A program made the translations under genes and the position numbers. The notes below the pieces were generated by a model that was given only the letters and a program-made list of their open reading frames with translations, made no database searches and was not told the origin of the DNA. From Alcaligenes aquatilis (GTDB lineage: Bacteria; Pseudomonadota; Gammaproteobacteria; Burkholderiales; Burkholderiaceae_B), in assembly GCF_003076515.1 (NCBI RefSeq), contig NZ_CP022390.1:930001-994000 (forward strand): a stretch of DNA of 64,000 bases, given 5' to 3'. This document shows, one piece after another, positions 1 to 64,000 of the stretch; position 1 is the first letter of the stretch; each line of letters opens with the position of its first letter.

Positions 1-2
1 TG

Positions 3-533
3 CATGAGTGGACGCAGGACAGCTTGCGCCGTCATATCGGTATCGTTCCCCAGGACACGGTCCTGTTCAACGATACGATTTTGCACAATATTGCTTATGG
101 CCGTCCTGACGCCAGCACAGAGCAAATCGTGGCCGCGGCCCGTGCCGCCAGTATCCACGACTTCATCGAAAGCCTGCCCGATGGTTATGACACGGTTGTG
201 GGCGAACGTGGCTTGAAGTTGTCCGGGGGCGAAAAACAGCGGGTGGCCATTGCTCGCACCTTGCTGAAGAATCCGCCGGTGCTGATTCTGGATGAGGCCA
301 CCAGTGCGCTGGATACCCGCACGGAACGGGCGATCCAGGCGGAATTGAACGAGATTGCACGCGAGCGCACGACCTTGATCATTGCCCACCGTCTGTCCAC
401 GATTACAGACGCGGATTTGATTCTGGTTCTGGAGCGTGGGCAGATCGTGGAGCAGGGCACACACAGCGAACTTTTAGCCCTGGATGGCACCTATGCCCGT
501 ATGTGGAATATCCAGCAAAGTCTGCAGGGATAA
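3..533 (+). CDS. Atm1/MsbA-type ABC exporter, ATP-binding C-terminal part (5' truncated)
   Basis: Only the last ~176 codons are inside the window and the frame is open at the left edge. The visible part is a nucleotide-binding domain: a Q-loop region ([10 protein letters not shown]), the ABC signature LSGGEKQR, a Walker B ([12 protein letters not shown]) and the switch histidine in IIAHRLST. These are features of half-transporter exporters whose membrane domain precedes the ATPase. The sequence style fits the Atm1/HMT1 group, which exports glutathione-linked sulfur or Fe-S precursors, and the position directly upstream of a SUF operon fits that role, but the substrate is inference. The stop lies just before the suf promoter. 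Confidence 0.85.
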
Positions 534-534
534 T

Positions 535-563
535 TTGACCATATAGTACCAAAGCAGTACTAT
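535..563 (+). promoter_or_regulatory. Promoter of the suf operon
   Basis: A -35 element TTGACC (535-540) and a -10 element TACTAT (558-563) are separated by exactly 17 bp. They lie directly after the stop codon of the upstream transporter gene and about 30 bp before the Rrf2-type regulator start. This is the only evident promoter for the whole Rrf2-sufBCDSU-sufT series, whose genes overlap or nearly touch. Confidence 0.7.
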
Positions 564-565
564 AT
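541..565. promoter_or_regulatory. Inverted repeat, probable Rrf2-type operator
   Basis: A perfect 9-bp inverted repeat, ATATAGTAC and GTACTATAT, is separated by 7 bp. It fills the promoter spacer and covers the -10 element, so a dimer bound here would block RNA polymerase. The next gene encodes an Rrf2-type repressor with three cysteines, so autoregulation by cluster status is the simplest reading. Binding is inferred. Confidence 0.65.
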
Positions 566-593
566 AGTTCTACGACCTGTTCAGAGAGAAGGA

Positions 594-1088
594 ATGCTGC
601 GAATCAGTAAAATCATTGATTACGGCACTTTAGTGCTGACACACATGGCTGGCGATCCAGACCGTGTGTTCAGTGCGTCTGACTTGGCCGCCATCCTGGG
701 TTTGGGCCAACCAACTGTCAGCAAGGTGCTTAAACTGCTGGGCCAGCACGAGTTGGTGATCAGTAGCCGAGGCGCACGCGGAGGGTATGTATTGGGCCGC
801 CCCGCCAAACAGATAAGTGTAGCGCAGATTATTGATGCACTGGAAGATCAACCCTTTGGCTTGACTGAATGTGTTGCCACTCCTGGAGCCTGTTCCGTGG
901 AGTCAGATTGCCATATACGCAGTAATTGGCAGCGTATCAACGATATTGTCCGTCGCACCTTGGAAGAGGTCAGTGTTGCAGACATGATACGTGTGCCCGT
1001 TAATGAATTTCCCCTGACACACAAGCCGGGTCCCGAATTGAAAAACAGAAACAAGGCGAGCACCTCCAACGTGGAGTTAACCGAATGA
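594..1088 (+). CDS. Rrf2-family SUF operon regulator
   Basis: A 164-residue Rrf2 protein. Residues ~1-70 form the winged helix-turn-helix (recognition region [11 protein letters not shown], wing [12 protein letters not shown]), followed by a dimer helix and three cysteines at 93, 100 and 106, the usual Fe-S ligands of IscR/SufR-like sensors. The start follows AGAGAAGGA. The stop overlaps the sufB start (ATGA), so it is cotranscribed with the operon it most likely controls. In this family the regulator represses suf when its cluster is loaded and derepresses under iron limitation or oxidative stress; that mode is family knowledge. Confidence 0.9.
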
Positions 1089-2533
1089 GTACCGTCAACG
1101 AACATCTGGACACCTTCCTCGATCGTGATTACGAGGCAGGCTTTGTCACCGACATCGAGTCTGAAACCATACCGAAAGGTCTGAACGAAGACGTCATCCG
1201 TTTCCTGTCCGCGAAAAAACGCGAGCCGGAGTTCATGCTGGAATGGCGCCTGGCTGCCTACCGCCAGTGGCTGACCATGAAATACCCCAAGTGGTCGATT
1301 GTGGAATATCCACCGATCGATTTTCAGGACATCAGCTATTACTCCGCGCCCAAGAGCAAGGCCGACGGCCCCAAGAGCCTGGACGAGGTGGATCCTGAGT
1401 TGTTGCGCACCTATGAAAAACTGGGTGTGCCTTTGCACGAACGCGCTCGTCTGGCCGGTGTGGCCGTGGACGCCGTGTTTGATTCCGTCTCGGTTGCCAC
1501 CACTTTCCGTAAAGAGCTGGAAGAAGTCGGTGTGATCTTCTGTTCCTTTTCCGAAGCCGTGCGTGAGTACCCGGAGTTGGTACAGAAATACCTGGGTACG
1601 GTAGTCCCTCCTAGCGATAACTTCTACGCCGCTCTGAACTCGGCGGTGTTTTCCGATGGTTCCTTTGTGTACATCCCCAAAGGCGTACGTTGCCCCATGG
1701 AGCTGTCCACCTACTTCCGTATTAATGCGCGCGATACCGGTCAGTTCGAGCGCACCCTGATCATCGCGGAAGAGGGGGCTTCGGTCAGCTATCTGGAAGG
1801 CTGTACGGCGCCGATGCGTGATGAAAACCAATTGCACGCAGCGGTCGTGGAGCTGGTCGCCTTGGACGACGCCAAGATCAAGTACTCCACCGTACAAAAC
1901 TGGTACCCCGGTGATAAGGACGGCGTAGGCGGTATTTATAACTTCGTCACCAAGCGTGGCGAATGCCGTGGCGCACGCTCGCACATCTCCTGGACGCAGG
2001 TTGAAACCGGCTCGGCCATTACCTGGAAATACCCCAGCGTGGTCTTGCGTGGTGATGACTCTCAAGGCGAGTTTTATTCGGTCGCCCTGAGCAATCATCG
2101 CCAACAAGCCGATACTGGCACCAAGATGATTCATATGGGTCGCAATACCCGTAGCACGATTATCTCCAAGGGGATTTCGGCGGGCCAAGGTATCAATACC
2201 TATCGCGGCCTGGTTCGTATTACTCCCAAGGCAGAAAACGCCCGCAATTACACCCAGTGTGATTCGCTGCTGATTGGCAAGCGCTGTGCTGCACATACCT
2301 TCCCAACCATGGAAGTGCAGAACCCCAGCGCCAGTGTGGAACACGAAGCAACGGCTTCGCGCATTGGCGAGGACCAGCTCTTTTATGCCATGCAGCGCGG
2401 CCTGACTGCCGAAGACGCCGTCTCCATGATCGTGAACGGCTTTTGTAAAGAAGTGATTAAAGAATTGCCCATGGAGTTTGCGGTCGAAGCACAGAATTTG
2501 CTCGGCGTCAGCTTGGAAGGCAGTGTAGGTTAA
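1085..2533 (+). CDS. sufB: Fe-S cluster scaffold subunit SufB
   Basis: SufB of the SufBC2D scaffold, on which Fe-S clusters are assembled in the cytoplasm. At 482 residues it is close to the family norm. The C-terminal beta-helix region contains the conserved stretch [20 protein letters not shown], with the cysteine thought to accept sulfur, and the SVEHEA motif that docks SufC. It overlaps the regulator by 4 nt and is followed after 13 nt by sufC behind a good ribosome site (AAGGAGAA). A 498-codon antisense frame across the gene is a codon-bias shadow. Confidence 0.97.
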
Positions 2534-2546
2534 GGAGAATAGTGAA

Positions 2547-3326
2547 ATGCTGACGATTAAAGATTTGCGCGCTTCGGTTGAAGATAAACCTATCCTTAAA
2601 GGTCTGAATCTTCAGATCAATCCCGGCGAAGTCCACGCCATCATGGGCCCGAACGGCTCGGGCAAGAGCACCTTGTCCCAGGTGCTGGCTGGCCGTGAAG
2701 ACTACACCGTTGAAGGCGGTTCGGTAGATTGGCTGGGTCAAGACCTGCTGGAAATGAAGATCGAAGACCGTGCCCGTTCCGGCCTGTTCCTGGCATTCCA
2801 GTACCCCATTGAAATTCCCGGTGTCTCCAACGCCTATTTCCTGCGTGCTTCCGTGAACGCCGTGCGCCGTCATCAGGGCTTGCCTGAGCTGGACGCCATG
2901 GACTTCCTCAAGCGCGTTAAAGAGGAAATGAAGATTGTTGGGATGCGTGAAGAGTTTCTGTACCGCTCCGTGAACGAGGGTTTCTCCGGCGGTGAAAAGA
3001 AACGCAACGAAGTTTTGCAAATGAGCCTGCTCGAACCCAAGCTGGCCATTCTGGACGAAACCGACTCCGGTCTGGATATTGACGCTTTGCGCGTGGTCGC
3101 TGATGGCGTGAACCGTCTGCGTTCCCCCGAGCGCTCCTTGCTGGTAATCACTCACTACCAACGTCTGCTGGACTACATCGTGCCTGACTTTGTGCACGTG
3201 TTGGCGGGCGGTCAGATTATCCGTTCCGGTGGCCGTGAACTGGCTTTGGAGCTGGAAGAACGTGGCTACGGTTGGGTGCTGGAACAAGCCGCCGCCGAAC
3301 AAAAAGCCAAGGGAGCTGCGGTATGA
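2547..3326 (+). CDS. sufC: SUF ATPase SufC
   Basis: The ABC-type ATPase that drives conformational change in the SufBCD scaffold. The 259 residues carry Walker [10 protein letters not shown] (~34-42), the signature FSGGEKKR and Walker B with the SufC-typical [12 protein letters not shown]. There is no membrane domain, as expected of this soluble family. The stop overlaps the sufD start (ATGA). Confidence 0.97.
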
Positions 3327-4630
3327 GTCTGCCAGATTGGGTCAACAGCTTTGCCGCTCAGGCTGCACAAGCACCTGGGGCCGGTCTGCCATGGCTAAGC
3401 GCTATGCGTCAGCGCGCTCTGGATCGTTTTGCACAAGAAGGCTGGCCAACCACGCGTATTGAAGCCTGGCATCACACCTCTTTGGCTTTGCTGGAACAAC
3501 AACGCTTTGCGCCTCAGAAATCGGCTTCGGCTGCTGAGAGGGTGGCCGCAGTGCGCCAGAACGAAGACGGGTATTTCCTGGTCTTTGTGGATGGTCATTA
3601 CGACGCGTCCTTGTCGCACTTGAGTCAATTGCCTGCAGGCGTGCGCTTGTCGTCGCTCAGCGCCTGTCTGCAACAAGAGGCGGACTGGCTGGAGCAAGCT
3701 TACGGGGATGAATCTCGGGGGGCTTCCACTGCTGCCTTGAACCTGGCCTTGGCCCAGGACGGTGCTGCACTGCATGTCGCTGCTGGTCAACATCTGGAGC
3801 AGCCTGTCCATTTGGTGTTTGTACGCACGCAAGGGGGCAGCGCCAGTTTCACGCGTAACCTGATTTCCTTGGAATCCGGTGCCAGTGCAACCGTCGTGGA
3901 GCACTATCTGGGTGAGGACGGGACTGACGCTTCCCTGAGCAGCGTGGTGACTCGTCTGAACGTGTCCCCCGATGCCAACCTGACGCACATGAAGTTGCAG
4001 CAGGAAGCCCCGCAGGACTTCCATCTGGCCGCTATTGATGTTCAGCAAGGCCGTGGTTCGGTATTTAACTCGCATTCCCTGTCGTTTGGTGCTCGTATTG
4101 CCCGTAACGATATTGCTACCGTGTTCAATGGTGAGCGCTGCGAAACCTTGTTCAATGGTTTGTACTATGTAGACGGTCGCCGTCATGTAGATCACAACAC
4201 CATCATTGACCATGCCCAGCCTAACTGCCAAAGCCGTGAGTTCTACCGCGGTATTCTGGCCGACACCGCTCGCGGCGTATTTAGTGGTCGCATTCTGGTT
4301 GGCAAGGGCGCTGACGGTACGGATTCGGTGCAACGCTCGGACAGTTTGCTCTTGTCCAAGATGGCACGTGCGGACTCCCGCCCCGAGCTGGAAATCTATG
4401 CGGATGACGTCAAGTGCGCACATGGTGCCACGGTGGGTCAACTGGATGCGGACAGCCTGTTTTACCTGCGTTCGCGCGGTATGACGATGGAAGATGCTCG
4501 CAATATGCTGATCTACGCGTTTGCGGCTCAGTCTTTGGAGCGTATCGCTTCCGAGAGTCTGCGTAGCCGTGCCACGGTTGGTATCAATGCTTTGTTGCCC
4601 GGCGGTCTTGCCCTTGGAGAGCTTGCATGA
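3323..4630 (+). CDS. sufD: Fe-S cluster assembly protein SufD
   Basis: SufD, partner of SufB in the scaffold and implicated in iron acquisition. It is 435 residues with the ATG that overlaps the sufC stop; a longer frame from 3272 would run through the end of sufC and is rejected. The C-terminal SufBD domain is clear ([20 protein letters not shown], then [12 protein letters not shown] with the conserved Cys/His). The N-terminal ~150 residues are the variable helical part. It overlaps sufS by 4 nt. Confidence 0.95.
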
Positions 4631-5874
4631 ATGCGCCTATGCCCGTAACTGCTGCTGGTTTGCTGAATCACCGCGAGGATTTCCCTATCCTGGCCCGCCC
4701 CATCCGGGGCCAACGCCTGTCCTATCTGGATAACGGGGCGACGACGCAAAAGCCGCGCTCGGTCATTGAAGCCGAGGCGCGATTCTATGAGCAGTCCAAT
4801 GCCAACATCCACCGTGGTGTGCATTGGCTATCTCAGCATGCTACTGAGCTGTACGATCAGGCCAGAAGCACAGTGCGGGCATTTCTGAATGCCGCGCGCG
4901 ACGAAGAAATTGTGTTTACGCGTGGCACCACAGAATCCATCAATCTGGTGGCGTATAGCTGGGGCATGGACAATCTGAAAGCAGGCGATGAAATCTTGCT
5001 GACAGGCTTGGAGCATCACTCCAATATCGTGCCTTGGCAATTGGTTGCACAACGTACCGGTGCCATCATTCGCGTGGTGCCCGTGCTGGACAATGGCGAG
5101 CTGGATCAGGAAGCGTTCAAGCAATTGCTCAATGAAAAAACCCGCTTGTTGGCCGTGGGGCATGTGTCCAATGCCTTGGGTACGATCAATCCCATCGCTG
5201 ACATGACCCGTCAGGCGCATGCCGTCGGTGCCAAGGTACTGGTGGATGGCGCTCAATCCGTTCCCCACGGTGTGGTGGACGTGCAGGCTCTGGATGCTGA
5301 CTTCTACACGTTCTCGGCACACAAACTGTACGGCCCCACGGGTATGGGCGCTTTGTACGTACGCTACGAGATTCTGGACAGCATGTCACCTTGGATGGGT
5401 GGCGGAGACATGATCACCACCGTCAGTTTCGAGCAAAGCAATTACGCGCCGGTTCCACAGCGCTTTGAGGCAGGTACACCCAATATCGCGGGCGCCATCA
5501 CTATGGCAGCTGCCATGGATTATTTGATGGGTATAGGTATGCAGCGTATTGCCGACCACGAGGCGCTATTGCTGGAGTATGCGACCGATGCCTTGTTGGC
5601 CATGCCGGGTATCCGTATTGTCGGTACGGCCGCACACAAGGCAGGCATTGTGTCCTTCTTGGTCGATGGCATTCACCCACACGATCTGGGCACCATCCTG
5701 GACATGGACGGCGTTGCCGTGCGTGCTGGTCATCACTGTGCCATGCCCTTGATGACACGTTTTGGTATTCCGGGCACAGCTCGTGCCTCCTTTGCCTTGT
5801 ATAACGATTACGCAGACATTGATGCTTTGCTGGCTAGCCTGCGCAAAGCTCAGAAACTATTTGGAGTTGGCTAA
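4627..5874 (+). CDS. sufS: Cysteine desulfurase SufS
   Basis: A PLP-dependent group II cysteine desulfurase (415 residues) that takes sulfur from cysteine as an enzyme persulfide. Visible landmarks are the PLP lysine in TFSAHKLYGPTGMGALY, the pocket motif LEHHSNIVPWQ and the catalytic cysteine in RAGHHCAMPLM. The compact cysteine loop is the group II form, which needs a transfer partner; the gene directly downstream, with no intergenic base, encodes a SufU-type protein. Confidence 0.96.
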   Translation: MNAPMPVTAAGLLNHREDFPILARPIRGQRLSYLDNGATTQKPRSVIEAEARFYEQSNANIHRGVHWLSQHATELYDQARSTVRAFLNAARDEEIVFTRGTTESINLVAYSWGMDNLKAGDEILLTGLEHHSNIVPWQLVAQRTGAIIRVVPVLDNGELDQEAFKQLLNEKTRLLAVGHVSNALGTINPIADMTRQAHAVGAKVLVDGAQSVPHGVVDVQALDADFYTFSAHKLYGPTGMGALYVRYEILDSMSPWMGGGDMITTVSFEQSNYAPVPQRFEAGTPNIAGAITMAAAMDYLMGIGMQRIADHEALLLEYATDALLAMPGIRIVGTAAHKAGIVSFLVDGIHPHDLGTILDMDGVAVRAGHHCAMPLMTRFGIPGTARASFALYNDYADIDALLASLRKAQKLFGVG

Positions 5875-6327
5875 ATGAGCCAGGATTTCAACGGGCTGCG
5901 CGAGCTCTACCAAGAGGTCATTTTTGACCATAATCGCAGCCCGCGTAACTTTGAAGTAATAGAAAACGCCAGCCATTTTGCCAATGGCCACAATCCTTTG
6001 TGCGGGGATCAACTGGCTGTTTACGCGGTCGTGGAAGACGGCATTGTGCAGAAAGTCAGCTTTGTGGGGCATGGCTGCGCTATTTCCAAAGCCTCGGCAT
6101 CCTTGATGACCGAAGCGGTGAAGGGCCTGAGTCTGGCCGAGTTTGAGTCTCTCTTTCAAGATATGCACGCCATGCTGACAGAGGCCCATCCCGATCGAGA
6201 TCTGGGCAAGTTGGAAGTGTTGTCGGGTGTGCGTGAATTCCCCGCACGGGTTAAATGTGCCACTTTGGCCTGGCATACCCTGCATAACGCCATCAATCAG
6301 GCCAAAGAAACCGCGCAAACCGAATAA
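5875..6327 (+). CDS. sufU: SufU/IscU-type sulfur-transfer or scaffold protein
   Basis: A 150-residue NifU N-terminal-domain protein. The three conserved cysteines are in PLCGDQL, GHGCAISKAS and VKCATLAW, with the aspartate of CGD retained. In Firmicutes SufU is a zinc-dependent sulfurtransferase partner of SufS, and homologues in SUF operons of proteobacteria probably do the same. No sufE lies in this operon, which supports SufU as the SufS partner. The start codon follows the sufS stop directly. Confidence 0.9.
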   Translation: MSQDFNGLRELYQEVIFDHNRSPRNFEVIENASHFANGHNPLCGDQLAVYAVVEDGIVQKVSFVGHGCAISKASASLMTEAVKGLSLAEFESLFQDMHAMLTEAHPDRDLGKLEVLSGVREFPARVKCATLAWHTLHNAINQAKETAQTE

Positions 6328-6342
6328 AGGCGCAAGCAAGTC

Positions 6343-6903
6343 ATGAGCTACTTTGAACGACATGATGTGCTGGTCAGCCGGGACTGTCCGGCTGTCAGTA
6401 TCCCTTACGGTGCTCCCGTTACGATCGAGGCGGGTTGTACAGCAACGATTACCCAGAAGCTGGGTGGCAGCTATACCGTGATGGTAGAGGGCAACCTTTA
6501 CCGAATTGAAGGTGTCGATGCCGATGCGCTGGGTTTCGAGTCTCAGGATAAACCCGAGGTTTTTGTACCCGAGCTGCCTCTGAGCGAAAAAACCATTGAA
6601 GACGCTGCCTGGATTGTGCTTGCCAGCGTGTACGATCCGGAAATCCCGGTCGATATCGTTAATCTGGGTCTGGTGTATGCCTGTCATGTAAACCAGACTG
6701 GGCCGGAAACGTTCTCCATCACTATGGACATGACGCTGACGGCTCCGGGTTGCGGTATGGGCACCATGATTGCGGACGAAGCCCGCTATAAGCTGGAGAC
6801 CATCCAGGGCGTAGAGAAAGCGGTGGTGGAGCTGGTTTGGGATCCGCCTTGGAGCCGGGAACGTATGAGTGAATCAGCCCGCTTGCAATTAGGGATGCTG
6901 TAG
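6343..6903 (+). CDS. sufT: Putative Fe-S assembly protein SufT
   Basis: 186 residues. The N-terminal ~75 residues are the SufT-specific domain and the C-terminal ~105 a MIP18 (DUF59) domain with DPEIPVDIVNLGLVY and LTAPGCGMG, the cysteine being the likely cluster or thiol site. SufT proteins help cluster maturation or delivery to client enzymes; the exact role is not settled. It is the last gene of the operon, ending just before a strong terminator. Confidence 0.9.
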   Translation: MSYFERHDVLVSRDCPAVSIPYGAPVTIEAGCTATITQKLGGSYTVMVEGNLYRIEGVDADALGFESQDKPEVFVPELPLSEKTIEDAAWIVLASVYDPEIPVDIVNLGLVYACHVNQTGPETFSITMDMTLTAPGCGMGTMIADEARYKLETIQGVEKAVVELVWDPPWSRERMSESARLQLGML

Positions 6904-6906
6904 TAG

Positions 6907-6932
6907 AAAAGCCTGCGGTTAGCAGGCTTTTT
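6907..6932. terminator. Bidirectional terminator between sufT and the LuxR-type gene
   Basis: A perfect 10-bp stem (AAAAGCCTGC / GCAGGCTTTT) with a 5-nt loop has A and T runs on the two sides, so it works in both directions. The stop codon of the convergent LuxR-type gene (6919-6921) sits in the loop, an economical arrangement. Confidence 0.85.
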
Positions 6933-7683
6933 CGATGTGGGTGTTGGGCATCCCTAGCCTGGCTCCTTTGGAGACCGCGTGATAGACGGCCTCGTTGCGG
7001 TTGTGTACGTTCATCCGCATATACAGGGTTTCAGCATGCGCTTTGGCTGTAGCCGATGAAATATTCAACTGCCGGGCCACGCCCTTGATGGTCATGCCGC
7101 GTGCCAATAGCACCAGCACTTCATACTGGCGCGGCGTCAGGCCTAGCAGCCGTGCTTCGTCAAGATGGTTTGTTTCAGGATCGGCGGGTGGCCAGCGTAT
7201 GGGCTCGTAGGATGTAATCAGCTTGTCGGGATGGGCTTGGAACGGCGATGGACTCGATGGCGGGGTTACAGGCGTGGCCATTGCCGTCGTTTGATGCTGG
7301 GGCGCAGGCGATGGAAAACAGGAGCCGCCGGCCAACACCAGATTGATCGAAGCCGCCATTAATTCCGGTGTGGCGGTCTTGAGCAAATGTCCCATAACGC
7401 CGGCAGGCATGTCTTGAAGCGCAGGCAAGGCGTAGTGGGACTCGGCTATCAGGAGTACGGCGCTGGGTTGCAGGCTGCGGTGCGCATCAGCCAGCAGCTT
7501 CAAACAGGCCTTGGCCGATGGCACCGACAATAGCAGCAGCTCACAACATCGTGTCTGCAGACCGGTTTCCATTGATTCGTAGTCCATGCTGAGCAGTTCC
7601 GCGCTGGGCAGGGTGTCTGCCAGCAGCCGTACGATACCCAACCTGAATAAGGTGTGTGGCTCCACGATGATAATTGTTGTCAT
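6919..7683 (-). CDS. CsgD/LuxR-type regulator with degenerate receiver domain
   Basis: 254 residues from the ATG preceded by GAGGGAGAC; a start eight codons upstream lacks such a site. The C-terminal ~65 residues are a LuxR-type helix-turn-helix (LTPRQYEVLVLLARGM, then ISSATAKAHAETL). Residues 1-125 resemble a response-regulator receiver, but the acidic pair is reduced to one Glu (IIIVEPHTLF) and the expected phosphorylated Asp is absent (CELLLLSVPS). Control by phosphorylation is therefore unlikely, as for CsgD. A proline-rich linker joins the domains. Lying just downstream of the curli genes on the same strand, it probably controls matrix synthesis (inference). Confidence 0.82.
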   Translation of the reverse strand: MTTIIIVEPHTLFRLGIVRLLADTLPSAELLSMDYESMETGLQTRCCELLLLSVPSAKACLKLLADAHRSLQPSAVLLIAESHYALPALQDMPAGVMGHLLKTATPELMAASINLVLAGGSCFPSPAPQHQTTAMATPVTPPSSPSPFQAHPDKLITSYEPIRWPPADPETNHLDEARLLGLTPRQYEVLVLLARGMTIKGVARQLNISSATAKAHAETLYMRMNVHNRNEAVYHAVSKGARLGMPNTHIEKAC

Positions 7684-8015
7684 TTTATGTCTCCCTCGCT
7701 GCGTCATAGGCTCTATGTCATTACGTTGAATAAGCCTTTTGTTGGTTGGATTGCATGTGTCATTGTCTTTGGTAGTTATGGGTATTTTCTTTTCTTGTTT
7801 CCTGTTGGCAGCCTAATTATCAGGTGGCTAGCCGCATTCAGAACTGACGAATTATGTGAAATTGTTAATCATTGTTGGTTTCCGTTAAATTTTGATGTTT
7901 TAAACGTCATGCTGTGCCGAAAAGCTCGGATTAGGTATCTAGAAAGCCTTATAAACTCGGGTTACTCCTATGCTCCATAATCCCTAAACCGCTTACATAT
8001 CAATAGCTTGGGTGT
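7684..8015. other. AT-rich intergenic region upstream of the LuxR-type gene
   Basis: About 330 bp without a supportable gene, clearly richer in A+T than its flanks. It must carry the promoter of the LuxR-type gene (leftward) and is long enough for several regulator sites. A 97-codon rightward frame from 7687 has no ribosome site, runs divergent to the regulator from the same bases and has unconvincing composition. Confidence 0.5.
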
Positions 8016-8054
8016 TGTCAGCGGCGCCTACTATATAACATATTGCCGCTGACA
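8016..8054. terminator. Hairpin downstream of the curlin-repeat gene
   Basis: Perfect 10-bp arms TGTCAGCGGC and GCCGCTGACA with a 19-nt AT-rich loop lie 20 nt after the curlin stop. There is no strong T run on the leftward strand, so it may be an mRNA-stabilising 3' hairpin or a weak terminator rather than a classic one. Confidence 0.5.
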
Positions 8055-8073
8055 TTTGGCTTACATTAGCCGG

Positions 8074-9183
8074 TTAGTGCTGGTTGACATACGCATTGTT
8101 GAAGTTGCCCGTCTGGGTGACGGTGCTGTTGTGGCTCAGGCCGCTTTGCACCACTTGAGCGCGGTTGCCCCAACCGTTCTGCATTACCGACGAGTCCAGG
8201 TTGAAACCGACCTGGGTAACCACGGCCTTGTTATAGCCGCCGCCCTGGCTGATGTAGGAATCGTTGCCGATGCCTGCTTGGGAGTTGTAGGCGTCATTAC
8301 CCAAACCACTTTGGATGATGTTGCTATCGTTGCTGTAGCCGGTCTGTTCAGTAACGGCTTTGTTATGCGAGCCGATCTGAACAATACTGGCGTGCAGGCG
8401 ATCCGAATTGCCCCACCACGTGCCGGTTTGGCTGATAGTGGCATCATTTTTGTGGCCACCGCCCTGGACGATGGAGGCGTTCGAGTTGGAGACATTCCAC
8501 TGATCGATCACGCCTTTGTCGTACTTGCCGCTGTCGGTGATGCTGGCGGTCGAGCTCATGCTTTTGTATTGATTGATGTACGCATCTCCCTTGTACCCCG
8601 ACTGGGTAATGAAGGCGTTGACATGGCTGCTGTTGTCTTGCTCGATGACCGAGTCGTTGCGCGCGCCGCTGTCGTTGATGACAGCCAGTGCGTCACGGGT
8701 TCGGTATTGATTGACATAGGCATCGCCCATTTGTCCCGTTTGGTTTACCCAGGCCTGGTCACCGGTGCTGCGGACTTGTTCCACAACCGCCTTGTTGTCC
8801 GAGCGTAATTGCTTGATGCCGATTTGCGAACCGTTGGCCTGCCATTGGCTGGCAAAGGCGTCGTTGCGGTTGCGTGACTGGGTGATGGTGATCGTGGAGT
8901 TGCCGCCGCTGCGGCTTTGTTCCACCACGGCCTTGTTGTCGTTGCCGTTGATGACCTTCACGGTGGTGCGAACCGTACCGTTATCCCATTGGTTGATGTA
9001 ATCGTCGTTGCGGTCTCCATTCACGTCGATGGTCGCGTTGGCGTTGGCGTTGTGGTTTTGAAGAACGACGCCTTTGTTGAAATTGCCGGTCTGCGTCACG
9101 GTGGCGTTGTCAGCCAGCGCCAGTGTGGGCAGGGCCAGCGCGGTGCCCAGGGCAATAGCTAATGTGGACAGTTTGCCGTTCAT
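8074..9183 (-). CDS. Curlin-repeat functional amyloid (CsgA/CsgB-like), long form
   Basis: 369 residues. A Sec signal peptide (~1-24, ending PTLALA) is followed by about 15 tandem curlin units of ~20-23 residues with pattern hydrophobic-Q-x-G-x2-N-x-A-x3-Q; the first and last units are nearly alike (VTQTGNFN). E. coli CsgA has five units, so this is about three times longer. No cysteine is present and Asn, Gln, Gly and Ser dominate, as in amyloid subunits. Upstream on the same strand are csgE, csgF and csgG, which export and fold it. No separate CsgB nucleator is seen, so some units may nucleate (inference). GGAGAAG precedes the ATG. Confidence 0.9.
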   Translation of the reverse strand: MNGKLSTLAIALGTALALPTLALADNATVTQTGNFNKGVVLQNHNANANATIDVNGDRNDDYINQWDNGTVRTTVKVINGNDNKAVVEQSRSGGNSTITITQSRNRNDAFASQWQANGSQIGIKQLRSDNKAVVEQVRSTGDQAWVNQTGQMGDAYVNQYRTRDALAVINDSGARNDSVIEQDNSSHVNAFITQSGYKGDAYINQYKSMSSTASITDSGKYDKGVIDQWNVSNSNASIVQGGGHKNDATISQTGTWWGNSDRLHASIVQIGSHNKAVTEQTGYSNDSNIIQSGLGNDAYNSQAGIGNDSYISQGGGYNKAVVTQVGFNLDSSVMQNGWGNRAQVVQSGLSHNSTVTQTGNFNNAYVNQH

Positions 9184-9272
9184 ATACTTCTCCTCAGTGC
9201 ATGTTGAAGACCGTTGTTAGGAAAGAGAGCGGTGGCCGGTCTTCTCGGAACCACCGCGCTGTCTGCTCGTGT

Positions 9273-10241
9273 TCAACTGCCGGTAACTGGAGCGGTCTGC
9301 ACCTCATCGCTTGTGGCCTCATTGGCTTGCGCGGCCTCAGGATTGGTCACAGCGGTCTGGGTGCGCAGGCTGCGATAGGTTTCGTTTTGCTTCATGTAGT
9401 TCTGCACGATGGGGTTGTTACGGTCGGCCTCGTTTCGCAGTCGCCATTGGCCTTCCCTCATGCCTTGCACGATCAGATGCACCACTGCCGATTCAATGGC
9501 CTCTTTGACCGAGAGCTGGGCCGGTTCGTTGTTGGTTACGCCGGCCTCGATTTCCAGCAGGTCTTTGAAGTTCACGAACTTGTAGACGCTGGGCCGGACT
9601 TCGTAGGAAAAGATGGTCTTGGTGGTGGATACGCTTTGCAAAATGTTGCCGGTGCGCACGTCGATGGCTCGCAGGTTGACCGTGACTTGGTCAACCCGAT
9701 ACTGGGTAGACAGACCTACGCCCAGAAAGCGCGCGCCCGCGCCGCCTGTGCGCACATTGCTTTCATAGGAGATGATGCCTCCGTCCATCATGATTTCGGC
9801 CGGGGCTAGCGGCGGGATGTTGATGGCGGTGCGCTGGCCGTTTTCCTGCGATCCGTCTAGGGCGCGCACGATGCGCCGCTCGGTCAGCAGTTCCTGCAGG
9901 CTTTCGCGCTCGACCGGAGTGAACCAGCGCGAGTCACGCAAGGCTTTGACCAGCAGGGCGGCGGCTCCCTGGGTGACTGAGGTGGAAAAGGAGCTGTCCG
10001 GATTGGGCTTGTATTGGCCGGTCTGGTCACGAAACCCATAGACGGCCACGGTCAGGCGCTGGGCGGGCGCGGGCAGCTCCAGCAGATCGTGCGTGGCTGG
10101 CGAGGCGGGCGTCAGGTAGGCAGAGCCTTTGACTTCGGCCGGGGTGGAGGGGACGGCGCAGGCAGCCAGGGCCGAGGTCAGGGCCAGCACGCTTAACAGG
10201 CGCGTTGGGCGCGCGTTCAGGACGGTCACTGTGCTCATCAT
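9273..10241 (-). CDS. csgG: Curli secretion channel lipoprotein CsgG
   Basis: Outer-membrane lipoprotein that forms the nonameric curli export pore. The signal peptide ends in lipobox LAAC with Cys28. The body has the CsgG pattern (LTVAVYGFRDQTGQYKPN, then GAAALLVKALRDSRWF and RESLQELLTERRI). At 322 residues it is longer than E. coli CsgG (277), with an extra Ala/Thr-rich tail of ~35 residues. It overlaps csgF by 4 nt; the curlin gene follows 89 nt downstream. Confidence 0.93.
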   Translation of the reverse strand: MMSTVTVLNARPTRLLSVLALTSALAACAVPSTPAEVKGSAYLTPASPATHDLLELPAPAQRLTVAVYGFRDQTGQYKPNPDSSFSTSVTQGAAALLVKALRDSRWFTPVERESLQELLTERRIVRALDGSQENGQRTAINIPPLAPAEIMMDGGIISYESNVRTGGAGARFLGVGLSTQYRVDQVTVNLRAIDVRTGNILQSVSTTKTIFSYEVRPSVYKFVNFKDLLEIEAGVTNNEPAQLSVKEAIESAVVHLIVQGMREGQWRLRNEADRNNPIVQNYMKQNETYRSLRTQTAVTNPEAAQANEATSDEVQTAPVTGS

Positions 10242-10672
10242 GGTTGCATCACTCGGAAAGTAGTGGAAGCGCCGGTGATCCGGTCCGTGGTGGTGATCGT
10301 CAGTGCTCCGCCGCCGATATCGACGACGCTGACAGTAAAGCTGCCGGTCTCGAAGGTGCCGGGTACGAATTTGCCGTTGCTGTCCACAAACTGCGAGGAC
10401 GCGGCCGAGGCCAGGCGGCTGAGTACCGAGCGCTCCAACTGATCGTTGAAGTCCTGGAAGGGCGTGCGCTGCTCAAAGGACGAGCCCAGGTCTTCGGCTT
10501 CGGGGTCTGTGTGCTTGTTGGTGACCTGGGCCGAGTTCAGTAGCCATTGCCCATTGAGCGGGCTGCCGCCGAAATTCGGATTGACGGGGGTATATATCAG
10601 TTCGGTTGCATGGACGGGAGCAAAGAGCGCACCGGTCAGCAGAACAGAGGCAAGGGGCAGGAAAGTCTTCAC
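10238..10672 (-). CDS. csgF: Curli assembly protein CsgF
   Basis: 144 residues with a signal peptide ending at ~22 (PVHA). The mature N terminus TELIYTPVNPNFGGSPLNG is the CsgF signature that plugs into the CsgG pore and couples secretion to surface nucleation. The start is GTG, after GAGAGAC. It lies between csgE (15 nt upstream) and csgG (4-nt overlap), the E. coli order csgE-F-G. Confidence 0.92.
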   Translation of the reverse strand: MKTFLPLASVLLTGALFAPVHATELIYTPVNPNFGGSPLNGQWLLNSAQVTNKHTDPEAEDLGSSFEQRTPFQDFNDQLERSVLSRLASAASSQFVDSNGKFVPGTFETGSFTVSVVDIGGGALTITTTDRITGASTTFRVMQP

Positions 10673-10687
10673 GTTATGTCTCTCTTA

Positions 10688-11173
10688 TTAAAGTTCGTCC
10701 GGAGCAAGGTCCGGGTTGTTGGTGAGTACGCGTTCGATTTCGCTTTTATTGACGTTTTCCAGAACAAGATCCACGGCCCGCTCACTGGCCTTCTTTGTGC
10801 CGGAACGCGCGGGCGTGAGAAAAGCGTGATACATGCGCTGGCGACGGTATTCGACCCAGATTTCGCTGCCCCAGCGGGCCGACGGGCGCTCCACCACCGT
10901 CAGGGTGAAGGGGCTGGCCCCGGTCAGCTCGCGCCAGCGATTGCTGAAGTAGCGGTAAAAGTCTTGTCCTTGCACCGTTACGGTGCGGTTGATGACGATG
11001 CCCGCGAGCGGATCGTCAAACAGGTTCTTGCGAACCACTTCAGCCTGCCGGATGGCTTCCATGAAGTTGGCCGGTTTGGGCTTGCTGGTATCTCTGCCTG
11101 GTTGTGCGGCGGCGCTGCTCATGACACACAGCATTGCCAGCAGCACGGCCCCTTGTTGGTATGGTTTTGTCAT
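10688..11173 (-). CDS. csgE: Curli assembly protein CsgE
   Basis: 161 residues with a signal peptide (~1-23). The body contains the CsgE-like segment GIVINRTVTVQGQDFYRYFS and a C-terminal acidic tail. CsgE is the periplasmic adaptor that caps CsgG and gives substrate selectivity. An AGGTG site precedes the ATG. It is the first gene after pgaD (137-nt gap), so it may have its own promoter or be read through from pga. Confidence 0.85.
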   Translation of the reverse strand: MTKPYQQGAVLLAMLCVMSSAAAQPGRDTSKPKPANFMEAIRQAEVVRKNLFDDPLAGIVINRTVTVQGQDFYRYFSNRWRELTGASPFTLTVVERPSARWGSEIWVEYRRQRMYHAFLTPARSGTKKASERAVDLVLENVNKSEIERVLTNNPDLAPDEL

Positions 11174-11310
11174 TGCAGCACCTGTTGTTCCTTCGCCTTA
11201 CGGCTTGATACATCGGCGTTACTGACTATGGTAGAGACGGCCATCTGCAATTACATGAGCCGCATTTCCTAGGCTGTTTGCCCTTGTGCAGGGTTGTTTT
11301 TGCGTCGGTA

Positions 11311-11844
11311 CTATTGATTCGGCGTAGGCTGTTTGGGGTAGGCGCGCGGACGAAAGATCAGCGGTGTCAGTGGTTTTCCGTCGTGGGTGCCGGTTGCCTG
11401 CTGCATGGGCAACGGATTGGCTGCTTCCACATGCTGTACCGCGCCGTCCTGGGCGTTGTAGAGCACGACGATGCGGCTGTGGCGCACGGTATCGATCTGT
11501 TCGTGATCAAAATGCGGCAGGGGGGGCTGCTTGGCGCGATGCAAGCGGCTGCGTTGGCGGTACAGAGCCTGGCGCAGGTGGCGCTGCTGGCGCTGCTGGC
11601 GTCGCCAGCGTGACCAGGCCAACAGCAGCAGGCCGTTGGTCAGCAGAACCGCCCCGTAGAACAGAAAGGTGGTCAGGGTCGGGAAGATCGGGTCTATCTG
11701 TTCGTAGCCAGCTTTGTCCATGGTGTGACCGATCAATAGGAGCAAGCCTTTGGCGATCAGGTAACTGAAGACGAACCAGCCGGCGATGGTCAGTAGACGG
11801 TCTATCCAGCGAGTGATGGGATGGCGTTGGGTCGTGATGATCAT
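11311..11844 (-). CDS. pgaD: PNAG synthesis auxiliary protein PgaD
   Basis: 177 residues. Two N-terminal transmembrane helices (~14-36 and ~57-77) are followed by a cytoplasmic Arg/Gln-rich region, the PgaD layout; E. coli PgaD has 137 residues, so the tail is longer here. PgaD binds PgaC and is needed for c-di-GMP-stimulated polymerisation. The start overlaps the pgaC stop by 4 nt (TCATGA), which rules out the longer frame from 12342. Confidence 0.85.
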   Translation of the reverse strand: MIITTQRHPITRWIDRLLTIAGWFVFSYLIAKGLLLLIGHTMDKAGYEQIDPIFPTLTTFLFYGAVLLTNGLLLLAWSRWRRQQRQQRHLRQALYRQRSRLHRAKQPPLPHFDHEQIDTVRHSRIVVLYNAQDGAVQHVEAANPLPMQQATGTHDGKPLTPLIFRPRAYPKQPTPNQ

Positions 11845-13190
11845 GACAGCTCCTTGATACCCCGGTCGGGGCTGCTCCAGCGGGCGCGTTTGCGACGCAG
11901 GCGCAGCATGACCATGGGGAAACTCCACAGCGTGGTTAAGAAATTGATCAACCAGTAGACAAATGGGTACCAGATGATCCAGAACATCGACAGGGGCAGA
12001 TCGGGCTCGTAGCGACGGTCGATCCAGATGCTGACGGCGAACTGCAGCAGGCACATGCCGGCCAGCACCATACCGGTGAACGAGGGTGGGAACAGGCCGT
12101 CGATCTGGGTGGCCGCAGGCAAGTGGAGCACTTGTCCAAGCAACCAAACCAGCATCGCCACGCCCAGGGCGAAACTCCATAAGGTCGAGCACAGGTATTC
12201 CAGAGTCAGGGGCCACATGTCGCGGTTTTCCCAGCGCAGTACTTGCGGGGTGTATTTCAGGAAGGTTTCCGCCCCGCCCTGAGCCCAGCGCAAACGTTGC
12301 TTGAACAGGCCTTTCAGTGTTTCGGGCATCAGCACCCAGCACAGGGCGCGCGGCTCATAGAACACCTGCCAGCCGGCCAACTGCAACTTCCAGGTCACAT
12401 CGATGTCCTCGGTGATCATGTCCAGACTCCAGTAGTCCACTTCGTCCAAGGCCTGTCGACGAAAGCCTGCGATCACGCCGGAAATCGTGAAGATTTTTCC
12501 GTAGACGCGCTGCGTGCGCTTGATCAGCCCGATGATCGAGGAGAACTCGCCAACCTGGATGCGGCCGATCAGTGTGGAGCGCGTGCGGATGCGCGGATTG
12601 CCGGTAGTGGCACCGACTTCCGGGTTGTGCAGCATGGGGGCGACCAGGTAATTGACGCCTTCCGGGTCCAGGTAGGCATCGCCGTCTATACACACGAAGT
12701 AATCGCCGCTGGCGCTCATGGCTCCCATGCGCAGGGCCAGTGCCTTGCCCTGGTTCTGGGCCAGGTGGATGACGCGCAGCTTGTCGTGCTCCTCGCTCAG
12801 TTCATTGAGCACTTGGGCGGTGCGATCGCTGGAGCCGTCGTTGATGGCGATGACTTCGATGTTGGGATAGACCTGGTTCAGCGCGGACAGGATGGTAGAG
12901 CGGGCGTTGGCCTGTTCGTTAAAGCAGGGGATCAGGATGCTGACCAGCGGCATGCCTTCCAGTTCGGGTGGGGCGTGTGGTTTATAGGTCCAGCGGCGTT
13001 CATGCTGGAACCAGAAGATCAAGCCACCGCCTATCCATATGCCCGACATGAACAGCGGGTACATGAAGATGAAGTAGAGCAGTAGGTGGCTGGTCAGGGC
13101 GACGGTGATTCCCAGAGGAATTCCGACGATCAGGCACAGGGCCAATAGGGCGATCAGTCGTTCAATCATTTTTTGTTGGATACCATTCAA
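11841..13190 (-). CDS. pgaC: PNAG synthase glycosyltransferase PgaC
   Basis: Inner-membrane processive GT2 enzyme polymerising UDP-GlcNAc into poly-beta-1,6-GlcNAc. 449 residues: two N-terminal helices, catalytic domain with SILIPCFNE, the DGS motif, the acceptor-site DGDAYLD, TEDIDVTWKL and QRLRWAQGG, then three or four C-terminal helices. The 5' end overlaps pgaB by 29 nt if the ATG at 13190 is used; an ATG seven codons downstream (13169) aligns better with the E. coli start and cannot be excluded. Confidence 0.95.
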   Translation of the reverse strand: MNGIQQKMIERLIALLALCLIVGIPLGITVALTSHLLLYFIFMYPLFMSGIWIGGGLIFWFQHERRWTYKPHAPPELEGMPLVSILIPCFNEQANARSTILSALNQVYPNIEVIAINDGSSDRTAQVLNELSEEHDKLRVIHLAQNQGKALALRMGAMSASGDYFVCIDGDAYLDPEGVNYLVAPMLHNPEVGATTGNPRIRTRSTLIGRIQVGEFSSIIGLIKRTQRVYGKIFTISGVIAGFRRQALDEVDYWSLDMITEDIDVTWKLQLAGWQVFYEPRALCWVLMPETLKGLFKQRLRWAQGGAETFLKYTPQVLRWENRDMWPLTLEYLCSTLWSFALGVAMLVWLLGQVLHLPAATQIDGLFPPSFTGMVLAGMCLLQFAVSIWIDRRYEPDLPLSMFWIIWYPFVYWLINFLTTLWSFPMVMLRLRRKRARWSSPDRGIKELS

Positions 13191-15183
13191 TCGTGATTTC
13201 CGGACGAATCACGTTCATCTTGGGCTGATTGTTGACAAAGTCGTCTGGGTAATAGCCGACATGTCGCGCCCCTCTTGCCGTCAGTGCATTGAGCCAGCCG
13301 GCCACCAGATGGGAGTCCAGCGGACGGGATGGCTGACCTTGGCCGGGCCAATCGACGGATTGCACTTCGAACACGGTGCGGCGCAGGCCTTCTGGGTGGC
13401 TGGCTACCTTATCGACCAGCTCGTTCAGCCAGGTCACGGCATGCTGATCGTGGATGTCTTCCATGCGGGGCATGGCCATCACGGCAGTCCAGTCGTAGGC
13501 TTGCAGAAAATCGTTCAGGTTCTGGGCAAACCACTGTTCGCTCTGGGCCTGCAGAACCGGTAGGGCGTACATATTGCGGGCCGTACTGATCTGCGGGCCG
13601 CGCTGCTTGCGTACCCGATCAGCCAGTTCCTGGGTCAAGTCGATCAGGGCTTGTGATTTAAAGCGCGTCCAGCGCTCAAACTGCTCGGGATTGGCTCGTA
13701 TCGTCCCGATGTCCCTGCCAAAGCCGGCTTTTTCGTAGGCGTCCAGGGCGGCGGGCGAGGCATCCTCAAAGTCGGTCAGCGTGGCATCGTCATGGAATAC
13801 GACACCAAAGAAGATGGCGCTGCGTCCCAGATCTTCGTACAGATCGCCCATGATCTGGCGGGTGCGCGGGTCAAAGGGGGACAGGCGGCGGTAGCCTTGT
13901 GTGGGCAGGGAAGGCGGGCTGCCGTCGGCATGCCATTGCAGTACGTGTTGCGCCGGCTCGGACGTATCGATGGCCAGCACGGGCATCCATGCAAAGACAT
14001 TGACGTGGGCACGCGAACTTAATTGCCAGGCCGTGCGGTTGAACAGGTCGGCGCGCATGGGCAGGTGGCGGTTGGGAAAGTAGACCGAGCGCACCAGGCC
14101 ATCGCCTGTGGGGTCGGCGAAGGCTTGCAGATAGACACTACGTGGTTTCAGGTCTGCGATGCGTTGCACCAGGGCGCTCAAGTTGCGTTCCATCTGCGCC
14201 GGATCGGGGTCGTACACATAATCCAGATCCACATGCACCACGCGTTCGGCCTGACGGTCTTCGCGGGCAGTGATAAAGCCTGCAAAGGTGCTGATGTCCG
14301 GGTCGTTATCCACCAGATAGCGTGGCATATTCATCAGGTCGTGGACGTTGGCCACGCCGTCGGTCAGCGTCAGGGCCATCTGATAGCCTTCTTGCTCCAG
14401 AATTTGCAGGCCCAGGCCGCTGATCCGGCCATAGGGCCAGACCCAGACGCGCGGCGGCTTACCGGCGTGCTGGTTGACGCGGGCACTGATGGCGCGCACA
14501 TCCTCGCGAAAGCGGGCGGTGTACTCGGCATCGGTCTCGTAGCGTTTCTGATCGGTCAGGTAGCGATGCGCGGCAGCCACCGGCTGGATATTGCCTTGTG
14601 GGTTGGCGATGGCGCCGTAATGCATGTTTTGGGTGTGCGCGCCGATTTCCACCAAACCGGAGTTGGCCATTTCGTCGATTTGCGCCCAGTGCAAAAAGCG
14701 CGAACGTTCGGTGGGAAGACCGCCGAAGTCCACTTTTTCGTTGTCGGGGGTGTCTAACCATTTGCCGACCGGGGCCAGCAGCGCAGGCCAGTGATAGGCT
14801 TTGAGCAGCGGGAACACGCGGGTATAGAAACTTTGATACCCGTCGTCAAATGACAGCAGCACTGCCTTTTCAGGCAGAGGCTCCACATCTTGGCGGGCGC
14901 GCATAATTTGCTCTACGCTGACCGGCACATAGTTGTTTTCCTGTAGCCAGGAAAACTGCTGGCGCAGGTGCTCGGTACTGACGCTCAGGTACGCCTGGTT
15001 AGGATCGTGGTCCTCCACGTCGTGGTAGGCGATGATGAGCAACTCGTCATTGCGCCAGGGCTGCTCTTGTTGTTCGAGGCGACGCTGCTCGGGCGGCACA
15101 TACAGGGCCGGTGGGCTGGCGCTGCAGGCCGATAAAAGGGCGCTGAAGGCCACTATCAGAAGGGTCAGGATTCGTGTGCTCAT
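13162..15183 (-). CDS. pgaB: PNAG N-deacetylase lipoprotein PgaB
   Basis: 673 residues, almost exactly the E. coli length. Lipoprotein signal with lipobox LSAC (Cys20). Residues ~45-300 are the carbohydrate esterase 4 domain: IIAYHDVEDHD, catalytic SFDDGYQSFY and metal ligands in GAHTQNMH. The C-terminal ~350 residues are the PgaB glycoside-hydrolase-like domain that binds and can cut the polymer. Partial deacetylation in the periplasm is required for export through PgaA. The stop of pgaA is 12 nt upstream. Confidence 0.95.
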   Translation of the reverse strand: MSTRILTLLIVAFSALLSACSASPPALYVPPEQRRLEQQEQPWRNDELLIIAYHDVEDHDPNQAYLSVSTEHLRQQFSWLQENNYVPVSVEQIMRARQDVEPLPEKAVLLSFDDGYQSFYTRVFPLLKAYHWPALLAPVGKWLDTPDNEKVDFGGLPTERSRFLHWAQIDEMANSGLVEIGAHTQNMHYGAIANPQGNIQPVAAAHRYLTDQKRYETDAEYTARFREDVRAISARVNQHAGKPPRVWVWPYGRISGLGLQILEQEGYQMALTLTDGVANVHDLMNMPRYLVDNDPDISTFAGFITAREDRQAERVVHVDLDYVYDPDPAQMERNLSALVQRIADLKPRSVYLQAFADPTGDGLVRSVYFPNRHLPMRADLFNRTAWQLSSRAHVNVFAWMPVLAIDTSEPAQHVLQWHADGSPPSLPTQGYRRLSPFDPRTRQIMGDLYEDLGRSAIFFGVVFHDDATLTDFEDASPAALDAYEKAGFGRDIGTIRANPEQFERWTRFKSQALIDLTQELADRVRKQRGPQISTARNMYALPVLQAQSEQWFAQNLNDFLQAYDWTAVMAMPRMEDIHDQHAVTWLNELVDKVASHPEGLRRTVFEVQSVDWPGQGQPSRPLDSHLVAGWLNALTARGARHVGYYPDDFVNNQPKMNVIRPEITIEWYPTKND

Positions 15184-15195
15184 TGTCGTGGCCGC

Positions 15196-17679
15196 TTAGA
15201 ATTTGATCTTGAGTTCAACCATGCCGCTGTACTGCTGTTCGCGCTGGCCGTCATAGGGGCGGGACAGGGCCTGCAGGCGCAGGCCGACTTCCAGATTGCG
15301 GTCGTGCTGGTAGTTCAGTTCGTAGGCGACCGAACCTACGGCACCACTGCCATAGCCGCTTTGGTGATGTAGGCCCACACCCAGTGTCAGGGCCTGGGTC
15401 AGGCGCTCGTCGTAGTGTTGGTAAATCAGGTGCTCCAGACGTAGGGCAGGCACAGCCATGTATTCGCGCCGTGGGCTGTAGTAGGGTCTGTCTTGGTCTT
15501 TGTTGCCGGAAGCCCATAGCTCCAGCTGGGCGTCGGCCTTGATGCGCGGGCTGGTGTAGATGCGTTGGTTACCTGTGATCTGCAGGCTCTGACGTACGTT
15601 GTTGTCAGAGAATTTTGTCCCGGTGTAGGCGGCTTGCACCCATTGCTCGGGGCCATTTTGCCAGCGCAACCGCACTTGTCCCTGGTTGGCCGTGATGCCT
15701 GCGGCCAGGGCGCGATTCGGAATATCCAGGGTGCGATAGTCCAGGGTGCCGCCGATGCTCCAGTGATCGTTCAGCTCGTGATCGACTTGTAGGCTGGCCC
15801 CCATTTTGTTGCCCTGGCCCCAGTTCTGGTTGTTGATCATCAGCTGCGATTGCCAGTCGCGGCCGCGGTATTCCAGACCAGCTCCCTGCCAGATTACGTT
15901 GTGGCCAAGCTCGTCGCTGGTATCCAGATGCCCGGCCAGGGCGGTGACGCGCCAGTTGTAGTCGATGGGGGCGCTGTACCATTGCGCCTCAGTGCGTATG
16001 CCGTCATTGCCCGAGACATCGCCACCGTTGCTGGTTTCAAAACCGCTGCGCAAAATCAGTTCGTTCTTGCGGTAGGTTTGCCAGTCTTTTTCCAGTTCCG
16101 TGACCCGCATATTAGTGGGGTAGTGCGCTTTGGCATACGCTAATAGTTCTTCGGCCTGGCGGTATTCGTGCAGGTCCAGGGCGGTCTGGGCCTGGCTGAT
16201 GATGACGTCTTCTTGACGCGGCGCATAGGTTTCAGCGATCTTCAGATTGCGTTCCGCCGCCCTTGGCATACCCGATATGCGCTGGACATCGGCCAGCGGC
16301 ACGCGCAGATTGACGTTGCTTGGTGCCTGTGCGCTGGCCTTGGCCAGATTTTCGCGCGCGTCCTTGAGCAAACCCGTATAGGTATAGAGCGAGTTTTTCA
16401 AAATCAAGGTGTCGGTATAGCCTGGATTGGGCTGGGGGATTGGATTGCCGCGTAGCCAGCGAGTGGCAGGCATGTCTTTTTCCATGCGCTCGGCCAATGC
16501 CAGTGCCTGATCTTCGCGGCCAGACTCCAGCAAGGAAAAGGCCAATCCGGTTTGATAGCGTGTGCGTGTTTTTGCGTCCAGCGAGGGTTCGGCCAACGCC
16601 CGCTCGTAGCTGGATACGGCTTGTTCGGGGTGACGGGCGCGCAGTTGCAGGGCTCCTAGCGAGGCGTAGGCATAGCCTGGATACTGGGCCGCCCGTTCGG
16701 GAGCAATGTCTACTGTAGAGGGCGCGTCTTCGCGTGTGTCCACCGCAATCAGACGGTCACCACGGATGCGGCGGGCGAAAGCGGGGTTACCCAGAAAGCT
16801 GGCGCTGTCAGCCAGTTTGTCTTGCAACGCGATGGCTCGGTTGGCGACCAGAAAACGTTCGGGCAGTGTGCGTGTGGGCTGGGGCGACAGCCGGGTCAAT
16901 TCAGCGGCATAGTCGGCTTGACGGTCAGCCAGGTCTGCGCTCGAGAAGATATCGGGATGTTGTGTTTGCCATTCCATCGCCTGGCGGTGCAGGCCGGCGG
17001 CATGCAGGGACTGGTCATAATCCCGGATAACATCGGTTTTGTCTGGCTGGGCAGCCAGAGCATCCTGGCTGACGCGCAGGGCTTCGTAGTTCTGGCCGGC
17101 AGCGCGGTAGATGTAGCTGCGCGTCAGCAGGTAATTGGTGTTTTGGCGTGTGGCCGGCTGCAGTTGCTGGGCGCAGCTCAAGGCCTGGGCAGTCAGTCCG
17201 GCATCGGCCAGGCTCATGCACAGGCCCATGGTGAAGGCGGCTTGCTGTGGGAAGCGCCGCATTCCTTCCCGATACAGGTTTTGGGCCGGTGTCCATTGGC
17301 GCGCATCTTTGTGGGCGCGTGCTGTCAGCAGCAATACATCGGCCGGCAAGGGCAGGTTGGTCGGCCAGCTTTCGTACAGGTGGATGACCTCTTGCGGCTG
17401 GCCTGCCCAGGCATGAATGCGCATCAGATCAAGCTGGACACGTGTCTCTTGCGGATGCTGTTGCCGGTACTGTTGCAAGCCGGCAATGGCGGACTGGTAT
17501 TGGCCTTGGCGTGCCTGTTTGATCCAATCCTCGTAGGAGGCGGCATGCAGGCTGGTGCTACATGCGGTCAGTACCAGCAGGGTAAAGGAATCCAGCCAGA
17601 ACCGGCGCAGAAACGAGGTTCTGGCTGGAAAGAGGCCGACGTTTTGCAGAGCTTGTCTTTTTATTGATCGCCTGGACAC
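15196..17679 (-). CDS. pgaA: PNAG outer-membrane porin PgaA
   Basis: 827 residues. An export signal (~1-46, ending SLHA) is followed by a long TPR-rich periplasmic region (~50-510) and a C-terminal ~300-residue beta barrel ending in a terminal phenylalanine (MVELKIKF), as in outer-membrane barrels. It exports deacetylated PNAG. The start is GTG behind AGGGGAAGAGAA. It is first in pgaABCD, so the operon promoter lies in the ~200 bp up to the tRNA. Confidence 0.92.
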   Translation of the reverse strand: MSRRSIKRQALQNVGLFPARTSFLRRFWLDSFTLLVLTACSTSLHAASYEDWIKQARQGQYQSAIAGLQQYRQQHPQETRVQLDLMRIHAWAGQPQEVIHLYESWPTNLPLPADVLLLTARAHKDARQWTPAQNLYREGMRRFPQQAAFTMGLCMSLADAGLTAQALSCAQQLQPATRQNTNYLLTRSYIYRAAGQNYEALRVSQDALAAQPDKTDVIRDYDQSLHAAGLHRQAMEWQTQHPDIFSSADLADRQADYAAELTRLSPQPTRTLPERFLVANRAIALQDKLADSASFLGNPAFARRIRGDRLIAVDTREDAPSTVDIAPERAAQYPGYAYASLGALQLRARHPEQAVSSYERALAEPSLDAKTRTRYQTGLAFSLLESGREDQALALAERMEKDMPATRWLRGNPIPQPNPGYTDTLILKNSLYTYTGLLKDARENLAKASAQAPSNVNLRVPLADVQRISGMPRAAERNLKIAETYAPRQEDVIISQAQTALDLHEYRQAEELLAYAKAHYPTNMRVTELEKDWQTYRKNELILRSGFETSNGGDVSGNDGIRTEAQWYSAPIDYNWRVTALAGHLDTSDELGHNVIWQGAGLEYRGRDWQSQLMINNQNWGQGNKMGASLQVDHELNDHWSIGGTLDYRTLDIPNRALAAGITANQGQVRLRWQNGPEQWVQAAYTGTKFSDNNVRQSLQITGNQRIYTSPRIKADAQLELWASGNKDQDRPYYSPRREYMAVPALRLEHLIYQHYDERLTQALTLGVGLHHQSGYGSGAVGSVAYELNYQHDRNLEVGLRLQALSRPYDGQREQQYSGMVELKIKF

Positions 17680-17860
17680 TTCTCTTCCCCTTGTTATTTG
17701 TATATGCTTCTTGCCACTGTTCGTTACTGAGCGAACAGAAGGGTCTTAAGGGATATCCTAGGAGTCTGGGCCTCTGGCGGTAATTGGCCTTTTGATGTAA
17801 ACCGTCTGGATTTTTGTAGTAAGCCACTCGGCCTAAGCTAAATGCTTCTTAAGAAAAAGC
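17680..17860. promoter_or_regulatory. pgaA leader and promoter region
   Basis: The space between pgaA (leftward) and the tRNA-Pro copy (rightward). It has a small inverted repeat GTTCG/CGAAC near 17717-17735 that could form a leader hairpin. In E. coli the pgaA leader is a CsrA target; the AGGGGA at the ribosome site would suit that, but no experiment is implied. Confidence 0.35.
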
Positions 17861-17897
17861 GTGCACAACAGAACAAACAGGGTGATGGCTTTATTCT

Positions 17898-17976
<79 letters not shown>

Positions 17977-17984
17977 GATTTTGA

Positions 17985-18018
17985 AAGGCCTACAGCAAAA
18001 ATGCTGTAGGCCTTTTTT
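17985..18018 (+). terminator. Terminator of the first tRNA-Pro copy
   Basis: A perfect 13-bp stem AAGGCCTACAGCA / TGCTGTAGGCCTT with a 4-nt loop and six T. It is nearly identical to the terminator after the second tRNA-Pro copy, differing mainly in the loop (A versus T). Confidence 0.9.
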
Positions 18019-18024
18019 CATTGC

Positions 18025-18690
18025 TTCGGGGATTTTGTGGAGATTCATTTTTCACCGATGACCCGGCCTTTTTCTCCGTGGCGTGACCACTGGCGCCTTT
18101 TCGGTGCTGTGAACAAGCTTCTTGATTTTGGCCTGAAGCTTGGGCAGGTCAGCGGCACAATGCTGAAACCGGCATTCGCGGGACGTTGATATAAATCCAC
18201 CCATTGCTCTGCTGCCCCAGGGCCTGGCTGCGCGTTATCCTGAGGCGTTCATGCGCGCCATCGGGTCGCTCTTGTGCGGAAAGATCCATGCGGGATCTTG
18301 TCCACGCTGGCCCGAAAAAACCGAACGGGCGACAGGATTCAAAACGACCAGCTTGCCCCTCGGTTCTTCATGCCCGATGCTTCAATACGAAAGGGCAAGG
18401 CTTACTGCTGCAACCACAGCAGAGCGTTCTGCGTCCTTGTAGTTTGCTTTCCCCTCCGTCACGGTAGCTGTGCAAAGGCAGGTGTTAGCAGGATTGGGAG
18501 TTCCATGCCCTCTAGTTGCAGTAGTCCTGCCACCCCGAGCGTGTGGGTGGGGGTATTGAAATGCTGCGGCTGGAGAGTCCGGCATTGGGTGTAGTTCGCT
18601 TGCTTATTTTGTAACAGTGCTATCTATATCCATGAAGAGCGATCATAGTGTCGTCAGGGAGATTTTTCCCTTGAATAATTAGGACATACA
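18025..18690. other. Gene-poor stretch before the cold-shock gene
   Basis: About 660 bp with several short overlapping frames, none with a ribosome site and a recognisable product. The last ~100 bp must hold the promoter and leader of the cold-shock gene. I searched by eye for integrase or transposase motifs and saw none, but a strongly decayed fragment could be missed. Confidence 0.4.
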
Positions 18691-18900
18691 TTGAAAACAG
18701 AAATTGGTATCGTGAAGTGGTTCAATAACGAAAAAGGCTTCGGCTTCATCGCCCCGGAAAGTGGCGGCAAAGACCTCTTCGCACACCACAGTGAAATTCA
18801 GGGTACTGGGTTTAAATCTCTTGAAGAGAACCAACGAGTTTCTTTCGTTGCAGGCGCTGGCCAAAAAGGCCCTTGCGCTACCCAGATCCAGATCATTTGA
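18691..18900 (+). CDS. Cold-shock protein, CspA family
   Basis: A 69-residue single cold-shock domain with both RNA-binding motifs: RNP1-like KGFGFI and RNP2-like DLFAHHS. These proteins melt RNA secondary structure in the cytoplasm at low temperature or in stationary phase. The only start giving the normal N terminus is TTG, preceded by AGGA six bases away. A rare start in a gene normally very highly expressed suggests tuned expression. A strong terminator follows. Confidence 0.92.
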
Positions 18901-18945
18901 TCCCCTGCTTGCCTGATTAGGCAAGTATTGAGTTGATCGGTTAAG

Positions 18946-18979
18946 GCCGAACCCTTTGAAACATTGGGTTCGGCTTTTT
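18946..18979 (+). terminator. Terminator of the cold-shock gene
   Basis: A 9-bp stem GCCGAACCC / GGGTTCGGC with an 11-nt loop and T5. A smaller hairpin (CTTGCCT / AGGCAAG, 18908-18925) precedes it. Confidence 0.85.
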
Positions 18980-19134
18980 CGCGTTATGTTGCTCGATATC
19001 ATCATGCGGGCACAGGGCTTGTATGCTCTCAGGCTGAGCTATGGTTGCCAGACGCTTGTTCTGGGCGGATAGCAGGGCTATGTAGGTCCTAGGCCAGCCC
19101 GATCTTGTCTTTGTTCGTTGCTTGGGAGAGGGGA

Positions 19135-19371
19135 GTGAAAAAGATGCTGGCTGCAGCGGCAATCGCTGCGCTTTGGGAAGTCCACGACCTCCATGAGTAA
19201 CGTTGATGATGCGCGGACTCAACGAGCGTAATGTTCCGCTTTGATAAGGACGACAAGCTGATTGTTGACACCAGCACTGAAAGCGACATAGACATGGCCA
19301 CAGGGATCGCTGTAGACGTTGAACCGGTTAAGAATCGCCCTGTAAACAGGAGTCCGGCATCGTCAGCCTGA
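19135..19371 (+). pseudogene. Possible remnant of a small secreted protein gene
   Basis: A GTG at 19135 behind a strong purine-rich site (GGGAGAGGGGA) opens a peptide that looks like a signal peptide (VKKMLAAAAIAAL), but it stops after 21 codons at 19198. Two more stops follow in the same frame, and the frame then stays open from ATG 19231 to 19371 (46 codons, acidic, ending NRSPASSA). The pattern suggests a broken gene; it could equally be chance. No family recognised. Confidence 0.25.
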
Positions 19372-19407
19372 TACCAAAGAATAAGAGATGGGGTAGTAGC
19401 GCCCAAT

Positions 19408-19427
19408 AAAAAAACCCCTCTCGGGGC
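19408..19427 (-). terminator. Leftward terminator-like hairpin
   Basis: Read on the minus strand, CCCC-GAGA-GGGG is followed by seven T. It would end leftward transcription from the region to its right, where only a decayed reading frame is visible. Confidence 0.5.
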
Positions 19428-19554
19428 TTTCTGGTGATGGGCTCGTTACGTGAGCTGACGTATCAGAACGGAAGGCCGGGGAACCGGTCTTTTAATTGTC
19501 GGATAAGGGTTTGACGCGTTGTGACCAAGCGAGAGGCAAGTGCTTGAGATTCTT

Positions 19555-20039
19555 TTATCGCCGAACGATTAGGTTCGCGTAAAGGGGATGTATGAAGCGG
19601 GCTGCGACTAGCCTGGTTAAGTTTTTCGTAGATAGTGATACCTTCTGTATGACTCCAAATTTCGCTCCAGCCTGGACATAGAAGCCTTCCAAGGCAATGG
19701 TATAGCGTTGAATTTGAAGGGGTAGTGAGATAGCGAGATTGCTATCGTTGAATGAGATCAATCTTATTGTACCAGTATGGGCGTTTTGACAATTGAATCA
19801 TAGGATTGCTTTGTAACGCTTCCTCGAATTGAAGGGGGCTATGTTCGGGCCTAGCATAATCGCCCAGCACAAAAGCCTCGGTGTGAACGGCACTCCAAAA
19901 GTTGGACACCCATCCAATCTTTGGGGGTTTTTCTATGCCGAAGTATGATGTGATGGCCCCGCGCAGCATCGATGATCACTCTCTGGCCGGACCTGTTGGC
20001 ATAAAGTTTTGGCGAACGTGCATGGTGTAGGTCTTTCAA
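19555..20039 (-). pseudogene. Possible frameshifted leftward gene remnant
   Basis: Three leftward frames (20039-19851, 19969-19742, 19761-19555) overlap end to end in three different phases, and a leftward terminator follows at 19427. The middle one (e.g. KPPKIGWVSNFWSAVHTEAF) has protein-like composition. This is what repeated frameshifts in an old gene would leave, but I recognise no family and chance overlap remains possible. Confidence 0.2.
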
Positions 20040-20356
20040 GCCTAAGGCGTTGGATCACCAGCGATCGAACTTATGGTGATTAGGGCTTGCGCGCCTAGGA
20101 TGCAAGCGCAATCAGCGGCTCTGCCTCCTAGGATGCGTGAGTGACTGCGAAGAGTCTAACGAAGCCGTTTGAGCCGATTTGGCTAATGCCTGCTATGCTA
20201 GACCAGCTGACAGGTTATCCGTGGTAATTCGACCTTTCAGGAGTGCCTATGTACGTTAAGGCATTACCGGGCATACCCCTGCCTAGTTCCTTCTGCCAAG
20301 AATAAACCGAGCGAACGTGAAACAAGATCAAATTTAACCAAACTGGAGAGATTTCC
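20040..20356. other. Intergenic region upstream of a small basic protein gene
   Basis: No supportable gene. The last part (about 20270-20350) carries the promoter and leader of the small gene at 20357. CCTAGGATGC occurs twice, near 20093 and 20128. Confidence 0.35.
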
Positions 20357-20524
20357 ATGGGCACCAAAATTGTTACTGAAGCCGACCGTAAGCGTACTCC
20401 TCCTCCCGCTGCGCCCAAGGGTGTCACCCTAAGCACAAAAAGCCGGGGCCAACGTGTTAGCCAGGAGCGTGGCGCGCACACCCGCAGCAAGAAAAATCCG
20501 GGCAAGCGCGCGCATTCGGGTTAA
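20357..20524 (+). CDS. Small basic hydrophilic protein (55 aa)
   Basis: A 55-residue frame beginning MGTKIVTEADRKRTPPPAAP and ending in a Lys/Arg/Gly-rich tail (SKKNPGKRAHSG). GGAG precedes the ATG at proper spacing and a hairpin with T run follows 27 nt after the stop, so it looks like a complete monocistronic gene. No hydrophobic segment and no cysteine; it would be cytoplasmic and might bind nucleic acid (inference). A similar small basic gene lies at 21448. Family not recognised. Confidence 0.72.
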   Translation: MGTKIVTEADRKRTPPPAAPKGVTLSTKSRGQRVSQERGAHTRSKKNPGKRAHSG

Positions 20525-20551
20525 TTAGAGGACAAGAAAGGAAGAGTCAGG

Positions 20552-20580
20552 AGGCGCTCAGTTTTTACTGTGCGCCTTTT
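20552..20580 (+). terminator. Terminator after the 55-aa protein gene
   Basis: Stem AGGCGC / GCGCCT with a partly paired loop and T4, ending 3 nt before the stop of the convergent BON-domain gene. Confidence 0.6.
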
Positions 20581-20582
20581 AG

Positions 20583-21002
20583 TTAGTTGCTTTTTACTCT
20601 CAGTCCGGTGGCTTCAACCTTAGTCACACCGTCAACTTTTTTAGCTGCCGCGACGGTTTTCTTATAGGCGTCTTCACTGGAGACCGTTCCGGCAATCATT
20701 GTGACGCCTCCTTTTGTCTCGACAGTAATGTTCTGACCCTGCAGTCCTTTGTCTTGTGCTAGAACAGCTTTAACTCGTTTAGAAATTTCTTCATCGTTGG
20801 CTTGTTCCCCAGCATTCGTCTTGTAATCGGCCACTTCCTGAGCGTTTGCTTCCCCTGGCGTTTTCTTCTCTAGCGTTACATTTTCTGGTGTTGCAGATAG
20901 ATTTGGATGGGATGTCTTGTCATCTGCTATGGCGCCTGCGCTTAATCCAAAGCTCAGTGCTGAGGTAATCAGTAGTTTACGGATGGTCGTTGAATCAGTC
21001 AT
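20583..21002 (-). CDS. BON-domain periplasmic protein (OsmY-like)
   Basis: 139 residues from the ATG behind AGGTGA; a frame 40 codons longer has a non-signal N terminus and is rejected. A signal peptide (~1-26, ending SAGAIA) precedes a hydrophilic linker and one BON domain (~75-139) with DEEISKRVKAVLAQD, GVTMIAGTV and KVDGVTKVEATGLRV. BON proteins bind phospholipid and are often induced by osmotic or envelope stress. E. coli OsmY has two BON domains; this has one. Confidence 0.85.
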   Translation of the reverse strand: MTDSTTIRKLLITSALSFGLSAGAIADDKTSHPNLSATPENVTLEKKTPGEANAQEVADYKTNAGEQANDEEISKRVKAVLAQDKGLQGQNITVETKGGVTMIAGTVSSEDAYKKTVAAAKKVDGVTKVEATGLRVKSN

Positions 21003-21447
21003 TTTTTCACCTAGCGTAAGTGGAATGATTTTCAAAGAGTTCGTTGCTACATAGCCATCACTCTCATCGTCTTTGAGGGCGGGAACGTCCGACGCATCGT
21101 GCACATCGCGCCGTGATCTCACTTTCCCATCTAGTGCTCCTTTTATGAAGGTTGATACAGGTAGCAGCTCAGCTCTTGCGAGCTGGCCAACGACAAATTG
21201 AGCCTCATTGCGTTTGGCTTTTACTGACTTTAACGCTAACTATATGCGCAAAACGGACAAAAAATTACGTGAGTAACTGAGTGTGGGGGCGCCATCTCTT
21301 ACCGCGTCGGGAATCAGGGCTACTTTAGGAGCGTTTTTGTTTATTGATCACCAGACGGAGATAAACAAGCTATTTATTGGTTTATGACCTATCCTGTACT
21401 ACTGGCCTGACATTTGTTGGGGTAGCCATTGACCAATGGAGGTCACA
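21003..21447. other. Divergent intergenic region, no gene seen
   Basis: About 445 bp between the BON-domain gene (leftward) and a small basic protein gene (rightward). It holds both promoters. I see no coding frame with a ribosome site. Confidence 0.4.
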
Positions 21448-21612
21448 ATGGACAAGAAAGGGAAAGCGCCTAAAAAGGCAAGTACACGCAAGTCTGAGCT
21501 TGCTCCACCGCAAGTGGGTTGGCCAACTCAGACTTCCAACGAGGGGATCAAGCGCGCCAGTGCTGCTCATGATCATAAACCCACAGGAAGAGGCGCGGCG
21601 CGGGGTAGATAA
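21448..21612 (+). CDS. Small basic hydrophilic protein (54 aa)
   Basis: A 54-residue frame starting MDKKGKAPKKASTRKSELAP and ending HDHKPTGRGAARGR, with a near-ideal ribosome site (TGGAGGTCACA before ATG) and a strong terminator 46 nt after the stop. It is Lys/Arg-rich with one Trp and no hydrophobic segment. In size, charge and architecture it parallels the 55-residue gene at 20357, though there is no clear residue-level match. Function unknown; a small nucleic-acid-binding or stress protein is possible. Confidence 0.78.
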   Translation: MDKKGKAPKKASTRKSELAPPQVGWPTQTSNEGIKRASAAHDHKPTGRGAARGR

Positions 21613-21657
21613 GCCCTGGAGACTCGTATGACTCTCTTTTAACCTGTCACAGAAAGG

Positions 21658-21690
21658 GCCTGCAATGTCATCATTGCAGGCTTTGTTGTT
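21658..21690 (+). terminator. Terminator after the 54-aa protein gene
   Basis: Perfect 10-bp stem GCCTGCAATG / CATTGCAGGC, loop TCAT, then TTTGTTGTTT. Confidence 0.85.
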
Positions 21691-21722
21691 TAGTGTGTGC
21701 ACGTATATCTTGCACGCTAGCT

Positions 21723-21878
21723 TTAAAAATCTTGTAACAGGCCCGGCCATAACTTAAAGCCCAGGCAAGCGCCCCAACGATCGCGTTCATACAACCACAA
21801 TGTTTTGCAGTTGCTGCATTGGTATAAGGATTTTTTCGCTTCCCCATGGCCTGGTGATGAGGGGCAAGCGACCGTCAT
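21723..21878 (-). CDS. Possible small cysteine-containing protein (51 aa)
   Basis: From ATG 21878 the frame gives 51 residues containing CSNCKTLWLYERDRWGAC, which could bind a metal with an upstream CPSSPGHG. There is no convincing ribosome site, and the frame stays open upstream to 22118 with poorer composition. A small zinc-binding protein or a remnant of one is possible; chance is not excluded. Confidence 0.3.
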   Translation of the reverse strand: MTVACPSSPGHGEAKKSLYQCSNCKTLWLYERDRWGACLGFKLWPGLLQDF

Positions 21879-22162
21879 GAATTCGTGCTTGAGGCCGAGT
21901 GACGAGGATAAGGGTAAAAGCTGGCACAAAGTGCACAGATTACGCGAGCCTTGATAGGGCACTTTTTTCTCCTGAAGGGAGTGACTCCAGGCGTTGACCC
22001 TAGTAGTGGGACGTTTTGTTGTTGTTAGCGTCGCCAGGGGCAAATCTATTGAGGAAAGCGGGCCGTCGCTGAGAGGTTTGACAGTCCTATTTGCAGACTC
22101 GTTGGGGCAAGTCTGCAAAAGCGACGTATTTGCCTTGCGGCGGGTTCCGCGCGGTAAAGCAC

Positions 22163-22402
22163 TCAGAGCGAGTTAAAAATGGATGGGTCGTTTTGCGCTG
22201 GTGGTGGGGTGCGAGGTTTTTTGTCGCCGATAGGCTCATCGTTTGCAGGTAGTGTTTGATCGTCTTCGTGGATCCGTTCGATTTCGACGGGACGTTTGTC
22301 GCGTGGGTCTGGGATAGGGGGATCGGCTTGGTCAGTGGCCGAGAGAAGGGGGAAGCGAAGCAAGTTAACTTTTCTTCCTATGGACCGGAGATTGTGTGTC
22401 AT
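22163..22402 (-). CDS. Orphan small acidic Pro-rich protein (79 aa)
   Basis: 79 residues from the ATG behind GCAGGAGTGCCT; an in-frame ATG five codons upstream is the alternative. The N terminus is basic (MTHNLRSIGRKVNLLRF) and the rest acidic and proline-rich with DPPIPDPRDKRPVEIE and PRTPPPAQND. Short orphan proteins with a PVEIE core are, from memory, common in Alcaligenaceae. No domain recognised; probably cytoplasmic and disordered. Confidence 0.55.
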   Translation of the reverse strand: MTHNLRSIGRKVNLLRFPLLSATDQADPPIPDPRDKRPVEIERIHEDDQTLPANDEPIGDKKPRTPPPAQNDPSIFNSL

Positions 22403-22686
22403 AGGCACTCCTGCCATGACTGGCGGGATGTCTCTCAGAGAGTCTGAGCAACAGCGCCAGTAGCGCCTTCAAGCAGTTATCGAGAAGGTCTACGTTCATA
22501 CTAGGCTGATCGTTGAAATGCTCATCATGTTAATTTGTAAGTCATTGTATTTTAAGGATAAGTATAGTCTTTACGCTTTGGTTTAATCCAGCTTGAAGCG
22601 TTGGGAAGGTCTATACCGAATGTTCATTCGACGGCCGCTTAGAGGGGGTGGTTAGCACACAAATGTCACCTTGCTTATGCATGGAT
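22403..22686. other. Intergenic region, no gene seen
   Basis: Upstream region of the 79-residue orphan (leftward). Part of it, near 22520-22560, is AT-rich and may hold that gene's promoter. Confidence 0.35.
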
Positions 22687-22713
22687 TGAAAAAAGCCCAC
22701 GCGATGGTGGGCT
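22687..22713 (-). terminator. Terminator of the lipoprotein/MORN-repeat gene pair
   Basis: On the minus strand AGCCCA / TGGGCT with an 8-nt loop is followed by six T; it lies ~50 nt after the stop of the MORN-repeat gene. Confidence 0.8.
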
Positions 22714-22764
22714 GCTTTTTCGCAGTGGGGGATTCGGGGAAAACAAGCCAAGGTCAGTAGGCGC

Positions 22765-23715
22765 CTAGGGAAAGTCGCTGCGCTTAAACTCGCCTTGATC
22801 GCGGGTCTCCACGCGTTTGCCGTCTTGATATTTCTCCAGGCGATAGGGGGCGCCGAACAGGTAGTCCCATTGCGTGCCATGACGCTTGCCGTGACGGTAT
22901 TGGCTTATTTCCGATAAGGCGCCGCTATCGTGAAACCTGACCTGTACACCGTGGTAGTTCCCTTCATTGTCAAACGGGATGATGGCAACCAGATAGCCCT
23001 GCTGCGAGTAGCCGTGCCATACCCCTACCTGATAGCTGTTACGGTACTGACCTTGGTAACGGGTCGACAAGGGGTAGGTTTCTATCCATTCGCCTTCCCG
23101 TCGGTCGTTTTGATAGTGTCCTTTTTCTGTAAGTTGGCCGTTCTCATAGCGGATGAACTCGCCATGGAGCATCCCATTTTTATAGTTTGATTGCTTTAAC
23201 AATTGTCCATTGGCGTCGAACTCAGTTTGTTGGCCGTGCAGTTCACCTTGCTGGTTGTAGTGGCTAATGATCTGACCCCATGAGTTTTTGCTGACCCATT
23301 TTCCTGTCCTCTGGTCATTGGTGTAGTGACCGCTGGACATGGGTTCGCCAGCTTGATCGTAGCTGTGGTAGGGGCCATGACGTTTGCCGTGCCGATAGGA
23401 GGTGTGCTCAAGAGAGTCATACGCTTGCTGTACAAATAAGCCGTGTCGTTGCTTATCCAGGTGTTCAGAGCGTTCGATCAAGGTTCCCTGAGGGTTGTAG
23501 GCTTCGTGCAGCTGCCAACGCTTGTCCACTGAGGTGAGCTGCACAATATGCAGTTCGCCGGTTTCGTGGAACCACTTTTCTTGTTCTGCCAAACCGTATT
23601 CGGTCTTGATTTGTTTGCTTTCGTTTTTGGCGGCGTGGCTGGGCAAGGCTATAAGCATTAGTGCCGTCAGTGTGAGGGAGCCTAGAGTGGGGGCCAGTCT
23701 GGTGGTCAAGCTCAT
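22765..23715 (-). CDS. Exported MORN/YwqK-type repeat protein
   Basis: 316 residues: signal peptide (~1-28, ending LPSHA), then repeated units of the YwqK/MORN kind from ~45 to ~305 (YRHGKRHGPYHSYDQAGEP, NYKNGMLHGEFIRYENGQL, YRHGKRHGTQWDYLF). These beta-hairpin repeats mediate binding. Some databases call such proteins YwqK antitoxins, but the signal peptide argues against a cytoplasmic antitoxin here. It overlaps the 764-residue lipoprotein gene by 4 nt, so the two are translated together and probably act together in the envelope. Confidence 0.78.
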   Translation of the reverse strand: MSLTTRLAPTLGSLTLTALMLIALPSHAAKNESKQIKTEYGLAEQEKWFHETGELHIVQLTSVDKRWQLHEAYNPQGTLIERSEHLDKQRHGLFVQQAYDSLEHTSYRHGKRHGPYHSYDQAGEPMSSGHYTNDQRTGKWVSKNSWGQIISHYNQQGELHGQQTEFDANGQLLKQSNYKNGMLHGEFIRYENGQLTEKGHYQNDRREGEWIETYPLSTRYQGQYRNSYQVGVWHGYSQQGYLVAIIPFDNEGNYHGVQVRFHDSGALSEISQYRHGKRHGTQWDYLFGAPYRLEKYQDGKRVETRDQGEFKRSDFP

Positions 23716-26006
23716 TGGATGGCCTCTTCAAGCGCCTTGAAATCGGGAAGTGGTTCGAATTGATGTTGCCAGGTTTTTGTAATGGGTGTGCCCGTTGCCT
23801 CTAGTTTTTCGACACGGTTTACGAGGCCCATAATCTGGATATGGCCGGACTCATCCACGTAATCAAACAGTTTGTCCCCCAGAGGACTGCCGACCGCAGG
23901 CTGGGATCGGGGGGCGGTAATAGCCAACACCCTGTCCTGTTGATCGAGAAAGCGGTATTGGCGTAAAAAGCGCTTTATAGGAAGTGTGCGGGCGTGTTCC
24001 TCCCAGCCCTCTCCCAATAGTGCGGCTGCGGACACTTGCACACTGAGTTCAGGTAGGTTGATCGGTAGTGGCTGCCAGACGGGCGTCCCTTGGCAGGTGA
24101 GCGCGATGTGTGCCTTAAGGCCGTAAAAGTAGAGGCGTGCCTGATCGGAGGTTTGCAGTTGATAGACATACTGCTGCGGCATTCGCTGCGTAGCGCCATA
24201 GTTTGTGTTGTCAGCGGTGGGAGGGGGCGCAAAATGTAAGGGCGTGCCTTTTTCTGTCAGGCCACTGGTTTCTTGCAGCGTACAAAGCTCCGCTTGCTCG
24301 GGAGTCAGCGTGACGTAGAGGTCTGGGGCATCGGTGCTGAAGGGGGCCAAGTTCTCTAGCGTGGCAGTTTTGAACTCATCGTTTTGTTGAAAAGAGTCGA
24401 ACAGCAGCTGTGTGGTGATGGGCGCAGCGGCGTTCTCGGGACGCGCCTGATTCAAATCGTAAAAACGTACCGTCTTGCTTTCAATAGGCTCGGGTGCGTA
24501 GTTTCTGTAGGTCAACGCAACGGCATCGGGCAAGGTATCGAGAAACTTGACTTTGAGCTCTTGGGGCAGGTGTCCTTGCAACACAATGGCCAGTAAGCGT
24601 TTTTCGCCTAGGCTTAGCCAGTCAGCCGCAGTCTGGTCATGTGGGTAGCGTAATTCCCCTTTGTCGATCTGTGTGACATCAGGGAAAAAATAGCCGGTCT
24701 CGCCTGGTATCAGTTGGATCAGGAACTCATACGGATTATCTGTGGGTTGCACGATGACTTTGGCCCCTTCAACCTCCACCTGTGAACCTTCCGGTTTGAT
24801 CGGCACGGTGACCTGAATATGCTCCGTGGCGTGGTAGTTAAGCGTAGCTTCGATGTATTGCAGTTTTTCCAGAGCCTGGGCAGTCTTATCCCAACCTAGG
24901 GGCAGGATCTCAAGACTGGTTTCGGCATCATCATGGTCCAGGCCAGGGTGCTGGAAGGCGCCGGCAGCCTTGAAAGGGATAGCCAAGGCCTGATTGTTTT
25001 CATCGTAGGCGGCAAGGTTGCTGGCGCTTATTTCACCGACCATGTAAGGGGATAGGCCTAGATGCGCGTAGTGCAGCAAGAAGCGCTGGTCGTACGTGTC
25101 CAGCACGCCTTGTGTATTGAGCATGGCTTGTGTGGAGGACGACAGGGAGGGGACGGGTGGGCCTGTTTTTTCCTGCGTGATCAGCTCGTACCCCTCTGCA
25201 TTTTCTAGAAACTGCAGATCATGATTAAAGCGCCAGCTCTCGGGGTAAATCGCGGACACAATCCTAAATGTTCCCTTGTCGCGCAGTTCGGGGGGCAAGG
25301 GGACCTGCATGACGACCGCCTGGCGCACCAGCCAACCTGTCTGGCGCTCAATGACGGCATAGCCAAAAATACGGGTGTGCGGGTCCGCAGTCTCGTCCTG
25401 ATTTGTATCGGCAATCGCGAGCGTAACGAGCTCTGAGTCAAAATCCTTGACGGTCATGCGTATGTCAGGAAGGCCGTTTTGACCTTTAATGATTTGCGAG
25501 GCCCCTTTTTTCACCGCTAATTGATGCATGAGCCCTGGCCGAGATAACTGATCATTGAGCAAGTGATCCAACGTGGCCTTAAGCTCAGCTTTCAATTTCT
25601 GGCTGGAGGTATTGAGCGTGACATCGACCAACTGGTTGTTTTCTTTATCGACGGTTACGGTGTAGCCTTCTTTCAAGGCAATACGCAGCTCTTTTTCGCC
25701 GTAGTCGCCCTGTTCAAAACTGCTCATACCGCCATGTTTGAAGTTAAGGCGCATGTACTCCGGGCTAACATTCAGCTTGTAGGTGGAGGATTGATCCTCC
25801 ACACCGTAATGCATCAGCATCTTGATGGACATGCTCTCGGAAAGCTGGCGTGTGCCACGCTGAACATCCACTGTCATGTCGGTATACACCTGATAGCGCC
25901 GTTCGTCACCGTCAACCGGGTGAAAAGTAAGCTTGGAACCAGGCCCGTCAGGAGAGCATCCGGCAAACATCAAGACGGTTAACGTCGCGGTAATGGCAAA
26001 ACGCAA
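23712..26006 (-). CDS. Large orphan lipoprotein (764 aa)
   Basis: A lipoprotein signal with lipobox MFAGC (Cys16) is followed by ~745 residues with no transmembrane helix and mostly alternating beta-type composition. The N-terminal half has DERRYQVYTDMTVDVQ; near 435 there is a segment on TGYFFPDVTQIDKGELRYP. Only two or three further cysteines are present. I do not recognise a family. It is the first gene of a two-gene operon with the MORN-repeat protein, behind AAGGAAA. Probable periplasmic or outer-membrane role. Confidence 0.7.
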   Translation of the reverse strand: MRFAITATLTVLMFAGCSPDGPGSKLTFHPVDGDERRYQVYTDMTVDVQRGTRQLSESMSIKMLMHYGVEDQSSTYKLNVSPEYMRLNFKHGGMSSFEQGDYGEKELRIALKEGYTVTVDKENNQLVDVTLNTSSQKLKAELKATLDHLLNDQLSRPGLMHQLAVKKGASQIIKGQNGLPDIRMTVKDFDSELVTLAIADTNQDETADPHTRIFGYAVIERQTGWLVRQAVVMQVPLPPELRDKGTFRIVSAIYPESWRFNHDLQFLENAEGYELITQEKTGPPVPSLSSSTQAMLNTQGVLDTYDQRFLLHYAHLGLSPYMVGEISASNLAAYDENNQALAIPFKAAGAFQHPGLDHDDAETSLEILPLGWDKTAQALEKLQYIEATLNYHATEHIQVTVPIKPEGSQVEVEGAKVIVQPTDNPYEFLIQLIPGETGYFFPDVTQIDKGELRYPHDQTAADWLSLGEKRLLAIVLQGHLPQELKVKFLDTLPDAVALTYRNYAPEPIESKTVRFYDLNQARPENAAAPITTQLLFDSFQQNDEFKTATLENLAPFSTDAPDLYVTLTPEQAELCTLQETSGLTEKGTPLHFAPPPTADNTNYGATQRMPQQYVYQLQTSDQARLYFYGLKAHIALTCQGTPVWQPLPINLPELSVQVSAAALLGEGWEEHARTLPIKRFLRQYRFLDQQDRVLAITAPRSQPAVGSPLGDKLFDYVDESGHIQIMGLVNRVEKLEATGTPITKTWQHQFEPLPDFKALEEAIQ

Positions 26007-26126
26007 AACAATTTCCTTGCTCAGTCAGTTTGTTAACGCGCACTACCATAGTGTTTTGTAGGGGCCATTTCAAGAAAGAGGCCGGTTTAATTCAAATTGA
26101 AATGACTGGACAGAAGGAGTTACATC

Positions 26127-26510
26127 TTGGGTGATCGGCCAAGCGATAAACAGTTGTGTGAGGCCTTGTCGGAATTGTTTGTAGACAGGCCGGTTAATTA
26201 CCAGGCGATTGCGAACGTGGCTAAGCACTTTTCGCCCCACTATGTAGAAAGGGCCTTGTTCGAGTGGGTGGCGCCGGTTTGTTATTCCAATGCGCTTGCC
26301 CCCATCCCTTCAATCTGGACCGGGTTTGAACCAGACCAACTCTGGCGCGATATTGTGGCGCATCGTCAGGCTCGTGCCGGTGCCGGTCTGTTCAGACGGG
26401 TGCGCTGGCATGCTCAACAGCGTTTCCTGCGCTATTACTTTGCCAAGGAGTGGCGTGAGCTGTCTCAGTACTTGTCATCGGGTACCCCCCCCATTTTTAA
26501 CGATCGTTAA
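26127..26510 (+). CDS. Orphan cytoplasmic protein (127 aa)
   Basis: 127 residues from a TTG start with a very good ribosome site (GAAGGAG, 7-nt spacing). Helical and rich in aromatic residues, with conserved-looking segments LFVDRPVNYQAIANVAKHFS and LFEWVAPVCYSN. It resembles a short uncharacterised family in proteobacteria that I cannot name with confidence. The last codons run through a tract of eight C, and the stop lies inside a 32-bp perfect palindrome. Confidence 0.65.
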   Translation: MGDRPSDKQLCEALSELFVDRPVNYQAIANVAKHFSPHYVERALFEWVAPVCYSNALAPIPSIWTGFEPDQLWRDIVAHRQARAGAGLFRRVRWHAQQRFLRYYFAKEWRELSQYLSSGTPPIFNDR

Positions 26511-26519
26511 AAATGGGGG
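26488..26519. repeat. 32-bp perfect palindrome
   Basis: Left half CCCCCATTTTTAACGA, right half its exact complement, no spacer. It contains the stop codon of the 127-residue orphan. There is no T run beyond the hairpin, so it is not a textbook terminator; a 3' mRNA hairpin, a protein-binding site or an element end are alternatives. Confidence 0.7.
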
Positions 26520-26546
26520 TTACTGCTTCTCTTAAGCCTTAGTCTC

Positions 26547-26840
26547 TTGTGGCCAAGCATTGCCTCACTGCCAGTTACTGCTGTTTGCGTTGATGCAGAG
26601 GCCGATGAGTTGCTGGAATTGGGTGTGTACACGGTGTTTTCGTCGGCAACATCACCTGCCGTGATGCGACAAGCCTGGCAAGAGGCGTCCGCGTATCGGC
26701 GTGAGTTGCTGGCGCTTGACATTGAGGATGCCATGCTGGCTTGTCAGATTTATGCGCTCTGGTCTCGAAGTGTGGTCAGGAATCTGTCCATGGCCGATAT
26801 TCTGATTATGCGTTGCTTGTCTTTACTGCCAGTAGCATAG
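26547..26840 (+). pseudogene. Open frame continuing after the 127-aa orphan; possible gene fragment
   Basis: The frame of the preceding orphan stays open after its TAA and gives ~97 more residues from a TTG, with a protein-like stretch (PVTAVCVDAEADELLELG, then YTVFSSATSP). No ribosome site precedes it. The stretch faintly recalls the C terminus of glycerate kinases, but the similarity is weak and from memory. It could be a fragment of a lost gene fused in frame. Confidence 0.3.
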
Positions 26841-26902
26841 GCCCACTGAACAGGTGTTTTGTGGCTTTTGTAGGCGGCGCTTGTGCTGAAATTTCTCTTA
26901 CC

Positions 26903-26940
26903 AGAACCCATTATGAAATTTAAATTTCATAATGGGTTCT
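26903..26940. promoter_or_regulatory. 38-bp perfect palindrome with RpiR-operator-like core
   Basis: Left half AGAACCCATTATGAAATTT and right half its exact complement. The core half-site TGAAATTT is the same as in the inverted repeat that brackets the RpiR-type promoter 180 bp downstream, so it may be a distal operator. No T run follows, which argues against a simple terminator. Confidence 0.5.
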
Positions 26941-27104
26941 ATGCTTTCATCGTCAGGATGCAGAAATTTATTCAAGCAAGGGTTTATCCCTTGTTTCTCT
27001 TTGAGATCCTTATTTAAAGCCGTTCTTGACCAAGGATAGCCCGCCCGGTTCTTCCTTTTTTTCTATCCCCAAGGGTAAATACGGAGCCAAATCATCGCAT
27101 CCAT

Positions 27105-27154
27105 AATTGAAATTTAAATTTTATTAAGTATTATATGAAAAACAAATTTCAATT
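27105..27154. promoter_or_regulatory. RpiR-type gene promoter bracketed by an 11-bp inverted repeat
   Basis: AATTGAAATTT (27105-27115) and its exact complement AAATTTCAATT (27144-27154) are 28 bp apart. Between them lies a promoter: -35 TTGAAA (27107-27112) inside the left arm, 16-bp spacer, -10 TATTAT (27129-27134). The right arm ends 12 bp before the regulator start. The layout predicts autorepression by looping or cooperative binding of the downstream RpiR protein. Confidence 0.65.
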
Positions 27155-27166
27155 TTAGGTTGTGTC

Positions 27167-28012
27167 ATGGTCATCAAAGATTCGATCCTGGATATTCTCG
27201 ATGTCCTGCCCAGTGCGGAGCGGCGTTTGGCCGATGTGGTCCTGTCTCATATGGGGCAGCTGGCGACTTACTCCGCTCAGGAACTGGCCGAGAAAGCAGG
27301 TGTATCGGCGGCCACCGCGGTACGCTTTTTCCGGCGTTTGGGTTTTAACGGTTTTAACGAGTTTCGGGTCACGGCCCGCGAGCAAATGGGTGACGGCGCT
27401 CCCTTCAAGCGTTTGCACTCCATGTCCAGCAGCGGTATTCAGGCCGATATGACGCCGTTTATCAATGCAGACGTACAGAATATTTCCACCACCTTCCAGA
27501 ACATCACTGAACAGCATCTGGATAAGTTCACCCAAGCCGCTCTGAAAGCACGACGCATCTGGGTGTTTGGTTTCCGCAATGGCCAGATCCTGGCGTGCTA
27601 CGCCCACTCTTTACTGCAGCAGTTGCGCCCGGATGTGCATCTGGCGGTGGGCACGGTGGCTCATCTGACCGAGCAACTGGCTGATGTGGAAGCAGGGGAT
27701 CTGGCCCTCGTGATGGACTTTCGTCGCCGCTCGGTGCTTTTGCCTTCCTTGGTGGAGCATCTGCGGGGCGAGTCGGTACAGATGGCTTTTTTGACGGATG
27801 GCCTGGAAAGCTCCTTGCTGCGTTCGCAAGACATCGCATTCACGGTGGCAACACGCGGGGAGTACTTGTTTGACTCGCATACCGGCACGCTCAGCCTGAT
27901 CAATTATCTGGTCAGCCGGGTGGCCCTGCAGGCCGAGACGCAGGTTGCGCGCAAGTTGCAGAAGATTGAATCCATCCATCGCAGTTTTCAGGACTTGAAG
28001 TCCAATAATTAA
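27167..28012 (+). CDS. MurR/RpiR-family transcriptional regulator
   Basis: 281 residues. An N-terminal RpiR helix-turn-helix (~15-75, with YSAQELAEKAGVSAATAVRF and FFRRLGFNGFNEFR) is joined to a C-terminal SIS-type sensor domain (~120-255). Most RpiR proteins sense sugar phosphates, but those linked to amino acid or hydantoin catabolic genes are known. It is the first gene of the cluster, 21 nt before dpaL, so it is transcribed with its probable targets. The ligand is unknown; a cluster substrate or intermediate is the natural guess. Confidence 0.88.
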   Translation: MVIKDSILDILDVLPSAERRLADVVLSHMGQLATYSAQELAEKAGVSAATAVRFFRRLGFNGFNEFRVTAREQMGDGAPFKRLHSMSSSGIQADMTPFINADVQNISTTFQNITEQHLDKFTQAALKARRIWVFGFRNGQILACYAHSLLQQLRPDVHLAVGTVAHLTEQLADVEAGDLALVMDFRRRSVLLPSLVEHLRGESVQMAFLTDGLESSLLRSQDIAFTVATRGEYLFDSHTGTLSLINYLVSRVALQAETQVARKLQKIESIHRSFQDLKSNN

Positions 28013-28033
28013 ACCCATAAAAGTGGAGCAGAC

Positions 28034-29281
28034 ATGAACAAACATGCCGTTCGGGAGCAAGGCGCGGTGCAACTGTATCTGAACCCTCGTTGCGTTCAGG
28101 ACAGCCAGGAGTACGACGCTTCCTTGCAATCGATTTTGTCGGTAGCCGCCTTCGAGCAGGCTCAGGCCAGCATTGTGCAGTGGCCCGGTTACGCACCTAC
28201 CCCTTTGCGTCATTTGCCTGGTCTGGCCGCGCAGATGAAGGTGGGCGGGGTGTACTACAAGGATGAGGCCGGTCGTTTTGGTTTGGGCAGCTTCAAGGCT
28301 TTGGGTGGCGCTTATGCGGTCAACCGTTTGCTGTTGCGCCAGTTGCAAGCCCATACCGGCAATACCAGCCTGACGCTGGATGATCTGAAAAATCCTGCCT
28401 ACAAGGACTTTATTGCTGGCTTGACCGTAACTTGCGCGACCGATGGCAATCATGGCCGTTCGGTGGCCTGGGGGGCGAAGAATGCCGGTTGCCAGTGCGT
28501 GATCTATATCCATGAACACGTCAGTGCGGGTCGTGAGCAGGCCATTGCCTCTTACGGGGCCAAGGTGGTGCGCGTGCCCGGTAATTACGATGACTCGGTG
28601 CGTCAGGCCGCTGAAGATGCCAAAGAGCATGGTTATTTTGTGGTGTCCGATACGTCCTACCCTGGCTATATGGATGTGCCCAAGGATGTGATGCAGGGCT
28701 ACACCGTTATGGTGCAGGAAGCCCTGGACCAGATCGGTTCGGGCAAACCTGTCAGCCACGTCTTTATTCAAGGTGGTGTGGGTGGTTTGGCGGCAGCGGT
28801 GTGCGCGCATATGTGGGAGCGCCTGGGTGCCCAGCGTCCTCGTCTGATTGTGGTTGAGCCCAACAAGGCCGATTGCCTGTTCCAAAGTGCTGTGCAAGGT
28901 AAACCCGTCACGGTCACTGGCGATTTGAATACGGTGATGGCCGGTCTGGCTTGCGGCGAAATCTCCTTGCTGGCCTGGGAAATTCTGGACCCTGGCACCT
29001 ATGCCTATATGACGCTGGAAGACGATGCCGCCTTGCAAACCATGCGCCGTCTGGCCCGTGCCGATAAAGGGGATGCGCCGATTGTGGCGGGTGAGTCTGC
29101 TGTAGCCGGTGTGGCTGCTTGCATGGCTGTGTGCGAGCAAGCGGACTGGCGTCAGGCATTGGGTATTGATGAAAACAGTCAAATTCTATTTTTTGCCAGC
29201 GAAGGCGATACCGATGCAGAACTGTATCAGCGCATTGTCGGTATGAGCGCCAAAGAAGTGCTGGCTCAGGAGCCGGTATGA
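28034..29281 (+). CDS. dpaL: Diaminopropionate ammonia-lyase (YgeX/DpaL)
   Basis: A 415-residue PLP enzyme of fold type II that converts 2,3-diaminopropionate to pyruvate and two ammonia. The PLP lysine is K88 in RFGLGSFKALGGAYA. The acid that lets the E. coli enzyme use the D isomer is retained as D137 in ATDGNHGR. Also visible are the glycine-rich phosphate loop QGGVGGLAA and the ending FASEGDTDAELY. Alignment from memory with E. coli YgeX is good throughout. The family acts on both L and D isomers. It overlaps the next gene by 4 nt. Confidence 0.92.
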   Translation: MNKHAVREQGAVQLYLNPRCVQDSQEYDASLQSILSVAAFEQAQASIVQWPGYAPTPLRHLPGLAAQMKVGGVYYKDEAGRFGLGSFKALGGAYAVNRLLLRQLQAHTGNTSLTLDDLKNPAYKDFIAGLTVTCATDGNHGRSVAWGAKNAGCQCVIYIHEHVSAGREQAIASYGAKVVRVPGNYDDSVRQAAEDAKEHGYFVVSDTSYPGYMDVPKDVMQGYTVMVQEALDQIGSGKPVSHVFIQGGVGGLAAAVCAHMWERLGAQRPRLIVVEPNKADCLFQSAVQGKPVTVTGDLNTVMAGLACGEISLLAWEILDPGTYAYMTLEDDAALQTMRRLARADKGDAPIVAGESAVAGVAACMAVCEQADWRQALGIDENSQILFFASEGDTDAELYQRIVGMSAKEVLAQEPV

Positions 29282-30522
29282 ACAGTCCAGCCAGCACATG
29301 TTTAGCCATTAATGGCGAACGCCTGCTGCAGCGTATTGCGCAGTTGGCGCAGATTGGTGCGATCGATGGGGGCGGCGTCTGCCGACTGGCCCTGACGGAC
29401 GAGGACAAGGCAGGCCGCGATCAGGTGGTCAGCTGGATGCGTGATCTGGGCATGAGTGTGGAGATCGATCAGATCGGCAACATTATCGGGACACGCGCTG
29501 GCCGTCTGGATGTGGCGCCGGTTATGACGGGCTCGCACATTGATACCGTGCGTACCGGTGGACGCTACGACGGCAATCTGGGTGTGCTGGCTGGATTGGA
29601 AGTGGTGGCCAGCTTGAATGATGCCGACGTGCAGCTGGATCGTCCCTTGCAAGTGGTGGCCTTTACCAATGAAGAGGGCGCGCGCTTTGCTCCGGACATG
29701 ATGGGCAGCCTGGTGTTTCAAGGTGGCTTGTCCTTGCAAGAGGCGCTGGACACCGTGGGCATTGATGGCAGCACCGTGCGCGAGAACCTGGAACGTATTG
29801 GCTACGCCGGTTCCGTGCCTTGCGGCCAACCTGATGTGCATGCCTATATGGAACTGCATATTGAGCAAGGTCCGGTTCTGGAGCATGAAAGCATTGATAT
29901 CGGTGCGGTGACTGGTGTGCAAGGGATTTGCTGGCTGGAGTTCGAGGTGCAAGGTGTCTCCAACCATGCGGGCACCACGCCCATGCACCTGCGTCACGAT
30001 GCCGGTGTGGTGGCTCAGCAGATTGGCAGTTTTGTGCGTCAGCTGACTGAGCGCTACGGCCCGCCGCAATTGGGCACGGTAGGGCGCTGCGAGCTGTTTC
30101 CGAATCTGGTCAATGTGATCCCCAGTAAAGCCGTGTTTACTGTGGATTTGCGTAATGTGGACAAGGCCAGCCTGGATCAGGCCGAGCAGGAGGTGCTGGA
30201 TTTCGCCCGGCAGGCGGCCGAGCGTGAGGGTGTGCAGATCAAGCATCGCCATCTGGCCCGCTTTGATCCTGTGCAGTTTGATGAACGCTTGATCAGCAAG
30301 GTCGAGCAACACGCTAAGGATCTGGGCTGCTCGGTCAAGCGCATGCCCAGCGGTGCCGGACACGATGCGCAGATGCTGGCGCGTTCCTGCCCCACAGGCA
30401 TGATTTTTGTACCGAGTGTGCGTGGCCTGAGCCACAACCCGGCAGAGTTTACCCACGACAAAGACCTGATAGCGGGATGTTCGATTTTGCTATCGACCTT
30501 GGTGGAGTTGGCCCGTGAATAA
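29278..30522 (+). CDS. M20-family N-carbamoyl-L-amino acid hydrolase (AmaB/HyuC-like)
   Basis: 414 residues with the full motif set of the allantoate amidohydrolase / L-carbamoylase / beta-ureidopropionase group: GSHIDTVRTGGRYDGNLGV (metal ligands), FTNEEGARF, HIEQGPVLE, SNHAGTTPM, GAGHDAQM and RGLSHNPAEF. These dinuclear metal enzymes remove a carbamoyl group to release amino acid, CO2 and ammonia. Exact specificity cannot be read from sequence; context with diaminopropionate lyase favours an N-carbamoyl amino acid. It overlaps dpaL by 4 nt. Confidence 0.85.
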   Translation: MNSPASTCLAINGERLLQRIAQLAQIGAIDGGGVCRLALTDEDKAGRDQVVSWMRDLGMSVEIDQIGNIIGTRAGRLDVAPVMTGSHIDTVRTGGRYDGNLGVLAGLEVVASLNDADVQLDRPLQVVAFTNEEGARFAPDMMGSLVFQGGLSLQEALDTVGIDGSTVRENLERIGYAGSVPCGQPDVHAYMELHIEQGPVLEHESIDIGAVTGVQGICWLEFEVQGVSNHAGTTPMHLRHDAGVVAQQIGSFVRQLTERYGPPQLGTVGRCELFPNLVNVIPSKAVFTVDLRNVDKASLDQAEQEVLDFARQAAEREGVQIKHRHLARFDPVQFDERLISKVEQHAKDLGCSVKRMPSGAGHDAQMLARSCPTGMIFVPSVRGLSHNPAEFTHDKDLIAGCSILLSTLVELARE

Positions 30523-30603
30523 GCAGTAACCCCCCCCCCGATGACGGGACCGCCGCCACAAGAGCAAAGGCGGACCGCTTTTAACTACCTGGAGAGACAA
30601 AAC

Positions 30604-32202
30604 ATGAGCAACCTGCTTAAGGACCGCTTGCGTCCTGCCAAAACCTTAACTGCCGTCTGGGCTGCCCTTGCCATCACCGCTATTGCCCCCGTGGCGGTCA
30701 GTGCGCAAACCACGCTGACCGCCGTCATGGAGGCGCCCTTGCGCTCCCTGGACCCGGTCATTACCACCTCCTACATTGTGCGCAACTACGGCTATATGGT
30801 GTACGACACCTTGCTGGCAGAAGATGCGCAGGGGCAGGTCAAGCCTCAGATGCTGGAAGGCTGGAAAGTGTCCGAGGACGGCCAGACCTACACCATGACC
30901 TTGCGTGAAAACCTGCGCTGGCATGATGGCTCGCCCGTCACGGCTGAAGATGCGGTCGAGTCCATCAAGCGCTGGATTCAGTTGGACAAGATGGGCCAGA
31001 TCATGACGGAGTTTCTGACCAAGATGGAAGTCGTGGATGATCGCTCTTTTGTGATGCAGTTCTCCTTCCCGACCGATATTGCCCTGCGCGCCATGGGCAA
31101 GCCCAGCTCCTTGCCGTTGTTCGTCATGCCCAAGGAGGTGGCACGCACGCCAGTTAGCCAGGCGATTACTTCTACCGTGGGTTCGGGCCCATTCCGATTT
31201 GTGGAGAAGGAATACCGCCCAGGTGTGCAGGCCGTGTTCGAGAAAAACCCGGACTACGTACCCCGTAATGAGCCTGCCAGCGGCCTGGCCGGTGGCAAGC
31301 AGGTCAAGGTAGACCGTGTGCGTTGGGTCGCCATGCCGGATGCCATGACCGGGGTGAACGCGCTGCGCAGTGGCGAGATTGATGTGATCGACCAGGTTCA
31401 GCTGGACCTTTTGCCCCTGCTGCAAAACGAGTCGGACATTGTGCTGAATGCTTCTACGGCTCGGGGCGCGCAGACCGAGATGCGTTTTAACTTCCTGCAG
31501 CCGCCATTCAATAACAAGCAAGTACGTCAGGCCGCCATGATGGCGCTGAACCAGAAGCCTTTGATGCAGGCGCAGGTCGGCAACCCGGAATACTTTGAAA
31601 CGTGTGGGGCGGTGTTTGGCTGCCACAGCGTATTCCCGTCACAAGCCGGTTCTGAGGCCTACTTCAAGGGGGATGCCGCCGGTGCGAAAAAACTGCTGGA
31701 GCAGGCCGGTTACAAGGGCGAGCCCGTGGTCTTGCTGCATCCCACCGACTTCCTGACTTCGCCCGTGGTGCCGGTGATTGCCCAGCAACTGCGCAATGCC
31801 GGGTTCACCGTCAACGTGGAAGCCATGGACTGGCAAACCGTGCAGACCCGCCGCACCTCCAAGCGTCCCGTGCAAGAGGGCGGCTGGAGCATCATCACCA
31901 CTTATTCGGGGCTGGTGGACGTGAGCAATCCGCTGAGCTTCATGGCGGTGGCCTCCAATGGCGACAAGGCCTGGTTTGGCTGGCCGGATGTTCCTGCCAT
32001 TGAAAAGACACGCATGGAATTTGCCCGCTCCAGTGGCGAGTCCGAGCTGGGTCGTTTGGCCACGGATCTGCAAAAACACATCATGGATGAAGGTGTGATC
32101 GTCCCCCTTGGCGAGTTCAAGATGGTTAGCGCCATGCGCAAGAACCTGAATGGCTTTCTGCAAACCCCGGTTCCGGTCTTCTGGAATGTGGAGAAGCGAT
32201 GA
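30604..32202 (+). CDS. ABC transporter substrate-binding protein, family 5 (DppA/OppA-like)
   Basis: 532 residues from the ATG behind CTGGAGAGA; a longer frame would place 21 hydrophilic residues before the signal peptide. The signal runs to ~36 (APVAVSAQ). The mature part has family 5 landmarks: LRSLDPVITTSYIVRNYGYM, LRENLRWHDGSPVTAEDAV and VRQAAMMALN. Members bind peptides, nickel or opine-like compounds in the periplasm. A tract of ten C lies in the gap before it. It overlaps the permease gene by 4 nt. Confidence 0.9.
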   Translation: MSNLLKDRLRPAKTLTAVWAALAITAIAPVAVSAQTTLTAVMEAPLRSLDPVITTSYIVRNYGYMVYDTLLAEDAQGQVKPQMLEGWKVSEDGQTYTMTLRENLRWHDGSPVTAEDAVESIKRWIQLDKMGQIMTEFLTKMEVVDDRSFVMQFSFPTDIALRAMGKPSSLPLFVMPKEVARTPVSQAITSTVGSGPFRFVEKEYRPGVQAVFEKNPDYVPRNEPASGLAGGKQVKVDRVRWVAMPDAMTGVNALRSGEIDVIDQVQLDLLPLLQNESDIVLNASTARGAQTEMRFNFLQPPFNNKQVRQAAMMALNQKPLMQAQVGNPEYFETCGAVFGCHSVFPSQAGSEAYFKGDAAGAKKLLEQAGYKGEPVVLLHPTDFLTSPVVPVIAQQLRNAGFTVNVEAMDWQTVQTRRTSKRPVQEGGWSIITTYSGLVDVSNPLSFMAVASNGDKAWFGWPDVPAIEKTRMEFARSSGESELGRLATDLQKHIMDEGVIVPLGEFKMVSAMRKNLNGFLQTPVPVFWNVEKR

Positions 32203-33140
32203 TTGGGCTTATTTTCAAGCGCGTACTGGCCACCATCCCGGTATTGCTGATTGTGGCGCTGGTGATCTTTGTGGTCTTGCGCATGACACATGGCGATGCC
32301 GCGGTGCTGGTGGCGGGGGATAACGCGACGGATGCACAGATTGCAGAAATCCGTCATCAGATGGGGCTGGACCAGCCAGTGCCGGTGCAGTTCGTGCAGT
32401 GGCTGGGCAGCATGGTGCAAGGGGACTTTGGCACGTCCCTGATCTCCAGCCGCCCGGTCAAGGATCTGGTGCTGGATCGTCTGGGGCCTACGGTTTCACT
32501 GACCTTGTTGACTCTGGCCTACACCCTGGCCATTTCCATTCCGCTGGGGGTGTGCTCGGCCTGGTATAGAGGCAAGTCTCTGGATCGCTTTGTGATGGCA
32601 GGGTCGGTGGCGGGCTTTTCCGTGCCGGTATTCATCGTGGCTTACTTGTTGATCCTGCTGTTCTCGCTGGAGCTGCGCTGGTTGCCGGTACAGGGCTACA
32701 AGCCCTTGAGTGAAGGCCTGTGGGAACACCTGCGACATTTGATTCTGCCTGCGGTGTCCCTGGGCACGGTGTATATCGCCCTGATTACCCGCATTGTGCG
32801 CACCAGTGTGATCGATACCTTGAACGAGGACTACATCCGCACCGCCCGTGCCAAGGGCCTGAACGAGCGTCGTGTCCTGACACGTCACGCCCTGGGCAAT
32901 GCAGCGGTTCCCATCCTGACGATTATCGGCATCAGCATCACCATGTTGATCGGCGGGGTGGTGGTCACGGAATCGGTCTTCAACATTCCGGGGCTGGGAC
33001 GTTTGGTGCTGGATGCGGTGCTGTCCCGCGACTTTACGGTGATTCAGAGCCTGATCGTGCTGTTTTCGCTGGTGTATGTAGGGGTGAATCTGCTGATTGA
33101 TATCTCCTACATGCTGGTCGATCCCCGTATCGATTATTGA
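32199..33140 (+). CDS. ABC transporter permease, DppB-like
   Basis: 313 residues, about six transmembrane helices. The family start (FKRVLATIPVLLIVALVIFV), the periplasmic segment ATDAQIAEIRHQMGLDQPV and the cytoplasmic EAA loop (RTARAKGLNERRVLTRHALG) are all visible. It pairs with the next permease to form the channel of a peptide/nickel-type importer. Confidence 0.93.
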   Translation: MIGLIFKRVLATIPVLLIVALVIFVVLRMTHGDAAVLVAGDNATDAQIAEIRHQMGLDQPVPVQFVQWLGSMVQGDFGTSLISSRPVKDLVLDRLGPTVSLTLLTLAYTLAISIPLGVCSAWYRGKSLDRFVMAGSVAGFSVPVFIVAYLLILLFSLELRWLPVQGYKPLSEGLWEHLRHLILPAVSLGTVYIALITRIVRTSVIDTLNEDYIRTARAKGLNERRVLTRHALGNAAVPILTIIGISITMLIGGVVVTESVFNIPGLGRLVLDAVLSRDFTVIQSLIVLFSLVYVGVNLLIDISYMLVDPRIDY

Positions 33141-33167
33141 GCCCTCGCTTTTTACAGGTAGAACAAT

Positions 33168-34007
33168 ATGCAAAAGCTCAACAAATTGAAGAAAGTGGTC
33201 GCCAGCCATTCGGCCCGTGCCGCCTTGCTGTTCCTGATCCTGATGGCCGCCATGGCGATTTTTGCTCCCTTTCTGGGCACGCAAGATCCCACTCAACTGG
33301 ACCCCAGCGTTCGTCTGCAACCGCCTTCCGAGCAATTCTGGCTGGGGACGGATGCGCTGGGTCGGGATCTGTATTCCCGTGTGGTGTACGGGGCGCAAGT
33401 GTCTTTCATGGTGGGGTTCGGTGTCCTGGCCATCAGCGTGTTCTTTGGCGTGATTCTGGGTTCGCTGGCGGGTTACTTCCGCCGTCTGGATGCCGTCATC
33501 ATGCGAGTGATGGATGGTGTGATGGCCATCCCTGGCATCTTGCTGGCCATTGCGCTGGTGTCGGTGTCCGGTGCCAGCCTGACCACAGTGCTGATCGCCA
33601 TTGCTATCCCGGAGATTCCTCGCATGACGCGGCTGGTACGGGGCGTGATTCTTAGCGTGCGTTCCGAGCCGTATGTGGAAGCGGCCATGACGGTAGGGAC
33701 TTCGGCTTACGTGATCTTGTCGCGCCATATGTTCCCCAACACCTTCGCACCCTTGATTGTGCAGGGCACTTATGTGTTTGCCTCGGCGGTGCTGCTGGAA
33801 GCGATCTTGAGTTTCCTGGGGGCGGGCATCCCTCCCGAGATGGCCTCCTGGGGCAACATCATCGCTGAAGGTCGCCTGTATTTTCAGCTGATTCCCGGCA
33901 TCGTGCTGTACCCCGGCATTGTGCTGTCCATCACCATTCTCAGTATCAACGTCCTGGGCGACGCCTTGCGCGATGCTCTGGATCCCAAGCTGGTCACACG
34001 GCTGTAA
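33168..34007 (+). CDS. ABC transporter permease, DppC-like
   Basis: 279 residues with an N-terminal helix, the DppC-type motif LGTDALGRDLYSRVVYGAQV and an EAA-like loop near MTVGTSAYVILSRHMFPN. Around six helices. It lies 27 nt after the DppB-like gene and is followed by the ATPase gene after 24 nt. Confidence 0.93.
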   Translation: MQKLNKLKKVVASHSARAALLFLILMAAMAIFAPFLGTQDPTQLDPSVRLQPPSEQFWLGTDALGRDLYSRVVYGAQVSFMVGFGVLAISVFFGVILGSLAGYFRRLDAVIMRVMDGVMAIPGILLAIALVSVSGASLTTVLIAIAIPEIPRMTRLVRGVILSVRSEPYVEAAMTVGTSAYVILSRHMFPNTFAPLIVQGTYVFASAVLLEAILSFLGAGIPPEMASWGNIIAEGRLYFQLIPGIVLYPGIVLSITILSINVLGDALRDALDPKLVTRL

Positions 34008-34031
34008 GTGACGAGGGCAGGAGACATAACA

Positions 34032-35675
34032 ATGAATACCTCTACGACCAAACCCCAATGTGTTTTGTCAGTGAAGGACTTGTGCATTGAAACCAAAGCG
34101 GCTCAACCCCGCCAGTTAGTGAACAAGCTTAGCTTCGATGTGTATGCAGGCGAGACCTTGTGCATTGTGGGCGAATCCGGCTCGGGCAAATCCTTGACTT
34201 CCTTTGCCATCATGGGCTTGCTGCCGCCCGATACCTTGCGTGTCAGCCAGGGCAGCATCGAGCTGATGGGCGAGAACCTGTTGACCATGAACAAGGAGCA
34301 TTTGCTGTCCTTACGCGCTTCGGCCATGTCCATGGTGTTTCAGGAGCCCATGACAGCCTTGAACCCGGTGCAACGGGTGGGCGAGCAGATTGACGAAGTG
34401 ATCCGTATTCACGAAAAGAACAGCTCCCGGCAGGAGCGTCGCCAACGTGTGATCAATATGCTGGAGCGCGTGCGTTTGCCCGAGCCGGAAAAGCTCTTCA
34501 TGGCCTATCCGCATGAGCTGTCCGGTGGTCAGCGCCAGCGCATCATGATTGCCATGGCCTTGATCTTGCAGCCGCGCTTGTTGATTGCGGATGAACCCAC
34601 CACGGCACTGGACGTGACCACGCAAAAGCAGATTCTGAGTCTGATCAAGGAACTGCAAAGCGAATGCGGTACCTCGGTGATTTTTGTGACGCATGACTTT
34701 GGTGTGGTGGCGGATATTGCCGACCGGATTCTGGTCATGAAGCGTGGCGATAGCGTGGAGATGGGCACGTGTCAGCAGATTCTGTCCGACCCTAAAGAAG
34801 CCTATACCCGCTCTCTGATTGCTTCCGTTCCCAATGTGCATCCGCCAGCAAAAGAGGAAGTGCAAAACGAGATCGTGCTCAGCGCCCGTGGTCTGGGCAA
34901 GGTTTACGGCTCGGATTGCTGGTTCTCCAAGGGGCGCAAGATGCACGCGCTCAGCGACATCAATCTGGATATACGTCGTGATGAAGTGCTGGGTGTCGTG
35001 GGCGAGTCCGGCTCGGGCAAGTCTACTTTGGCCCGCTGCATTATTGGCCTGGTTGAGGCCAGCTCGGGGCAGATCACTCTGAACGGTGAAACCTTGCCCG
35101 CCGCCTGCAAGGACCGCAGCCTGGCGCAGCGGCGCAAAGTGCAGATCGTGTTTCAGGACCCGTATCGCTCGCTCAATCCTCGCGTGACGATTGGCCAGTC
35201 TTTGACTGAAGGCATGCACAACATCGGTGTTGATCCCCAAATCGCCATCGAGCGCGTGACCGAGGTCTTGTCCATTGTGGGCCTGGACGCGGATGTGCTG
35301 GAGCGCTATCCGCATCAGTTTTCGGGCGGCCAACGGCAGCGACTGTGTCTGGCCCGCGCCATTGTGATGGAGCCGGATGTACTGATTGCGGATGAGTCCG
35401 TGTCGGCGCTGGATGTGCTGGTTCAAGAACAGGTGCTCAAGTTGCTGGTGGACATCAAGCGCAAAACCGGCGTTGCCATCCTGTTCATTACCCATGACTT
35501 GCGTGTTGCCGCGCAGATTTCTGACCGCATTGTGGTGATGCAAAAGGGCCGGATTGTGGAGGCCGGGGACCCAGGGCGTGTCATTAGCCAGCCTAGCCAG
35601 GCTTACACCCGTGAACTGGTGGAATCCGCACCCGGCGTGCATTGGGATTTTCAGAATTTTTGTGCTTATGCCTGA
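34032..35675 (+). CDS. Fused double ABC ATPase (DppD-DppF / GsiA type)
   Basis: 547 residues carrying two complete ATPase domains, as in GsiA. Domain 1 has Walker A GESGSGKS (~50) and LSGGQRQR; domain 2 has GESGSGKSTLARC (~335), FSGGQRQRLCLARAI and DESVSALDVLVQEQ. The linker at ~265-295 holds the oligopeptide-transporter tail (YTRSLIASVPNVHPP). The start follows GCAGGAGA; the earlier frame start at 34008 lacks one. With the upstream genes it completes a five-domain importer. Confidence 0.92.
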   Translation: MNTSTTKPQCVLSVKDLCIETKAAQPRQLVNKLSFDVYAGETLCIVGESGSGKSLTSFAIMGLLPPDTLRVSQGSIELMGENLLTMNKEHLLSLRASAMSMVFQEPMTALNPVQRVGEQIDEVIRIHEKNSSRQERRQRVINMLERVRLPEPEKLFMAYPHELSGGQRQRIMIAMALILQPRLLIADEPTTALDVTTQKQILSLIKELQSECGTSVIFVTHDFGVVADIADRILVMKRGDSVEMGTCQQILSDPKEAYTRSLIASVPNVHPPAKEEVQNEIVLSARGLGKVYGSDCWFSKGRKMHALSDINLDIRRDEVLGVVGESGSGKSTLARCIIGLVEASSGQITLNGETLPAACKDRSLAQRRKVQIVFQDPYRSLNPRVTIGQSLTEGMHNIGVDPQIAIERVTEVLSIVGLDADVLERYPHQFSGGQRQRLCLARAIVMEPDVLIADESVSALDVLVQEQVLKLLVDIKRKTGVAILFITHDLRVAAQISDRIVVMQKGRIVEAGDPGRVISQPSQAYTRELVESAPGVHWDFQNFCAYA

Positions 35676-35794
35676 TTAACACGGCTGTTGGGGTTGTGTT
35701 GATTGTGCAGAGCTAAATCCTGCTGCTGGAGTGCGGCAGGGCGTATCGAATCCCGCTTAGGGCGGATCTTAATTGTTGATGGAGTTCAAATCTC
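35676..35794. promoter_or_regulatory. Gap inside the catabolic cluster
   Basis: 119 bp separate the ATPase gene from the D-carbamoylase gene, the longest gap in the cluster. A secondary promoter could lie here. I do not see a copy of the TGAAATTT operator half-site in it. Confidence 0.3.
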
Positions 35795-36730
35795 ATGTCC
35801 AGGTTTGTCAATGTAGCAGCGGCTCAGTTGGGTCCTATCGCACGCAGCGAAACTAAAAAACAGGTTGTTGACCGCTTGCTGGCCCATTTGCATCAGGCCA
35901 AGAAAATGGATGTTGATGTGGTGGTGTTTCCCGAGCTGGCACTGACCACGTTTTTCCCGCGCTGGTTCAGCGAGGATATTGCCGATTTTGATTGTTTTTA
36001 TGAAACCCAGATGCCGGGGCCGGACACCCAGCCCTTGTTTGATGCCGCTGCCAAATTGCAGATTGGTTTCTACCTGGGCTATGCCGAACTGGTCATTGAA
36101 AACGGCGTAAAGCGTCGCTTCAACGTATCCATTCTGGTCGATAAAACCGGCACGATCGTAGGCAAATATCGCAAGGTGCATTTGCCCGGTCACGGCCAGG
36201 ACGAGCCTTGGCGTGCATTCCAACATCTGGAGAAATACTACTTCGAGCCTGGTCACGAGTTCGGTGTGTGGTCGGCCTTCGGGGGCGTGATGGGCATGGC
36301 CTTGTGCAACGACCGGCGCTGGTCAGAAACCTACCGCGTCATGGGTTTGAAGGGCGTGGAAATGGTCATGCTGGGCTACAACACCCCGGTACACAACCCG
36401 CCCGCACCGGAGCACGACGATTTGTCCATGTTCCATAACCATTTGGTGATGCAGGCCGGGGCCTATCAGAACGGCACCTGGGTGGTGGGGGTGGCCAAGG
36501 CGGGGAGTGAAGAGGGCATCGAGATGATTGGCGGCAGTGCCATCATTGCGCCGTCTGGGGAGATTGTCGCGGCTTGCTCGACCAAGGGTGACGAGCTGGC
36601 GATTGCCCGTTGCGATCTGGATCTGTGCCATTCCTACAAGAGTACGACCTTCAACTTTGAGCGTCATCGTCGGCCAGAAGCGTATGGCCTGATCAGCTCG
36701 CAACGTGGAGCGGTGGTGCCATGGGCGTGA
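35795..36730 (+). CDS. N-carbamoyl-D-amino acid hydrolase (nitrilase superfamily)
   Basis: 311 residues. The Glu-Lys-Cys triad is clear: E47 in VVFPELALTTFFPRWF, K127 in GKYRKVHLPGH and C171 in ALCNDRRWSETYR. Other segments (GYNTPVHNPPAPEHD, NFERHRRPEAYGLI) match the Agrobacterium D-carbamoylase as I remember it, so the call is specific within the superfamily. It releases a D-amino acid, CO2 and ammonia from its N-carbamoyl derivative. It overlaps the next gene by 10 nt. Confidence 0.88.
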   Translation: MSRFVNVAAAQLGPIARSETKKQVVDRLLAHLHQAKKMDVDVVVFPELALTTFFPRWFSEDIADFDCFYETQMPGPDTQPLFDAAAKLQIGFYLGYAELVIENGVKRRFNVSILVDKTGTIVGKYRKVHLPGHGQDEPWRAFQHLEKYYFEPGHEFGVWSAFGGVMGMALCNDRRWSETYRVMGLKGVEMVMLGYNTPVHNPPAPEHDDLSMFHNHLVMQAGAYQNGTWVVGVAKAGSEEGIEMIGGSAIIAPSGEIVAACSTKGDELAIARCDLDLCHSYKSTTFNFERHRRPEAYGLISSQRGAVVPWA

Positions 36731-37902
36731 ACGAACATACAAAAATGGACCTGGTCTGGGATGCGGTCAGCCTGACGCAAGCCTTTGTGCGTATCCCCAG
36801 CTTGTCCGGGCAAGAGCAGGCCATGGCGGACTTTGTGCAGCAAGTCATGCGGGAGTTGGGTTTTGACCAGATTAGTGTGGACGACAAGGGGTCGGTGCTG
36901 GGCTTTGTCGGCCCGGCCCAGGCTCCGCTGGCCCTGCTGTTTGATGCCCATATGGATGTGGTGCCTATCGCCGGAACCTGGACGGTTGAGCCTTTTGGGG
37001 CGCAGATCAAAGATGGCCGCATGTATGGGCGCGGCACCAGTGATATGAAAGCAGGTTTGGCCGCCGCCCTGTGTGGCGCGGCAGCAGCGGCTCGTCGTGG
37101 TGCCTTGAAACAGCGTATTGCCGTGTCTGCCAGCGTGATGGAGGAGGTGATTGAAGGCTATGCCTTGTCCCACGCTCTGGAGCAATGCACGCCGGCTGCT
37201 GTGGTGATTTGTGAGCCATCGCGTTTGCGCATCATGGTGGGCCAGAAAGGGCGACAGGAGATTCTGTTGCGCTTGCAAGGCCGTCCAGCCCATGCGGCCT
37301 TGCCTCATCTGGGGGTGAATCCCATTCAGGCGGCAGCCAAGGCTATTTCTGCTTTGCAGACGCTGGATTTGCCCAAGGATGCGCAAGTGGGCCAAGCCTT
37401 GCTGGTGCCTACTGACATTATTTCCGACCCGCATCCTTCCATTTCCCTGATCCCTTCGTCCGTTACGGTACGTTTTGATCGCCGCACGCTGGTGGGTGAA
37501 AGCAGCGAATCGGTGTTGAAACAAATGGAGCAATGCTTGCAGGGTGCCGGTGTGGAGGGTTTTTCGCTGGAACTGGTGGACAGTCAGGTACAAACCTATA
37601 CAGGTCAGCAGGCCAGCCCGGAGCGGGACTTGCCCGCCTGGCGGCTGGATGAGTCCGCACCGTTGGCCCAAGCCATGGTGCAAGCGGTTCAGCAAGCCGG
37701 GCGTGTGGTGGAAATGGATACCTGGTGGTTTTGTACCAATGGTTCCGAGTCCGCCGGACGACGTGGCATTCCTACTATCGGCTTGGGACCGGGCGAGGAA
37801 GCACAGGCACATACGGCTGATGAGTCGGTAGCGATCGACGATGTTCTGGGGGCCAAGGACATTTACGAACAGCTGTGTATCCAACTGGCAGGACAAGCGT
37901 AA
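36721..37902 (+). CDS. M20-family metallohydrolase, YgeY-like
   Basis: 393 residues. Metal and catalytic motifs of M20: LLFDAHMDVVPIAGTW, MYGRGTSDMKAG, VSASVMEEV (general base pair) and the dimerisation domain from ~190. The last ~80 residues carry the second histidine region (EEAQAHTADESVAI). YgeY, the closest named group, lies next to ygeX (dpaL) in E. coli, and both genes recur together here. Likely an amidohydrolase or dipeptidase freeing a diaminopropionate-type amino acid; its substrate is not established. Confidence 0.8.
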   Translation: MGVNEHTKMDLVWDAVSLTQAFVRIPSLSGQEQAMADFVQQVMRELGFDQISVDDKGSVLGFVGPAQAPLALLFDAHMDVVPIAGTWTVEPFGAQIKDGRMYGRGTSDMKAGLAAALCGAAAAARRGALKQRIAVSASVMEEVIEGYALSHALEQCTPAAVVICEPSRLRIMVGQKGRQEILLRLQGRPAHAALPHLGVNPIQAAAKAISALQTLDLPKDAQVGQALLVPTDIISDPHPSISLIPSSVTVRFDRRTLVGESSESVLKQMEQCLQGAGVEGFSLELVDSQVQTYTGQQASPERDLPAWRLDESAPLAQAMVQAVQQAGRVVEMDTWWFCTNGSESAGRRGIPTIGLGPGEEAQAHTADESVAIDDVLGAKDIYEQLCIQLAGQA

Positions 37903-37921
37903 GAGCAATCGGAGACAAGTG

Positions 37922-39454
37922 ATGCGTATTGCAGTAGCGGGTTTTCAGCACGAGACCAATACCTTTGGCCCGGCCATGGCCACGATGGCGGACTTTGAGC
38001 ATGGGGGCGGCTGGCCAGGGATGTGCCGAGCCGAGGCCATCGAGCCTGCCTTGCGTGGGGCCAATATTCCGGCAGCCGGGTTTATGGCCGCCGCCGCACG
38101 AGCCGGGGTCGAGTGCGTCCCGCTACTGTGGGCCGCCGCCAGTCCCTCCGCGCCCGTCGAGGCAATGACTTACGAGGCAATCGTGGCGGAGATTCTGTAC
38201 CGCCTGGAGCAAGTTTTGCCCGTGGATGCGGTGTATCTGGATTTACATGGCGCCATGGTGGCCGAGCATCGCGATGATGGGGAAGGGCATTTGCTGGTTC
38301 TGGTGCGCGAGATGGTGGGACCGGATGTGCCGGTGGTCGCCAGTCTGGATTTGCACGCCAATGTCAGCGACACCATGCTGGCGCAGGCCGACATGCTGGT
38401 GGCTTACAAAACTTACCCGCATGTGGATATGGGACAAACGGGCGAGCGTACTTTCCAGGCGCTGATGCGATGTCTGCAAAGCGCTCATCGCCCGAAGCTG
38501 GCCTGGCATCGATTGCCTTTTCTGATCCCGGCGGTCTGGCAAAGCACCGAGATGGAACCGGCGGCCAGCCTGTACCGTCACTTGTCATCGCTGGAAGAAA
38601 TAGAAGGCGAGGGGAGCGTGTCGTTCGCCATGGGCTTTCCTGCTGCGGACGTGCCGGAATGCGGAGCGGTCTTGTGGGCCTACGCCCAGACACAGGAAGA
38701 AGCCGATAGCCGTTTGGCAGACTTTCTGGATGAGGTGCTTGATAAAGCCCAAGGCTTTCAAGGCAAGCTTTATGAACCGGACGAAGCCGTGCAATGGGCG
38801 CTGAGTCACCCCGGTAAAGGCCCGGTGATCATTGCCGATGCTCACGACAATCCCGGTGGCGGCGCCAGCTCCGATACCTGTGGTCTCTTGCGCGCCTTGC
38901 TGAAAGCCAAGGTATCGGATGCTGCTTTAGGCTTGATCGTGGACCCGGAAAGCGCTGCTCTGGTGCACCAGGCAGGGGCCGGTAAAACCATTGAGCTGTC
39001 TCTGGGCGGTAAATCCGGTGTCCCCGGTGATATGCCCTTGCATGCACGCTTTTATATCGAGTCCGTATCCGATGGCCAGTTCCGCGCCACCGGCCCGTAC
39101 TACGCAGGCTGTGCCATGAACCTGGGGCCCAGCGCCTGTTTGCGTATAGAGGGCGTGCGCATCGTTCTGGCCTCCTACAAGTCGCAAATGGCGGATCAAA
39201 GCATGTTCCGTTTTGTGGGTATCGAGCCGGAGCAGATGAAGGTACTGGTTCTGAAAAGCGCCGTGCACTTCAGAGCGGACTTTGGCAGCATTAGCGACCG
39301 CATCATTGTCGGAGCAGCACCGGGAGGAGTTTCCATGCGCACGACAGACTTGCCATGGGAGCGTTTACCGGCAGAGCGCCTGCTGTATCCCGGTGGCCCC
39401 AGCCTGTCCCAATGGCGAATCATGCAATCAGAAGGGCGGGCCTATTCACAATAG
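37922..39454 (+). CDS. M81-family metallopeptidase (MlrC-like)
   Basis: 510 residues from the ATG behind GGAGACAAGT. N-terminal MlrC domain with GFQHETNTFGP, DLHGAMV, SLDLHANVSD and KTYPHVDMGQTGER supplying zinc ligands; the C-terminal half is the MlrC C-domain (DAHDNPGGGASSDT). The founding member cleaves linearised microcystin fragments; most relatives are uncharacterised but often sit beside peptide-type ABC importers. It is the last gene of the cluster, 19 nt after the M20 gene. Confidence 0.88.
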   Translation: MRIAVAGFQHETNTFGPAMATMADFEHGGGWPGMCRAEAIEPALRGANIPAAGFMAAAARAGVECVPLLWAAASPSAPVEAMTYEAIVAEILYRLEQVLPVDAVYLDLHGAMVAEHRDDGEGHLLVLVREMVGPDVPVVASLDLHANVSDTMLAQADMLVAYKTYPHVDMGQTGERTFQALMRCLQSAHRPKLAWHRLPFLIPAVWQSTEMEPAASLYRHLSSLEEIEGEGSVSFAMGFPAADVPECGAVLWAYAQTQEEADSRLADFLDEVLDKAQGFQGKLYEPDEAVQWALSHPGKGPVIIADAHDNPGGGASSDTCGLLRALLKAKVSDAALGLIVDPESAALVHQAGAGKTIELSLGGKSGVPGDMPLHARFYIESVSDGQFRATGPYYAGCAMNLGPSACLRIEGVRIVLASYKSQMADQSMFRFVGIEPEQMKVLVLKSAVHFRADFGSISDRIIVGAAPGGVSMRTTDLPWERLPAERLLYPGGPSLSQWRIMQSEGRAYSQ

Positions 39455-39628
39455 CTTTGCATTTTTTACCCAAGTAGGTATACTCCTGCCTTCACGGTTT
39501 TGATGCAGATTAGCTCGGTAAAACAAGCTTTGAAAATCAGACCGCCTGTTCAGATAAGTGTGGATTTCGATCGGTGCCGGGATTGACTATCAATAATCTC
39601 AAATCGAAAGAAAAAATCTAAAAAACAC

Positions 39629-39657
39629 TTGCAAGAAAGGAAGAACAGGGTTATAGT
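39629..39657 (+). promoter_or_regulatory. Promoter of the second tRNA-Pro copy
   Basis: TTGCAA (39629-39634), 17 bp, TATAGT (39652-39657), ending 11 nt before the tRNA. The equivalent positions at the first copy read GTGCAC and GATGGC with the same spacing, so that promoter is degraded. Confidence 0.7.
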
Positions 39658-39665
39658 TTAATTCT

Positions 39666-39744
<79 letters not shown>

Positions 39745-39750
39745 GATTTT

Positions 39751-39786
39751 AAAAGGCCTACAGCATTTTTGCTGTAGGCCTTTTTT
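39751..39786 (+). terminator. Terminator of the second tRNA-Pro copy
   Basis: Perfect 15-bp stem AAAAGGCCTACAGCA / TGCTGTAGGCCTTTT with a T4 loop and a T run. Same element as at 17985. Confidence 0.9.
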
Positions 39787-40119
39787 CATTGCTGCGGGGA
39801 ATTCTGTTTCCACGAGCTTTTCCTTCTTCTCGTCTGTGTGCTTGCGAGCGTGCTCTGCCGGCAGTTCTAGTTCTGTTTCTGGTATGAGCAGAGTACTCAC
39901 TAAAATAAAAAGTGAGTGCACATTTAAAAGTTATTTTCTTGGCACATCGGCCTCGCTTATTTTGCGATTCTTTTCTGCTCTGATACAAGAATGAACGGAA
40001 TAGTGCTCTTCGTTTATTCCCAAAATTTTCCTCAACAGATTTTGCAGAAGTTATTTTTGAGCTTTGTCTCTCTTTAATCTGCTAGCATGCGATTTTGATT
40101 ATTGTTCTGGAGAGCAGTA
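39787..40119. other. AT-rich intergenic region, no gene seen
   Basis: About 330 bp of lower GC. It shares only its first ~20 bp with the sequence after the first tRNA copy, so the duplication ends near 39805. The promoter of the 121-residue membrane protein gene must lie near its end. Confidence 0.4.
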
Positions 40120-40485
40120 GTGGACAGCGTGGATGTAGAGTTAATCAAGCGATTGAGACCGTTAGCTCGAAAAAAAGCAGAAGAGTTTTCTGATGCGCTA
40201 TCCGAGGGATTGGCGCAGGATCGTAATATCCATCAATTGAGCCTGGATTTACAGGATGAGGTCCAAGCCTATCTTTTGTCGCTTCCAGAAGAAGATAGAG
40301 AAACCTTTGAGGCGCTTTACATTGAAGAGTTAAATGCGCAGACAGCCATGGCTAACCAAAGTGCAACTGAAAAACTTGCCCAGGCAGAGGTTATTGAAGC
40401 CGAAGGTGCTAAATCGCAGCAAGTGATGTCTGGCATTATTGTCCTGATCGCGATATTAGTTCTTGTGTTTTTCTTGGCAAGATAG
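40120..40485 (+). CDS. Small tail-anchored membrane protein (121 aa)
   Basis: 121 residues from a GTG behind CTGGAGAG; an in-frame TTG 18 nt upstream is less well placed. The first ~95 residues are charged and helical (LIKRLRPLARKKAEEFSDAL), with an Ala/Glu-rich stretch before a single C-terminal hydrophobic helix (GIIVLIAILVLVFFLAR), giving a tail-anchored or coiled-coil membrane protein. No family recognised. Confidence 0.6.
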   Translation: MDSVDVELIKRLRPLARKKAEEFSDALSEGLAQDRNIHQLSLDLQDEVQAYLLSLPEEDRETFEALYIEELNAQTAMANQSATEKLAQAEVIEAEGAKSQQVMSGIIVLIAILVLVFFLAR

Positions 40486-40589
40486 GGCGCATGCTGCACG
40501 TGCGGCATCTGGTGAAGGATTAAGTGGGAACACCGTCCAAGTCGTGAGGCGGGTATTCAATGAATTACAAGAAACTGAGGAGCCGTGAG

Positions 40590-41243
40590 ATGCGTGTTGT
40601 AAAGGTTGGGGCAATTGCGTTGCTTGCATTATTGGCTGCGTGTAAAACGAATATCAGCACCGAAATCAAACTTAGTGAGCTTGAGGGTGGTGCAGGCAAG
40701 ATGCTGCCCGGTGAACTGACGGTCGAGGTTAGTGCTTGCAATCATTATGAAGATTCTCGCAAGCCCTCTAATTCCCTGCTGGAAGCTCAGCAAGCTATTC
40801 CTGGCATATTCAAAGATGCAAAGTATATGGAATGCTATCAGCAGCGAATGAATTCTTATGCCCGATTTGAGTTGCCTGTTGCCTTGGATACCGCTGGTAG
40901 CGATAAGCTGTTTTCTGAGGAACATATCAATTTCCGTTCCCATGAGAATATGTTGCTCGGCTTGGTTATCCCTACTCAAATTAAAGAGCGTATTAAGTCC
41001 GCCACGAAAGGGAAGGTCGCCGCAAGTGCTTTGGTGATGAGTTTTTCGATTAAGGTCACAAATGACCTTAATCAGGATCAGCCTTTGGTAGCTTACTCCG
41101 TGTTTGCTGATGGGAAAGCGTTTGTTGCTGATAGGCTGTCGCTTCATAAAGGCAAACACATGACACTCCAGTTGTCTGACGTGTCAGTTCAAGCTGCGGT
41201 GCAAGGTAGTTATGCAATTGTGCTCGGTAGGGTTGCGCAATAG
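40590..41243 (+). CDS. Orphan lipoprotein (217 aa)
   Basis: 217 residues from the ATG behind GAGGAGCCGTGAG; a start ten codons upstream would displace the signal. Lipobox LLAAC gives Cys19 after a clear signal peptide. The mature part is predicted globular with KTNISTEIKLSELEGG at its start; short lipoproteins of this kind are sometimes seen in prophages, but no phage genes are nearby. Function unknown. It is followed by a strong terminator. Confidence 0.65.
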   Translation: MRVVKVGAIALLALLAACKTNISTEIKLSELEGGAGKMLPGELTVEVSACNHYEDSRKPSNSLLEAQQAIPGIFKDAKYMECYQQRMNSYARFELPVALDTAGSDKLFSEEHINFRSHENMLLGLVIPTQIKERIKSATKGKVAASALVMSFSIKVTNDLNQDQPLVAYSVFADGKAFVADRLSLHKGKHMTLQLSDVSVQAAVQGSYAIVLGRVAQ

Positions 41244-41270
41244 AAACGTAGACAAGGTGTCGCTGTAAGA

Positions 41271-41293
41271 AAAGCCCGCATTGCGGGCTTTTT
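41271..41293 (+). terminator. Terminator after the 217-aa lipoprotein
   Basis: Stem AAAGCCCGC / GCGGGCTTT with a 3-nt loop and T5; the A run on the other side could also serve the convergent ParB-like gene. Confidence 0.85.
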
Positions 41294-41319
41294 GTTTAAT
41301 CAAGTCCTGAGTAGCGTGA

Positions 41320-42630
41320 TTACCACCCCCAGCAAGTTCCCGCCGCAGGCTTGCCGCAATTGCGGTAGTTCACCGCAAACCACAGTTTTCCTGCACCACG
41401 TGGGCTACCGTCAGATTTGACGTCGTTGCGTGGCAGTTCTTCCAGGGTTTCGCGCGCTGTTTTAGTGTCGGAGTCACTGGCAGCGTTGGCTTCCAGGACG
41501 ATGCGGCCTAGCGCTGCTGCATCACGGTTTTCGAAGACCAGATCCGTGTCTTTCAGCGCTGTCATTTTCAGGGAGGCATCACGCACGGCAGCCGTGTAGC
41601 TGTCGTCCGAACCACCGGGCTTCAAGGCCTTGTTCAGCGTGCTGGCGGCCAGAATCTGCACCGGTGTGGCGGGTGGAGCCATCAGGTATTCGTCCAGCTT
41701 GGCCAGTTGGCCTTCCGAGGCTTGGCGACGCAGCCAGTCGCCCCACAGAAATTCGGCGTATTCAGGCAGGTTGCCGTTGCTATAGGCAATGTCGCGGGTG
41801 AAGTACACCAGGGAGCGATAGCGATCTTCCTGCATGCCACCGGCTTCTTTTTCGTTGGCCAGGCCAAGGCGAGTGGGCAGTTGTTCGACGGTAATGGTTT
41901 GGTTTTTACCATCACGCAGCCAGACCAGTTTTTCTTTGCTCATGCGCTCCCAGAAGGCAGATGCCTCGCGGATATCGCTGTAGTTGGCGCTGACTTTGAC
42001 CCAGACGGGCAGTTTGGGGCCGCCGTCAGGAATCTCGCGCAAGGAGGAGAAAGTATGGTGGCCATCGGTCAGGTACAGATTGCCGTCCCAGCCTACGACC
42101 ACGGTTTTAAGGTTTTCTGTTTGTGAGCCCAACGGGTCTTTGCACAGATACGTGGTGGGTTGATCCAGGCGGGCCGCTTGCGCCTCAGCGATCGTCAGGA
42201 ATTTCTGGGCGCGCTCGGTACCGCCCATATCCTCGCAGTAGTCGTCAAACTTCTTGCCGATGGTGCGATTCAGGTAGTCCAGGTGCTGTGCGGGATTGTT
42301 GGCCCAGGTAGGGCGGTCCAGATCGCCTTGCCAGCGTCCCAGCTTGTAGTAGACCTGATCGTAGCCAATGGCCGCCTGGGTGGGATGCAGTTCTTCTATG
42401 CGGACCTTGATGACATCGCCTGCTTTGCTGTCCAGATAGGCCGTGTTGCGGGGTGGTTCCGGCTCTTCAGTGACAGGTGGCGCGACGACGGGGGCTTCGG
42501 GGGACGGATTGCCACCTGTGCTGGAGCCACTGTCGCAGGCTGCCAAGACCAAGGGCAGCAGAGCGATGCCCAGGGCGCGCAAGAGCTGTTGCCGGGCGGG
42601 GACAAGAGAATGCAAATAAGCGAGGTTCAT
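41320..42630 (-). CDS. Lipoprotein with ParB/Srx-like domain
   Basis: 436 residues with a signal and lipobox VLAAC (Cys32), a Pro/Glu-rich linker and a ParB/sulfiredoxin-like domain at ~70-230: VIKVRIEELHPTQAAIGYDQ, then LYLTDGHHTFSSLRE, where ParB family nucleases have a DGHHR-like motif. The rest is helical with a cysteine-containing C terminus (RNCGKPAAGTCWGW). Most ParB/Srx domains are cytoplasmic DNA- or protein-acting modules, so export to the envelope is notable. Such secreted versions occur in beta-proteobacteria but their role is unknown. Confidence 0.75.
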   Translation of the reverse strand: MNLAYLHSLVPARQQLLRALGIALLPLVLAACDSGSSTGGNPSPEAPVVAPPVTEEPEPPRNTAYLDSKAGDVIKVRIEELHPTQAAIGYDQVYYKLGRWQGDLDRPTWANNPAQHLDYLNRTIGKKFDDYCEDMGGTERAQKFLTIAEAQAARLDQPTTYLCKDPLGSQTENLKTVVVGWDGNLYLTDGHHTFSSLREIPDGGPKLPVWVKVSANYSDIREASAFWERMSKEKLVWLRDGKNQTITVEQLPTRLGLANEKEAGGMQEDRYRSLVYFTRDIAYSNGNLPEYAEFLWGDWLRRQASEGQLAKLDEYLMAPPATPVQILAASTLNKALKPGGSDDSYTAAVRDASLKMTALKDTDLVFENRDAAALGRIVLEANAASDSDTKTARETLEELPRNDVKSDGSPRGAGKLWFAVNYRNCGKPAAGTCWGW

Positions 42631-42873
42631 GGTCCGTTGGGGATTTTGTTGGAAGATCCTAGATCATGGGGGATGGGTATTGCCGGAACATTGCATTCAG
42701 AAACATTTATCGCTTGTGCTGGAGAGGAGGCTGCTTGTCACGATCGGGGGCGAAATTGTGACCAGCTCGCCTAGTTTCCTCTAAGGCGAACTGAATCCCG
42801 TACACTGTCCGCGCTTAAATGAAATCGACAAAGCACTTCCAGACTTGTGGAAGTTGATTTTAAAAGGTTCTTG

Positions 42874-43158
42874 ATGGCGCTCTACAGAAAAGCCTGGCTG
42901 TTTACGTTGTTCAATATCTTGCTCCTGGTCGCCTTGTATTTTGGGCTACCTGTGTTCGACCGTGTGTTGGGGACATTGGGGTTTTGGGTGTTTGGCTTTT
43001 ACATTCTGGGCCAGGGCCTGGTGGCCATGACGGTTTTTACTTGCCCAAAGTGTGGCCTGTCGCCGTTCATGGGTAGCCAGAGCCTGTTCACCAGCTATTC
43101 GCCGTTTCCGCGCAAGAAGTGTGGTCAGTGTGGGCATGACCACACTCAGACTGAGTAG
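42874..43158 (+). CDS. Small membrane protein with zinc ribbon (94 aa)
   Basis: 94 residues from the ATG behind AAAAGG; a GTG nine codons upstream is possible. Two hydrophobic helices (~8-28, ~33-55) are followed by a four-cysteine zinc-ribbon-like tail: CPKCG and, after 29 residues, CGQCGHDH. No family recognised; possibly a membrane-anchored metal or protein-binding factor. Confidence 0.6.
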   Translation: MALYRKAWLFTLFNILLLVALYFGLPVFDRVLGTLGFWVFGFYILGQGLVAMTVFTCPKCGLSPFMGSQSLFTSYSPFPRKKCGQCGHDHTQTE

Positions 43159-43236
43159 GGCAAGCTGCGATCCGGCGATCCGGTGCAGTCATCCCTTGTT
43201 GACTCAGCCCTTGCGCAGCGGGTTCTCCTTCCTGAA

Positions 43237-43713
43237 TTAGTCCGGGTGGTGGTTGTGATCGACCACCATATTGTCTCCAAAGGTGGAGAATTTGGCGGTC
43301 ACCTCGGCGGGTAGTTTGGCTTCTGCTTCGCTGGTGTTCTTGACCAGACGTTCTGCCGCTTCAGCGCTCATACCTGCCATCGTTAGAGTCTCGACATCGT
43401 TCAAGCCATCGCCACCGCACATATGGACATTCCATTGCCCATGGCGACTCTTTAAGAGCGCACGGCCACCGCGCGCCAGTTGCGTCCAACCGGCCAGGGC
43501 ATAGTCACCCTCGATCACGATAGGCTCCACCACAAGAGGCGCTTCGGGACTGTCCCAAATCGCCTTCATGGCCTGGGAGATGCGATCGGTCTCTGACGGC
43601 GCAGCGCGAGCCACGCCCGTGAGCATCGCGAACAAGATGAATAAAGCCATGGAGAAAAAAAGGCCGTGGAGTGTCACCTTAAAGGTCTGGCGATATTGTG
43701 AAGCGGTTTTCAT
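43237..43713 (-). CDS. Copper-uptake-system-associated protein
   Basis: 158 residues with a signal peptide (~1-37, ending GVARA). The mature part has SQAMKAIWDSPEAPLVVEP, GDYALAGWTQLARGGRALL and a central HMCGGDGL. These match a family found beside TonB copper receptors and DUF2946 proteins in beta-proteobacteria; the tail HNHHPD could bind metal. It is 168 bp downstream of a TonB receptor gene on the same strand. The role is inferred from family context only. Confidence 0.75.
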   Translation of the reverse strand: MKTASQYRQTFKVTLHGLFFSMALFILFAMLTGVARAAPSETDRISQAMKAIWDSPEAPLVVEPIVIEGDYALAGWTQLARGGRALLKSRHGQWNVHMCGGDGLNDVETLTMAGMSAEAAERLVKNTSEAEAKLPAEVTAKFSTFGDNMVVDHNHHPD

Positions 43714-43881
43714 AAAAACTCCTTGTTTCTCAAGCTAATAAAGGACAGGGTGGGGCTTTCACCCCGAGCAGTGTGCTCATCTGACTTGTTGGCAGCCAAG
43801 GGGCAGTGATCCGGTATGTAAAGCTCAACGGCTGCGGTCTGACGTGCATGACAAACCCCTTGAGAAGATAAAAAAACGGGA

Positions 43882-46029
43882 TCAATACTGGATCTGCACA
43901 CCGGCAAAGACCGATCGCCCTGTACCCGGCTCGAACAAGGGCGAGGAGGCGGTGGCGTAGTCCGTAATGCTGGCGCTGGCGATGTATCGGCGATCCGTCA
44001 GGTTGCGGCCATCGATATAGAAGGAGTAGGGGCCGCGCTCCCAGCCAGCTCGCAAGCCCAGCAGGGCATAGGAACTGGTTTTGGTGGTGTTTGCGTTATC
44101 GACGTAGTAAGCCTGCGGCACCCATTCCACATTGGGACCAATGTGAAAGCCTGAAGGGTGTTTGTAGATAATCTCTGCGCGCAGATAGTGCTTGGGCACA
44201 CCGGGCATTTGATTGTTGTTCCAGTCCTGATCGTTGTCGAACTTGAAGTTGCTGTAGGTGTAGGCGCCTTTGACCTCCAGGCTGTCACTTTGCAGACCTT
44301 GTGCAAATAAGCCTCGGGCGGCCGTCCATTGCATGCCCAGCTCTATGCCTTGATGGCTTGTGCGATCCGCGTTGACGGTCTTGTCGCAAATGTTCCAGGG
44401 CGCGCTGATGCATTGCAGCTCATTTTTGACGCGCGCATGGTACAGGGAGACGTCCCAGGCCACGTCCCCGCTTTCTCCTCGGGTGCCAATTTCGAAGGTG
44501 GTGGCGCGTTGGGCTTGCAGGCGATCCAGATCATTGCTGGTCGAGAAGGTCATATCGTCAAACGTAGGCGGCTCGGCGCTGCGGGAAATATTGCCGTAGA
44601 TTTGCCACTGCGGACCCGCCTGCCACAACAGGCCCAACTTGGGATTGAAGAAGTGGTAGCTCTTGTCCCCGGATCGCGTGGTAGGCAGGCCGCCGTTGTA
44701 CCGATCCTGGCGCTTGCGCTGAGCGTGCAGGTATTGCAGGCCGGTGATCAGGGACAAGTCCGAGCCCAGACTCCAGGCGTTTTCAGCATAGATGCTCAGG
44801 TTGTTGGACCTGTCTTTGCTAGCAGACAGTTTTTCCAGTCGTTTACCTCCCACGTTTACCGAGTTTTGGGCATCAATCTTGCCGGCCGACCAGGTCAGGC
44901 CCAGCGTGAAGCGATTGTCTCTGCCCGCAAGCGGGCTGGTGTTGACCAACCGGCCGTAGGCGCCGTAGGTGCTCGTGTCCCTATCAACAAATTGATAAAT
45001 AGGGTGTCGCAACGAACTTTGTTCAAACCAGCCACCTAGTTCGTACTGCGTCTCGCCCATGACCAGCACTGTGCGGTTGGCAATGCGACCGCCGTCCAGG
45101 TTGAGCTGCCAGTCGTTTTGCTTATTTTCTTTGGCGGCTTGTCGTGGATTATTCAGAGCCTGATCGCGGCTGACCGAGCCGGGAATATCCTGGTGAATCT
45201 GGTAGCCGCTCAGGTAAAAACGGGTCTCTGCCCGGTCTGATAAGCGCCAGCCCAGGTTTGCATTCGCACGTAGGGAATGGCCGGCGCTTTGCTCTCTATA
45301 ACCATCTTGAGTTTGCCAGGAGCCGGAGATCACACCGTCCAGTGTATCGCCCGCAAAGCCGCTGCTCAGTTGCACGCGTCGCCAGCCAAAACTACCGGCA
45401 TCCAGACGTCCTTGAAAGGCGTCGGCATCATGGCCGGTAGGGGTGACGAAGTTGATGGCCCCGCCCAATGTGGCGGCTCCGTATTGCAAGGCATTGGCAC
45501 CTTTATAGACCTCGGTATAGCGATAGGCCGTAGGGTCGATACGATGGAAGTTGCTGCTGCCGTCCGGGTCGTTCAAGGGGATGCCGTCCTGATACAGGCT
45601 GATGCCCCGTAGATGGTAATAACGCGACAGCCCTGAACCCCGTATGGATAGGCGCGCATCATCACCCCATTTGGGCTGCGCAAACACCCCCGGTGTGTAG
45701 TCCAGCATGTCTTTGACGGTAGCGGCTTTGGTATCACGCCAGGCGCTTTCGGGCACCAGAGCGACGCCGCCCGCGGTTTGTTCAATATTTTTTTGAGCAG
45801 TTTGCAGGCCCGGCACAGTCAAACTTTTGCCACGGTCTGGAGTGACGACGACGGGGGCCAGTGTTGGCGTTTGTGCATGAGCAAGGCTTGCCCAGGAACT
45901 GGAGAACAGCAAGGTCAGAGCCAGGACGCTGATTCGTGTGCGCGGTGATCCTGGCGCTAATTGGACAGAGGGCAGAAAGGGGGCGGCCTGCACAGCGCAT
46001 GCCTGTGCAGAAATACAAAAAATAGACAT
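43882..46029 (-). CDS. TonB-dependent outer-membrane receptor
   Basis: 715 residues from the ATG 8 nt after AAGGTT; the frame extends further upstream to 46269 but that part overlaps the DUF2946 gene in another frame. A long signal (~1-52, ending SLAHAQ) precedes the plug (~60-190, with LDYTPGVFAQPKWGDDAR and SIRGSG) and a 22-strand barrel ending in Tyr (VFAGVQIQY). The plug resembles FecA-like receptors. Neighbours suggest copper or a copper chelate as ligand (inference). Confidence 0.88.
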   Translation of the reverse strand: MSIFCISAQACAVQAAPFLPSVQLAPGSPRTRISVLALTLLFSSSWASLAHAQTPTLAPVVVTPDRGKSLTVPGLQTAQKNIEQTAGGVALVPESAWRDTKAATVKDMLDYTPGVFAQPKWGDDARLSIRGSGLSRYYHLRGISLYQDGIPLNDPDGSSNFHRIDPTAYRYTEVYKGANALQYGAATLGGAINFVTPTGHDADAFQGRLDAGSFGWRRVQLSSGFAGDTLDGVISGSWQTQDGYREQSAGHSLRANANLGWRLSDRAETRFYLSGYQIHQDIPGSVSRDQALNNPRQAAKENKQNDWQLNLDGGRIANRTVLVMGETQYELGGWFEQSSLRHPIYQFVDRDTSTYGAYGRLVNTSPLAGRDNRFTLGLTWSAGKIDAQNSVNVGGKRLEKLSASKDRSNNLSIYAENAWSLGSDLSLITGLQYLHAQRKRQDRYNGGLPTTRSGDKSYHFFNPKLGLLWQAGPQWQIYGNISRSAEPPTFDDMTFSTSNDLDRLQAQRATTFEIGTRGESGDVAWDVSLYHARVKNELQCISAPWNICDKTVNADRTSHQGIELGMQWTAARGLFAQGLQSDSLEVKGAYTYSNFKFDNDQDWNNNQMPGVPKHYLRAEIIYKHPSGFHIGPNVEWVPQAYYVDNANTTKTSSYALLGLRAGWERGPYSFYIDGRNLTDRRYIASASITDYATASSPLFEPGTGRSVFAGVQIQY

Positions 46030-46091
46030 AAAAAAACCTTGAATGACTTCGCTGAAAAGCGACTGCACATATGGCAGTCGGCCACGAGAGA

Positions 46092-46520
46092 TCAAACAAG
46101 GTTGGCAGGCGGAGCGCGTGACCCGAGTGGTGGCCCCAGCGCGGGTAAGGGGGGCAAGGTCTGATTGCGGTGCACCAGCAGCAAAGGCGGGTGATCCATC
46201 GGTACATCCAGGCTTGCCATGTCGGCACTGGGCAAGGCCACTTGGGATAGAACCAGGGCGTAAGGGCACTTCTGGATATCCGCGTGTTCATTGGATAGTG
46301 GCGGATCGGCCTGTCCTGTAAGGCTCATCCAGATCGTGCTGGGCGTGCCACCGGGGGCACACAGCGTGACGGAAAAGAAGCCGTTTTGCTCGTCAGCCTT
46401 GTCCGGCATGTATCCTGCCGGCACCAGCGAACGGCACAAAAATGACAGGATCGCCAGGCAAAAAAGAATTTGCCAGGCTATGCCATTCTTTGCGGGAGAG
46501 CGGTGCCGTTGGACAGACAT
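46092..46520 (-). CDS. DUF2946-family protein
   Basis: 142 residues from the ATG at 46520. One N-terminal helix with LSFLCRSLVPAGYMPDKA, then CAPGG, HADIQKCPYALVLSQ and a C-terminal APPANLV. This is the usual DUF2946 pattern, short membrane or exported proteins that co-occur with copper-related TonB receptors. It lies 62 nt before the receptor gene on the same strand, probably cotranscribed. Function unknown. Confidence 0.75.
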   Translation of the reverse strand: MSVQRHRSPAKNGIAWQILFCLAILSFLCRSLVPAGYMPDKADEQNGFFSVTLCAPGGTPSTIWMSLTGQADPPLSNEHADIQKCPYALVLSQVALPSADMASLDVPMDHPPLLLVHRNQTLPPLPALGPPLGSRAPPANLV

Positions 46521-46560
46521 GGCGCAATTGTATTCCAACTGCTTCTCAATTAGATTTGAT

Positions 46561-47580
46561 TTACGTAATCTGCGGACTCTTTAGTAAGTGGCGGATTACG
46601 ATTTTGCCAAAGCGATGGCGCTGTTGCAGATAGCGATAGGCCTCATGGGCGTTTTTAAAATTGAAGACCTGATCGATAACGGGATGGATTCGGTGCTGGC
46701 TAATGACTCGATTCATGGCTTCCAGATCGCTGCGGCTACCCACACCGATGGCTTTGTAATTGGCCTGGCTAAAGACCAGATCCATCACGTCCAGCGATTC
46801 CACAGATTTTCCTAAGGAGCCGACCAGGGACACCTGCCCACCCACAGCAACCGCCTTGATGGATTGTGCAATCGTCACTGGGCCACCGACATCAATAATA
46901 CGATTGGCACCTTCGCCATGCGTGTAGTGTCGTACAAGTTCGGACCATTCTGGCGTGTCTTTGTAGTTGAAGACCTTGTCAGCCCCTAGTTGCAGCAGCT
47001 TGTCGAACTTGTCGTCGGAAGAGGTGCTGGAAATCACGTGGGCTCCCATTGCCTTGGCCAGTTGAATGGCAAAAGTCGAGACACCACCCCCTCCTTGTGT
47101 CAGCACCGTATCACCCGCATTAATCCCTTCTAGTGCTGACCAGGCGGTCAAGGCTGCGCAAGGCAGGGTTGCCGCCTCTTCAAAACTCAGGTGGGTGGGC
47201 ATAAGTGACAAGGCCTCTGCCGAAACGACTTTGTATTGAGTGAGCCAGCCGTCATGCTCAACACCATATTGTTCCCGACCTGCGTAGGCGGGGCCACCGA
47301 ACCAGTTCGGGAAAAAGCTGTTGATAACACGGTCGCCCAACTTGAAGCGCTGCACGCCGGGGCCAAGCGCATCAATGATTCCTGCTGCATCTGACAGGGG
47401 TACAGCCCCTGGCGTATTGGGATAGCGTAATGTGCCTTTCATGACCAACAAGTCTCTGAAGTTCAAGGCTGAGGCCATGACTTGAACCCGCACTTGTCCG
47501 GGACCAGGTTCGGGAAACGGTTCCTGACGTCGCTCCAGATAGTCCACACTGCCATATTGCGTAAAACGATAGGTGTCCAT
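46561..47580 (-). CDS. Zinc-type alcohol dehydrogenase / quinone oxidoreductase-like MDR protein
   Basis: 339 residues from the ATG at 47580; the longer frame (to 48150) runs through the divergent AraC gene. Medium-chain dehydrogenase/reductase fold: GroES-like part (~25-140) with ASALNFRDLLVMKG, then a Rossmann part with GGGGVSTFAIQLAKAMGA for NAD(P)H. The usual catalytic-zinc Cys/His set is absent, as in the quinone-oxidoreductase branch. It is divergent from an AraC regulator, its likely controller. Substrate unknown. Confidence 0.82.
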   Translation of the reverse strand: MDTYRFTQYGSVDYLERRQEPFPEPGPGQVRVQVMASALNFRDLLVMKGTLRYPNTPGAVPLSDAAGIIDALGPGVQRFKLGDRVINSFFPNWFGGPAYAGREQYGVEHDGWLTQYKVVSAEALSLMPTHLSFEEAATLPCAALTAWSALEGINAGDTVLTQGGGGVSTFAIQLAKAMGAHVISSTSSDDKFDKLLQLGADKVFNYKDTPEWSELVRHYTHGEGANRIIDVGGPVTIAQSIKAVAVGGQVSLVGSLGKSVESLDVMDLVFSQANYKAIGVGSRSDLEAMNRVISQHRIHPVIDQVFNFKNAHEAYRYLQQRHRFGKIVIRHLLKSPQIT

Positions 47581-47626
47581 GCTTGCTCCTGTTGCTTCTT
47601 GTAAGAAGCATGCTAGGCCCGAGGTG

Positions 47627-47674
47627 TCAGACGATCTATAGTTAAAAATCTGATTTTCCTGTCTTATCGTCTGA
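47627..47674. promoter_or_regulatory. 9-bp inverted repeat between the dehydrogenase and AraC genes
   Basis: TCAGACGAT (47627-47635) and its complement ATCGTCTGA (47666-47674) are 30 bp apart in the short divergent promoter region, the right arm touching the AraC start. A probable operator for the AraC-type regulator, acting on both genes (inference). Confidence 0.5.
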
Positions 47675-48597
47675 TGGCCATGAACCCCCTTGATGAAATT
47701 CTGGATGGCATGCGTTTGCAGCATGCTTTGTATGCGTGCTTTCAACTGCGTGCGCCTTGGGGCGTTAGCTTTGACACCGGTGAGTATGCGCGGCTGTTGA
47801 TTGTCAGCAAAGGGGCTTGTTATTTGAAGGGAGAGCAGCGGGCAGATCCCGTGCTGCTGGAAGCGGATACCTGCATGCTTATTCAACCAGGGGTGCAATT
47901 CTCGCTGTGTGACGGCAAGGAAAATTCGCTGGTTTCCTGTGATACTTTGGCTCGGTATCCGTATGCCGAGCCGATCATCCATGGTGGTGACGGGGTTTCG
48001 ACTGAAATTGTGACGGCTCGCTTTGCTTTCAACAAGTTGGCGGCCGAACCCCTGTTCAATGCGCTTGGCCCCATGGTGCATACTCGTTTGAAGACGGAAG
48101 ATGCCCACGCCATAAAAAATATCCTGGATGTGCTGCAAACCGAAGTGCAAAGCCGAGATTACGGAACTCAGCTGATTAACGCACGCTTGGTTGATGTGAT
48201 GTTCATTAAGGTACTGCGGGCTTTATCTCGCTGTGCCTCATTTGGGGCAGGGTTGTTAGCGGGTATTCGAGACCCCAGGATGGCCCCGGTCTTGCAAACT
48301 GTGCATCAGCAGATTGCGCATCCGTGGTCGGTGGAGGAAATGGGGGCACTGATCGGGCTGTCCCGGTCTACCTTTTCTGCTTTGTTCAAGGCGGCTGTTG
48401 GGCAAGCACCATTGGCCTATTTGACGGCTTGGCGTATCTATAAAGCCAAGCTTTTGTTGGCAGCCGGTTCGCAGACAATAGGGCAAATTGCCGTGCAGGT
48501 GGGTTATGACAATGAGTCCAGCCTGAGCCGTGCTTTTAGCCGTTTGGAAGGAGTCTCGCCCGGTGTCTGGCGGCAGAGGCAACGAGCCGGCACTTGA
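47674..48597 (+). CDS. AraC-family regulator with cupin sensor domain
   Basis: 307 residues. An N-terminal cupin (~25-160, with GVSFDTGEYARLLIVSKGAC) is followed by the AraC double helix-turn-helix (~205-305): HPWSVEEMGALIGLSRSTFS and GQIAVQVGYDNESSLSRAFS. The first ATG is used; a second lies two codons on. Regulators of this subtype often control a neighbouring oxidoreductase gene, here the divergent dehydrogenase. Confidence 0.85.
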   Translation: MAMNPLDEILDGMRLQHALYACFQLRAPWGVSFDTGEYARLLIVSKGACYLKGEQRADPVLLEADTCMLIQPGVQFSLCDGKENSLVSCDTLARYPYAEPIIHGGDGVSTEIVTARFAFNKLAAEPLFNALGPMVHTRLKTEDAHAIKNILDVLQTEVQSRDYGTQLINARLVDVMFIKVLRALSRCASFGAGLLAGIRDPRMAPVLQTVHQQIAHPWSVEEMGALIGLSRSTFSALFKAAVGQAPLAYLTAWRIYKAKLLLAAGSQTIGQIAVQVGYDNESSLSRAFSRLEGVSPGVWRQRQRAGT

Positions 48598-48726
48598 TAA
48601 ACGGCCCTGTTGCCATGTCCACAACAGAGCTCCCAAGCCCCTGTTTTGAAAGCGAAGCAAGCTGCGGGGAGGCGTCAAGCAAGACTGTCCAAGACAGACC
48701 AAGGTGTCCGCCTAGTAAAAACCCGC

Positions 48727-48756
48727 TTGGATGTTTTTCCGGGAAAGGCCTACTAT
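48727..48756 (+). promoter_or_regulatory. Putative promoter of the D-amino acid module
   Basis: TTGGAT and TACTAT separated by 18 bp, 31 nt before the oxidase start. Confidence 0.5.
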
Positions 48757-48786
48757 TAGCTCTCAATTATCGGATATGAGAATTTT

Positions 48787-49917
48787 ATGGTGTATGACTA
48801 CGTCATTGTGGGTGCCGGGATGGCCGGTGTGTCTTTGGCCTACCGTTTACCGGAAAGCGCCCACGTGCTTGTTCTGGAAAGAGAATCCCATGCTGCGTAT
48901 CACTCGACGGGGCGCTCGGCCGCTATGTTTGTTGAAACTTACGGTACTGAAACGATTCGTGCCCTGACCGTCGCGGGTAACGATTTTTTCAGTCATCCGC
49001 CAGACGGTTTTAGCGATCAGCCAATTTTGCTGCCGCGTGGCGTGCTGTATGTGGGCACAGCCGAGCAACAGGATTTGCTGGACAGTCAATATGAGGATTG
49101 GCATGAGCAAGGGCTGGATGTCAGCCGCATGACGGCCGAGCAGGCACTGACGTTGGTGCCATGCCTGGATCCGGCGCAATTGGCGGGCGCCTTGTATGAC
49201 GGGCAGGGCCAAGATATGGATGTGCATGCCTTGCATCAGGGGTTCCTGAAAGGGGCACAAGCAAAAGGCGTAACGCTGCGTCTGGATACAGAAGTCCTGT
49301 CCGCGCAATGGGATGGCGAGTGTTGGGACGTTCAGCTCAGCTCTGAGCCCGGTACTGTGCGCACACGTGTTCTGGTCAATGCAGCCGGTGCCTGGGCCGA
49401 TACCCTGGCCGAGCGTTGTGGCCTCAAAGCCTTGGGGATTCAGCCTAAGCGCCGTTCAGCGTTTTTGTTCTCGCCACCCGAAGGGATGGATCACCGGGAT
49501 TGGCCGGCAGTGATTGATATTGGTGAAGAGTTTTACTTCAAGCCCGATGCAGGCATGTTGTTGGGGTCGCCGGCCAATGCAGATGATGTGGACGCGCATG
49601 ATGTCGTGGCCGAAGAGCTGGATGTGGCCACCGGCATTTACCGCATTGAAGAGCGCACCCAGCTTCGTATCCGTCGTCCTAGCCACACGTGGGCAGGACT
49701 GCGTAGTTTTGCTCCTGATGGGGAGCTGGTCATTGGTCACGACACACAATGTCCCGGTTTTTTCTGGCTGGCGGGGCAAGGCGGTTATGGGATTCAAACC
49801 GCAGCAGGTGCGTCCTTGCTGGCGGCCAGTTTGTTGCAAAAGCAGGATTTGCCCGAGTCCTTGAAGGCTTTGGAGATTGATCCGGCTGTGGTGTCACCGG
49901 CTCGTTTCAGAACATAA
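48787..49917 (+). CDS. FAD-dependent D-amino acid dehydrogenase, D-arginine dehydrogenase-like
   Basis: 376 residues of the DAO superfamily. FAD site VGAGMAGVSLAYRL (~8-21) and catalytic-loop H39 in AAYHSTGRSAAMFVE. Segments such as LGIQPKRRSAFLFSPPEGMD and FYFKPDAGMLLGSPANADDV match Pseudomonas D-arginine dehydrogenase (DauA) as I recall it nearly residue for residue. That enzyme oxidises D-arginine, D-lysine and other D-amino acids to 2-oxoacids and ammonia. It is the first gene of a three-gene unit with a transporter-like protein and a regulator. Confidence 0.85.
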   Translation: MVYDYVIVGAGMAGVSLAYRLPESAHVLVLERESHAAYHSTGRSAAMFVETYGTETIRALTVAGNDFFSHPPDGFSDQPILLPRGVLYVGTAEQQDLLDSQYEDWHEQGLDVSRMTAEQALTLVPCLDPAQLAGALYDGQGQDMDVHALHQGFLKGAQAKGVTLRLDTEVLSAQWDGECWDVQLSSEPGTVRTRVLVNAAGAWADTLAERCGLKALGIQPKRRSAFLFSPPEGMDHRDWPAVIDIGEEFYFKPDAGMLLGSPANADDVDAHDVVAEELDVATGIYRIEERTQLRIRRPSHTWAGLRSFAPDGELVIGHDTQCPGFFWLAGQGGYGIQTAAGASLLAASLLQKQDLPESLKALEIDPAVVSPARFRT

Positions 49918-49952
49918 AAACAGCAGCACTTTGATCTCCTGGAGGAGAAAGC

Positions 49953-51026
49953 ATGTCGAATATAAGAAATATCCTGGGCATTGCGATGGCCTTTGTCGGT
50001 GTGGTGGTGGGGGCCGGCTTTGCATCAGGACAGGAGGTGTTGCAGTTTTTCAGCAGCTTCGGGTATTGGGGATTGCTTGGAGGGGTGGTCAGTGGTCTGT
50101 GCTTCACGATACTGGGTATGGCGGTGGGGGAGCTGAGCCAGGTTTCAGTATCGCATTCGTTTAAAGAAGGGTTGTATTTGATTTGTGGGCCGCGTCTGGG
50201 CGTGGTGGTCGACATCATGATTACCTTCTTCATGTATGCCATTGCGGTGGTGATGTTTGCCGGTGGCGGCTCGCTGATGGAGCAACAGTGGGGCGTACCG
50301 GCGCAGTACGGCAGTGTCGCCGTCATGCTGATTACCGTGCTGATCGTGTTCTTGCGCGTGGATAGGGTGATGGCCTTTATTGGCAGCGTCACGCCCATTC
50401 TGGTTCTGATGATGGTTTTCCTGTGCATTTACAGCTGGAATACCCGGGACTTGCCATTGGAGGAGTTGGATGTCATCGCGCATACCAAACCTCAGGGTGC
50501 AGGACATTGGTTAGTCGGCGCGTTGCTGTACGTGTCCTACAACATGGTGGTGGGGGCGCCGTTTCTGATGATCGCAGGGGCGCAGGCTACATCGCGCCGC
50601 AATGCGCTGTTGGGTGGACTGGTCGGTGGTTTGCTGCTGGGTTTTTTGATCGTGCTCATCAGTGCCGGTGTGTTTGGCCGTATTGATACCATTGGCTCTG
50701 CCGCCTTGCCTATGCTGATGCTGGCGACCGAGCAATCCAGACTGCTGGGTACCATTATGTCCGTGGTGGTTTTTGCCATGATTCTAACGACGTCGGTCGG
50801 TGTGCTGTATTCCTTCTCAGCCCGAATTTTTACCCCTAACACGCGTAAGTTCAATATTGGTACGGCCATTGCCGGAGTGCTGGGACTGGTGGGGGCCAAG
50901 ATTGGTTTCATCAATCTGGTCGGCACGGTCTACCCGTTTTTTGGTTATCTGGGCTTTGTGTTGATGGCCTGGATTTTGATTGCCTGGTTTCGTTTGCGCC
51001 GCTTACAATCCAGGAATGCGACGTAA
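49953..51026 (+). CDS. YkvI-family membrane protein, probable amino acid transporter
   Basis: 357 residues, about ten transmembrane helices, beginning NILGIAMAFVGVVVGAGFASG, the usual YkvI start with the helix-1 break of APC-type transporters. GGAGGAG precedes the ATG. It is 35 nt after the oxidase gene; a role in amino acid uptake for the oxidase is inferred from position. YkvI proteins themselves have no firmly established substrate. Confidence 0.8.
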   Translation: MSNIRNILGIAMAFVGVVVGAGFASGQEVLQFFSSFGYWGLLGGVVSGLCFTILGMAVGELSQVSVSHSFKEGLYLICGPRLGVVVDIMITFFMYAIAVVMFAGGGSLMEQQWGVPAQYGSVAVMLITVLIVFLRVDRVMAFIGSVTPILVLMMVFLCIYSWNTRDLPLEELDVIAHTKPQGAGHWLVGALLYVSYNMVVGAPFLMIAGAQATSRRNALLGGLVGGLLLGFLIVLISAGVFGRIDTIGSAALPMLMLATEQSRLLGTIMSVVVFAMILTTSVGVLYSFSARIFTPNTRKFNIGTAIAGVLGLVGAKIGFINLVGTVYPFFGYLGFVLMAWILIAWFRLRRLQSRNAT

Positions 51027-51630
51027 TGAATTGCTCAGCAAGGAACAGGTAGGATCTCGCCTGCGTCAAGCCCGACATAATCAAAAACAGACACTCAAGC
51101 AGGTGTCTGAAAAAACGGGCTTGGCGCTTTCTACCATTTCCAAAGCAGAACTAGGGCAGGTCTCCTTAAGCTATGAAAAATTTGTGGTTCTGGCCCGCGC
51201 CCTGAATATTGAGGTGGGTTCCTTGTTTGCCATACCGGATGAGGAAAACACGCAACGCTTGCCCACCACTGAAGTGGGCATTTCCAGCCATAAGTCCACC
51301 GCCACCCCGGGCTATGCGACGCGTAATTATGAATACGGCCTGTTGTTTGGCGAACTGAGCGGCAAACACATGAACCCGATTCTGGCCGTCATTGACTCAC
51401 GCGATGCCAGCGAATTTGACGACTATATCCGGCATGCCGGGCAAGAGTTTGTGATCGTCCTATCCGGCGCTATTGCTATTCAGTTTGAAACTGGCGAGAC
51501 CTTGTTTCTGAACACACACGAGTCTGCGTATTTTGACAGCGGCATTGGACATATTTACTTGTCGACCAGCGAAGACGACGCGAAGGTTGTCGCCGTCTGT
51601 ACCAGCGGTTTGCCGCCGGGACTGGTTTAG
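51016..51630 (+). CDS. XRE-family regulator with C-terminal cupin domain
   Basis: 204 residues from the ATG that overlaps the YkvI stop by 11 nt. Helix-turn-helix (~12-66, with LKQVSEKTGLALSTISKAEL) and a cupin (~125-195, with GQEFVIVLSGAIAIQFETGE). The arrangement is that of PuuR-type regulators of amine and amino acid catabolism. Likely controls this D-amino acid unit. Confidence 0.88.
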   Translation: MRRNELLSKEQVGSRLRQARHNQKQTLKQVSEKTGLALSTISKAELGQVSLSYEKFVVLARALNIEVGSLFAIPDEENTQRLPTTEVGISSHKSTATPGYATRNYEYGLLFGELSGKHMNPILAVIDSRDASEFDDYIRHAGQEFVIVLSGAIAIQFETGETLFLNTHESAYFDSGIGHIYLSTSEDDAKVVAVCTSGLPPGLV

Positions 51631-52556
51631 GATGGGGCCGATACCGATACGTCGTTAAAAACCGGCAGCACGGTGCTGTCTGGCTTGGCTGACACAGGAG
51701 GGGTGCCATTGGACTTCAACGGCGCCACACAACGCGCGGTGGCGTTTTGAAAGTAGACGGTGCCTGCGGGGCGGCCTTTCAGACGAGCCAGTTCGGGTTT
51801 GGCCTGGATGGTCGCGTCGGACAAGGGAAAGACGATGCCCCGTGTGGGGATGGTGTCGCGTGAGCTTGTCCCCGTATTGCTGCCGCCTTTGAAAATCCGT
51901 ACATGGGCAGGGTCGCGATTGGGGTCGGAGATAACCCATTCGTGCAGACCGTTGGCCATGTCCTGTATGCCCAAGGGGTTGGGCGGAAATGCACCCGTCT
52001 TGTGTTTGTTCGCGCCACTATCTGGTTCCGGCAGATTTCGACCTGCTTGCCATTGGCCGTTGTCGGTAGCCCAAGGAATCGCTTGCCCGCGGCCGCGGGC
52101 CGCGTACTCCCATTCGGCCTCGGTGGGCAAACGCATGTCCAGGCCACTGTTTTTTCCCAACCAGGTGCAAAAGGCTTCGGCTTCGTCATAAGGCATATTG
52201 GCGGCCTGTTCATCATCGCCTTTCACGGGCTGCCAACGGGCAGGGCGCTGGGTTTGCTTCAGGAAGCGGTCATACAGGGCGTTAGTCGCCTCTTTTTTCA
52301 TGATGGAAAACGCGCTGACCTCTACCGGGTACGGATCCAGAGCACCCTGATCGGCTTGTGCTACCCATTGCACGGACTGCTCGCCGTCGGGAGCACGCAT
52401 GGGCACCTGGAAATTGCCGGCCATAAATGAGCCGCCTTCTACCGGGATCAATTCAGGACCGGGCTCAGGGCGCGTAGGCAAAGACCTCAGTACCAGTAAA
52501 AGTAAGATGCTGGCAATGATGAGGGTGACGCTGAGCCGCACAGGGGTATGACGCAA
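51627..52556 (-). CDS. Membrane-anchored SUMF1/formylglycine-enzyme-like protein
   Basis: 309 residues from a TTG with AAGGAAA 8 nt before it. One N-terminal helix (~9-27) anchors a SUMF1-type domain (~38-285): ELIPVEGGSFMAGN, EAEAFCTWLGKNSGLDMRLP and TEAEWEYAARGRG, then MANGLHEWV and FKGGSN. SUMF1 domains range from sulfatase-activating enzymes to inactive binding modules. No sulfatase gene is nearby; the paired neighbour at 52710 suggests an envelope role. The stop overlaps the convergent regulator stop by 4 nt. Confidence 0.8.
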   Translation of the reverse strand: MRHTPVRLSVTLIIASILLLLVLRSLPTRPEPGPELIPVEGGSFMAGNFQVPMRAPDGEQSVQWVAQADQGALDPYPVEVSAFSIMKKEATNALYDRFLKQTQRPARWQPVKGDDEQAANMPYDEAEAFCTWLGKNSGLDMRLPTEAEWEYAARGRGQAIPWATDNGQWQAGRNLPEPDSGANKHKTGAFPPNPLGIQDMANGLHEWVISDPNRDPAHVRIFKGGSNTGTSSRDTIPTRGIVFPLSDATIQAKPELARLKGRPAGTVYFQNATARCVAPLKSNGTPPVSAKPDSTVLPVFNDVSVSAPS

Positions 52557-52709
52557 TCTTGTTTCCTTGCTCTTGACGACTCGCGACGCGAGAGCTTTGT
52601 CGATTAATTTTGCTTATATGGCCCCGTATTATTCCATGTCTGCTTATAAGACGGGTCTGTCTGTGCGCAGAGTTTAATGATTTATTGGAATAGAAGGGGA
52701 GTATTGTGC

Positions 52710-53321
52710 TTATTCAGCGTTGTTGGGGGACTTTTCAGGAATAATCGACAAGGGAATATGGATGGCCTGGCCTTCCTGAACCACAACGCTCCAGCGGCTT
52801 GGATCAAACAAGGCGGGGCTGACTTCAAATACCGCGACATCCGAGATGCTCACCAGAGGATTGATTTTGTCCGGGCCCACCGTATCCAGATCGTGTGCGT
52901 AGCGATAGTCCTGTGTCGCTCGCTGATTGGGTGCTAGTTTTTGGCCCGACGCATCTGCCAGAAACAGGCGTGGTCGATGGATCTGCGGGTTCAGGGGGCG
53001 TGGGCTGGTGTTGGTATAGCGGTAGCGCAAAACAATAAACAGATTATTCTGACGCGCCGGTGTAGCCAGATTCCCGGCGTCCAACTGAGTCTGGCTGTGC
53101 CATTGCTCCAGGTAGATATGCAGGCGTGCACCTTGATACTCGGGTGTGAGCAAGCTTGCCCCCTTGTTCAAAATAGGGGCCGCAGGCGGGATAGGGGGGA
53201 TGCTGGGAAGGATGCCAGGCTGCGTTTGGGTAGACAGAACCCTGTCGTTTTGACTGTAGGCGGTGGCAGAGCACAGGGCTAGAAGGGCGCACAGCCAAAA
53301 ACGGGGCGAAGTAACAAGCAT
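52710..53321 (-). CDS. Orphan exported protein (203 aa)
   Basis: 203 residues from ATG 53321, giving a clean signal peptide (~1-23, ending TAYSQ); no strong ribosome site is visible and a TTG seven codons upstream is the alternative. A proline-rich stretch (PSIPPIPPAAP) is followed by a beta-rich domain with NNLFIVLRYRYTNTSPRPLN. Not recognised. Same strand as, and 154 nt upstream of, the SUMF1-like gene, so a pair is plausible. Confidence 0.6.
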   Translation of the reverse strand: MLVTSPRFWLCALLALCSATAYSQNDRVLSTQTQPGILPSIPPIPPAAPILNKGASLLTPEYQGARLHIYLEQWHSQTQLDAGNLATPARQNNLFIVLRYRYTNTSPRPLNPQIHRPRLFLADASGQKLAPNQRATQDYRYAHDLDTVGPDKINPLVSISDVAVFEVSPALFDPSRWSVVVQEGQAIHIPLSIIPEKSPNNAE

Positions 53322-53390
53322 GGGTGTGAACAAGAGGGGCAATCAGTGTGGGTAAGGATGACAGGCTGGATTAAAGGGCAGGCAAAAAAT

Positions 53391-53414
53391 AAACGGCTCA
53401 TGAGCCGTTTTTCT
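53391..53414. terminator. Terminator of the small coiled-coil gene
   Basis: Perfect palindrome AAACGGCTCA / TGAGCCGTTT. The leftward strand continues with a T-rich run. The gene's stop codon lies at the palindrome centre. Confidence 0.75.
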
Positions 53415-53613
53415 TAACCACTTTTTTCAGATCGTCCAGCTCTTTGCGCAGGGCGACCACTTCGTCACTGAGTAAACCGATGACAGCCATTTGACTTTGG
53501 TACATCTCTACCAAGGGGTGGTAACTGATACCACGACTGGTCAGTTCTCGACAAAGCGCGCTAAGACCGGTTCCAGCGCGCTTGGTTAAGGTAGCCATCT
53601 TCCTGTGATCCAT
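53398..53613 (-). CDS. Small coiled-coil protein (71 aa)
   Basis: 71 residues from ATG 53613, which has a better ribosome site than the internal ATG at 53598. The N-terminal half (TKRAGTGLSALCRELTSRGI) looks helix-turn-helix-like; the C-terminal half is a heptad coiled coil (LSDEVVALRKELDDLKKVVK). Possibly a small DNA-binding or adaptor protein; not recognised. Confidence 0.55.
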   Translation of the reverse strand: MDHRKMATLTKRAGTGLSALCRELTSRGISYHPLVEMYQSQMAVIGLLSDEVVALRKELDDLKKVVKKNGS

Positions 53614-53730
53614 AAGCCTGCATCCTGATCAGTAGTTGTTCGATGTTTACATCTGTTAACCATACCAAAAAACGATGACAATAGTCGTTTTTATTAAAAC
53701 TTCTTGTATATCTGTGGTTTAGCGACTGAA

Positions 53731-55098
53731 TTAGCCCACTTGGAAGTTGCCTTCCGGATAGCGTATGCGGCTGCGTTTGCGCGTGGCCAAGGAGTAAATC
53801 AGGGTCAGCGGGCCGAGTCGACCCGCAAACATCAGCACCATGATCAGGATCTGGCTGGGCATGGAAAGTTTGTGAGTGATGCCGTGGCTCATGCCGGTGG
53901 TGCTTAAGGCCGAGGCTGCTTCAAACAGAAGGCTGGTAATGGGCATGTCCTCAAACAAGGTCAGTAGCAAGACGCTGATGAAGTACAGAGCGCCGGTAAT
54001 CAGAAACAGAGCCAGCGCTTTCTGGACGGTTTCAGGCGCGACGCTGCGGCCCATCAAGACCACTTCTTCACGTTGGCGGATATATGAGCGTACGGCGGCC
54101 ATTAATACAATCAGCGTTCCGATTTTGATACCACTGGCGGTGCTGAGCGAGCCACCGCCAATGAGCATCAGCACGATCAGCATCAACTGGGTGCTGTCGC
54201 GCAGGCTGGCAATATCCATGGTGGTAAAGCCGGCGGTGCGTGTGGCGGCATTTTGCATCCAGGCGGCCAGTGCCTGATCACCCACCCCAAGCATGCCCAG
54301 GGTTTTGGGGTTACTAAACTCCAGTGCCCAGAGGCTAAAAAAACCAATCAGGTTCAGAATCAGTGTGCCCAGCAAGATCACTTTGGTATAGGGCAGCAGG
54401 GTTTGCCAGCGCTTCTTTTGCCCGACATCGGCCAGCACGGTAAAGCCAATCCCGCCCAGGATAATCAGGCCCGACATGGTAATGACTGAAATAACATCCC
54501 CCGAAATCGGGATCAGGGAGTTATGGAACAAGGAAAAACCGGCGTTATTGAAGGCAGTGACGGCATGGAACAGGGCGCGGTACAAGGCCGTGGTCCACGG
54601 TAAATCAATGGTCCAGCGCAGAAATAAAATGGCAGCGGCGATTAATTCAATCAAGACGGCAATTTTGAATACTTGCAAAGCCGTGCTGCGAATACGAGAC
54701 ACACTGGTTTGATTAAAGGCTTCCAATGCCAGCGCTTGCTGGCTGACACTGATGCGCTTGTGCATGGTGATGGCGGCAATGACGGCAAAGGTCACAAAGC
54801 CCATGCCGCCAACTTGCACCAGCAGTGCCAAAACAATCTGCCCAAAGTGCGTTAAGTCCGTGGCAGGATCAATGACCGCCAAACCCGTGACGGTGACCGC
54901 CGAGGTCGCCATGAACAAGGCCTGGAAAACGCCCAGACGGTGTTCGGCCGCTTGTGGCAGGCTAAGCAAAATAGCGCCCAGGATAATCAGGGCCATAAAG
55001 CCCAGAGCCAGTACCAGCGGCGGGCTGGCGCTGAGAGTGCGGGTCTGAGGATTGACCTCAAGACGGCGAGTCAGACTATTGGGTAGCCAGTTGCGCAT
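53731..55098 (-). CDS. ktrB: Potassium uptake channel subunit KtrB (TrkH family)
   Basis: 455 residues with about ten helices in the fourfold M1-P-M2 pattern of TrkH/KtrB; pore regions include the glycine filter in segments such as TSAVTVTGL, AFNNAGFSLF and ATRTAGFTTMD, then STTGMSHGI. Sodium-dependent potassium uptake with the KtrA ring. The length is that of KtrB rather than the longer TrkH. It follows ktrA after 3 nt. Confidence 0.92.
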   Translation of the reverse strand: MRNWLPNSLTRRLEVNPQTRTLSASPPLVLALGFMALIILGAILLSLPQAAEHRLGVFQALFMATSAVTVTGLAVIDPATDLTHFGQIVLALLVQVGGMGFVTFAVIAAITMHKRISVSQQALALEAFNQTSVSRIRSTALQVFKIAVLIELIAAAILFLRWTIDLPWTTALYRALFHAVTAFNNAGFSLFHNSLIPISGDVISVITMSGLIILGGIGFTVLADVGQKKRWQTLLPYTKVILLGTLILNLIGFFSLWALEFSNPKTLGMLGVGDQALAAWMQNAATRTAGFTTMDIASLRDSTQLMLIVLMLIGGGSLSTASGIKIGTLIVLMAAVRSYIRQREEVVLMGRSVAPETVQKALALFLITGALYFISVLLLTLFEDMPITSLLFEAASALSTTGMSHGITHKLSMPSQILIMVLMFAGRLGPLTLIYSLATRKRSRIRYPEGNFQVG

Positions 55099-55101
55099 AC
55101 A

Positions 55102-55755
55102 TCAAACCAGTTTGGGGGCGGCAGTACGAAGAGCTTGCAACTGTCCAAGCAAGATCAGCAGGTCTTTGGCATGCAGGGCAAAATCAGCATCGGGCTGGGT
55201 CGTGGTTTGACCACGACGTTTGACCAGCAAAACCTGCACATCGTCCATTTGCTCGCGCAGCACATCTTTGATGGTCTGCCCATTCATATTCTCGCTGGCG
55301 GTTACTTCCACAATGTAATCGCCATTACCCAGGGTGATGTAGTCGTTGACCATCGGGTAGCTGAGCATTTGGGCAACCCGTATGCCCATTTCTTCTTCGG
55401 GGTGAATAATGCGGTTAACCCCGATTTTGGCCAGAATCAAATGCTGGGCATGAGAAGTCGCTTTGGCCCAGATCGTGGGAACACCAAAACTTTTCAGATG
55501 AACCACACAAACCAGGCAGGCTTCAATATCGGCCCCAATTGCAACCAGAACTACGTCATAATTGTCCAGCCCCAGCTCTTCCAGGGCCTGGCGGTCAGTG
55601 ACATCGGCAATGACGGCACGGCTTAACTGGTCCGCATATTTGTTGACCAATTTGGGGTTTGTGTCCACTCCCAGCACGGAGTGTCCTGTTTTCATGAGTT
55701 CCAAGGCGCAGGCCGAACCGAAGCGGCCTAATCCTATGACGGCGAACTGTGCCAT
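55102..55755 (-). CDS. ktrA: Potassium uptake regulatory subunit KtrA
   Basis: 217 residues: an RCK-N Rossmann domain (~1-130, with VIGLGRFGSACALELMKTGH binding ADP/ATP/NAD) and an RCK-C domain (~140-215). It forms the cytosolic octameric gate of KtrB. Single RCK pair rather than TrkA's two, which supports KtrA. It is first in the ktrAB operon, with the divergent alkene reductase beyond. Confidence 0.92.
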   Translation of the reverse strand: MAQFAVIGLGRFGSACALELMKTGHSVLGVDTNPKLVNKYADQLSRAVIADVTDRQALEELGLDNYDVVLVAIGADIEACLVCVVHLKSFGVPTIWAKATSHAQHLILAKIGVNRIIHPEEEMGIRVAQMLSYPMVNDYITLGNGDYIVEVTASENMNGQTIKDVLREQMDDVQVLLVKRRGQTTTQPDADFALHAKDLLILLGQLQALRTAAPKLV

Positions 55756-55911
55756 AGCTTAGTTGATCCGTTTGATGCTTGAAACAATTTCAAGCCAAAT
55801 TAAGCGTTGATGGTATAAAGGCATATCTGGTAAAAACCCTTATCGGGTATTCCCTTGGGCGCGTGTCGTTTAAGCCCCAGCGGAAACATCAATAGTGGAC
55901 AGTGTAAAACA

Positions 55912-57012
55912 ATGGTTAGTTTGTTTGATCCAATAAAATTGGGTGATATTGAACTCCTGAACCGCATCATCATGGCGCCCATGACACGCGCGCGCGCCTC
56001 GGAGGGCCGTATGCCCAATGATTTGATGCGTATGTACTATTGTCAGCGAGCCAGTGCGGGGCTGATTGTAGCCGAAGCGACCTCGGTATCGCCGCAGGGC
56101 GTGGGCTATGCCCACACGCCGGGCATCTGGAGTCGTGCTCAGGTCGATGCATGGCGCACGATTACAGAGGCGGTACATGCCAAGGGTGGTCGAATTGTTC
56201 TGCAATTATGGCATGTGGGGCGTGTCTCTGATCCAGAGTTTCTAAATGGTCAAATACCGGTTGCGCCCAGCGCGATTGCCTGCGAGGGTATGGTCAGCCA
56301 CTTAAGTCCTGAGCGTCCTTTTGTGGTGCCTCGCGCTTTGCGTAGCGAAGAAATCGCCGACATCGTGGATGATTTCTCCGTTGCGGCTCAAAATGCGCTC
56401 AGTGCCGGTTTCGATGGGGTTGAGATACATGGTGCCAATGGCTATCTGATCGATCAGTTCCTGCACGACGGCTCTAACACCCGTACGGACGCTTACGGTG
56501 GTTCTATTGAAAACCGGGCGCGCTTTCTGTTGGAAGTTGTGGATGCCTGTGTGGCCATTTGGGGTGCCGGTCGAGTCGGTGTGCATTTATCCCCGCGCGG
56601 TGGTTTGCACGGCATGAAGGATTCTGATCCAGCCCGTTTGTTCTCTTATGTGGCGTGTGAGCTGGATCGACGTGATATTGCCTTCTTGTTTCTGCGTGAA
56701 AGCCCGGCTTCGGACAGCTTATTGCCCATGATCAAATGTCAGTTTGGCGGCGCGATCATCGCCAACGAACATTTTGATTTCCCCACTGCACAGACCACTT
56801 TATCCAAAGGCATGGCAGATGCCGTGTCGTTCGGTAAGGCTTTTTTGTCTAACCCGGACTTGCCCTTGCGTTTGCAGTTGCGTGCTCCCTTGAATGGCTG
56901 GGACCCGGGCTCTTTTTATACCCAGGGGCCCAAAGGTTATACGGATTATCCGTTCTTGAAATCCAGCCCTGAATGGGATCAGCCTGTCGATGAGGATTTG
57001 CAGACACATTAA
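55912..57012 (+). CDS. Old Yellow Enzyme family FMN ene-reductase
   Basis: 366 residues from ATG 55912, matching the OYE start (LFDPIKLGDIELLNRIIMAP). FMN and substrate features are the Thr in PMTRARA, the LQLWHVGR segment and the His/Asn/Tyr set in VEIHGANGYLIDQFLHD, followed by TDAYGGSIENR. These reduce activated C=C bonds with NAD(P)H. NemA-like by sequence style. It has its own terminator. Confidence 0.92.
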   Translation: MVSLFDPIKLGDIELLNRIIMAPMTRARASEGRMPNDLMRMYYCQRASAGLIVAEATSVSPQGVGYAHTPGIWSRAQVDAWRTITEAVHAKGGRIVLQLWHVGRVSDPEFLNGQIPVAPSAIACEGMVSHLSPERPFVVPRALRSEEIADIVDDFSVAAQNALSAGFDGVEIHGANGYLIDQFLHDGSNTRTDAYGGSIENRARFLLEVVDACVAIWGAGRVGVHLSPRGGLHGMKDSDPARLFSYVACELDRRDIAFLFLRESPASDSLLPMIKCQFGGAIIANEHFDFPTAQTTLSKGMADAVSFGKAFLSNPDLPLRLQLRAPLNGWDPGSFYTQGPKGYTDYPFLKSSPEWDQPVDEDLQTH

Positions 57013-57040
57013 GCCTGTCTGCGAGGACATCGCCGGAAAT

Positions 57041-57069
57041 AAAAAAGCCCGTATCAAACGGGCTTTTTT
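57041..57069 (+). terminator. Terminator of the ene-reductase gene
   Basis: Stem AAAAAAGCCCGT / ACGGGCTTTTTT with a 5-nt loop. Confidence 0.9.
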
Positions 57070-57192
57070 AGTGCGCTTCTTTTCAATCCGATAGCCGTTT
57101 GGGAACCAGCTACCGTCTTTGAATGGCTGAGTGCTTTACGTGAAGAAAGCTCGTGGCGGCCCATTCATGCCAAGTCGTATTGCCCTTGGCGT

Positions 57193-57612
57193 TTAGCTAC
57201 CGCGTACTACCCGAAATGTGGCTGCTGCTTTAACCAGCAAGCGTTCTTTCTCATCGTATCCGCCCCCTTCGCAGTAAGCGGTATCGCCTTCCAGATACAG
57301 GCATTGGGCCTTGAACCAGACATCGCCCCGCGCAGGCAATAGAAACTGCGAGTTCATGTCTATGGTGGCCATGCCCGAGCCAGGGCGTTGAGCCCGTGCT
57401 GCGGCGCTAAGGGTAAAGTCCAGAATCGCCATCAATGTCCCCCCGTGCACATCAGCACGGGAGTTGGCATTACAGGCTTGCCAGGGCAGGAAGGTGATCA
57501 CCTCCTGCTCGGTGCTGCTGACCGTTTGCAGGCCCAGGTGCTGCATGAGAGGGATGTGAGTGCCGAAAAAATCCTGTTTGGGCTGCGCCCGTTCGGCCTG
57601 CCAATGCTTCAT
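57193..57612 (-). CDS. PaaI-type hotdog thioesterase
   Basis: 139 residues, a single hotdog domain with ANSRADVHGGTLMAILDF carrying the HGG loop, and the C-terminal strand GDTAYCEGGGYDEKERLLV. Such enzymes hydrolyse aromatic or short acyl-CoA thioesters. Its start overlaps the upstream YqeY-type stop by 4 nt (ATGA). Confidence 0.85.
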   Translation of the reverse strand: MKHWQAERAQPKQDFFGTHIPLMQHLGLQTVSSTEQEVITFLPWQACNANSRADVHGGTLMAILDFTLSAAARAQRPGSGMATIDMNSQFLLPARGDVWFKAQCLYLEGDTAYCEGGGYDEKERLLVKAAATFRVVRGS

Positions 57613-58070
57613 GGGTTCAGTTTTTGCTTCACTTGAGCGGAAACCTGGGACATATCAGCACGGCCTGCCAGCTTGGCTTTGACCAAACCCATGACCTTGC
57701 CCATCAGTGCGGGACCTTGGGCGCCTTCGGACTGGGCCTGGGTAATGGCGTCGGCAATGACAGCATCAACTTCAGCACTGTCGGCTTGCTGAGGCAGGTA
57801 TTCTTGCAGAATCAGCAATTCGGATTTTTCTTTCTCGGCGCTTTCGGTACGACCTGCAGACTCAAAAGCCTGAATGGATTCGCGGCGCTGTTTCACCTGC
57901 TTTTCAATGATGCTGGTTACTTCGGTATCGCCCAGCTCGGTACGTTCGTCCACTTCGCGTTGTTTGATCGCGGCTTGCAGAAAACGCAAGGTCTCCAGAC
58001 GTCCGCTATCGCGAGCGCGCATCGCCGTTTTGATATCTTCAGCTAAACGGGTTTTGAGTGTTTGACTCAT
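57609..58070 (-). CDS. GatB/YqeY-domain protein
   Basis: 153 residues from the ATG behind AGGAACC. The YqeY pattern is clear: KTAMRARDSGRLETLRFLQA, KQREVDERTELGD and QEYLPQQADSAEVDAVIADA, ending GLVKAKLAGRADMSQVSAQV. The domain occurs alone or at the GatB C terminus and may bind tRNA; the free form has no settled role. Confidence 0.9.
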   Translation of the reverse strand: MSQTLKTRLAEDIKTAMRARDSGRLETLRFLQAAIKQREVDERTELGDTEVTSIIEKQVKQRRESIQAFESAGRTESAEKEKSELLILQEYLPQQADSAEVDAVIADAITQAQSEGAQGPALMGKVMGLVKAKLAGRADMSQVSAQVKQKLNP

Positions 58071-58134
58071 GGTGGTTCCTGGTTGAACGGGCAAAGCCAT
58101 AGTTTAACGCAGGGTGAGGTGGGGAAAAATCCGA

Positions 58135-61100
58135 TTATTGAAAATCTCGACTACGTGCAAGCAGATGACCAATCAGATGATTCATGGATACCAAACGGCG
58201 GGCAATCAAATGGCAAACGCTGCCATCGCGCTGCCAGATACCATAGACCCCCAGCAGACGAGATTGAAGCAAGGCCTGGGATTGCTCCTGGGCCAGTTCT
58301 TCGCGCACGATGACATTGACACTGCCGGTTTCATCTTCCAGCGTCACAAACACGGTGCCTTTCGCGGTGCCGGGGCGTTGACGAGTGGTGACCAACCCAC
58401 AAGCCCGTGCCAGACGCCGATCCGGGCAGGTTTGATTAAGCTGTTCTGCCGTTGAGAATCGCAAGGGGGCCAACTGTGTGCGTAGCAGGGACAAAGGGTG
58501 GTGGTTCAGGCTCAAGCCCACGGCTTGATAGTCGCTTAATACCTCCAGTCCCGCAGTGGCACGCGGCAGATCCGGGGTTTGATCCGGCGTTTCAGCATGG
58601 CTCAGCAATCCTGCCTGGCTGGGACGTCGGGCATCCCAAACGCTGTGGCGGCGTTGACTATAGGCACTGCGCAAGGCATGGGCCTGGGCCAACGCTTGTT
58701 GATCGTGGGCTGACAGAGCCAGCTCCTGGCGCAAGCAGGCCAGATTCAGCAGACGTTCCGGGTGGCTTTGCCGGTAACTGACGATGGCATGCGCCCCTTG
58801 TTCGCTCAAACCCTTGACCATGTGCAAGCCCAGACGTACCTGGCGTGGGCTGCCAGGCTTGGAGCAGACATGGCTGTCGTACAGGCTGTATTGCACATCA
58901 ATGGGCAAGACCTGTACGCCGTGACGACGCGCGTCCTGGACTAACTGGCTGGGGCCGTAAAAGCCCATGGGTTGGGAGTTCAGCAAGGCAGCCAGAAAGT
59001 GATCCGGGTAACGTGCTTTCAGATAGGCGCTGAACCAGGCCAGTTTGGCGAAGCTGGCCGAGTGGCTTTCCGGAAAGCCGTATTCCCCAAAACCGCTGAT
59101 CTGGTCGAACAGGCGCTGGGAAAATTCGGGATCATAGCCTTTGGCGGCCATGCCATCGAGCAGCTCCTGCTCAAAAGGCCCCAGGCCACCACGACGACGC
59201 CAGGCGGCCATGGCTCGTCGCAAAGCATCGGCCTTATCTGCCGAGAAACCTGCCGCCTCCATGGCCAGCTCCATAGCCTGTTCCTGAAAAATAGGTACGC
59301 CCAAGGTACGTGCCAGCACATGGCGAATTTCGGGGGCGGGGTAGTCGACTTTGCGGTGGTCGCGGCGACGCTCCAGATAAGGATGCACCATGCCACCCTG
59401 AATGGGGCCGGGGCGCACAATGGCCACTTGCACGACCAAGTCGTAAAAACACGTGGGCCGCAGACGCGGCAACATGCTCATCTGGGCGCGGGACTCGATC
59501 TGGAACACGCCGATGGTGTCGGCCCGTCGTATCATGCGAAAGGTTTTGGCGCTTTGCAAAGGAATGTCCTGCAAGTGGAACGGTTTGCCTTTTTGTTGGC
59601 TGATACTGTCCAGGCAACGGCGCAAGGCGCTCAACATGCCCAAAGCCAGAATGTCGACTTTCAGCAGGCCCAGCACATCCAGATCGTCCTTGTCCCATTG
59701 CACAACGCTGCGCCCCGGCATGGCTGCGTTTTGAATCGGCACCAGCCTGTGCAAGGGCGTTTGTGAAATCACAAACCCGCCTGGATGCTGGGACAGATGA
59801 CGCGGAAAGCCCATGAGCTGGCGGGTCAAGGACAGCCATTGATGTGCTTGTTCGGGTGGGCATTGAGGAAAGCGCGCAAAGACCTCATCTTGAATGCGGG
59901 TGTCGTTAAGCCAGGCGCGGTCACATTGAATCAAGGCCTCGACCAGGGGTTGAGGAATGCTCAGTGCCTTGCCGGTATCGCGCAAGGCACTACGGCGTCT
60001 ATAGGTGGTGATGACTGCGGTTAAGGCGACCCGTTGTCGGCCATATTTGCGGTAAATGTACTGAATGACTTCTTCGCGGCGCTGGTGTTCGAAGTCCACA
60101 TCAATATCGGGCGGTTCCGCTCGCGCCCGGCTAATGAAGCGAGCAAATAAGGTGTGGCTGCTGGCAGGATCGACTTCGGTAATGCCCAGGCAATAGCATA
60201 CGGCCGAGTTGGCGGCCGAGCCTCGGCCCTGGCACAAGATTCCCTGGCTGCGCGCGTAGCTGACGATGTCGTGCAAGGTCAGAAAGTAGGACTCGTAGCC
60301 CAGGTCTGCAATCAGGCTCAGCTCTTGCTCCAGACGCGTGCGCAAATGGTCGCTGATCCCTTTGGGATAGCGTCTTTGGACACCACGCTCGGTTTCCTGT
60401 CGCAGATATTCAATGCCACTGAGGCCAGGAGGCACAATCTCGACCGGGTACTCGTACTTGATTTCGCTTAAACAGAACTGACACAGCGCCTGGATGTGAT
60501 CGGTGGTCTCACGCAGTTCGGCGGGGTAGAGATTGGCCAGTTGGAAGCGACTGCGTAAATGATGCTCGGCATTACCGGCCAAGGACCAACCGCATTCCTG
60601 CACGGGCGTTTTCAGGCGTATGGCAGCCAAGGTATCGTGCAATGGTTGGCGAGAGCGCACATGCATATGAACGCCTCCCAAAGCGGCACAAGGTACGCCA
60701 GACTCCTGCGCTGCCAGCCTGACGGCACGTAAGTGCTGCATGTCCTGATCGCGTCTATGCAGACTGATGCCTAAAAACAGGCGGCCTGCAAACAGCTCCA
60801 ACAGCCGCTGTGTGTGAAGGTGGATGTGCTCGCGATCCAAGCCATAAGCGGGTTTGTAAATGACCAGACAGTCCGGCAAAACGTGTTGTTGTGAGCCTTG
60901 ACGGGCTTGCTGCAAAAAAGACCAGTCAATCGAGGCTTGCTGTTTTAAGTCCAGAGACTGGTGCACGTGTGAGATGAATTGGCAGAGATTGCCATAGCCC
61001 TCTTTGTTGCGCGGCAAAATCAGCAGCTCATGGGCCTGAGTAGCGTCGCCAGTCATGCTTGTGGAATGGGTGTTTGGTGGGTTCGCCGGTTCCCACACGC

Positions 61101-61332
61101 CTGTAAAGCAGAATCGGCTTCCCACCAGCAGGCGAATTTCCGGATGCAGCTTGGCCTGCGCATAGGCGCGTACCACACCGGCCATGGAGGCGTAATCGCA
61201 TAAGGCCAGCGCCTTGTAACCTAGCTCGGCGGCTCGGCTGACCAGCTCTTCGGGGTGGGACGCACCATTCAGAAAGCTGTAGTTGGACAGGCAGTCCAGC
61301 TCTGAGTACAGCAGGTCTATATGGGATTTCAT
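58135..61332 (-). CDS. dnaE2: Error-prone DNA polymerase DnaE2 (ImuC)
   Basis: 1065 residues from the ATG that overlaps the imuB stop; the 41-residue longer frame lies inside imuB. PHP-like N terminus (LDCLSNYSFLNGASHPEELV, metal residues partly replaced), catalytic PPDIDVDFEHQRREE in the C-family palm, HLSQHPGGFVIS, helix-hairpin-helix (LRLLGL-type region near the end) and an OB fold. It carries out mutagenic bypass synthesis during the SOS response together with ImuA and ImuB. Last gene of the operon. Confidence 0.95.
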   Translation of the reverse strand: MKSHIDLLYSELDCLSNYSFLNGASHPEELVSRAAELGYKALALCDYASMAGVVRAYAQAKLHPEIRLLVGSRFCFTGVWEPANPPNTHSTSMTGDATQAHELLILPRNKEGYGNLCQFISHVHQSLDLKQQASIDWSFLQQARQGSQQHVLPDCLVIYKPAYGLDREHIHLHTQRLLELFAGRLFLGISLHRRDQDMQHLRAVRLAAQESGVPCAALGGVHMHVRSRQPLHDTLAAIRLKTPVQECGWSLAGNAEHHLRSRFQLANLYPAELRETTDHIQALCQFCLSEIKYEYPVEIVPPGLSGIEYLRQETERGVQRRYPKGISDHLRTRLEQELSLIADLGYESYFLTLHDIVSYARSQGILCQGRGSAANSAVCYCLGITEVDPASSHTLFARFISRARAEPPDIDVDFEHQRREEVIQYIYRKYGRQRVALTAVITTYRRRSALRDTGKALSIPQPLVEALIQCDRAWLNDTRIQDEVFARFPQCPPEQAHQWLSLTRQLMGFPRHLSQHPGGFVISQTPLHRLVPIQNAAMPGRSVVQWDKDDLDVLGLLKVDILALGMLSALRRCLDSISQQKGKPFHLQDIPLQSAKTFRMIRRADTIGVFQIESRAQMSMLPRLRPTCFYDLVVQVAIVRPGPIQGGMVHPYLERRRDHRKVDYPAPEIRHVLARTLGVPIFQEQAMELAMEAAGFSADKADALRRAMAAWRRRGGLGPFEQELLDGMAAKGYDPEFSQRLFDQISGFGEYGFPESHSASFAKLAWFSAYLKARYPDHFLAALLNSQPMGFYGPSQLVQDARRHGVQVLPIDVQYSLYDSHVCSKPGSPRQVRLGLHMVKGLSEQGAHAIVSYRQSHPERLLNLACLRQELALSAHDQQALAQAHALRSAYSQRRHSVWDARRPSQAGLLSHAETPDQTPDLPRATAGLEVLSDYQAVGLSLNHHPLSLLRTQLAPLRFSTAEQLNQTCPDRRLARACGLVTTRQRPGTAKGTVFVTLEDETGSVNVIVREELAQEQSQALLQSRLLGVYGIWQRDGSVCHLIARRLVSMNHLIGHLLARSRDFQ

Positions 61333-62612
61333 CCAAAGACTCCGTGCAGGTACCAGGCATGTTCCTGGCTCAAGTCCCGATAAACCCAATACAAGCGTCC
61401 TTGCGGACACAAGGCGATAAAGTAGTCCCGTTGCTGATGTCCGGAGCCGCTCCACCAGCCTGTCTGTACCCGTTCCGGGCCTTGAACCAGGCGTAGGCGC
61501 TGATTATCCAGAAGCGGGGATTGCTGATCGTGTTGTAAAGGCTGAGCCGGGTCCAGCATCCAGCAAGGACGTTGCAAAGTTGGATGACTGGTCTTGGGGG
61601 GCTGACTGCTGGACAAGGACAGCCATTGATTCGCTTGTTCAGGCAAATAGCTGGCTTGGGCGGCAGGCATCAAAATCTGTTCAGCCCCTAACCTGGCTTG
61701 TAAACGCTCCAGAAGTTGCTGGTCTTGCTCTTGCCAATGGCGTGCATCGGGAAACAAGCCGCTGGCATGAGTTTGGCGAGGATGCAGTTGTTGAGCCTGC
61801 AGCACCAGGCTTTGTACAGCCGCCTGCAATTGCAGTGGCTGGAACTGTTCTTGCCATACTGGCAGAAAGTCCTGGCTGCGCCAGCAGGAGCGGGCCATCT
61901 GTAATTCCAGGCGGGTGGCGGTGGGGTAGTCCTTGTATCGTTCCGTATGCAGTACCAGTTCCAGACGTCCGCAGGCCAGTTGATATTGATTCAGCCAGGC
62001 CTCCAGTTGGATCAACAGGCGGTTTAACGCCCGCAAGATGGTGGGTTTGTGATTGGACGGGGCATCCATCTCCTGTTTGCGTGTAAATTGCGGGGCCGTA
62101 TGCACCCATTCCAAGGCCCAGCTTTGTGTGCCGTAGGCTTGGTCCAATTGCAAAAGTAGGGCGCGCAACCCACGCTGGGACAGTCCATCACGGGGCAGTT
62201 GATGTAACTGGCCCAGGGTATGGCAGCCCAGACTATGCAGCCACTGCAACTGGTCAGCGGGTGGGGCCAGCAAGTGGATAGGAAGCGGGTTCAAGCAGGC
62301 TGGTAAACGGCGGACGCAACGGCGCTGCTTGTGGTTGGACAAAGCCAGCAAGCAGGCGGCGCGGGCAGTCGGCGCCAGGGCCAGACAGGGCTGGGGGACA
62401 AGAGGGGACAAATCAGCCCGAACCTGTTGATACAGACGGCGTAAGCCACCAAACAGCCGGATGCTGGCACGGATATTCAATACCCATAAATGGGTTTGAA
62501 CCTGTGCCAGTTGAGGGCTGTAGCGCAGCAAAACCGCTTGGATACCGTCCTGCTGCTCGGGATTGGCCTCAGGCGTAAGCAGGCTCTGGGGCAGTCGCAG
62601 GCATAGGTACAT
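61329..62612 (-). CDS. imuB: Y-family polymerase-like protein ImuB
   Basis: 427 residues of the inactive Y-family ImuB type. The palm acidic residues normally found near the N terminus and before the LFGG motif are missing (WVLNIRASIRLFGGL), as expected for ImuB, which acts as a hub joining DnaE2 to the sliding clamp. The C-terminal region ends in the ImuB-specific part (ALCPQGRLYWVYRDLSQEHA). It overlaps imuA by 44 nt and dnaE2 by 4 nt. Confidence 0.92.
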   Translation of the reverse strand: MYLCLRLPQSLLTPEANPEQQDGIQAVLLRYSPQLAQVQTHLWVLNIRASIRLFGGLRRLYQQVRADLSPLVPQPCLALAPTARAACLLALSNHKQRRCVRRLPACLNPLPIHLLAPPADQLQWLHSLGCHTLGQLHQLPRDGLSQRGLRALLLQLDQAYGTQSWALEWVHTAPQFTRKQEMDAPSNHKPTILRALNRLLIQLEAWLNQYQLACGRLELVLHTERYKDYPTATRLELQMARSCWRSQDFLPVWQEQFQPLQLQAAVQSLVLQAQQLHPRQTHASGLFPDARHWQEQDQQLLERLQARLGAEQILMPAAQASYLPEQANQWLSLSSSQPPKTSHPTLQRPCWMLDPAQPLQHDQQSPLLDNQRLRLVQGPERVQTGWWSGSGHQQRDYFIALCPQGRLYWVYRDLSQEHAWYLHGVFG

Positions 62613-63306
62613 GAGACGGAATGGCCGTTGGCGGCATCAAGATGTGGTGGGGCGCTAAGGCAATGCTGTCCTTGCAAGGTGGGCCCCGACGTTTGCGAAT
62701 ATGGACATCCAACCAAGGCTGTCCTTGTTGGTCTTGTCGAGTCTGAAGATCCAGACGTAAAAGGGCTGGGCTGTTGGCCTGACTGTGCGCCGGACGCAAA
62801 CAAAAAAACAGGCTGTCGCTTTGGTTGGCTAATAGCTGCAACTGGCGTAAGGAGGCGAAAGGCACGTGAGCAGGTAACCAACTTAATACGGCAGCGCAAT
62901 GGCCGTGACGTAAGGCCTGGGCGCTGGCCCACAAGGTGTCGTTCAGGTGTTGGCTGCGTATCCAGATCAAGCGGGCGGCTAACGCGTTTTCTGATGTAGC
63001 GCTTTGTCCCGTCGTGGCAGAGGTGCCGCGCCATCGTTGTTGCATGGGCTGATAGGGCGGCGCAACTAAAATACGCAATCGTTCTGCAGGCAGGGTGTTC
63101 AAGGCTGGCAGTAATAAGGATAAGGCACTGCTGTCCTGTGGTGCTTGCAGCTCGATCAGGCTGCCGATAGGCCAGCCTCCTCCTGGTAATTCAGCATCCA
63201 GAGCGTCAAAGCCGCTGGACAGGCAAGAACCTGCGGCATGCGCATAATGCTTGCCCGTCCACAGGGAGGGATGGAGGTCTAAAAGGGAACGAAGTGCGCT
63301 TGCCAT
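62569..63306 (-). CDS. imuA: SOS mutagenesis protein ImuA
   Basis: 245 residues, a RecA/SulA-like protein: SGFDALDAELPGGGWPIGSL, LLLPALNTLPAERLRILVAP and VPFASLRQLQLLANQSDSLF. ImuA works with ImuB and DnaE2 in induced mutagenesis, probably interacting with RecA. It is the first gene, with CAGGAG before its ATG and a LexA box 17 bp upstream. Confidence 0.9.
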   Translation of the reverse strand: MASALRSLLDLHPSLWTGKHYAHAAGSCLSSGFDALDAELPGGGWPIGSLIELQAPQDSSALSLLLPALNTLPAERLRILVAPPYQPMQQRWRGTSATTGQSATSENALAARLIWIRSQHLNDTLWASAQALRHGHCAAVLSWLPAHVPFASLRQLQLLANQSDSLFFCLRPAHSQANSPALLRLDLQTRQDQQGQPWLDVHIRKRRGPPCKDSIALAPHHILMPPTAIPSHVPMPATAPEPAYA

Positions 63307-63323
63307 AGGTGTGCTCCTGATTG

Positions 63324-63358
63324 CTGTATAAATATACAGTAAATTTGTTTGTCAGCAA
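63324..63358 (-). promoter_or_regulatory. SOS promoter with LexA box for imuA-imuB-dnaE2
   Basis: CTGTATAAATATACAG (63324-63339) is a perfect CTGT-N8-ACAG LexA box. On the minus strand it covers the -10 TATATT (63331-63336), 16 bp from the -35 TTGCTG (63353-63358). LexA bound here would shut the operon until DNA damage. Confidence 0.9.
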
Positions 63359-63420
63359 ACCAGGAGTCGGTTTCAAGGCAGAACTTTTATATACTGTGAC
63401 CTTCTGTTTGACTCTCTCGC

Positions 63421-64000
63421 ATGAACGCTTCCCTTCTCTCCCGCCCAGGCCGTTGCGCACAGTGCCAGCGGCCATTGGCTCGCTGCTTGTGTCCCTTGAT
63501 TCCCTCGCTAGAAGCGGCGTGCCCGGTTCTGATTTTGCAGCATCCGTCCGAAGCGCGGCATGCGCTCAATACCGCACGTCTGGCGTATTTGGGATTGAAA
63601 GGGACAGAGTTATGGGTGGGGGAGCAGTTTGAAGAGCTGGGGGCGCGTCTGGCACAGGCGCATCGCCCTGTCTTGCTGTTTCCGGGGCCGCAAGCCAAGG
63701 TGGCGGGTTCAACAGGCCCAGAAGAAAAACCGGATTTGATCGTGGTGCCCGATGGCACCTGGCGCAAGGCGCGCTTGATTTTGCATCGTAATCCGGTCTT
63801 GCAAACCCTGCCGTATTGGATGCTGCCTGACGGGGAGGCGTCACGCTACAGGCTGCGTAAAGCGCCCGACCCTCAGGCCGTGTCTACCTTGGAAGCGATT
63901 GTCCGGTTGATGCAGATTATGGAGCCAGAGCGAGATTTCAGGCCTTTGTTACGGCCTTTCGAGCAGTTGATCGAAGAGCAGATCCAGGCCATGGGCCTGG
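63421..64000 (+). CDS. DTW-domain tRNA aminocarboxypropyltransferase (3' truncated)
   Basis: 193 codons are visible and the frame is open at the right edge, so the gene is nearly complete. N-terminal cysteine cluster CAQCQRPLARCLC and HPSEARHALNTARLAYLGL, then the DTW-type motif VVPDGTWRKAR. DTW enzymes (TapT) add a 3-amino-3-carboxypropyl group from SAM to uridine 47 of tRNA. Divergent from the SOS operon, 115 nt from imuA. Confidence 0.9.
   Translation, partial: MNASLLSRPGRCAQCQRPLARCLCPLIPSLEAACPVLILQHPSEARHALNTARLAYLGLKGTELWVGEQFEELGARLAQAHRPVLLFPGPQAKVAGSTGPEEKPDLIVVPDGTWRKARLILHRNPVLQTLPYWMLPDGEASRYRLRKAPDPQAVSTLEAIVRLMQIMEPERDFRPLLRPFEQLIEEQIQAMGL

Follow-up and report, generated by a model that had tools for sequence, protein, structure and literature searches.

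Li et al. 2025 (PMC12507026) set out how E. coli and C. difficile degrade uric acid reductively, and a commentary (PMC12990295) raises as open questions the order in which the ureido groups are removed and the R/D nature of the intermediates. In this pathway two ureido groups are taken from a C3 diamino acid, the diaminopropionate ammonia-lyase DpaL (YgeX) acts last, and E. coli YgeY together with YgeX converts albizziin to pyruvate in vitro (PMC12507026). DpaL also stands next to an M20 hydrolase in the E. coli ygeW-ygeX-ygeY-hyuA-yqeA locus. Hydantoin utilisation clusters, comprising a hydantoinase, a racemase and L- and D-carbamoylases, provide a further point of comparison.

The window, by which we mean the whole 64,000-nucleotide stretch of Alcaligenes aquatilis DNA that was analysed, contains ten open reading frames at 27167..39454, all on the + strand, and the ORF list together with domain and profile searches recovered every family that the original prediction had named. 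These genes and three predicted operator copies are as follows.

26914..26929, + strand: predicted operator for RpiR, TGAAATTTAAATTTCA, a perfect palindrome of 16 nt
27108..27123, + strand: second predicted operator copy, with one mismatch, overlapping a -35/-10-like pair at 27107-27134
27136..27151, + strand: third predicted operator copy, TGAAA-N6-TTTCA, immediately 5' of the RpiR start
27167..28012, + strand: RpiR-family regulator, with HTH_6 and SIS domains
28034..29281, + strand: diaminopropionate ammonia-lyase, DpaL (profile and alignment to 4d9g)
29278..30522, + strand: HyuC-type M20 carbamoylase/ureidohydrolase (profile), proposed to remove the 3-ureido group
30541..32202, + strand: SBP_bac_5, family-5 solute-binding protein of the importer (domain match)
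32199..33140, + strand: OppB-type importer permease (domain/profile match)
33168..34007, + strand: OppC-type importer permease (domain/profile match)
34008..35675, + strand: OppD-OppF type fused double ATPase of the importer, OppDF (domain/profile match)
35795..36730, + strand: D-carbamoylase, DCase, of the nitrilase superfamily, in which E47, K127 and C171 are conserved; cleavage of the 2-ureido group is its proposed role
36721..37902, + strand: YgeY-like M20 hydrolase (profile; ~30% identity to E. coli YgeY)
37922..39454, + strand: M81 (MlrC-like) protein (PF07364), observed in same-genus clusters only

The genes had been described as lying in one direction with short gaps or 4-nt overlaps, and the ORF coordinates agree at most junctions: 21 nt separate RpiR from DpaL, 18 nt HyuC from the binding protein, 27 nt OppB from OppC, 0 nt OppC from OppDF and 19 nt the YgeY-like gene from M81, and 4-nt overlaps join DpaL to HyuC and the binding protein to OppB. 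The description does not extend to the 119-nt gap between OppDF and DCase or to the 10-nt overlap between DCase and the YgeY-like gene. The M81 start is likely to be the ATG at 37922 rather than that at 37841.

DpaL scores above the cut-off of NF006058 (523 bits; cut-off 276) and below that of TIGR03528 (357 bits; cut-off 532). Its residues K88, D137 and D206, numbered by hand count from the alignment, align with K77, D120 and D189 of the 4d9g chain; the acid used for the D isomer had been expected to be kept, and both D137 and D206 are retained. HyuC exceeds the TIGR01879 cut-off (432 versus 204 bits), and solved relatives can be aligned to it at the SHxD, YDG, NEEG, HIEQG and SHN stretches. 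The best solved relative of DCase is 8i99, a D-carbamoylase (421 bits), and no NCBIfam model matches it above cut-off; E47, K127 and C171, which we take to be the Glu-Lys-Cys catalytic triad, are invariant across nine aligned rows. By this triad and overall homology, DCase is predicted to be an N-carbamoyl-D-amino-acid hydrolase. The YgeY-like M20 protein passes NF009555 (369 bits; cut-off 321) and falls below TIGR03526 (232 bits; cut-off 321.5). The M81 protein matches PF07364 at 334 bits, and a structure model of the binding protein, built on a six-sequence alignment, has a mean pLDDT of 61.6.

We consider the operon to be, probably, the lower half of the reductive uric-acid (yanthine) pathway in a form supplied with imported substrate. 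As in E. coli and C. difficile, DpaL would act last, on a C3 diamino acid relieved of two ureido groups. Unlike that pathway, the window offers two hydrolytic carbamoylases instead of YgeW with YqeA (or UacY) and YgeY, so that carbamoyl phosphate would not form, and it has an importer without an upper pathway above cut-off. Domain annotation of the operon revealed no UacY D-aminoacylase-like hydrolase, hydantoinase or racemase; the lack of a hydantoinase had already been pointed out, and it extends to the genome, in which no D-hydantoinase scores above cut-off. Hydantoin utilisation clusters have two carbamoylase superfamilies in common with the window but differ from it in their hydantoinase and racemase, and the window operon is coupled to DpaL. 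The pairing of DpaL with an M20 hydrolase is shared with the E. coli ygeW-ygeX-ygeY-hyuA-yqeA locus, where neither a carbamoylase nor a family-5 importer is annotated; the original prediction had placed dpaL beside ygeY in E. coli without the present gene set.

Relatives of the two carbamoylases carry the connection with uric acid. In a 17-kb stretch of Ca. Symbiopectobacterium NZEC151, a HyuC and a DCase, respectively 58% and 68% identical to the window proteins, adjoin YgeX and the upper genes SsnA, YgfK and HyuA, together with a xanthine-dehydrogenase-like enzyme; identities to the E. coli proteins are 67% for YgeX, 66% for HyuA, 69% for YgfK and 70% for SsnA, and YgfK, SsnA, DpaL and D-hydantoinase each score above their curated cut-offs. 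Neither YgeW (E <= 1e-20) nor YgeY (E <= 1e-40) was found in this genome or in the second Symbiopectobacterium genome. HyuC and DCase also adjoin xanthine-dehydrogenase-like and SsnA-like genes at five loci, four from Acidimicrobiales and one from Acidobacteria; the SsnA-like proteins there score under cut-off, and the five genomes have no match to YgeW or YgeY. Superficieibacter possesses DCase, YgeX and a YgeY-like gene, whose protein passes one of two YgeY models, and has no YgeW match, which is the gene content expected if DCase replaces YgeW. Against our reading, a SAR324 genome combines HyuC-DCase with YgeW, YgeY and YqeA. The window DCase falls in a supported 42-row set with the Symbiopectobacterium and Superficieibacter DCases; those of Acidimicrobiales and Acidobacteria lie outside it, in a wider set with three plasmid DCases of other contexts. 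The window HyuC belongs to a supported set of 60 together with all seven SsnA-linked HyuCs. It is this occurrence of HyuC-DCase relatives inside reductive uric-acid clusters that leads us to assign the operon to the pathway's lower half.

It had been proposed that carbamoyl-diaminopropionate of either hand, from plant albizziine or from peptides, is the substrate, with HyuC serving the L isomer, DCase the D isomer, and M81 and M20 opening peptides. The naming of the enzyme classes as L- and D-carbamoylases, the retained D137 and D206 of DpaL, and the presence of an MlrC-like protein with a peptide-type importer all agree with this account, which we nevertheless regard as unlikely: the pathway intermediate has two ureido groups, and assigning one carbamoylase to each ureido position is a better fit than assigning one to each isomer, because the Symbiopectobacterium pair belongs to a urate cluster and searches of these genomes found neither YgeW nor YgeY. 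The peptide reading, tuberactinomycins included, was rejected since M81 turned up in no cluster outside the genus (0/80 named loci) and MFS or TRAP carriers replace the peptide-type ABC importer in several related clusters. Albizziine is retained as a plausible intermediate, given the in vitro formation of pyruvate from albizziin by E. coli YgeY and YgeX (PMC12507026). As the source, plant L-albizziine is less likely, the gene neighbourhoods being better explained by reductive purine breakdown. A carbamoylated diaminopropionate as substrate, the centre of the original prediction, is well supported and is the best reading.

The full gene set is present in five same-genus genomes (L039-L043) at 93-100% identity, and a further genome of the genus (G056) holds only a remnant consisting of part of OppDF, DCase and M81. 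The DpaL-HyuC-DCase core is found again in other genera and classes, accompanied by importers that vary by cluster between ABC, MFS and TRAP types. Retention of the full set and recurrence of the core together amount to more than chance. When the DCases of 268 genomes of the family are ranked by score, 41 of the top 48 lie on the same strand as DpaL and at most 8 kb away, compared with none of the next 6. The expected co-occurrence of DpaL with both carbamoylases and M81 holds for the core but, outside the genus, not for M81, which was present in 5 of the 40 DpaL neighbourhoods read in the family, each of them same-genus, plus the G056 remnant.

Enzymes of the M20 and M81 families use amides and peptides as substrates. 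Extracellular N-acyl, as opposed to N-carbamoyl, conjugates of diaminopropionate might accordingly be imagined as the food of the operon, the key hydrolases then being M81 and the YgeY-like M20, and D-aminoacylase-like genes do accompany some related clusters (4/59 named non-Bradyrhizobium loci, and some family loci). The M81 count of zero in 80 named loci stands against this, as does the YgeY-like gene in 7/59 named non-Bradyrhizobium loci at the thresholds used here, against 43/59 for HyuC, and we judge it highly improbable.

No complete upper pathway was found above cut-off in the genome to which the window belongs. The best match to SsnA reaches 167 bits (cut-off 455.5) and that to HyuA-type D-hydantoinase 226 bits (cut-off 393). 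For yanthine reductase the search covered the YgfK type, whose best match has 192 bits against a cut-off of 835 and is limited to positions 402-835; YgeW carbamoyltransferase has no match at 1e-20. The best SsnA-like and second-best hydantoinase-like matches lie close to each other at ~2.905–2.909 Mb; a third gene there shares 37% identity with HyuC, and this group is a different cluster. With SsnA, YgfK and D-hydantoinase all below cut-off, the substrate would have to come from outside, and the urate link depends on relatives.

Clusters with differing carriers have one palindrome in common. TGAAA-N6-TTTCA occurs upstream of RpiR with at most one mismatch in 34 of the 36 clusters tested (0.29 in shuffles) and exactly in 26 (0.0 in shuffles); it was not detected 5' of RpiR in Symbiopectobacterium or Superficieibacter. 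Scanning the region for promoters and terminators yielded counts at chance level, promoter-like sites being no commoner than in shuffles, and these sites carry no weight here. The RpiR regulator would bind the TGAAA-N6-TTTCA sites and thereby control the operon.

The shared palindrome also bears on whether the operon might allow N-carbamoyl amino acids and hydantoins to be used broadly, one product among many then being handled by DpaL. Other D-carbamoylases adjoin dihydropyrimidinase, racemases or D-amino-acid transaminase, which points to an enzyme class with general roles, and among the Bradyrhizobium-type DCases, which belong to the 42-row set, none has HyuC or DpaL in its vicinity (0/21 loci); DpaL at 1e-60 was not found in 7 of 12 genomes with such a DCase. 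Against our own reading, too, HyuC and DpaL are both missing near DCase in 12/59 named non-Bradyrhizobium loci, and DpaL above cut-off was not found in 10 of 18 tested genomes carrying HyuC-DCase or DCase. The single palindrome, the tie of 41 of the 48 best-scoring family DCases to DpaL, and the lack of a hydantoinase or racemase in the operon and of a D-hydantoinase above cut-off in the genome nevertheless render so general a role distinctly unlikely. Some genomes without DpaL above cut-off have other PLP enzymes in the HyuC/DCase cluster.

For the lower half of the uric-acid pathway as we propose it, we infer both the identity of the substrate and its outside source from sequence. The ABC importer would take up 2,3-diureidopropionate (DUPA) or a mono-ureido product such as albizziin. 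DCase would cleave the 2-ureido group, in R/D configuration. The 3-ureido group would fall to the HyuC-type M20 enzyme, possibly aided by the YgeY-like M20, the two carbamoylases thus replacing YgeW/YqeA (or UacY) and YgeY. DpaL would then convert 2,3-diaminopropionate to pyruvate and ammonia.

If this proposal is true, it provides a concrete substrate for many proteobacterial DpaL–carbamoylase operons. It would bear on both questions raised in the commentary (PMC12990295), since a D-specific carbamoylase in place of YgeW would argue for removal of the 2-ureido group from an R intermediate, and for uric-acid-degrading probiotics, simple hydrolases could substitute for YgeW/YqeA. It is tempting to speculate, at what we consider even chances, that many proteobacteria possess the lower half alone, with a dedicated importer and a shared RpiR operator, and form a cross-feeding guild on the ureido acids of anaerobic purine degraders.

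The genes named in the original prediction are all present, in one direction, in this part (930001-994000) of a 3.84-Mb genome assembled on one contig:

27167-39454, + strand: operon of an RpiR regulator, diaminopropionate ammonia-lyase (DpaL; YgeX in E. coli), HyuC-type M20 carbamoylase (HyuC), family-5 ABC importer, D-carbamoylase (DCase), YgeY-like M20 hydrolase and M81

The importer comprises a binding protein, two permeases and a single fused double ATPase, and the likeliest start of M81 is 37922, 19 nt past the preceding stop. Catalytic residues are conserved in both enzymes. In DpaL, K88 matches K77 of the 4d9g chain, and the two acids that serve the D and L isomers, D137 and D206, match its D120 and D189 (numbers hand-counted from the alignment). 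In DCase, E47, K127 and C171 are invariant in nine relatives. Downstream of the operon lies a tRNA-Pro gene at 39668, and M81 has a tRNA-Pro after it in all six same-genus loci checked. A 182-nt direct repeat (88% identical; 17854-18035 and 39622-39803), each copy with a tRNA-Pro(GGG) gene, flanks a 21.8-kb segment whose right end is the operon.

According to the accessible part of Li et al. 2025 (PMC12507026), the reductive pathway converts uric acid to yanthine, which is ring-opened by SsnA and HyuA to 2,3-diureidopropionate; its two ureido groups are removed by YgeW (or UacY) and YgeY, YgeX then yielding pyruvate, and albizziin with YgeY and YgeX likewise gives pyruvate. With the E. coli K-12 locus as the reference for urate genes, the clearest case of a HyuC-DCase pair within such genes is Ca. 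Symbiopectobacterium NZEC151, where HyuC, DCase, a xanthine-dehydrogenase-like enzyme, YgeX, HyuA, YgfK and SsnA lie in approximately 17 kb, the last four at 66-70% identity to E. coli and all over their cut-offs. YgeX and YgfK are fragmented in the second Symbiopectobacterium genome (G274). The pair also stands beside xanthine-dehydrogenase-like and SsnA-like genes in four Acidimicrobiales loci and one Acidobacteria locus, whose SsnA-like proteins score under the curated cut-off. One of these five (L155) has the amino-terminal part of YgfK (438 bits against a cut-off of 835) and a D-hydantoinase over cut-off, another (L142) an F420-dependent-oxidoreductase-like gene, and the Acidobacteria locus a DpaL over the NF006058 cut-off. 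A betaproteobacterial genome with HyuC-DCase (G280) contains a xanthine-dehydrogenase-like gene and an SsnA-like match of 224 bits, with part of YgfK on a different contig. Carbamoylated diaminopropionate, as first proposed, is well supported as the substrate.

For the DISPLACEMENT test, 11 whole genomes were searched, with E <= 1e-20 for YgeW and E <= 1e-40 for YgeY-family proteins. At these thresholds neither was found in eight of them (both Symbiopectobacterium, four Acidimicrobiales, the Acidobacteria genome and G280), absences that are not final given that some of the 11 are draft or metagenome assemblies. The simplest reading is that DCase would take the place of YgeW and HyuC that of YgeY. 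The proposal of one carbamoylase per isomer is probably wrong, as the pair occurs where YgeW and YgeY were not found. SAR324, in which YgeW and YgeY are present alongside HyuC-DCase, argues against strict replacement. The Superficieibacter cluster consists of DCase, an amino-acid-type importer, YgeX and a YgeY-like gene; the YgeY-family match of this genome, 32% identical to E. coli YgeY, passes NF009555 (472 over 321) and falls short of TIGR03526 (261 under 321.5), and neither YgeW (E <= 1e-20) nor SsnA (1e-45) was found there. In the window's genome, YgeW was not found at E <= 1e-20 and the one YgeY-like match is the operon's own gene.

No SsnA, YgfK or D-hydantoinase reached its cut-off in the window's genome, which bears out the earlier remark that a hydantoinase is lacking. 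Since the upper pathway is not over cut-off in this genome, the operon's substrate must be imported, and in the absence of HyuA it would enter as 2,3-diureidopropionate or a mono-ureido product, on which the operon would act after uptake. Two weak SsnA-like amidohydrolases (23% identity) adjoin permeases 31-41% identical to UacT, and so the organism may use purines by another route. Elsewhere in the same genome (L184 13447-19280, ~2.903-2.909 Mb), genes for an ABC importer, for an amidohydrolase resembling SsnA, for a hydantoinase-like enzyme and for a HyuC paralogue (37%) stand in a row, a putative further ureide-type pathway.

Within the family, DpaL is present in 84 of 268 genomes (E <= 1e-60) and DCase in 130 of 268 (1e-80). 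DCase scores leave a gap between 48 matches of at least 518 bits and the next six at 492-500; among these 54, DpaL lies within 8 kb on the same strand for 41 of the 48 top-scoring DCases versus none of the six. Five of the seven exceptions begin <1.7 kb from a contig start. G263, also one of the seven, has no DpaL match anywhere in its genome, and another, a same-genus genome (G056, locus L253), has a reduced operon of part of OppDF, DCase and M81, with no other operon gene observed in the 20 kb read. Counted from DpaL, a top-scoring DCase is adjacent to 41 of 89 matches, none of which ranks 55 or lower. The expected co-occurrence held for DpaL-HyuC-DCase, which recurs across genera, and not for the whole set with M81, which was complete in five same-genus loci (93-100% identity) among 40 read around DpaL. 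Genomes of one genus (g2) have the order RpiR-DpaL-HyuC-DCase-MFS-YgeY-like, and two loci of another (g4; L058, L069) lack a YgeY-like gene and have TRAP-type genes upstream of the core; for L046 and L058 the carriers were identified with Pfam. Given such MFS or TRAP carriers in related clusters, the suggested peptide substrates are probably incorrect. D-aminoacylase-like genes adjoin DpaL-DCase clusters at L061 5033-6514, L068 3164-4597, L114 and L138, the L061 protein being Amidohydro_3, the class of UacY. Many DpaL matches of a further genus (g43) have one internal stop, mostly TGA.

GTDB species genomes were scanned with a nine-row DCase alignment; some of the best 80 loci listed are on short contigs, making absences among them soft. 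Among these 80, HyuC and DpaL were not found nearby in 21 Bradyrhizobium-type loci (one labelled Frankia), while the 59 others have HyuC of at least 50% identity within 4 kb in 43 cases, a diaminopropionate lyase in 33, both in 29, at least one in 47 and neither in 12. The 29 loci with both, again among the best 80, include five with an MFS gene (Achromobacter, Cupriavidus, Pandoraea, Paraburkholderia), four with TRAP genes (Thauera, Rhodovibrio, Kiloniellaceae, Roseospira), one with a family-5 importer (Zeimonas) and 19 with no MFS, TRAP or family-5 match to the references used. Three Bradyrhizobium-type loci place DCase beside a related family-5 ABC importer; in L101, L106, L108 and other loci of this type, a DCase close to the window's has no DpaL or HyuC nearby. 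At L107 (10016-13896), the position of DpaL after HyuC-DCase is taken by a serine dehydratase and two PALP-fold enzymes of 388 and 486 aa, a possible alternative ending for diaminopropionate. L111 and L113 partially resemble this locus by reading frames alone, and so does L155, which has two PALP-like genes.

A 97-row tree places the window's DCase in a supported 42-row set with both Symbiopectobacterium, Superficieibacter and 21 Bradyrhizobium-type rows. The Acidimicrobiales and Acidobacteria DCases fall outside it, inside a wider supported 91-row branch that contains all DpaL-linked and SsnA-linked rows and also three of seven plasmid DCases of other contexts. Their position outside the window's set slightly lowers our confidence that the operon is an imported-substrate lower half of the reductive uric-acid (yanthine) pathway, which we hold to be reasonably probable. 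For HyuC, a tree of 70 rows (65 of them different) built by a quick method, whose long branches make the outside uncertain, unites the window's HyuC and all seven SsnA-linked HyuCs in one supported set of 60. The set excludes the paralogue from the window's genome as well as three plasmid rows linked to a hydantoinase or racemase. Read by eye, an NTP-x-H-[NY] loop is present in 87 of the 95 DCase rows with the loop captured (two further rows uncaptured); it is missing from eight rows, six of them among the seven plasmid DCases of other contexts and the other two being L154 and L159, which have neither HyuC nor lyase nearby. The presence of the loop in Bradyrhizobium-type DCases and a racemase-linked plasmid row (L257) means that it is not a specific marker of the DpaL link.

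RpiR is preceded, at a distance of 253 nt, by the 16-nt palindrome TGAAATTTAAATTTCA, with more copies at -59 and -31. Within 300 nt upstream of RpiR, TGAAA-N6-TTTCA occurs in 34 of 36 clusters at one mismatch or fewer and exactly in 26, against 0.29 and 0.0 expected from mononucleotide shuffles, the 36 being clusters with RpiR on their own strand and, as they include close relatives, not independent. Exact matches number 38 in 2.07 Mb from 121 loci, 36 of them beside a cluster's RpiR by position. Copies are often spaced 28-30 nt, and the palindrome is common to DpaL clusters and clusters with other PLP enzymes; it is absent from the two enterobacterial loci tested.

No word in PMC12507026 begins with carbamoylase, N-carbamoyl, hydantoinase or HyuC, HyuA being named phenylhydantoinase there, and no published proposal of carbamoylases in the reductive uric-acid pathway was found in the accessible portions of the open-access literature. 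The accessible part of PMC12990295 describes as unsettled both which ureido group leaves first and whether the configuration is R. The operon is probably a variant of the known reductive uric-acid pathway and yields a testable prediction; a D-carbamoylase in the place of YgeW, we infer, would speak for an R intermediate that loses its 2-ureido group.
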